24,056 nucleotides of DNA, from IMG/VR virus record IMGVR_UViG_3300025168_000655, positions 1-24,056 of that record; one strand, given 5' to 3'. Origin of the DNA: a virus. The notes under the pieces are model-generated. The model was given only the letters and a program-made list of their open reading frames with translations. It made no database searches and was not told the DNA's origin. Below, in pieces: positions 1 to 24,056 of the stretch. The position numbers were made by a program, and so were the translations under genes. Position 1 is the stretch's first letter. Every line of letters begins with the position of its first letter.

Positions 1-255
1 CATATTTGCGTTCCAGTTGTAACGGCCCCATAAATCGTAAGAAGTTTCGCCTTCAGCGTCTTCTCCCGCTTTTACTAAACCAACAATACATTTATCGTTT
101 ACTGCGTATCCGATACCCATGTTGTCAGTTAAGCTAGTCATTTCCCATTCTGCCCCATCTTCAGGTGCATTGTAAGTTGTAACTACCATAAATTGTGCTG
201 ATGCCGCAAACGTTGTTAAGATTGCTACAGCTAGTGTCATAATTAAATTTTTCAT
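1..255 (-). CDS. Partial secreted or outer-membrane protein with signal peptide (3' end beyond window)
   Basis: I translated 85 codons from the ATG at 255-253 to the window edge with no stop, so the C-terminus is missing. Residues 1-20 form a clear signal peptide: a Lys after Met, a hydrophobic core (LIMTLAVAILTTF) and a cleavage site Ala-Ser-Ala before Gln21. Gln at +1 is typical of Bacteroidetes exported proteins. The mature part (VVTTYNAPEDGAEWEM, GIGYAVNDKCIVGLVKAG, DLWGRYNWN) has alternating polar/hydrophobic and aromatic residues, as in small outer-membrane beta-barrels, but I cannot name the family. It follows the prohead protease gene after a 221-nt gap with a terminator-like hairpin, so it is probably transcribed separately. 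A virally encoded surface protein could alter the host envelope or block superinfection; that is inference. It could also be a host-derived gene. Confidence 0.8.
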   Translation of the reverse strand, partial: MKNLIMTLAVAILTTFAASAQFMVVTTYNAPEDGAEWEMTSLTDNMGIGYAVNDKCIVGLVKAGEDAEGETSYDLWGRYNWNANM

Positions 256-296
256 AATTTTTGTTTTAGTTAATATTAGTTTAATTGTTGAAAACG

Positions 297-317
297 AGAA
301 CAGCTGACTACTGCTCT
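297..317 (-). promoter_or_regulatory. Stem-loop in leader of the signal-peptide gene
   Basis: On the minus strand AGAGCAG and CTGTTCT pair (seven pairs, one G-T wobble) around the loop TAGTCAG. The hairpin ends about 41 nt before the ATG at 255 and is followed by CGTTTTC. It may be a leader structure or a second weak terminator; the sequence does not decide. Confidence 0.35.
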
Positions 318-421
318 TGTGCTTTTGAAGTACATTTAGTACTTTATGTTTTTTAGTCTCTCATAGGAGTTAATTGTTTTGTAACCTTTATTGCTTAACA
401 TACATATAACTTAATTTTGGA

Positions 422-441
422 AAACCCACGTTTTTTCGTGG
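422..441 (-). terminator. Probable intrinsic terminator after the prohead protease gene
   Basis: On the minus strand CCACG and CGTGG form a stem with a six-A loop, followed directly by GTTTT. It lies about 35 nt past the stop of the prohead protease gene. The U-tract is short, so strength is uncertain, but the position at the end of the terminase-portal-protease gene set supports a termination role. The rest of the 256-476 gap is A/T-rich and I found no ORF in it. Confidence 0.5.
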
Positions 442-476
442 AAATTTTAGGGAAATGAACAATTAAATGTTCACGA

Positions 477-1088
477 CTAACATGCACATACCCCCGTATT
501 ATCACATATAATATCGCGGATTATGTTGTTTACGTTAGTATATTTGTATTCAGGTACTTGTATTTTACCTTCATTTAACCCTTTAGGGGATAAAAATGCA
601 CCTTGTGTAGATGGTGTAGAAACAAAATCAAAACATAATAAATCATAATCATCCTGTACCTCTACTGTGCCCTCTGATAAGTTATCTGACACTGAACCCA
701 TTCCACGAGATGAAATACCAATAGTGATACCTGAACCAAATAATGCTTTTAATATATTTCCGGCAGGTGTAGGTAATATTTCAACATCACCCATTACATC
801 GTCTCCATCCCACCAACATTTTAATACGTTGTGAGATACATTTTGAAGGTTAATTACTGAGCTTTCTGGATGGTCTAATTCACCTAATGCTCTTTTTTCT
901 CTAACAGGACCTTCCATATAAGATCTCATTTCTCTAGCTAAAATATCTTTTGGATAAACTCTTTCGTTTTGGTTTTTAGCATTTGCTCTTTGTAAAACAC
1001 CTGTAACAATTAATGGTTTATTTTTTCTAATAGAAGCTTCAACTAATTGTTTGTCTACTTTAAATGGTCTATATTCTGTTAAAAGCAT
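477..1088 (-). CDS. 21: Prohead (head maturation) protease, T4 gp21-like
   Basis: This is the serine protease that matures the prohead by cutting scaffold and head proteins after Leu/Ile-x-Glu. The 203-residue length fits the family (T4 gp21 is about 210). Visible landmarks are the GELDHPE block with probable catalytic His73, a second conserved His at 86 (NVSHN), and GISSRGMGSV (124-133) with probable nucleophile Ser126 or Ser127. Near the C-terminus L171-N172-E173 before Gly174 looks like a self-cleavage site, and L15-V16-E17 before Ala18 like an N-terminal one. Beyond residue 173 is an odd tail ending in four-residue-spaced cysteines (CDNTGVCAC). The gene lies 2 nt downstream of its neighbour and a short distance after portal and terminase, as in T4-like head operons. 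Family assignment is confident; the exact catalytic residues are inferred. Confidence 0.9.
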   Translation of the reverse strand: MLLTEYRPFKVDKQLVEASIRKNKPLIVTGVLQRANAKNQNERVYPKDILAREMRSYMEGPVREKRALGELDHPESSVINLQNVSHNVLKCWWDGDDVMGDVEILPTPAGNILKALFGSGITIGISSRGMGSVSDNLSEGTVEVQDDYDLLCFDFVSTPSTQGAFLSPKGLNEGKIQVPEYKYTNVNNIIRDIICDNTGVCAC

Positions 1089-1090
1089 AA

Positions 1091-1666
1091 TTAGTCTTCT
1101 TTATTTTTTTTCTTAAATGCGTTTGGTGTCATATACCCCTCACCTGAACCTGCGTTAAATGAAGCTCCACCACCTGTTGTGTTCATTTCTTTCATTGCCT
1201 TCATAAAATCTTCAACCTTATTATATAAATCTTCGTTGCCTGCTTTTATTTTATCTAATAAATCCCAAGCGCTTAAATCTTTTCCTGGAAAATCCTTATC
1301 GTTGTGGTGTTCACCTAAACCATCATAATTTCTTTGTTTAAGAGCAGCCATAATAGCATAAACAGCGTCTTGCATAGTATAATCATATCTATCTGCCATT
1401 GCTCTAATAAACTTATCTACATTTCTAGATACTTCTGGGTTTAATGATTCAGATACGTCTTTCTTAGCATTTTTAGCATTTAATTTTTTAATATAATCTG
1501 GGTCTTTTTTTAATTTACCTATAATAGAATCTTTATCATAAAAATATTCTGGATTTTTACCAGGTGTTTGACGGTCTTGTCTTTTTTGATAAGCATCATC
1601 ATTTTCAGTTAAACGTTGTTGTCTTTGTTTTGCTTGCCAATCGTGTATGTTAAATGGTTTACTCAT
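1091..1666 (-). CDS. T4-like phage protein of unknown function, prohead cluster
   Basis: A 191-residue hydrophilic, Lys/Asp-rich protein between the portal and protease genes. The N-terminus is polar and basic and ends in R18-L19-T20-E21 before Asn22, close to the Leu-x-Glu cleavage pattern of prohead proteases. The middle (about 75-165) looks helical. The C-terminus has Gly-Gly-Gly-Ala-Ser-Phe, then Gly-Glu-Gly-Tyr-Met-Thr-Pro-Asn-Ala-Phe, a tail pattern I associate with small proteins in head clusters of marine T4-like phages. It overlaps the upstream gene by 8 nt. Position would suit a prohead core component (the place held by gp67/gp68 in T4), but no direct similarity to these is evident. 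Function unknown. Confidence 0.8.
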   Translation of the reverse strand: MSKPFNIHDWQAKQRQQRLTENDDAYQKRQDRQTPGKNPEYFYDKDSIIGKLKKDPDYIKKLNAKNAKKDVSESLNPEVSRNVDKFIRAMADRYDYTMQDAVYAIMAALKQRNYDGLGEHHNDKDFPGKDLSAWDLLDKIKAGNEDLYNKVEDFMKAMKEMNTTGGGASFNAGSGEGYMTPNAFKKKNKED

Positions 1667-2000
1667 CTCTATAATTTTTTCTTACGTGTGTTCTAAGTGT
1701 GTTAAATATTTCTTTTAATTCTTCAGCTAAATTATGTAATACCATATCATCTGGATGTTCATTAGATAATTTTTGCATATCTATTGCTTCTGCTTCTATG
1801 TCTTTAACCATATTACTGAAAGAACGTTTATATACTACTTTTGATTTTACTCCTCCTGTTTCTGGATCCGCTGGTTCATCTACAAAATAATATTCTCTCT
1901 CTCTATCTGTGCCTTTATTTCCTCTAGCAGGATCTCCATCTTTTTTAATTTCACTAAAAGATGATTCTTTTATATTATATAATTCAGTGAGACTAACCAT
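1659..2000 (-). CDS. Small charged protein in prohead cluster, function unknown
   Basis: A 113-residue acidic and basic protein without membrane segments or recognisable domain. The N-terminus MVSLTELYNIKESS holds Ile-Lys-Glu before Ser13, again like a prohead-protease site. The C-terminal half (about 60-108) is predicted helical from its heptad-like hydrophobic spacing. It overlaps both neighbours by 8 nt, which implies translational coupling with the 280-residue protein before it and the 191-residue protein after it. A core or scaffold role in the prohead is inferred from position only. Confidence 0.75.
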   Translation of the reverse strand: MVSLTELYNIKESSFSEIKKDGDPARGNKGTDREREYYFVDEPADPETGGVKSKVVYKRSFSNMVKDIEAEAIDMQKLSNEHPDDMVLHNLAEELKEIFNTLRTHVRKNYRDE

Positions 2001-2835
2001 GGATTGTTTTTAACTCATTTACTAATTCATAATAATTAAGTAAGTTAATAACATTATCATCATTTACTGATGATTTTTTATCTAAAGGTTGAATCATTCC
2101 TTTTGTCTCATTTAATTTTATTATTATTGCTTTATCTTTAACTTTTTTAGAAAATCTTGTAATATTTTTTTTAACTTCTTTAATTTCTTGGTTAAGATAA
2201 GACTTAAGAGCAGGGCTATTAGTAACACTATTAACATATTCTTTTAATAATGTTTTTTGATTATCTTCTAAACCACTATATTTGTTATTAAATTTTTCAA
2301 GTAATACTTTATATGTAAGTAATCTTGTATCTTTATCTTGGTTATTAAAATTTTCTAAAACAACATCTTTTGTAATTTTTGTTGGTTTTTCAGTAATATG
2401 TTCTAAAAGTGTTACTTTAGAATTAACAATTGATAAAGCTGTAGCGTTTTTATTTTCTAATAAATTAAAAATAGATGCCATTATTTTATAATCTGTTATT
2501 TTTGCTTTAAAGAAATCATTAACATCATAATTATCTTTAATTTCTTTAATTAAATTATATTTTTCTCTTCTTAACTGACTTTTATTTAACTTTTCATGAG
2601 CATCTAATAATGTTTCAATTAACATTGTAGCTTGACCATCTTTATTATACTTTTGTGTAGCTAAAGTATGGTATATTTTATACTCTTTTAATAACTCAGT
2701 CTTAGAATTAAAATGTTTTTTTAAAAAAGATAATGATTTTGTTTGATTTCCTGTAATAGTGTCGGAAGTCAACTGCCTAGTTAGGAGTTCAAATAAAATT
2801 CCAGTATTCTTGTACTTAGAATGTTTTACTTTCAT
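1993..2835 (-). CDS. Conserved T4-like phage protein downstream of portal, function unknown
   Basis: A 280-residue, Lys/Asn-rich, probably all-helical protein. The start, Lys-Val-Lys-His-Ser-Lys-Tyr-Lys-Asn-Thr-Gly-Ile-Leu-Phe-Glu-Leu-Leu, and the block LRREKYNLIKEIKDNYD match a family I recognise from marine T4-like phages, always close to portal and prohead protease genes, with no assigned function. It may be a head-assembly or scaffold factor, but sequence gives no catalytic motif. It starts 39 nt after the portal stop; the gap holds a TATATTTATA element and a 16-bp palindrome, so it may have its own promoter. It overlaps the next gene by 8 nt. Confidence 0.85.
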   Translation of the reverse strand: MKVKHSKYKNTGILFELLTRQLTSDTITGNQTKSLSFLKKHFNSKTELLKEYKIYHTLATQKYNKDGQATMLIETLLDAHEKLNKSQLRREKYNLIKEIKDNYDVNDFFKAKITDYKIMASIFNLLENKNATALSIVNSKVTLLEHITEKPTKITKDVVLENFNNQDKDTRLLTYKVLLEKFNNKYSGLEDNQKTLLKEYVNSVTNSPALKSYLNQEIKEVKKNITRFSKKVKDKAIIIKLNETKGMIQPLDKKSSVNDDNVINLLNYYELVNELKTIHG

Positions 2836-2840
2836 GTTTT

Positions 2841-2856
2841 ATAAATTCGAATTTAT
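2841..2856. promoter_or_regulatory. 16-bp perfect palindrome in the portal/280-residue gene gap
   Basis: ATAAATTCGAATTTAT is its own reverse complement. It lies 6 nt before the ATG at 2835 and just downstream of a TATATTTATA element. It could be an operator for a dimeric protein or a short RNA hairpin near the start codon; palindromes also arise by chance in A/T-rich DNA. Confidence 0.4.
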
Positions 2857-2860
2857 CGTA

Positions 2861-2870
2861 TATAAATATA
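2861..2870 (-). promoter_or_regulatory. TATATTTATA element, candidate promoter box
   Basis: One of three exact copies found by eye (also 17553 and 22775), each in a short intergenic gap and 13-25 nt before a start codon. It resembles the Bacteroidetes -7 box TAnnTTTG apart from the last base; its other strand reads TATAAATA, the T4 late promoter core, but pointing away from the genes. It is preceded by AGGCT. Confidence 0.4.
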
Positions 2871-2888
2871 AGCCTATTCCTGAGGCTT
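2870..2888 (-). promoter_or_regulatory. Stem-loop over the end of the portal gene
   Basis: On the minus strand AAGCCT and AGGCTT pair (six pairs) around a seven-base loop, spanning the portal stop codon. The following TATATTTATA is not a proper U-tract, so a terminator is possible but weak; an mRNA processing or stability element is equally possible. Confidence 0.35.
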
Positions 2889-4718
2889 AATATTTTTTTC
2901 ACTTAAAAGTCCATTTTCTTTATCCTCCTTTAAGACTTGTTTTTTATTTTTAATTTTTTGAAGAGATTTTTTAAGATTTGCAGCTTCAAATGTAGAAACT
3001 TTATTAGGTCTGTCTGGTTTTGACATAGCAAGTTTAGGATTTTTCTTACCTAAAGGGTCTCTACCAAAATTAGAATCTTGACCTCCATATTTAGTAGGAT
3101 CTTCTAATGGACGTCCTGGTTCTTTTTCATCATACCCAGTTGGTACTTGAGCTGGTCCTACTGCTTTGTCTCTTTTATTACCATACATTGAAGCTAAATC
3201 ATGAGGAGTACCATATGATATTCCAGATTCTGATGGATCATTTCCTTCATTTTCAATTTGTGAAATTCTAAAAGAATTCATTGCATCCTCAAAAAGTGTT
3301 TCTTTTTCTTCATTATATTGATCAGGTGATAAACCATATACATTTTCATAAACCCAATCTTTACTAAATAATTTACCATCTAACATTTCTTTAGCTACTG
3401 CTGTTTTTGCAGTATATAATTCAACTTTTTCTTGTTCGTAAATAATTGATGGTGTAGTTAATTCTAATTTAAAATCAACTAAATCTGCATCTTCGAACCC
3501 TTGTGAATATAAATGTACTAGTGCTATTTTAGTTAATTCTGATTCTATAATTCTTTGAATACGTTCAACTGTACGAGCAAAACGAATGTCCATACCTGCT
3601 AATGTTGACTTTCCTTCTACTCCTTCCTCATAACCTAAGAATGGTTTAGGTATTTTTAAGGCTGCCATCATTTTATGTTTTAAGTATTCAATATCTCCTG
3701 TACCATCATAGTCTAAACCTTTTGTAGTTTCAATTTTAGTAGAATTATCGTTTCCTCTTACTGGAATATAAAAATCCTCAGTAATGTTTTGCATGTTATA
3801 TTTTAGATTATAATCACCTGTTGCTTGATCTATATAAGGTGTTTTTTTCATTTTGTTAACAGTTTCTTGCATAAACTGTTCTACTTGTTCTGGTGGAATA
3901 GCTCCTACATTAATATAAAATGTTCTTTTTTCTGGTGCTCTCATAATTCTATGAATTAACATAGCATCCTCCATTAACATTAATTGTTTAAATACTTTAC
4001 GAGATGGTTCTAAATAAGATCTACCATATGGAAGATAATTAGAATCTGTAAGTAATCTAAAGTGAGCGACTTCATAATTTTCTAAACTAAATTGATCTCT
4101 TCTAATTGTGTTAGTTGCCCCTGAAGCTAAACCATTTGGGTCCATTGTAAAACGAGTGTAAGAAGGATTTTCAGGGTCTGTTCCTTCTTCTCTTACTACT
4201 TCGTATACTGATAAAGGTATAACATTATATACTCCAAACTTTTCACTTACTTCTAATTTTAAATACATATCTCCATACTTACACATATTTCTAATCCATG
4301 TAGATAAATTAAATTCTACATTTAAAACATCATAAAATAAATTTTGTAATACTTTTCTTACATTTTCATTTGAAGATTGAATATTTAAAATATCACCATA
4401 TTCATTTCTATTTGTTGTTTCATCTGAAATAATATCTAATGCAGCTGCAATAATTGGGTCATGGTCCATAGCTTCATAATCACTATAAAGCTGAAGTCGC
4501 ATTGACTGATAATTCAGTGTAGGATTATATTGTAATGATGATCCTACAGGTTTATGTAAACGAGTAAATCTATCATAAAGTGAATTAGAGGCTAGGTTTC
4601 CATATTTCTGGATCCTGCCTGTATCCATGATTTTAAGTTGTTTTCCCCCAATGTTACGAACTATAACATCGTTTGAGAATAATCTTCGTAATCTTGTAAA
4701 TAAAGTAGTATCTGCCAT
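2874..4718 (-). CDS. 20: Portal vertex protein, T4 gp20-like
   Basis: The portal forms the dodecameric ring at the unique head vertex through which DNA is packaged and ejected, and it docks terminase and neck. The sequence (614 residues; T4 gp20 is 524) shows family blocks: an early YEAMDHDPIIAAALDIISDE segment, NEYGDI, the WIRNMCKYGDMYLK block, GRSYLEPSRKVFKQLMLMEDAMLIHRI, and APEKRTFYINVG. The extra length is mostly a hydrophilic C-terminal tail from about residue 480, rich in Lys, Pro and Gly, with LLSEKN near the end. It follows terminase after 21 nt. In T4 the sheath and tube genes (18, 19) lie between 17 and 20; here they do not, so the tail genes have been moved. Assignment is confident. 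Confidence 0.95.
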   Translation of the reverse strand: MADTTLFTRLRRLFSNDVIVRNIGGKQLKIMDTGRIQKYGNLASNSLYDRFTRLHKPVGSSLQYNPTLNYQSMRLQLYSDYEAMDHDPIIAAALDIISDETTNRNEYGDILNIQSSNENVRKVLQNLFYDVLNVEFNLSTWIRNMCKYGDMYLKLEVSEKFGVYNVIPLSVYEVVREEGTDPENPSYTRFTMDPNGLASGATNTIRRDQFSLENYEVAHFRLLTDSNYLPYGRSYLEPSRKVFKQLMLMEDAMLIHRIMRAPEKRTFYINVGAIPPEQVEQFMQETVNKMKKTPYIDQATGDYNLKYNMQNITEDFYIPVRGNDNSTKIETTKGLDYDGTGDIEYLKHKMMAALKIPKPFLGYEEGVEGKSTLAGMDIRFARTVERIQRIIESELTKIALVHLYSQGFEDADLVDFKLELTTPSIIYEQEKVELYTAKTAVAKEMLDGKLFSKDWVYENVYGLSPDQYNEEKETLFEDAMNSFRISQIENEGNDPSESGISYGTPHDLASMYGNKRDKAVGPAQVPTGYDEKEPGRPLEDPTKYGGQDSNFGRDPLGKKNPKLAMSKPDRPNKVSTFEAANLKKSLQKIKNKKQVLKEDKENGLLSEKNIKPQE

Positions 4719-4732
4719 TCTTGTTGTTTTTA

Positions 4733-4744
4733 ATACATATTAAA
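4733..4744 (-). promoter_or_regulatory. TTTAATATGTAT motif at terminase/portal junction
   Basis: This 12-mer includes the terminase stop codon and recurs identically at 6338-6349 over the stop of the next upstream gene. Here it also sits in an inverted repeat (TTAATA, two bases, TATTAA; 4730-4743). Possible promoter or coupling signal; unproven. Confidence 0.25.
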
Positions 4745-6332
4745 GAAGCCAGGTTAAATCTTGTTGTCCTTTATCTTCTCCTAAATCCATAGTCCAACCT
4801 GCTTGTTTTTTGTTTATTCCTCCAGTATAAATAGTGGGCGCACTTCGTTGCCAGTTTTTTAAGGCTGCCCTTGTTATATCAATTCCTTGTTGTGCAAATT
4901 TAAGTGCTGTATCTCTAACATAACATGCTGTTGCTAAAGACATTACTAAATCATCATTATACCCCATTTGAGCTTCTGCTCTTCCATTTTTCCAAACAAA
5001 AGTTCGCATTTCTTCTAATGTTCTTTTACCTTGAATTGTAATTGATTTTTCTCTTAAATATGCGTCTAATTTTCCTATTGTTAATGGTCTTGTTTTCATT
5101 GACATTGTAAAACCAGGAACCATTTTTGTTGTGTCTGTTATATCATACCCTTTAGCTAAGAAAGAATCTGCGTTTGTTGCTGCATCTCCTTTAGGTGAAT
5201 AATATAAATTTTGATAACCTTTATCTATTACTACTTGAATTGTATTCCAACCTATATTTGCATTTTCAATTACAAGTAATGCATTATTATATTCGGTAGC
5301 AATTGAAACTAACATATGTCCAAATTCTTTAGTACCAATTTGTGCTTTAAATTCACCAATTTGTTTTGAATCCTCAATGTCTATAATATGAAAAGCAGAA
5401 TAATCTTTACTATCTCCTCTAGCTACATCAGCTGTTATCATATAGTTTCTTGAATAGTCTGGATATTCCCAAATATGTAATCCTCCTTCTATACCTCTTC
5501 TTTCTATAGGATCACATATGTTTGTTTCTTCAATAAATTTCATTATTTCTGATTCAAACACAGTATTACCAGAAGTTGTAAAATCACAATCACATTCTTG
5601 TGCTGCCATTCTTAAACCTAACTCATCATCCTGTTTATTTCTCCATTCTTGGTTTCTTTCTGGGTGTACTGTCCAGTGTAGTTTAATAGGAGTAAATCCA
5701 TTGGTTCCTTCTTCTGCTTTATTCCACATTCTGTGAAAAAAGTTACCTGTTCCGTTAGGTGTTGATAAAACAATTGCTTTACCCCCCGTTGATAATGTTT
5801 GTTGTGATGAACCCCAAATTTCTTCAATTCGATTTTCTTCAATAAAAGCAGCCTCATCTACAATTAGTAAAGAAATTGCTTCTGATCTACCAGCATCACT
5901 TGCCGCAGATACTGCTTTTACTTGGGAACCGTTTTTAAGTCTTAGTGCTAATTTATTATTTTCTGTAAATCCAATTTGTAACCAAGATGGTAAATTGTCA
6001 TACATAAATTTTACTTTTGTTACTAGATTTTTTGCCGTATCTTGTTTTGTTGCAACAACTAATATTGATTTGTCTTTTTGAAATACCATCATCCATAAAG
6101 AAATACCTGCGGATAAGGTTGAAATTCCTAATTGTCTAGATTTAAGAATAATACTTCTGTCATTCTTTTGAAGTAATTTTAATGTGCCTTCTTGAAATGG
6201 ATATAAATTAAATTGAACACGTCCCCTTGTTGGATGTTGAATCCAACAATATTTCCTCATAAAATAAACAGGATCTTGAGCACATTTAATGTACTCTTGT
6301 TTTATTATTTGTTTTATATTAGATTGTGCCAT
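4740..6332 (-). CDS. 17: Terminase large subunit, T4 gp17-like
   Basis: The DNA-packaging motor and headful nuclease, acting at the portal. Residues 1-60 lead into the ATPase domain: Walker A-like SRQLGIST at 65-72 (the non-classical form seen in gp17), a block LVVATKQDTAKNLV around 91-104, Walker B LLIVDEAA at 155-162 with Glu160, and coupling motif LSTPNGTGNFF at 189-199. The nuclease domain begins near 295 with MITADVARGDSKDYSAFHI, whose Asp residues fit the RNase H-like metal site; a later Asp pair (GYNDDLVMSLA) fits the last acidic ligand. At 530 residues it is shorter than T4 gp17 (610). It starts 12 nt after the P-loop gene and is followed by portal. No small subunit (gp16) was recognised in the window. 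Confidence 0.96.
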   Translation of the reverse strand: MAQSNIKQIIKQEYIKCAQDPVYFMRKYCWIQHPTRGRVQFNLYPFQEGTLKLLQKNDRSIILKSRQLGISTLSAGISLWMMVFQKDKSILVVATKQDTAKNLVTKVKFMYDNLPSWLQIGFTENNKLALRLKNGSQVKAVSAASDAGRSEAISLLIVDEAAFIEENRIEEIWGSSQQTLSTGGKAIVLSTPNGTGNFFHRMWNKAEEGTNGFTPIKLHWTVHPERNQEWRNKQDDELGLRMAAQECDCDFTTSGNTVFESEIMKFIEETNICDPIERRGIEGGLHIWEYPDYSRNYMITADVARGDSKDYSAFHIIDIEDSKQIGEFKAQIGTKEFGHMLVSIATEYNNALLVIENANIGWNTIQVVIDKGYQNLYYSPKGDAATNADSFLAKGYDITDTTKMVPGFTMSMKTRPLTIGKLDAYLREKSITIQGKRTLEEMRTFVWKNGRAEAQMGYNDDLVMSLATACYVRDTALKFAQQGIDITRAALKNWQRSAPTIYTGGINKKQAGWTMDLGEDKGQQDLTWLL

Positions 6333-6337
6333 ATATT

Positions 6338-6349
6338 ATACATATTAAA
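6338..6349 (-). promoter_or_regulatory. TTTAATATGTAT motif before terminase start
   Basis: Identical to 4733-4744 and likewise overlapping the preceding gene's TAA stop, followed by AATAT and the terminase ATG. It could be a promoter-like or translation-coupling signal, or reflect the repeated TAATAT after stops in this region. Confidence 0.25.
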
Positions 6350-6863
6350 CTACAGCATTCTTAACTTGCTCTATACGTTCTTCTACAGTACCACTAATTG
6401 TAATTGTATCATTTCTGTACATTCCTACTATTTCTTTTATTTTTTTATCAACTGCTTCTCTATATTCTGCATTTGTTTCTCTAACTCCATTATCTTCTAT
6501 TTCTACTCCTTCAGGAGAAACATAAAATAAAATATCATATTCATCTATTAAATAATATAAAGTTGCATTTAAATAAAATTTTTCATGATCTTTCATTGAT
6601 TCAGACAAATCAGCAAATGCCATAACATCAATTACTGTTCTGTCAGTTATGATTTTTTCTTGCATTAATTCAGCTGATCTTTCAGAAGCAAAAACTAATT
6701 GTCCCTTTAATGTACTGTCTGTGTTTAAAGGTATTCCTAAATTCATTAAATGTTTTGAACGTTCTGTTCTAAAATGATAATCTTTAAATTCAGGTAATTC
6801 TTTTAATGCATTTACTAATGTAGTTTTTCCTACACTCATTGTTCCACAAAATCCTATTTTCAT
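6345..6863 (-). CDS. P-loop ATPase/kinase, NadR-kinase-like (AAA_28 type)
   Basis: A 172-residue single-domain P-loop protein. Walker A is GTMSVGKTT at 7-15, directly after the first beta strand (MKIGFC). An RTERSKH segment and IITDRTVIDVMAFAD (a probable Walker B strand with Asp) follow, then YDILFYVSP and a C-terminal helix after a VRETNAEYREAVD loop. This layout fits the NadR C-terminal ribosylnicotinamide kinase/AAA_28 group, which phosphorylates small nucleosides, but the substrate cannot be read from sequence. It lies between a small unknown gene and terminase. The 1215-residue protein at 13889-17536 begins with an NMN-adenylyltransferase-like domain, so the two together could resemble a split NadR-type NAD salvage pair. 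A deoxynucleoside or other kinase is the alternative. Confidence 0.75.
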   Translation of the reverse strand: MKIGFCGTMSVGKTTLVNALKELPEFKDYHFRTERSKHLMNLGIPLNTDSTLKGQLVFASERSAELMQEKIITDRTVIDVMAFADLSESMKDHEKFYLNATLYYLIDEYDILFYVSPEGVEIEDNGVRETNAEYREAVDKKIKEIVGMYRNDTITISGTVEERIEQVKNAVV

Positions 6864-6866
6864 ATA

Positions 6867-7187
6867 TTAATGTCTTGATGTTCCTTTCATTGCTGGGTTC
6901 TTATACCAAGGTAAACCCTCTCTTCCTTTTTGAATTTCATTCCAAGTATCATAATCATATTCAATACCATTTAAATAATATTCTTTTCTTTTTTGTTCCT
7001 TATTAATTAAAGCTGGTCCTTCCATATTATGAAATTTTCCTATACCATTATGTTCAACAACATGAGCTATTGTTTTAGAACCATCTTCTTCAATTCTAGA
7101 TACTTTTCTTACTTTTATTTTAGGGTTCATCCATTTTTTCATGTCGACTACTTCCCCATTAATTGTTGGTAATTGTTTTTTTGTCAT
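6867..7187 (-). CDS. Small basic protein with GPA/YYLNG motif, function unknown
   Basis: A 106-residue protein without signal or membrane segment. The centre holds KFHNMEGPALI followed after a charged stretch by EYYLNGIEYDYDTW (about 51-82); this Gly-Pro-Ala ... Tyr-Tyr-x-Asn-Gly-x-x-Tyr pattern occurs in short repeat modules in phage and bacterial proteins of unclear role. It is separated from its upstream neighbour by 1 nt and from the downstream gene by 3 nt, so it belongs to the same transcript as the FAD enzyme and P-loop protein. No function can be assigned. Confidence 0.7.
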   Translation of the reverse strand: MTKKQLPTINGEVVDMKKWMNPKIKVRKVSRIEEDGSKTIAHVVEHNGIGKFHNMEGPALINKEQKRKEYYLNGIEYDYDTWNEIQKGREGLPWYKNPAMKGTSRH

Positions 7188-7188
7188 A

Positions 7189-8487
7189 TTAATTTTTTAA
7201 TAATTGTTCTGCTACTAATGTACCTTGTGCTCCTGACACTGTTATACCTCTTGCTGACAATGCATCACCTACAAAATGAACATCAGGAAACCTAGTTAAA
7301 CTTAAATCATTATAATTAACTAAAGGTTCTGGTGCTAAGTATTTTACTTCAGGCATATAAATGCCCCAATCTTTACCTAATGTTGGAAATACTTTTTCCA
7401 TATCATGGATAAAATCTTGAATGTAAATAGCATAATCTCCAATTGCATCATATAGTGGTTCTATATTGTTTACTACTTGGGTTTCTACGTAATCTCCTTC
7501 TGTTGTTTTTGAAGGTACTCTATGACTTGGAGAAAAATAAGTTCCTTTACCATCTACTTGCATTTTCTTTACTGCTTCTCTTGCCCAATCAAATGGTTTA
7601 TCAATGTTTTTAATTTCCATTAATATACCAAAATTAGTCATACCATTTTCGTATTTTTTATCTTTTTTAGCATGACCATTATAACTTATATCTCCATATG
7701 TGTGTTCAGCTGCTACGTAAGCTGCATTGTTGTTTGTACAGAATGATCTTAATGACACACCTTCAGCGTCAAATTTTCTATATAATTTAAAATCATAAGC
7801 AATGTCAATTAATTTTTGAAAGTGGTGTTGTGGTGCTTCAAAACGTACTCCAATTTGTACTGGTTTTGGTTCTGTAGGTAGTTCATAATCTTCAGATAAT
7901 GATTTTGCAAAATCTATTCCTGATTTACCTACTCCAAATATAAGTTTATCATATCCTTCTATACCTTTAATTTTATCTGAATCATATATGACCATTTGTT
8001 TTTTAAAATCAATATCAGTCACTTTAGTTTCCCACATAAATTCTACACCTTTTTCTACTAAATAATCATACCAATTTTTACCAATTTCATGTAGATAATC
8101 GGTTCCAACATGCCATACAGGGAATAATCTTAAACCAAAATAAGGTTTAATAAAGTCAGGTTCTGCTTCTGGGTTTGAACATTGTACTTCAGATGGGTTT
8201 GGGTGGAATCGTTTAAAGTTAGCTATAACTTGATCAAACAATTCCATTGCTTTCTCTTCACCGGTGTATTTTGACAATTGGCCTCCTATGGATGTGTGGT
8301 AAGTTAATTTACCATCTGACCAACCACCAGCGCCTAAAAAACCCCTCATTACGTCTGCTGCTGGTCTTCTATATGGATCTAAACCCATATCAATAATGGT
8401 AATTTTTCCATCAAACCCATTATCTACTAATTTTGTAGCGGCATTTACTCCTGCAACGCCTGCTCCTACAATTACTACTTTAGTCAT
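7189..8487 (-). CDS. FAD-dependent dehydrogenase, COG2509-like
   Basis: A full-length (432 residues) flavoprotein. Residues 1-34 are a Rossmann FAD-binding unit with GAGVAG at 8-13 and an acidic end of strand 2 (IIDMG). GAGGWSDGKL at 52-61, HVGTDYLHEIGKNW near 126, and QIGVRFEAP near 211 match the uncharacterised FAD-dependent dehydrogenase family COG2509. The C-terminus (FVGDALSARGITVSGAQGT, about 406-424) is the usual second FAD contact of such two-dinucleotide-fold enzymes. Substrate is unknown. It is the first gene after the terminator at 8517-8550 and is followed by two small genes and terminase, so a possible metabolic gene sits just before the packaging genes. Such enzymes are unusual in phages; host origin is plausible but codon use does not visibly differ. 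Confidence 0.88.
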   Translation of the reverse strand: MTKVVIVGAGVAGVNAATKLVDNGFDGKITIIDMGLDPYRRPAADVMRGFLGAGGWSDGKLTYHTSIGGQLSKYTGEEKAMELFDQVIANFKRFHPNPSEVQCSNPEAEPDFIKPYFGLRLFPVWHVGTDYLHEIGKNWYDYLVEKGVEFMWETKVTDIDFKKQMVIYDSDKIKGIEGYDKLIFGVGKSGIDFAKSLSEDYELPTEPKPVQIGVRFEAPQHHFQKLIDIAYDFKLYRKFDAEGVSLRSFCTNNNAAYVAAEHTYGDISYNGHAKKDKKYENGMTNFGILMEIKNIDKPFDWAREAVKKMQVDGKGTYFSPSHRVPSKTTEGDYVETQVVNNIEPLYDAIGDYAIYIQDFIHDMEKVFPTLGKDWGIYMPEVKYLAPEPLVNYNDLSLTRFPDVHFVGDALSARGITVSGAQGTLVAEQLLKN

Positions 8488-8499
8488 ATTATATCTTTA

Positions 8500-8511
8500 T
8501 TTATTGGTTAA
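8500..8511 (-). promoter_or_regulatory. Possible late-promoter-like AATAAATA before the FAD gene
   Basis: On the minus strand CCAATAAATAAAG lies between the terminator U-tract and the ATG at 8487, and resembles the T4-type late core TATAAATA. Only about 28 nt separate the U-tract from the start, so a promoter here would give a very short leader. Weak evidence. Confidence 0.25.
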
Positions 8512-8516
8512 TATAC

Positions 8517-8550
8517 AAAAAAAAAGTGACCCAACCAAATGATTGGGCCA
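8517..8550 (-). terminator. Strong intrinsic terminator after the holin/Cys-peptide genes
   Basis: On the minus strand TGGCCCAA pairs with TTGGGTCA (eight pairs, one G-T) around an eight-base loop, followed by one C and nine T. This is the best terminator in the window and ends the transcript carrying the zincin, holin-like and Cys-rich peptide genes. Confidence 0.8.
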
Positions 8551-8575
8551 CAGCTCCTTTTTTAATTTTTAAATC

Positions 8576-8594
8576 GTCCGGCTATGAATCGGAC
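8576..8594 (-). other. GC-rich stem-loop in the 3' untranslated region
   Basis: GTCCG and CGGAC pair around a nine-base loop, between the Cys-rich peptide stop and the terminator. No U-tract follows on the minus strand. In such A/T-rich DNA the GC-only-rich stem stands out and may protect the mRNA 3' end or be part of a short RNA. Confidence 0.4.
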
Positions 8595-8603
8595 TGTATG
8601 TTT

Positions 8604-8666
8604 TTAACAGTTACAACAAGTACATTCACAACTTGTTCCACAGTTACATTCTTTACAATTACACAT
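8604..8666 (-). CDS. Tiny Cys-rich, metallothionein-like peptide (20 aa)
   Basis: Codon by codon the minus strand from ATG 8666-8664 to TAA 8606-8604 reads MCNCKECNCGTSCECTCCNC: nine cysteines in twenty residues, with repeated Cys-x-Cys and one Cys-Cys pair. This spacing is that of metallothionein-type metal-binding peptides. It starts 2 nt after the stop of the holin-like gene, as expected for a coupled last gene, and ends before a 3' hairpin and terminator. The upstream bases (AAACTAAATAATT) are A/T-rich like those of accepted genes here. No family is recognised. Chance is a possible explanation because the ORF is so short, but such a cysteine density is very unlikely at random in A/T-rich DNA. 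Roles could be metal binding, redox buffering or a disulfide-linked structural peptide. Confidence 0.6.
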   Translation of the reverse strand: MCNCKECNCGTSCECTCCNC

Positions 8667-8668
8667 AA

Positions 8669-9067
8669 TTATTTAGTTTTTTTTGTTTTTTCAAGTGATC
8701 TACCACCAAAATAAGCACCAATTACTGTTATTAATACTAATTGTAATAAATCTGTCCATTTTGCTTCAACATTGAAATTAATAGTTCCTGCATCAATAAA
8801 TATCATTAAAACTGTAGAAACAACTAAAAATATTAATACTAAAGGTCTAACATTTTTACTTAACCAAGAGTCAGAATTCATGTCTGCTGACCAACGATCA
8901 GTTATGTTTTGTTCCATTTTAGCTTCGTGTTCTGCTATTAAAGCTTTAATTTTTGCTTCTGCTTCTAATTTTTCTTCTTTAGATGTGTGTAAATTATCTA
9001 TTACACCACCTACACCTTTTACAAGCTCTGCTGCTCCGCCTGAAAATAAATTTCCTAATATACTCAT
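8669..9067 (-). CDS. Holin-like membrane protein (3TM / GTA-holin type)
   Basis: A 132-residue protein resembling the 'holin of 3TMs' family. A Gly-rich amphipathic N-terminus (ILGNLFSGGAAELVKGVGG) is followed by a charged helix (about 30-58, EEKLEAEAKIKALIAEHEAKME), then SWLSKNVRPL leading into a membrane segment at about 70-90 (LVLIFLVVSTVLMIFI) and a second at about 105-121 (LLQLVLITVIGAYFGG), with a basic end (SLEKTKKTK). The block with Trp and Arg-Pro before the first membrane segment is characteristic of this family. Holins open the inner membrane at lysis. It sits 6 nt after a zincin gene and ahead of a Cys-rich peptide and terminator. No classical endolysin is recognised nearby. Confidence 0.75.
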   Translation of the reverse strand: MSILGNLFSGGAAELVKGVGGVIDNLHTSKEEKLEAEAKIKALIAEHEAKMEQNITDRWSADMNSDSWLSKNVRPLVLIFLVVSTVLMIFIDAGTINFNVEAKWTDLLQLVLITVIGAYFGGRSLEKTKKTK

Positions 9068-9073
9068 AACGTT

Positions 9074-9469
9074 TTAATTTTGATTTGTTTTTCTATAATT
9101 TTTCATCCAATCTTCCCAATCTCTAAAAAGAAGATTTCCTTTTAAATATGCTTCCATTTCCATTTTTCTCATATGTTGATCATCTTGAGCGTATGTTGGG
9201 CTAGAAGCGTCTCCCATTTTTAAATCACCTCTTTCATTTTGAACGTGATGAATTAATTCGTGTGCAAATGATCTACAAATGTCTTTATCGTGTCTGTTTG
9301 TTATGTACAATACAATAGACATATTTGAAGGATCATAATAAGCTGTTTTGCCAAAGATGCCTTGAGCATTTTCTTCATCATGTTTTAACTGAAGTTTTGG
9401 AGTGTTTTGAATGTCAAATTGCTCCCTTGCTTTTTTAAATATTTCTCCTAAGGCTTCTTTTAATTCCAT
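9074..9469 (-). CDS. Zinc metallopeptidase-like protein (HExxH zincin)
   Basis: A 131-residue protein with the zincin motif H70-E71-L-I-H74, extended as SFAHELIHHVQNERG. Glu104 or Glu106 in RKMEMEAY, about 32 residues later, is a plausible third zinc ligand, as in gluzincin-like minimal peptidases. No signal peptide is present, so the protein acts in the cytoplasm, is packaged, or crosses through the holin. The start overlaps the stop of the upstream gene (TAATG), indicating coupling. Next to a holin-like gene it could be the lytic peptidase, but it could equally process a virion or host protein. A metallopeptidase role is fairly secure from the motif; the substrate is unknown. Confidence 0.75.
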   Translation of the reverse strand: MELKEALGEIFKKAREQFDIQNTPKLQLKHDEENAQGIFGKTAYYDPSNMSIVLYITNRHDKDICRSFAHELIHHVQNERGDLKMGDASSPTYAQDDQHMRKMEMEAYLKGNLLFRDWEDWMKNYRKTNQN

Positions 9470-9906
9470 TATACTGGTTCTTCTTCAGCTGGTTCTTCAG
9501 GTTCCATTTCTGTATCTTCTCCTCCACTTTCTGTATCTCCCCCTGTATCTCCTGTTTCCGTGTCTTCTTCTGCTCCTTTGGTTGGGATTGGTAGAGTTAA
9601 TAATCTATTCATTGCTTTAATAGCTTCAGCTGTTTCATCTCCATTCATTAACCAATAAGATTTAGATCCTATTTTAGCTACTATAGATGTTTGTTCAATA
9701 TATAAATCAAGATACTGATTATTATGAAAAAATACTCTATATGATGGTGGTACTGAATTTACTGCTTTTAAAGTAGCTACATACCTTATAAGAGGTCTTA
9801 ATTTAAGATCGTATTTTAAAGCTTTAACTATTTCTGGGGGAGCAGGATAATTTGCTTCCATCAGAGATTTAATTTCTTTTTTTATATATTCTCTAAGTAA
9901 TTTCAT
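9469..9906 (-). CDS. Candidate internal head protein with CTS-like leader and acidic tail
   Basis: A 145-residue protein of unknown family. The first 17 residues are basic and amphipathic and end L15-M16-E17 before Ala18, close to the T4 capsid-targeting leader that is cut by the prohead protease. The body (about 18-112) mixes helix and strand. The C-terminus from about 115 is a low-complexity tail rich in Glu, Asp, Thr and Gly (EEDTETGDTGGDTESGGEDT), ending in acidic-Pro repeats. Acidic tails of this kind occur in DNA-mimic or scaffold proteins. It lies 2 nt after the 104-residue gene and overlaps the zincin start. Packaging is an inference. Confidence 0.7.
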   Translation of the reverse strand: MKLLREYIKKEIKSLMEANYPAPPEIVKALKYDLKLRPLIRYVATLKAVNSVPPSYRVFFHNNQYLDLYIEQTSIVAKIGSKSYWLMNGDETAEAIKAMNRLLTLPIPTKGAEEDTETGDTGGDTESGGEDTEMEPEEPAEEEPV

Positions 9907-9908
9907 GA

Positions 9909-10223
9909 TTATGGTGCTACAAAGTTTCCACCTGCCTGGTTTTTATAAGCTAAAACTCCACCTCCTGCTAGTTTAAATGAATATATTGGAGCTTCTATAG
10001 AAGCACCTGAACCAGATATGGTAAATGAACTTGTAATGTCATTAGTAGGACCTATTGCTGTTCCATCTCCATTATTAAACTTACCAATAGTCATATGTGA
10101 AATTCTTGCAAATGAAGTTCCTTCTGCTGACCCACCGTCTCTAGCTATAGGTTGAAGTTTAATAAAACTCCCTGTGTGTTCTCCTTCATCTTGTATTAAT
10201 TCTACTCTATTAATTGCTTGCAT
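9909..10223 (-). CDS. Small Gly/Ser/Thr-rich, beta-type protein, probably virion-associated
   Basis: A 104-residue protein without Cys, signal or membrane segment. It is rich in Gly, Ser, Thr and Ala, with alternating hydrophobic residues (TSSFTISGSGASIEAPIYSF) that suggest a beta-sandwich or small jelly-roll. This composition is common in decoration or spike-like virion proteins, but no family is recognised. Upstream sequence is an A/T run without Shine-Dalgarno. It lies 6 nt from the upstream gene and 2 nt from the downstream one. Confidence 0.6.
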   Translation of the reverse strand: MQAINRVELIQDEGEHTGSFIKLQPIARDGGSAEGTSFARISHMTIGKFNNGDGTAIGPTNDITSSFTISGSGASIEAPIYSFKLAGGGVLAYKNQAGGNFVAP

Positions 10224-10229
10224 ATTTTT

Positions 10230-11618
10230 TTATTTTTTATTTTCGTTAAATAACCCAGAAGCTAGTTGTTTTTTTTCTTCCATGCCTCCCTCCATACCTC
10301 CTTCCATTCCAGTTACTGTTGGTTGTATTGTTTCAAATCCTTCTGCTTCTTTATCTGCTAATGTAAGATCTAATTTTGTTTTTCTAAGAGCTTCCCAGTT
10401 ATTTCTAAGTTTAGCAATAAAAGATTCAGGCATATCTACTCTTTGTTGTAAATAAATAGATCTTACTTCTGCATCTGTTTTACCTGCATTGAATAATTTA
10501 AATAATTTTTGAGTAGCGCCTTCCATTAATGTTGCTCTTTTTCTATATTTGTCCATATGCTCCATTAAATTATCATCGCCTCTTTCTTTAATGTAAGCTT
10601 CCATAAAATCTTTTGCATCATCAACCCCCATTGCTATGTCATCTTGAGATTGATTTTCATCTTCATCTTCTTCAGGAGTTATTTCATTTACTTGGTAAGT
10701 TTTACCATCTAATTTAAATGAATTTTCTCCTGAGTCTTTAGCTTTTTGCATAGCACCTCCAAATGCATTTCCTTCATCTGGTTCTTCTTCTAAAGGGGTT
10801 ACAGCTTTTACATTTGTTGCTGCTACTTTACTCTTTGCAGTTGCGTCATCTTTATCAGAGAAAAAAAACTCTCCTCCTTTAGTATCAGTACCTTTATACA
10901 TTTTCATTTCTTTTGTAGTTTTTTTCATTTTATTTTCTTTTATAGGTTTATCTTTAAGTTGACCTAAATTTAATTTTAATTTATTTCCGCTTTCTAATGA
11001 TTTTAACGTTAATACATATCCTGAATTCTCAATTACTTTATATCTTGTACCACTATAAGTTACTGTTTTACCTGGTTGTAATTTTGGATTGTCTGTTAGT
11101 TCTTTATTTTCATCCATTGTTTTAGGCATTATCCATAAATGAATACTACCATGAACACCTGCTCGAGAGTGGTCTGTTATTTCGTAATCTTCTATTTGAT
11201 CTTGGAATTTAGTGTATGTTTTAAGTGCTGCTGCTTTTGCTGCTGCTTTAGATTTTTCAATCTTCATACTTACATCTTTACCAAACATTGCCCCTGTGTA
11301 ATCAGGACCATTATAGTGTGGAAATAAAATCCTAAATCCTCCTGTTCTTTTGTCAGGGTGAGTTGAAACACCTTTCATTGTGTCTACAAGTTCCATATGA
11401 TATTGGTCTGCATAATTTAACATGTCAGAAGATAATGTGCCTTGAGTTTCCATCATACCAGTTCCTGTTCTTTTTGGTTTAGCTGAGAAGGGATATTCGT
11501 CTGTAGGTACTGAAACTTTTGTACCAGTTGATAATTGGCTTGGTTGTTCGCGATTACCATAAAATGTATTTTCTTTAACTACATTTTTAACTAATTGTAT
11601 GATGTCTTTCTTTTTCAT
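10230..11618 (-). CDS. Large multi-segment candidate internal head/scaffold protein
   Basis: A 462-residue, highly charged protein of unknown family. The N-terminus MKKKDIIQLVKNVVKEN has the basic leader ending Val-x-Glu seen in neighbours. A more ordered part spans about 60-165 (FRILFPHYNGPDY, DHSRAGVHGSIHLWIMP), followed by a strand-rich segment around 183-220. Next comes an acidic linker (about 275-335; EEDEDENQSQDD). A helical C-terminal part begins after L364-M365-E366 before Gly367, a good prohead-protease site. The end carries a short repeat of Met-Glu-Gly-Gly (437-447). Length, charge and possible cleavage sites suggest a scaffold-like or packaged protein. I do not recognise a homologue with known function. 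Confidence 0.7.
   Translation of the reverse strand: MKKKDIIQLVKNVVKENTFYGNREQPSQLSTGTKVSVPTDEYPFSAKPKRTGTGMMETQGTLSSDMLNYADQYHMELVDTMKGVSTHPDKRTGGFRILFPHYNGPDYTGAMFGKDVSMKIEKSKAAAKAAALKTYTKFQDQIEDYEITDHSRAGVHGSIHLWIMPKTMDENKELTDNPKLQPGKTVTYSGTRYKVIENSGYVLTLKSLESGNKLKLNLGQLKDKPIKENKMKKTTKEMKMYKGTDTKGGEFFFSDKDDATAKSKVAATNVKAVTPLEEEPDEGNAFGGAMQKAKDSGENSFKLDGKTYQVNEITPEEDEDENQSQDDIAMGVDDAKDFMEAYIKERGDDNLMEHMDKYRKRATLMEGATQKLFKLFNAGKTDAEVRSIYLQQRVDMPESFIAKLRNNWEALRKTKLDLTLADKEAEGFETIQPTVTGMEGGMEGGMEEKKQLASGLFNENKK
10281..10311 (-). repeat. Short in-frame repeat encoding Met-Glu-Gly-Gly
   Basis: Imperfect tandem units encode GMEGGMEGGMEE near the C-terminus of the 462-residue protein (residues about 437-448). 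The array is short and may vary in copy number by slippage. Confidence 0.6.
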
Positions 11619-11620
11619 TT

Positions 11621-11881
11621 TTAAAATCTTACTTGTTTTTGACTGTTAGGATTGCCCATAGCTGATTTTTCCATTCCTCTTGTTTGCATTCCTTGTCCTC
11701 CCTCTCCTGCATTTTGGTTATTATAAAATTCAATTTCATCTTCATCAGTCTTAAAAGAACCTCCAGGAGCTCTTTGAGAAGTAATATTATTACCATCAGT
11801 AGCATTTCCACCACTAGCTCCTGTACCTGTGTATTCTTTGATAGTATTTCTAATTAATTCTCTAAGTTCTTTTTTAGTCAT
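11621..11881 (-). CDS. Small disordered protein with CTS-like leader
   Basis: An 86-residue protein. Residues 1-16, MTKKELRELIRNTIKE, are a basic amphipathic helix ending Ile-Lys-Glu before Tyr17, like T4 capsid-targeting leaders and like short leaders I recall in marine T4-like phage proteins. The rest is Gly/Asn/Gln-rich and likely disordered (GTGASGGNATDGNN, NQNAGEGGQG). It overlaps the upstream zinc-ribbon gene by 8 nt and is followed by the 462-residue gene after 2 nt. If the leader is removed in the prohead, the mature part would be about 70 residues, comparable to small T4 internal proteins. No known family. Confidence 0.65.
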   Translation of the reverse strand: MTKKELRELIRNTIKEYTGTGASGGNATDGNNITSQRAPGGSFKTDEDEIEFYNNQNAGEGGQGMQTRGMEKSAMGNPNSQKQVRF

Positions 11882-12467
11882 TTGAGTTTTGTTTTATATG
11901 TTTACGACGTATTTTTGTAGCTTCTTTTACTTGTTTAGTAAATTCTGCTTTATTAACACCTCCTACCCATCTTTCAACAACACCATCTTCTGACACAAAG
12001 CCTTCATTTGATGTGTTTATTGCGTCTAATAAATATGACTCCATTTCATCCACTATATCAAGTGAATTTTTAGCTTTAAGGTTTTTAATATAATCGTTAT
12101 ATTCACCTTTAATTTTTAATTTGTGTTCAAATTCTACAACACAATCAAAACATTTTTTATGTATTTTATAATTAGGTTTATCTAATCTTTTTTTCATTGT
12201 TTTATTACAACAAGGACAACACAAAGGCATAAATGATTCTTTTCTTATTTTATCTAATTTAGATATTGTTTGTTTTATACCATTTTTTATTGTCCAAGTT
12301 TTTTTATCTTCTATCCAAATATCTCCTTCTTTATAATCTTTTTCTTTTTTATTATAACCAATTTGTGTGTTTGAAGATGCCCCAGATTTCCCCTGTATGA
12401 GGTTACGCATTCTATTTACGTCTGTTTTTCTAAACTCCTTATTTAATCCTTGTACTTTTTGTTTCAT
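11874..12467 (-). CDS. Zinc-ribbon protein conserved in T4-like phages, function unknown
   Basis: A 197-residue basic protein. The centre holds a four-Cys zinc ribbon: C84-x2-C87 (in CCPCCNKTM) and C106-x2-C109 (in HKKCFDC), followed by a charged helix (VEFEHKLKIKGEYNDY). The block before it (NRMRNLIQGK, QIGYNKKE, EGDIWIEDKKTWTIKNGIKQ) matches a conserved T4-like marine phage protein family without known role. The WTIKNGIKQ segment is typical of that family. It could bind nucleic acid or be a late transcription or head-assembly factor; sequence does not say. It overlaps the next gene by 8 nt. Confidence 0.8.
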   Translation of the reverse strand: MKQKVQGLNKEFRKTDVNRMRNLIQGKSGASSNTQIGYNKKEKDYKEGDIWIEDKKTWTIKNGIKQTISKLDKIRKESFMPLCCPCCNKTMKKRLDKPNYKIHKKCFDCVVEFEHKLKIKGEYNDYIKNLKAKNSLDIVDEMESYLLDAINTSNEGFVSEDGVVERWVGGVNKAEFTKQVKEATKIRRKHIKQNSND

Positions 12468-12478
12468 AACTTTTATTT

Positions 12479-13657
12479 TTAGCTTACGTCCATAAAATCA
12501 TTATGACTAGCTTCTATTCCTAATTCTTCTAATCTTTCTACTATTAAATCTAAATCTTCTAAACCTGAAATGTATTTTCTTGGTATTAAATCATCTTCAT
12601 GAATATATTCTAAAATACCTTTTAACCATTTATTAGCTTCATCATATTTTAATTTGTCTGAACGTTGTTTTTGATCTTTATTTTCATAAACGTCTAATCC
12701 ATAAAAACGGCCTCCTTGTTCAGTGTATACAAATGTTACTTTTTGGTATTGGTTTGATTCTTCATTTAAATATCCTAATTCAGCAGCTTTTTTCTTTAGT
12801 GATTTTTCTTTATCCATCATTTGTTTGATCTTCATAATCTTATCTTTTTCTGGATGTTGGTTTAAGCGTTCTTTTTCTTTAGCATCTGCCCATTCTTCAG
12901 GACTCATACCTTCTCTATATATTGGAGCGGGATTTGTAGGACCATAAGTTGTTGATTGTTTACTTATTTTAATAATGGAATTGTTTTTATTATTTTCTAT
13001 ATCTTTTGCATCTGGACAATCATCCTTTTTATCTTCCCTAGGTCTTTTTTGATGAATTTTTTTTATGCTATCAATACGTGCTTGAAGGTAATTGTGTTCG
13101 TTTTCTTTACCTAATTCTCTTGCCCTTTTATTAATAATTTGAACTATTTCTTCTGCACATTTAACCTGAGCTTCTGAAGCTGATTTATCATCTAATGCTA
13201 TTTTTTCCATAACAAATAACCTTTCATGTTGTATAGCTGCAGATCGTAATATATCTAACATTTTTGGGTTATCTTTAAATGTTTTATTTTGTAGTTCTGT
13301 GTATAATTTAATGGCCTCAGGACTTATATCAAACATTTTTACCTCAAATTCTTTATCTTTAGGGCCTATAAAGGGGTATTTTTTAGGACCGTCTGTTTCT
13401 TTTTTATCATCTTTTTCCTCAGGTTTTTCATCAGGTTTATCTACAGGGGGTTTTGGATCTTTATTATCACCGGGGCCTTCTAAATTATCATCATAAGAAA
13501 TCATTGGTGTTTCTTTACCACTTGGACTTACAGCTGTATATCTTGTTACTGTTCTTCCGTCAGGTAATTTTTCTTTTTTTTCTGAGCCGGGTTTAACTTC
13601 TTCTTTCAGACCATGTTTATGTTCTGTTAGCCACTTTATATAGTTAAATTTTTTCAT
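12479..13657 (-). CDS. Lys/Asp/Glu-rich candidate internal head protein
   Basis: A 392-residue protein of unknown family. The start MKKFNYIKWLTEHKHGLKEE has Leu-Thr-Glu and Leu-Lys-Glu close to the N-terminus, compatible with a prohead-protease leader. A Pro/Asp/Lys-rich low-complexity linker (about 58-95, PKPPVDKPDEKPEEKDDKK) is followed by a helical domain (about 105-210). After another charged stretch comes a C-terminal domain from about 305 (VTFVYTEQGGRFYGLDVYEN) with mixed strand and helix. LNEES at about 297 is another potential site between parts. It lies 2 nt after the 72-residue gene. Role unknown; the layout of separate parts joined by charged linkers resembles its neighbours. Confidence 0.7.
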   Translation of the reverse strand: MKKFNYIKWLTEHKHGLKEEVKPGSEKKEKLPDGRTVTRYTAVSPSGKETPMISYDDNLEGPGDNKDPKPPVDKPDEKPEEKDDKKETDGPKKYPFIGPKDKEFEVKMFDISPEAIKLYTELQNKTFKDNPKMLDILRSAAIQHERLFVMEKIALDDKSASEAQVKCAEEIVQIINKRARELGKENEHNYLQARIDSIKKIHQKRPREDKKDDCPDAKDIENNKNNSIIKISKQSTTYGPTNPAPIYREGMSPEEWADAKEKERLNQHPEKDKIMKIKQMMDKEKSLKKKAAELGYLNEESNQYQKVTFVYTEQGGRFYGLDVYENKDQKQRSDKLKYDEANKWLKGILEYIHEDDLIPRKYISGLEDLDLIVERLEELGIEASHNDFMDVS

Positions 13658-13659
13658 GA

Positions 13660-13878
13660 TTACTTTTTATAAGGAAACATCTTATTTAATGTGTCTTTTC
13701 TTTTACCACACCCACAGTCTTTTTTTACAACTCTAGCAGCACCTTCTACTATACTTTTTATACCTGTAGCTTTTGTGATTTTTTCTATAGTGTCTCCTAA
13801 TCCTTTACTTTTTGGTGGTGGTGGAGGTGGTGTTTGTCCTCCTACTAATCTTCCTTTGTTGTTAAATACTTTAGCCAT
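13660..13878 (-). CDS. Small conserved phage protein with GLGD and CGC motifs
   Basis: A 72-residue protein. An N-terminal segment with six consecutive prolines (16-22) precedes GLGDTIEKITKATGIKSIVE and a C-terminal KDCGCGKRKDTLNKMFPYKK. The pair 'GLGDT-ITKATGIK' and 'CGCxKRK-LNxxFPY' is a pattern I recognise from small proteins in phages and flavobacterial prophages, function unknown. The CGC pair could bind metal or form a disulfide. It starts 10 nt after the 1215-residue gene ends. Confidence 0.75.
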   Translation of the reverse strand: MAKVFNNKGRLVGGQTPPPPPPKSKGLGDTIEKITKATGIKSIVEGAARVVKKDCGCGKRKDTLNKMFPYKK

Positions 13879-13888
13879 TTTTATTATT

Positions 13889-16800
13889 TTATATTTTATT
13901 TTCTCTAAATCCTGTTTGCATTCCCCCTAATATAAATTTACCTGTTATCTTAAAAGGTACATCTGCTATGTTTTTATCTCTTATTACTACTCCTTCATGG
14001 TTTTCAACTGAACCCATTGGTGAATCTAATACTTTAAGTATTTCGTCTCCTAATTTTTCAGTTGCAAGATAAGTTGTAAAACCCTCTATGGCTTTTATCT
14101 TATCATCTTCATCTTTAAATAATTCGTCTATATTACCTCCATTTAATAAAGCCATATAAACTTGTTTACCAACTGCAGGTCTTTTTATTCCCCCCATAAA
14201 TATAGAAGCTTCTTCGGGGATGTTATTTAATTCACTTAACCATCTATCTAAAGATTGTGATTTATCTCCTTCATTAGATTTTATAGTATAATTTTTAGAA
14301 AGTGCAGATCCAAAATTAGGTTTTTTAGTCATTTCTGTTTCAACTGAACCATAAACTTCAAAGCCTCTTTTTTTAGCTGTTGGTGTTAAATTATTTAATA
14401 ATGACTGGAGTGCATTTTTATCATAAGGCATTTCAGTAGATTTTCTTTTTGATAGTATTTTTCCTGTTTTTGCACTTGGTTCATTTACCATCTCTATTTT
14501 ATTTAATCCATGAATAGCTATAAAATTAGATTCATATTTTTGTACGTTAGTTTTACCACTAACATACTCCATATTAAATAGTATGTTTGGATCTTCCCAC
14601 GCCCCTAATTTTTCTAAATCACTTTTTAAAGAAGGTAATGCTTCATTAAACATATCTAATACGTCTCCCCCTGTTTTAATAAAACCATGAATACTTCCGT
14701 CTTTTGTTTTAAATCTATTTTCTAAATCTGATTTTGTAACACCTTTTATATCAAGAGCTTGTTTAGAACCTCTATCTAAAGCAAATTGTTTTTTACCATC
14801 TATATCAACTAAACGAATAGAACTATTTACTCCGTCTATTTTAACAGCACCTGGGTTTTTTTCTAACGAAACTGCTGCTTTTTCAATAACATCTTTTAAA
14901 TCTTTACCTGAATTAACAAAGGATAAATTAAAAGGATGAGCCATATGACCTGCTGCTCCTCCTTCTGTTAGAAGGTGTTCCTTTATTATATTTGTCCACC
15001 AATCTTTTGAGAATAATTTTGATTCATTTATATTAATGTTTGATTCTCCCGTAGAATATTTTTTTCCGTTATTTATATGAAATTGTGCTTTTTTCGGATT
15101 ATTTGTTAATAATTGTTTATATTTATATTCAATATCCAATGCTTTGTCAGATAATACACCTATATTATGCATTTCTGTAGTAGGTTCTATTAATTCTAAA
15201 TACATGTTTTTCACTTCTATTAAAAACTCATTTGTAGGATCATTTTTTAAATCTTCATGTACTAAGGATAATATAGCTTGATAATATTCTTTATTAGTTT
15301 TAATATCATCTATCATTATTACTTGATCTAAAAACTTAATTGTATCTGTGTCTGTAGTTTGAGCAGACACACTACTAGCTACTGCTAATGTTATTGCTAA
15401 TGTTAGTAATCCTTTTTTACTATAATTTTTAATTTTATCTAATATATTTTTCATAACTATTTCTTGTAAATCATTTGTATTTCCTATAATATCATCTACT
15501 ATTGCTTTTTCTTTATTTGAGAGTCCTTCTGTCATTTCTAAATTTTCTGGTGAGTCTTCTTTAAAATATGTGTGATAAAAATAATTTAAAGCATCTAATT
15601 TTTCCCCTGTTAGTTTTTGTTTTAATCTTGCATATGTTTCTTCTGCATCTGGAGTGTCTAGTTTTTTAACTAAATCTGCATATAAAGCCCAATATTTTAA
15701 TTCATGGTCTTCCATTTCATATAACTTTCTTGTAAGTGTACCTTTTACATAATTGGGTACTTTATAACCACCTCCTCCATAGTTATTTCCCTTCATGTTA
15801 GACATATCTTTATTTAAACGTTTCATATTTTTAGCATGTTTGGCTTTTTCTTGTTTATTCATCATACCCATCATTTCACTTAAATTTTCTACTTCATAAG
15901 GTATGCCTTTTTCTTTAAGTAAAGATTCTATTTCAGGGAAAGAATTAGGAATTATAACCTTAATAATATATTTATCCAAATTACTAATATCTCTATCTAC
16001 TCTTTCTTCATATTCATCAATTTCCTGACCTGTTTCAGGGTTGATCATGTCTGGGTGAAAATCACGATATGGTCTTATTTTATAATTTTGGGATAATTTA
16101 TCCCCATCAATAACTAAAATAATTAAATCATCACCTCCCCCAAACCACATCTTTAAATCATTATTCATAACTCGAGTAAAACTTATGGATGGTGGGTTAT
16201 TCGAGGCCTTTAATTTGTTTTGTTTAATTATATTTTCTATATCAAAAAGGTCAGCATAATGATATAATGTACCTACTTGTTTACCTTCATTTAATTCTCT
16301 TACTGCTGCTGGATCTTCTACTGTTAATTTTATGTCTGGATATTTGTCTTTTAAAGCAGATACAGCTGTTCTATTTTCTTCTGAATCATCAATAAAATAA
16401 ATTGTTTTATAACCTTTATTTATGTGGTTTTCTATCCAATCTGCTTTGTCTTGTCCTGTTACTTTACCATCTACTTGTAATCCTAAAGGGACAACGTAAG
16501 CAGCTAATCCTAATTCTTCTCTCATATATCGAGTAACTGGATGTCCTATAGAACGGGCTGTTAGTATGGTTGTTTTTACTTCTGATCTGCTTAGTGAGTC
16601 TTTTAATTTATTTACAACTTTACTATTTACAATAGCATCATCTATTTGTTTTTCAAATTCAGAAAAATTATATTTTATTTCTAAACTACCTAATCTTGCT
16701 TCTAATGCTTTACTTTCTTCAGGAAAATTTTCAGCAGGTATTAGTATTTCTTTATTATAGTCCCCATTAGGACTAGTTATAGTTGTTCTAATGTTAGCTT

Positions 16801-17536
16801 TTACTCTAGCTATTGTATCGTCAAAATCATAAGCATGTAAAGTTTTTCCTTTTTCATCTGCTTCATACATTGTTCCTGCTCCCCCTTGTCCTGAAGCAGC
16901 ACTATATTGTCCCCCTCTTCTATATTTGTATCCAGGGGTAATATCATCTGGTTTTGTATAACCCGCTTTATATTCGCTACTTTTAGCAAAGTCGTAATAA
17001 TGGTCGTTTGGGTCGTATAAATCTTCATTTAAACCTATTACTATATTCCAAGCTTTATCTTTATCTATGTGGTTAGGTATTCCTTTTTTAAATAATTCTT
17101 TATCATCAGATTGAACAAATCCCCTCATATCAGTACCTGATATTCCTCCTCCTTGTGGTTTTATTAATTTAATTTTAAATGTAATGTCCCTAGGTTCAGC
17201 AAATTTACCTATGTTTGCATAACGTTGATCGCTTGAATCTTTTTCACCCATTCCTAAGTAAACTGTAGATCCTTCTGGTGCTTCTTTTTCTATAAAATCA
17301 TACACATCTCTTACGGGAGAAATCCCTGCTGGTCTAATTTCTAACCCTAAATCGTTTTGTGTATAAAGTTTCCATAAGTTAATAGACATAACTTGAGTAA
17401 TACCGTCTCTTTCTTTAGGCCCAACAAATATTATTAATTTATCTGCTTTAGACTCTGCAAAGAATTTTAGAGCCATATCATAATGACCAACATGGGGTGG
17501 TTTGAATCCACCAGGTAAAAGTGCGATTTTTGACAT
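13889..17536 (-). CDS. Multidomain protein: NMNAT-like + HAD + ART-like + ligase-type nucleotidyltransferase (probable polyprotein)
   Basis: 1215 residues. (a) 1-165: cytidylyltransferase/NMNAT-like domain with GGFKPPHVGH (His15, His18) and ISGTDMR (132-138). (b) About 230-410: HAD phosphatase, DFDDT at 237-241, LTAR near 325, FIDDSEEN at 381-388. (c) About 419-550: LYHYADLFDIENIIKQ, ISFTR, VIDGDKLS and EYEERV, resembling ADP-ribosyltransferase/Tpt1-fold phage proteins; moderate support. (d) 590-660: helical. (e) 695-726: signal-peptide-like segment ending Ser-Ala-Gln. (f) 859-1215: ligase-type nucleotidyltransferase with K899-I-D-G, MEYVSG (motif III), EGVVIR 1181-1186 (motif IV) and K1196-x3-K1200 (motif V); its start GGAAGHMAHPF is a conserved T4-like phage block. 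Possible prohead-protease sites fall at 225, 417, 670, 838 and 858. Adenylate transfer is likely; substrates (NAD, RNA ends) are inferred. The start follows a TATATTTATA element. Confidence 0.88.
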   Translation of the reverse strand: MSKIALLPGGFKPPHVGHYDMALKFFAESKADKLIIFVGPKERDGITQVMSINLWKLYTQNDLGLEIRPAGISPVRDVYDFIEKEAPEGSTVYLGMGEKDSSDQRYANIGKFAEPRDITFKIKLIKPQGGGISGTDMRGFVQSDDKELFKKGIPNHIDKDKAWNIVIGLNEDLYDPNDHYYDFAKSSEYKAGYTKPDDITPGYKYRRGGQYSAASGQGGAGTMYEADEKGKTLHAYDFDDTIARVKANIRTTITSPNGDYNKEILIPAENFPEESKALEARLGSLEIKYNFSEFEKQIDDAIVNSKVVNKLKDSLSRSEVKTTILTARSIGHPVTRYMREELGLAAYVVPLGLQVDGKVTGQDKADWIENHINKGYKTIYFIDDSEENRTAVSALKDKYPDIKLTVEDPAAVRELNEGKQVGTLYHYADLFDIENIIKQNKLKASNNPPSISFTRVMNNDLKMWFGGGDDLIILVIDGDKLSQNYKIRPYRDFHPDMINPETGQEIDEYEERVDRDISNLDKYIIKVIIPNSFPEIESLLKEKGIPYEVENLSEMMGMMNKQEKAKHAKNMKRLNKDMSNMKGNNYGGGGYKVPNYVKGTLTRKLYEMEDHELKYWALYADLVKKLDTPDAEETYARLKQKLTGEKLDALNYFYHTYFKEDSPENLEMTEGLSNKEKAIVDDIIGNTNDLQEIVMKNILDKIKNYSKKGLLTLAITLAVASSVSAQTTDTDTIKFLDQVIMIDDIKTNKEYYQAILSLVHEDLKNDPTNEFLIEVKNMYLELIEPTTEMHNIGVLSDKALDIEYKYKQLLTNNPKKAQFHINNGKKYSTGESNININESKLFSKDWWTNIIKEHLLTEGGAAGHMAHPFNLSFVNSGKDLKDVIEKAAVSLEKNPGAVKIDGVNSSIRLVDIDGKKQFALDRGSKQALDIKGVTKSDLENRFKTKDGSIHGFIKTGGDVLDMFNEALPSLKSDLEKLGAWEDPNILFNMEYVSGKTNVQKYESNFIAIHGLNKIEMVNEPSAKTGKILSKRKSTEMPYDKNALQSLLNNLTPTAKKRGFEVYGSVETEMTKKPNFGSALSKNYTIKSNEGDKSQSLDRWLSELNNIPEEASIFMGGIKRPAVGKQVYMALLNGGNIDELFKDEDDKIKAIEGFTTYLATEKLGDEILKVLDSPMGSVENHEGVVIRDKNIADVPFKITGKFILGGMQTGFRENKI
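15359..15454 (-). other. Internal signal-peptide-like segment, possible internal start
   Basis: Residues 695-726 of the 1215-residue protein begin with Met-Lys, have a basic region (KIKNYSKK), a hydrophobic core GLLTLAITLAVASSV and end Ser-Ala-Gln, the pattern of a Bacteroidetes signal peptide. Bases before this ATG (AAGAAATAGTT) are A-rich, like real starts here. It may be a relic of gene fusion, an internal start for an exported protein, or a membrane anchor. Confidence 0.6.
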
Positions 17537-17552
17537 TAATTATACAGTTTGT

Positions 17553-17562
17553 TATAAATATA
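17553..17562 (-). promoter_or_regulatory. TATATTTATA element, candidate promoter box
   Basis: Exact copy of the element at 2861 and 22775, here 16 nt before the ATG of the 1215-residue gene and just after the primase stop. With the 2861 copy it shares the longer AGG[C/T]TTATATTTATA. Confidence 0.4.
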
Positions 17563-17567
17563 AACCT

Positions 17568-18491
17568 CTAAGACAAGGCTAGCCTTTTTTTCATCAATAT
17601 AGAGATTGTAAGTTCTGTTGCGTTATGGAGTAATTTTGTAAAGGTTTTAAAACCAAGTTCGGAAGGATCCTTATCTCCCATTTCTATAAGATAAACTCGC
17701 TTTCCATAAGACATAAAGGTTTCAGCATGGTTAAAAGCATCTTTTAAAGCGTCTTCATCTAATGCAAGATAAATTTTTTCTACGTTACTTTTAATAATTT
17801 TTTTCATTAAGGTTGTAGATAATTTCTTTCCAAACAAAGGAATTGCATTACGTTTTATAGCCATTGCATCGAACGCACCTTCGCACAAAATCACGGGTAA
17901 ATCCCAGTTTATATACATTTCAAACCCAATTATGTCCTTGGTACTGGAAGCTAATTTATGTTTAATATACGCGTTTTTATCAAACGAACGACCTACATAA
18001 TAATTTAAAAAACCATCTTTATCATATGAAGGAATTACAACCATATTTTTTAATGGTCCTTCCTCACAATAATGTAAATCATATTTAACTACATCTTGTT
18101 GTGTAATTCCTCTTTGATTTAAATAATGTAATGCGTGTTTTGATAAAACGGCAGAACTAGACATTATAGGTGTAACTTCTTTAGGTAGCTGTAAAGTGTT
18201 AGGATCAACTTTTTGTTTAACTTTCGATTTAAAATTATATTGATTATCGATTTCTTTTAAAGCCCCAAATGCAGCTCCAGGAGCATTAGCCTTTTTAAGT
18301 AATTGAAAAGCTCTATGACCTTTATAATTACAAACCCAACATTGAAATTTTTGGGATAAAAGGTTAAATGTTAATTTATTCTTGTGATGATTACAAGAAG
18401 GACATTTAAAAACAGCCTCATCACCCCCTCGAGCAGATTTACTTCTTCCTAAAATCGATTCGAGTAATTTTTTTAATAAATCTTCTTTCAT
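17568..18491 (-). CDS. 61: DNA primase, T4 gp61-like (zinc finger + TOPRIM)
   Basis: Makes RNA primers at the replication fork with the gp41-type helicase. The N-terminus is a zinc ribbon, C30-x2-C33 and C51-x2-C54, with the spacing of primase zinc fingers. The TOPRIM domain shows LCEGAFDAMAIKR (Glu204-Gly) and LALDEDA (Asp245, Asp247), the metal-binding acidic residues. At 307 residues it is a little shorter than T4 gp61 (342). The gene overlaps the upstream GIY-YIG-like gene by 4 nt (ATGA). It lies inside a block of structural genes instead of beside helicase and polymerase genes, none of which are in the window. Confidence 0.92.
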   Translation of the reverse strand: MKEDLLKKLLESILGRSKSARGGDEAVFKCPSCNHHKNKLTFNLLSQKFQCWVCNYKGHRAFQLLKKANAPGAAFGALKEIDNQYNFKSKVKQKVDPNTLQLPKEVTPIMSSSAVLSKHALHYLNQRGITQQDVVKYDLHYCEEGPLKNMVVIPSYDKDGFLNYYVGRSFDKNAYIKHKLASSTKDIIGFEMYINWDLPVILCEGAFDAMAIKRNAIPLFGKKLSTTLMKKIIKSNVEKIYLALDEDALKDAFNHAETFMSYGKRVYLIEMGDKDPSELGFKTFTKLLHNATELTISILMKKRLALS

Positions 18492-18916
18492 TTAAAATCT
18501 CTGTCGTAAAACTTACCTAATATGTTGTCATTAAGATATTGTTTGTTTTCTAAAACTTCAAACACAAATTGATATTTACATTCTAAATATGTGAGTTCCT
18601 TTTTATTGTAGGCAATCTTTAGTATTTTTCTATGTAAATCGTAATCATGTGCTTCTTTAATAAAACTGTGAGAACCATAGTAAGTTTTCCAATCGCTTTC
18701 CTTTAATACTCTCTTAAATGTTGGTGGGCGACCTTTACCTTCATATAGGGCTTTTTCTTTTTTGCCTAATTTTTTCTTTAAATTGTAAATTAAAGATTTT
18801 TTACCAATGTATTTTTTTCCCGTTGGTAAGTGAGTTGTTTGATAAATAAAACCAAATGCATCTTTTGGGAGATCACTAATTTCTTGTATAACTTTGTCTT
18901 TATAGTTCCATTGCAT
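18488..18916 (-). CDS. GIY-YIG-like endonuclease (Seg-like)
   Basis: A 142-residue protein with GFIYQTTHLPTGKKYIGKK (about 22-40), which carries the two parts of the GIY-YIG motif as GFIY and KYIG. A conserved SDWKTYYGSH block and the acidic TYLECKYQF helix (a probable metal-binding Glu) follow, then YLNDNILGKFYDR. This is the short nuclease family often annotated as Seg-like in T4-like phages. It lacks an evident DNA-binding extension. Its ATGA overlap with primase shows stable integration into the operon, which argues for a DNA-metabolism role rather than an invading homing element, though homing cannot be excluded. Confidence 0.8.
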   Translation of the reverse strand: MQWNYKDKVIQEISDLPKDAFGFIYQTTHLPTGKKYIGKKSLIYNLKKKLGKKEKALYEGKGRPPTFKRVLKESDWKTYYGSHSFIKEAHDYDLHRKILKIAYNKKELTYLECKYQFVFEVLENKQYLNDNILGKFYDRDFK

Positions 18917-18939
18917 ACGTTAAATGTACGAAAGGTATT

Positions 18940-20940
18940 TTAGGTATCCCAGCGAAGTACGAAAGTTGTGTCAGTTTCATCTGACATTTTAGTTGGTTGG
19001 CCTAATTTACCAACAACTAATAATTCATAGTCTTCATTATAAAGACCAAGTGTTGTAACATAAGGTTTCCAAAGTGAACTTGTTGCAAAATTAGCTAGTG
19101 TTTCTCCCTCTTCATTTTGAATACAACGAGTAGTTACATTATTAGTGTAATTATATTCTTGTTCGTCTATAGTACATTGTATTTCGTTTTCTACTAAAGG
19201 CATTGTATTTTTATAACGAATAGAGGATGTTATATTATTATGTTTAAAATGATTAAAATAATAAGGATTAGTAATAGTTATTAATCCCATATTATAAAAT
19301 ATATTACCTACTATGGGAGTTCCTATATATTTTGATTCATAAGAATGTTCTATTATTTCTTCTTCTAAAAGAGGTCTTTGATATATTGATATGTTTTGTA
19401 AGGAACCAGTAAAGAAATTTCTTATACCCCCTTGACATCCTATATAGATATTAGCATTATTTTGTGTTACCCCTGCATCTTTTTTACAAGTTGAACACCC
19501 TGTTGGGTAATCTTCTATTACAGATGCTTGTTTTGTTCCATCTATCCAAATACTTAATTCTAAATCTTCAGTTGTTTGGTTTTTTTCATATTGACAAGTT
19601 ATATTATATATAGACCCATTTACAGGATTAAAAGGTAAAGGTGTAGTTACAGTGTGTGTTTTATATCCATCACTTCTTCTAAAGCATAAGTTGTAATCAC
19701 ATCCATCTGCTGTTGTAGTTTCTAAAAATATTTCAAAAGGATATCTAATTCCTGAGGGTATGTCTACTTCTTGATTTGAACCAGATGTATTAAGATTTAA
19801 TAAAGATGCTTTTCCTTCTAAAGAAGATGCTATTACTGTTTTTGTTAAACTTTTACCTATAATATGAAATTCTAAAACATCATCATCTAAACCATCTTTT
19901 ATATAGCATGCAGGTTTTAAATTAAAGTTTATAGAAAAATCATCAGTAGTGTTAAAATTGTATTTTTCATTATGGGGTAGTTGTAAGTAACTTCCTCCTC
20001 TTTTATCAATATTTCTTTCCTTTTTATTTATTGTATGGTATCCTAACCCATTATGATGAAAATCCATAAAGGTAATCTTAGTAAAATCTGTATTAGTATC
20101 ATAATCTGTTTCACTAATTGATGATTGATTAAAATTACGATATTTAGGGAAATAAGAGTATTTTGAAAATCTAATATTATTATAATCTACTAACCCATAA
20201 TAATAACTGTCATCATAAACATCTTCTTGACTATAAGTAGGTATTACACAACCTGTTGCATCAAATTGAGGTAAAGATGAATTTGGACCAATTGAATGAG
20301 TTAATATATTTATTATTCTTTTTCCTTTTTTATTGTGTGTTAGTTTTGTATGTTTATAAGAATTAATAGGATTTAAATAAAATATTCTATCATCTTTAAA
20401 TATTTCTCTATGATTATATTTTTGGGCATTAGGAAAAAATTCAGGAGTAAATGCTTGAGATCCTGATCCTATAGCTGATTCTAAATGGAATAAATTACCT
20501 AAACCATCATCAATAAATCTTGCTGTTAACTCAACTGTATTTCCCGCTTGAAGTTCTGTTAAGTCCTCAAAATTTTCAACATGGGTTATTGTTTCTAATT
20601 GTAATGATTTTGGTTTTATTTCTACTCCATAATTTAGTTGGGGGATAGAATATATGTAAACTTCTTCATCTAGTTGTCTATGATGTTTAATAAAATTAAC
20701 ATTACCAAACTTATTAGCTAAATCTGAAGGGTAATCTTCGTAGAATAAATGCTCTAATTGTGTATGACCTATATTTGCAGCTTCATATTGTTCTGTTGCA
20801 CTTTGGCTCCATGAACATGTTATGAAGTATATATGGTTTGTAGAATCTGAATAACCTTTTAAGGTATGATCATACTGTTTATGTGCATTAAAGGGTACAA
20901 CTGCTATATCGGATGCCTTTAATTTCTTGTATACAAACAT
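18940..20940 (-). CDS. Virion structural protein with LamG-like domain, probable tail fibre/baseplate
   Basis: A 666-residue protein rich in Tyr, Asn, Thr and Phe, typical of virion adhesins. Residues about 315-535 look like a concanavalin-A/LamG sandwich: GGSYLQLP, DDFSINFNLKP, YNITCQYEK, LSIWIDGTKQ, then a GSLQNISIYQRPLLEEE end, the usual final strand and helix. The last 45 residues (YVTTLGLYNEDYELLVVGKL) are a module shared with the following 366-residue protein. The LamG part may bind glycans on the host surface. It has several Cys (C413, C419, C482, C485, C502), uncommon in cytoplasmic fibre proteins. It precedes the GIY-YIG gene by 23 nt. Confidence 0.75.
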   Translation of the reverse strand: MFVYKKLKASDIAVVPFNAHKQYDHTLKGYSDSTNHIYFITCSWSQSATEQYEAANIGHTQLEHLFYEDYPSDLANKFGNVNFIKHHRQLDEEVYIYSIPQLNYGVEIKPKSLQLETITHVENFEDLTELQAGNTVELTARFIDDGLGNLFHLESAIGSGSQAFTPEFFPNAQKYNHREIFKDDRIFYLNPINSYKHTKLTHNKKGKRIINILTHSIGPNSSLPQFDATGCVIPTYSQEDVYDDSYYYGLVDYNNIRFSKYSYFPKYRNFNQSSISETDYDTNTDFTKITFMDFHHNGLGYHTINKKERNIDKRGGSYLQLPHNEKYNFNTTDDFSINFNLKPACYIKDGLDDDVLEFHIIGKSLTKTVIASSLEGKASLLNLNTSGSNQEVDIPSGIRYPFEIFLETTTADGCDYNLCFRRSDGYKTHTVTTPLPFNPVNGSIYNITCQYEKNQTTEDLELSIWIDGTKQASVIEDYPTGCSTCKKDAGVTQNNANIYIGCQGGIRNFFTGSLQNISIYQRPLLEEEIIEHSYESKYIGTPIVGNIFYNMGLITITNPYYFNHFKHNNITSSIRYKNTMPLVENEIQCTIDEQEYNYTNNVTTRCIQNEEGETLANFATSSLWKPYVTTLGLYNEDYELLVVGKLGQPTKMSDETDTTFVLRWDT

Positions 20941-20952
20941 CGAATATCATTT

Positions 20953-22053
20953 TTAGTAGTCAATTTTTACCTTTATTAAGCTTTCTTTTGTAAAATCTTT
21001 AGGTAAAGGTTTACTTAATTTTGCAACAGCTAATAAATCACCTCCATTACTATATAAACCTACTGTAGTAATATATACTGTTGGTTGATCTGCCATAGAT
21101 TGAAATCTTAAATTACCTTGATCATCTATAAAAGAAGGATTTGTTGTGTAATTAAATTCACTGTTTTTTACTCTTGTAAAATAGTATTGAGATGTAACTT
21201 TTTCTTCACTATCTAATATAAAGTTATTACCATATTGTATAGCTGCTTGTAGTTTTTCAAGATTTGCTCCTTTATCATTTGGAATATCATAATAAACCAT
21301 ATTAGTATTATTTAATGGATCTCCTAATCCTTTTAATGCAGAAGATTCTTGACAAGCATCTGCATTAAGTATTATAAAACCTGCATCTGGGTAAAATAAC
21401 CCATATGATCCACTATCTCCTGCTCCTATCCCAAAAGATAAATTACTAGCGTGTCCTCCATTATTATCTGTATCATAATAAGCTTCACCACTTGAACCAG
21501 AAACTATATCATATTGTCTTCCACACATAGTCATTTTTGCTGAACCTGTTGTGGTTACACTATTATCTGTTAATTGGATTGAAGCTCCTCCAGCTTCACT
21601 AGATCCTAAAAATAGATTAAGTGTTCCTGGTTTTAAGTTTTGTTTATAATTTTTTCTTTCAACGTTTATAACCCAAATAGCTTTTGGAGTATAACCATTA
21701 AATGTAAATTCTTGAGTTTCATCCCCAAAAACTATTTGTTGATAGTGATGATAATTCCATTTAGTAGCTGAATATCCATAAGAACCTATATCATTGGTAA
21801 AATCTTCTGAACCTGATCCATCTCTATGACCAAAAGCTATTGCATATTCTTTTGATGCTGATATTGAACCAGTATACATGTTGTATATATCCCAAAAGAA
21901 ATTACCTTGTGAGTTAGGTAATGTTTGGTCTGTTTGTAAAGATGCTGTTTCTGCTTGTGATAAATTGTTTGCGTTATTAGCCCAAGTGGATGTAGAAATT
22001 CTTTTAGTATCGAGTACTATATCTTCTGAGTTATATCTTACTAATGTTGCCAT
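20953..22053 (-). CDS. Virion structural protein with shared C-terminal module
   Basis: A 366-residue Gly/Ser/Thr/Asn-rich protein, probably beta-structured. The N-terminus (ATLVRYNSEDIVLDTKRISTSTW) and Gly-rich middle suggest a baseplate or fibre component. The C-terminal part (PTVYITTVGLYSNGGDLLAVAKLSKPL, here residues about 324-350, followed by LIKVKIDY) is clearly related to the end of the 666-residue protein, pointing to a common attachment or trimerisation module. It lies 15 nt after the 230-residue gene and 12 nt before the 666-residue gene. Precise location in the virion is unknown. Confidence 0.75.
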   Translation of the reverse strand: MATLVRYNSEDIVLDTKRISTSTWANNANNLSQAETASLQTDQTLPNSQGNFFWDIYNMYTGSISASKEYAIAFGHRDGSGSEDFTNDIGSYGYSATKWNYHHYQQIVFGDETQEFTFNGYTPKAIWVINVERKNYKQNLKPGTLNLFLGSSEAGGASIQLTDNSVTTTGSAKMTMCGRQYDIVSGSSGEAYYDTDNNGGHASNLSFGIGAGDSGSYGLFYPDAGFIILNADACQESSALKGLGDPLNNTNMVYYDIPNDKGANLEKLQAAIQYGNNFILDSEEKVTSQYYFTRVKNSEFNYTTNPSFIDDQGNLRFQSMADQPTVYITTVGLYSNGGDLLAVAKLSKPLPKDFTKESLIKVKIDY

Positions 22054-22068
22054 GTTTTATTTTATGTT

Positions 22069-22761
22069 TTATTTAAGGAATATACCTGTTTCTCCTTTAG
22101 TTCCTCTAGTTGCTATTACTTCTTTAGAAATTTCAATTGGAATAGTTGTTCTAGCTCCTGAATCAACTCCCTCAACAGTGATGGTAGTTGTTAATTTTGT
22201 GTTTGAACCAAATAAAGAAGTACTACTAATACCTGTTAAGCTAAAACTCATACCTCTTATTGTTTCACTTAAAGCTGAATCTGCAAAAGGTCTACGATTT
22301 GATGTTGCTCCTTTTTGTCCTACTCCTACAAATGCTTGTAATAATCTTCTATCAGCAATTGTAGCCATATATCCTGATGGTTCTTTTAAATTAGCTTGAC
22401 CACCAAAATTAAGTGTTGTTGGATTAAGAGCAGTAGTTGCTCCAAGGGATAATTGAACTTTAGATATATTACAAGTTACAATTGGTAATTTAGTTGTACC
22501 CCTAGGTAAACTAACTAATTTGTGGATCATTATATTATTTTCATCTGGAAATGCTTCTAATAAAGGACCATTTTCAATTGCTTCTCCTGCAAATTGTGAA
22601 CCATTTGGGTGTTCTTCATTCCATAATGAATAATTAATTTCATCATCTGCTAATGCGAATTGTGTTATTTTAAAAGATCCATCATTTCTTGCTAATAATT
22701 CACGACCTCTTTTTGTTAATACTGCATCTACTATAACTTGTGTGTTGTCTAAATATCCCAT
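22069..22761 (-). CDS. Conserved T4-like virion structural protein
   Basis: A 230-residue protein. The N-terminus MGYLDNTQVIVDAVLTKRG, then RELLARNDGSFKITQFALADDEI with DYSLWN-type continuation (NYSLWNEEHPNGS), is a block I recognise from structural proteins of many T4-like marine phages. It is followed by a strand-rich region and ends GTKGETGIFLK. Function within the particle is not known; position beside fibre-like genes suggests the tail or baseplate. A TATATTTATA element lies 13 nt upstream. Confidence 0.8.
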   Translation of the reverse strand: MGYLDNTQVIVDAVLTKRGRELLARNDGSFKITQFALADDEINYSLWNEEHPNGSQFAGEAIENGPLLEAFPDENNIMIHKLVSLPRGTTKLPIVTCNISKVQLSLGATTALNPTTLNFGGQANLKEPSGYMATIADRRLLQAFVGVGQKGATSNRRPFADSALSETIRGMSFSLTGISSTSLFGSNTKLTTTITVEGVDSGARTTIPIEISKEVIATRGTKGETGIFLK

Positions 22762-22774
22762 TTTGTTTATTTAT

Positions 22775-22784
22775 TATAAATATA
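22775..22784 (-). promoter_or_regulatory. TATATTTATA element, candidate promoter box
   Basis: Third exact copy of the element at 2861 and 17553, 13 nt before the ATG of the 230-residue gene. It is followed by TAATAAATAAAC, which includes an ATAAATA resembling the T4-type late core in the gene's own direction. Confidence 0.4.
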
Positions 22785-22786
22785 TA

Positions 22787-24056
22787 TTATTTTCTTCTTC
22801 TTCCAAAATCCCACCATCTTCGTTTCTTTCTTTTTATTTTTACTTTAGAAGGTAAATAAGCACCTTTTTTAATTGTTTTATCTTTATATTTAGGAGCTAC
22901 TTCTTTTTTAACTAATCCCGCTTTTCCTAAATAATAATCTAAATTGGCTTTTATACGTGGGTTTAAGTTATCGGGTATAAGTATAAAACCCTTTGTTCCC
23001 TCGCCATCTGGTAAATGTTCTTGCTTATTAATATCTGTAAGTATAAAATTAGGTCTTTTTTCTTGTTGAGATATAGTCCATTTATCTAATGAAGGCCATC
23101 CTTTTTTCTTCTTATAATTCATAGGTTTTCCTGTGTTTGGTTGAATCCAACGTGTCCAATTAAACCCATACCAATAATTAGTCCATATACTTACAGTTTC
23201 ATACATATAACCCGGTGCTATATTTGGACTTCCATCAACTTGAGCATCATAAGCATTATTAGGATCACCCCAACCTATAAAAGGAGATCCATCTAAAAAT
23301 CTAGGAGCATTTATGCTCCCACAAAATATTCCCCTTACCGGTCCTGAACCTGAGGCTATTTCTGTAGGTCTAGGTCCATATTGATCTACATCCCAATCAG
23401 TTCCATCAGCACTTTCTGATGCTGCTATTAATGCTGTTCCTGCAGCTGCTTCTGAGGAATAATTATAAGTTCCACCAGGAGATATAATCACATTATGTTT
23501 AGGTGTTTTATGTGCTCCTTTAATACCTACATGACTATAATCACTAAATAAACAACTTCCAAAAGTAGTAAAAGGTTTTAAATAGGGTTCAAATGTTAAA
23601 TATGCAGATGCATCATCTCCTGGGTTAGCATCTCCATAAGGATTAGTTGCATATGCTTCTCCTTCAGCGAAACCATTAAAATCATTAGATGAAGCACTAT
23701 ACATTACAGTATTATTTGCTGTTATTGGGTCTATAAAATTTACTTTTCCTGGATATGCTGGAATTCCATCAAGTCCTGGTGTTGTTTTAGATGGGTGTTT
23801 TTCATACCAAGAATAAGCTTGTTTAAAACTTTTATCTGTGTTTTTAGCCTCTTTAAAAGTAATAATATGTAAATCAGGTCTTTTATAACATTCATCCATA
23901 AAGATTTTTAAACTTGCTGAAACATCCCCAGCCATACTTTCAGATGCCCAAAATAAATCTTTTTGTCCCCCTTGTTCAAACCACCATCTTGCTGAAGGAT
24001 TTTTAAAGTTTACTTTAAAAGTACCTGTTAGCATTCTACCAGACAGATGTCTTGAA
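22787..24056 (-). CDS. Virion structural protein, N-terminus probably beyond window
   Basis: The frame is open to the window edge. The first in-frame ATG is at 24034-24032 (415 residues), but codons upstream continue without stop (S-R-H-L-S-G-R before Met) and no start context is visible, so the true start may be outside. The protein is rich in Gly, Asn, Tyr and Trp (GFNWTRWIQPNTG, WTNYWYG) and ends in a strongly basic tail (KIKRKKRRWWDFGRRRK). It precedes the conserved 230-residue structural gene, so a tail or baseplate role is likely. No domain is recognised; the basic tail may bind nucleic acid or an acidic partner. Confidence 0.7.
   Translation of the reverse strand, partial: SRHLSGRMLTGTFKVNFKNPSARWWFEQGGQKDLFWASESMAGDVSASLKIFMDECYKRPDLHIITFKEAKNTDKSFKQAYSWYEKHPSKTTPGLDGIPAYPGKVNFIDPITANNTVMYSASSNDFNGFAEGEAYATNPYGDANPGDDASAYLTFEPYLKPFTTFGSCLFSDYSHVGIKGAHKTPKHNVIISPGGTYNYSSEAAAGTALIAASESADGTDWDVDQYGPRPTEIASGSGPVRGIFCGSINAPRFLDGSPFIGWGDPNNAYDAQVDGSPNIAPGYMYETVSIWTNYWYGFNWTRWIQPNTGKPMNYKKKKGWPSLDKWTISQQEKRPNFILTDINKQEHLPDGEGTKGFILIPDNLNPRIKANLDYYLGKAGLVKKEVAPKYKDKTIKKGAYLPSKVKIKRKKRRWWDFGRRRK

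Follow-up and report, generated by a model that had tools for sequence, protein, structure and literature searches.

The prohead protease of phage T4, gp21, cleaves after L/I-x-E, and T4 capsid-targeting sequences (CTSs) are 10-19 residues long; Alt is cut at ITE-6 and LTE-619 (PMC9026906, PMC5694885). Asp in place of the site glutamate prevents processing of T4 CTSs (PMC9026906). NMNAT/cytidylyltransferase has been reported by published MS in virions of the T4-like cyanophages S-SZBM1, S-SCSM1, S-CREM2 and S-CBWM1 (the authors warn that it may have contaminated the CsCl-purified particles). Polyvalent proteins (Iyer, Burroughs, Aravind 2017; 2022) combine unrelated enzyme domains in one polypeptide, commonly ARTs, with shuffling and predicted injection.

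The window analysed here is the whole of a 24,056-nt stretch, positions 1 to 24,056 of IMG/VR virus record IMGVR_UViG_3300025168_000655. It encodes a 1215-aa protein of an uncultured T4-like phage that unites two or more biochemically unrelated domains in a single chain, one of the defining traits of polyvalent proteins. Our main reading, to which its sequence features lead us to assign a probability of roughly three in four, is that this ORF specifies a head-cargo precursor that would be cut by the phage S77 prohead protease, its enzymes being injected with the DNA. A sequence-only reading had described a single-frame, four-domain fusion (NMNAT-like, HAD, ART-like, ligase-type). The 1215-residue frame is borne out, with the motifs at the positions given for them, and the named domains are present, but at least four further segments without known domain (172-225, 555-607, 608-670 and 671-838) and an amphipathic 20-aa element (839-858) had been overlooked; with these, some nine modules follow one another along the chain, rather than four fused domains. 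A first scan found 13 relatives of the ORF; an assembly artefact is excluded by many independent contigs and by the cultured phage immuto. The gene and its modules are as follows (arrows mark predicted cleavage positions; breakpoints are those of alignments among relatives).

13889..17536, minus strand: 1215-aa polyprotein gene, ATG start, single uninterrupted frame
17024..17536, minus strand: NMNAT/cytidylyltransferase-like module, residues 1-171, ends LNE171; breakpoint 171, 9 alignment edges
16862..17023, minus strand: linker module, residues 172-225, ends MYE225↓A; breakpoint near 227
16286..16861, minus strand: HAD phosphatase-type module, residues 226-417, ends LNE417↓G; breakpoint at 415
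15875..16285, minus strand: ART-like module, DarT/Tpt1-like fold, residues 418-554, ends LSE554
15716..15874, minus strand: basic MMGMMNKQEKAKHAKN module, residues 555-607, ends LYE607; common to many relatives
15527..15715, minus strand: MEDHELKYWALYADLVKKLD module, residues 608-670, ends MTE670↓G
15023..15526, minus strand: module bearing a signal-peptide-like hydrophobic stretch, residues 671-838, ends INE838↓S; closest breakpoint clusters 810-833
14963..15022, minus strand: amphipathic capsid-targeting-like element SKLFSKDWWTNIIKEHLLTE, 20 aa, residues 839-858, ends LTE858↓G
13892..14962, minus strand: C-terminal ligase-type module (KxDG), GGAAGHMAHPF..., residues 859-1215

The overall argument leans little on domain function. 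The NMNAT-type motifs are found as claimed (PPHVGH at 13-18, ISGTDMR at 132-138), and among 37 sequences H18 and R138, but not H15, are invariant. The profile of this module matches PPAT as well as NMNAT chains in the PDB (best 1.6e-7), which secures the proposed HxGH/ISxTxxR nucleotidyltransferase superfamily but not specificity for NMN: PPAT gives the best score, and NCBIfam NMNAT models fall far below cut-off. The HAD module has the full DxDxT/II/III/IV set (D237-F-D239-D-T241, T326-A-R328, K364, D383-D384-S), its motif residues invariant in 13 sequences excepting the second D of DFDDT (alignment A6: D8, D10, T12, T97, K135, D154 and D155 invariant); a PDB sequence search found no relative of it.

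The ART-like motifs are likewise in place (LYH at 424-426; S452, T454 and R455; E508, E510 and E511), and the fold proposed from them is confirmed by Foldseek matches to Tpt1 and DarT structures at probability 1.00 (7yw4, E 7.7e-4; DarT 7omx, E 1.2e-3; TMq ~0.6; also 7yk3 and 8tfi). L7, Y8, R38, E93 and E94 are invariant and H9 and E91 at least 90% conserved in a sequence alignment of 57 members, 18 of which match Pfam Tox-ART-HYD1. Likeness to DarT/Tpt1(KptA) and Tox-ART-HYD1 lies in the fold of residues 418-552 and possibly in the conserved H, R and E positions, whereas identity to DarT/Tpt1 in the structural matches is only 11-19%. A PDB sequence search with the first, 8-sequence profile returned nothing for this module, and it had no match among cultured phages.

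The ligase-type module contains the expected K899-I-D-G, D921-R-G-S, E990-Y-V, E1181-G-V-V-I-R and K1196, although the invariant columns do not include the second lysine of KxxxK; motif residues are invariant or near-invariant in 31 sequences (K41, D43, G44, E323, G324, R328 and K338 invariant). Its catalytic residues are thus conserved, but the confident fold match named beforehand as a test of the ligase assignment is absent: the structure model of the region (pLDDT 88) has no significant Foldseek match (the top ten are mostly RNA/DNA ligases, E 0.12-0.3, TM 0.15-0.26), so the claim is weak at fold level and the module is classed as ligase-type only. A PDB sequence search was also without result, and hhalign finds no homology between the GG-ligase and DUF6267 beyond the KxDG motif (probability 0.9%).

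The junctions between modules look like protease sites. Their sequence motif, [LIVM]-x-E, resembles the T4 gp21 head-protease motif L/I-x-E and is found there at about 3x the chance rate. Of 526 breakpoints, drawn from 69 of the 71 non-redundant polyproteins, 36% fall no more than 3 aa from [LIVM]xE, where chance would give 10% (z 20); breakpoints within related proteins are non-independent, and after similar contexts are dropped 57 of 204 (28%) lie near the motif against 10% (z 8). (About two-thirds of the alignment breakpoints are more than 3 aa from [LIVM]xE; BLAST edges drift.) The control motifs [LIVM]x(D/K/N), [AGS]xE and [KRN]xE have no comparable excess at breakpoints. Of 57 unique contexts of the ART module, 54 have the motif immediately upstream (P1' being G/A/S in 55 of the 57), as do 36 of the 39 for the ligase module, there as [LIVM]xE↓GG, with L or I in nearly all cases; for the HAD module the E is located 5-10 aa upstream in 24 of 28 contexts. 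At three of the eight junctions of the 1215-aa protein the P1' residue is atypical (D, M, M). The motif is a loose one, and enrichment by count alone is rejected, the 1215-aa protein having 23 [LIVM]xE motifs against 22.2 after shuffling, so that the evidence rests on position and not on number. Junction codons vary (GAA/GAG, five L codons), implying that the constraint acts on protein rather than DNA and excluding a DNA-level recombination site. Two predicted sites are located by these contexts.

14963..14965, minus strand: P1 Glu858 codon, best-supported predicted cleavage site (the 36/39 contexts)
16286..16288, minus strand: P1 Glu417 codon, predicted cleavage site at the start of the ART-like module (the 54/57 contexts)

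The [LI]xE junctions could instead be remnants of the leaders of fused genes, in a multidomain effector of the type described by Iyer et al. (2017), injected from the virion as a single, uncleaved polypeptide. Polyvalent proteins form a recognised class in which ARTs and domain shuffling occur and for which injection is predicted (PMC5512222, PMC9503650), and N4 vRNAP is packaged without processing. Remnant leaders should decay, however, whereas here the junction glutamate and P3 residue are retained while flanks are replaced, and breakpoints stop at the junction motif; an uncleaved effector is accordingly unlikely.

Leaders are also found on single genes. A search for the same domains as separate genes, which the sequence-only reading had suggested, finds them behind leaders of ~8-25 aa ending at an [LIVM]xE site: MIKLIDLLNE↓AKQVGTLYH for the ART (about 30 genes), MIKLKSLIPEAYNVASKTVKSLLLE↓GGAGGHM for the ligase and MKNFKLYFEHYLELIEE↓AKANTHL for DUF6267. 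(Genes L072-L074 begin exactly at M-GGAAGHM.) One 181-kb relative has the leader MIKL(K/R/V)(D/N)(I/L)L in common to nine genes of eight unrelated families, and in marine relatives almost every GG-ligase or DUF6267 module is preceded by FSK(D/N)WW..LxE. Some polyproteins have an N-terminal leader (L101, L111, L115, L169, L215, L218, L227 and L235). The N-terminal NMNAT module is without one in most marine relatives and in the 1215-aa copy, which has the internal element only; targeting would then require an internal element, whereas T4 CTSs are N-terminal. Four neighbouring genes of the window have leaders.

9469..9906, minus strand: gene with capsid-targeting-like leader MKLLREYIKKEIKSLME↓A
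10230..11618, minus strand: gene with leader MKKKDIIQLVKNVVKE
11621..11881, minus strand: gene with leader MTKKELRELIRNTIKE
12479..13657, minus strand: gene with leader MKKFNYIKWLTE

The proposed processing enzyme is encoded in the same window, together with other head genes and a second peptidase.

477..1088, minus strand: prohead protease, Peptidase_S77 (T4 gp21 family), PF03420 7e-29, phrog_207 3.7e-50
2874..4718, minus strand: portal protein, head module context
4740..6332, minus strand: large terminase, 58% identical to that of Flavobacterium phage immuto
9074..9469, minus strand: zincin-like metallopeptidase gene, SFAHELIHH; DUF6782, weak match

A NadR-kinase-like AAA_28 gene lies near the polyprotein gene. 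Of 24 records that bear the polyprotein or are related, 15 have the S77 protease, as do 7 of 8 ART-bearing contigs >100 kb. In an alignment by eye, the MCPs of polyprotein-type phages show LVTE↓A or LVNE↓A close to where T4 gp23 is cleaved. In two contigs with no detected S77 protease, S precedes the ART module instead (..S↓A), and one of these has four neighbouring genes with the same leader type. A zincin metallopeptidase might do the processing in place of the prohead protease, as Iyer et al. propose for other polyvalent proteins (MPTase processing); the gene at 9074-9469, similar sequences of which are also modules within other polyproteins, and the zincin modules of L101, L215, L227 and immuto gp088 are consistent with it. 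Yet the gp21 motif is L/I-x-E, a zincin is missing from many polyproteins and the same site is found on leader-bearing single genes, so that a zincin is a highly improbable processing enzyme.

The 38 complete relatives have 32 domain orders, with modules gained, lost, moved or swapped: HAD and ART are kept or dropped independently, the position of the ART shifts, the ligase is in some cases exchanged for DUF6267, and DUF192, SET, cupredoxin, zinc-ribbon and zincin modules are added. This independent loss, movement and swapping does not support the earlier proposal of a single protein uniting NAD and nucleic-acid end chemistry, and one enzyme joining the two is probably the wrong reading. A fused repair or NAD-restoration enzyme with domains cooperating in a pathway would suit the co-occurrence of NMNAT, Tpt1/DarT-fold ART, HAD and ligase-type domains in the 1215-aa copy and the nearby AAA_28 gene but not the many architectures, often missing HAD and ART, or the DUF192, SET and cupredoxin modules, and is the least probable explanation of all.

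The head-cargo precursor would be made late in infection and taken up into the prohead via T4-type capsid-targeting elements, where the S77 (gp21-type) protease would cut after [L/I/V/M]-x-E at module junctions. NMNAT-like, HAD, DarT/Tpt1-like ART, ligase-type and small accessory modules would be released separately, remain in the head and enter the host with the DNA, as T4 Alt and internal proteins do. Since the protease would free each module, order should hardly matter, so that junctions would tolerate shuffling and the gene could evolve as an array of exchangeable cassettes. Injection is predicted from the head context. The enzymes would most likely help, early on, to counter defences and take over the host, with NAD+ supply and ADP-ribosylation among their roles.

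If this is correct, one gene supplies a changing set of injected enzymes, the recurrence of NMNAT-like proteins in cyanophage virions is explained, and DarT/Tpt1-like ARTs and ligase-type enzymes act in the first minute of infection, when counter-defence is decided. To our knowledge, most injected proteins of T4-like phages are without known function; [LI]xE↓G/A/S in about the first 30 residues, or at an interdomain position, would be a simple sequence test for them. The cultured phage immuto, with its related polyprotein, renders packaging and cleavage testable.

The T4 proteins IPI-III and Alt resemble this system in their short leaders, L/I-x-E sites, nearby S77 protease and ART cargo, but T4 has one cargo protein per gene, whereas here many modules share one precursor with internal sites. 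Polyvalent proteins differ in that their release is proposed, in the accessible text, to occur via embedded zincin peptidases; those parts of their descriptions are without prohead-protease junction sites, capsid-targeting leaders on single-gene modules or an NMNAT-to-ligase/DUF6267 family. No description of such a cargo polyprotein was found in the accessible portion of literature joining polyprotein, prohead protease and phage, and none naming DUF6267 was found. The cytidyltransferase and DUF6267 genes of Kyanoviridae (S-SZBM1, HTVC008M, Melnitz) are adjoining and specify homologous or analogous modules, and their leaders end at IIE↓A, LVE↓D or ITE↓D (in S-SZBM1 the gene with the cytidyltransferase annotation begins MRFRQFIIE↓A and adjoins DUF6267); they differ in being separate genes, not a polyprotein, with little or no shuffling seen. 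A cultured relative, gp088 (YP_010114595.1) of Flavobacterium phage immuto 2-6A (host Flavobacterium sp. LMO8), is a 907-aa NMNAT-containing mosaic with [LIVM]xE↓(G/A) junctions, whose cleavage would yield the N-termini A287, G497, G566 and G703, placed like the 1215-aa gene between primase and terminase genes; it differs in its other modules (an N-terminal unknown domain, zincins), and is annotated only as NMN adenylyltransferase. We lean slightly towards a more general view, in which aquatic T4-like phages would have a cassette-array gene with prohead-protease sites as standard connectors: effectors bounded by [LI]xE↓(G/A/S) could be inserted, lost or swapped and still be released in the head and injected, and the dialect of leader and site would track the head protease of the lineage. 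Such a gene would parallel, in phages, the polyproteins of RNA viruses and the cassettes of polymorphic toxins.

The minus-strand frame at 13889-17536 of the window is a single one encoding 1215 residues, and every motif set listed for it in the sequence-only reading was found, mostly invariant across relatives. The protein is not a fixed fusion of domains: 38 complete, non-redundant polyproteins of IMG/VR relatives present 32 architectures. The ART module follows the HAD module in the window, lies inside the NMNAT-linker region in one relative (L010) and elsewhere in another (L013); the majority of relatives are without it. As a rule the C-terminal slot takes one of two modules, the window's ligase-type one or DUF6267 (PF19782), and in marine relatives FSK(D/N)WW...LxE stands ahead of each; further modules are DUF192, SET, cupredoxin, zinc ribbon and zincin. 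DUF6267 (L002:6042-7190 and other loci) has an invariant KWDG, EGxVA, KLVxR pattern and is likely another covalent nucleotidyltransferase. In S-PM2 (L015:6554-7726) its C-terminal part is fused ahead of a cytidyltransferase, the reverse of the window's order, and its N-terminal part occupies a separate frame. A stand-alone zincin-like metallopeptidase gene of the window (9074-9469) is of a sequence type that recurs as a module in L101, L215, L227 and immuto gp088.

The motif [LIVM]xE, a loose form of the T4 gp21 cleavage motif, is found at 36% of 526 breakpoints between relatives, which are partly dependent on one another, and at 28% of 204 de-duplicated breakpoints (10% expected in each case); control motifs show no enrichment at breakpoints. 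It stands just before the ART module in 54 of 57 unique contexts and just before the ligase-type module in 36 of 39. Codons at the junction site vary, so that it is protein sequence, not DNA, that is kept there. (In total number, [LIVM]xE is not in excess over shuffled sequence in the 1215-residue protein; the junction claim therefore rests on position only.)

Predicted boundary sites (a vertical bar marks the predicted cut)
Window polyprotein, 13889-17536, minus strand (from breakpoints and motif positions): E171, E225, E417, E554, E607, E670, E838, E858
Polyprotein gp088 of phage immuto, 907 residues: E286|A, E496|G, E565|G, E702|G

The residue after the cut (P1') is canonical A, G or S at five of the eight window sites (225, 417, 670, 838 and 858) and unusual at three; the breakpoint cluster nearest to E838 is 5 residues away.

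Modules also occur as single genes. Nearly all of about 30 single-gene ART-like domains have a 10-25-residue leader ending at a [LIVM]xE site (for example, MIKLIDLLNE|AKQVGTLYHFT), and single-gene ligase-type and DUF6267 modules likewise have leaders ending at the junction site. Three single-gene ligase-type proteins (L072-L074) are leaderless, their sequence beginning right where the mature protein is predicted to begin (M-GGAAGHM); the window's NMNAT module also lacks a leader. A 181-kb relative carries MIKL(K/R/V)(D/N)(I/L)L as a common leader, as expected of a targeting sequence, on nine genes from eight unrelated families. In its genes the density of [LIVM]xE[GAS] is 6.4 per 1000 at residues 5-30 versus 3.4 further in, approximately twofold denser near gene starts, with no such rise for [LIVM]xD and [LIVM]xK controls. 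The nine near-identical leaders, mostly on unknown proteins, lie at 100653-169062 of the L059 contig (G010; pieces L241 and L244), and their genes constitute a candidate list of injected proteins.

T4 gp21 cleaves after L/I-x-E and removes 10-19-residue capsid-targeting leaders from internal proteins; Alt, an injected ART, is cut at ITE-6 and LTE-619 (PMC9026906, PMC5694885). NMNAT-like proteins have been detected in virions of several T4-like cyanophages (PMC10665884, PMC9602691, PMC9146016). In S-SZBM1, a gene annotated as cytidyltransferase, which we take to encode the cytidylyltransferase detected by its authors, starts MRFRQFIIE|A and adjoins a DUF6267 gene. In the window, which represents the head-gene region of a T4-like phage, the minus strand carries the genes for prohead protease, portal and terminase as well as holin-like genes, and the protease is an S77 enzyme of the gp21 family. 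Together these point to a head-cargo precursor: we infer that the polyprotein would be taken into the prohead and cut there at its module junctions, and that the resulting modules would be delivered on infection. The terminase is closest to that of the cultured Flavobacterium phage immuto (58%), so the host is likely an aquatic Bacteroidota.

In one contig with no detected S77 protease the ART-module leader is MKVFSRLKIQS|A, of a type common to four neighbouring genes; in another, LVLS|A precedes the ART module. This small number of contigs, which may be incomplete, suggests that the leader follows each phage's own maturation system. At L180:3006-5187, likewise in a contig with no detected S77 protease, several unrelated neighbouring genes have the leader MKVFSRLKITS|A, which suggests another head-targeting dialect.

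The ART-like assignment is upheld by structure prediction: AlphaFold gives residues 418-552 an ART fold (pLDDT 89), with Tpt1 and DarT as best PDB matches (probability 1.00), and 18 of 57 ART-module relatives match Pfam Tox-ART-HYD1. The HAD module has four out of four motifs; a PDB search with it returned no match. The module read as NMNAT-like is a HIGH-superfamily nucleotidyltransferase, its NMN specificity not established because PPAT and NMNAT are its best PDB relatives. The proposed ligase retains KxDG, EGVVIR and the motif V lysine in comparison with relatives and models well, but Foldseek gave only sub-threshold matches, mostly to RNA and DNA ligases; we call it ligase-type rather than a ligase. 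The polyprotein also contains a signal-peptide-like stretch (15359-15454; MKNILDKIKNYSKKGLLTLAITLAVASSVSAQ), and freshwater relatives L049 and L059 have a different membrane-helix module. Elsewhere in the window, an AAA_28-family P-loop kinase (6345-6863) weakly matches the kinase part of a phage NMNAT (phrog_3462); it is possibly a NadR-like ribosylnicotinamide kinase, which with the NMNAT-like module could make NAD from nicotinamide riboside. A SegE-type GIY-YIG endonuclease (18488-18916) belongs to a family called 'NAD synthetase' in PHROG, a name also given to a gene near the immuto polyprotein, and this looks like a misannotation.

Polyvalent proteins, as the available portions of PMC5512222 and the review PMC9503650 describe them, are large phage proteins of many shuffled domains, ARTs among them, that are predicted to be injected and are already likened there to RNA-virus polyproteins. 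Embedded zincins are their proposed release route, whereas the prohead protease is proposed for the window polyprotein. Relative to those portions, three features appear to be new: the prohead protease as predicted releasing enzyme, its predicted site as the connector of exchangeable modules, and single-gene versions of the modules bearing leaders.
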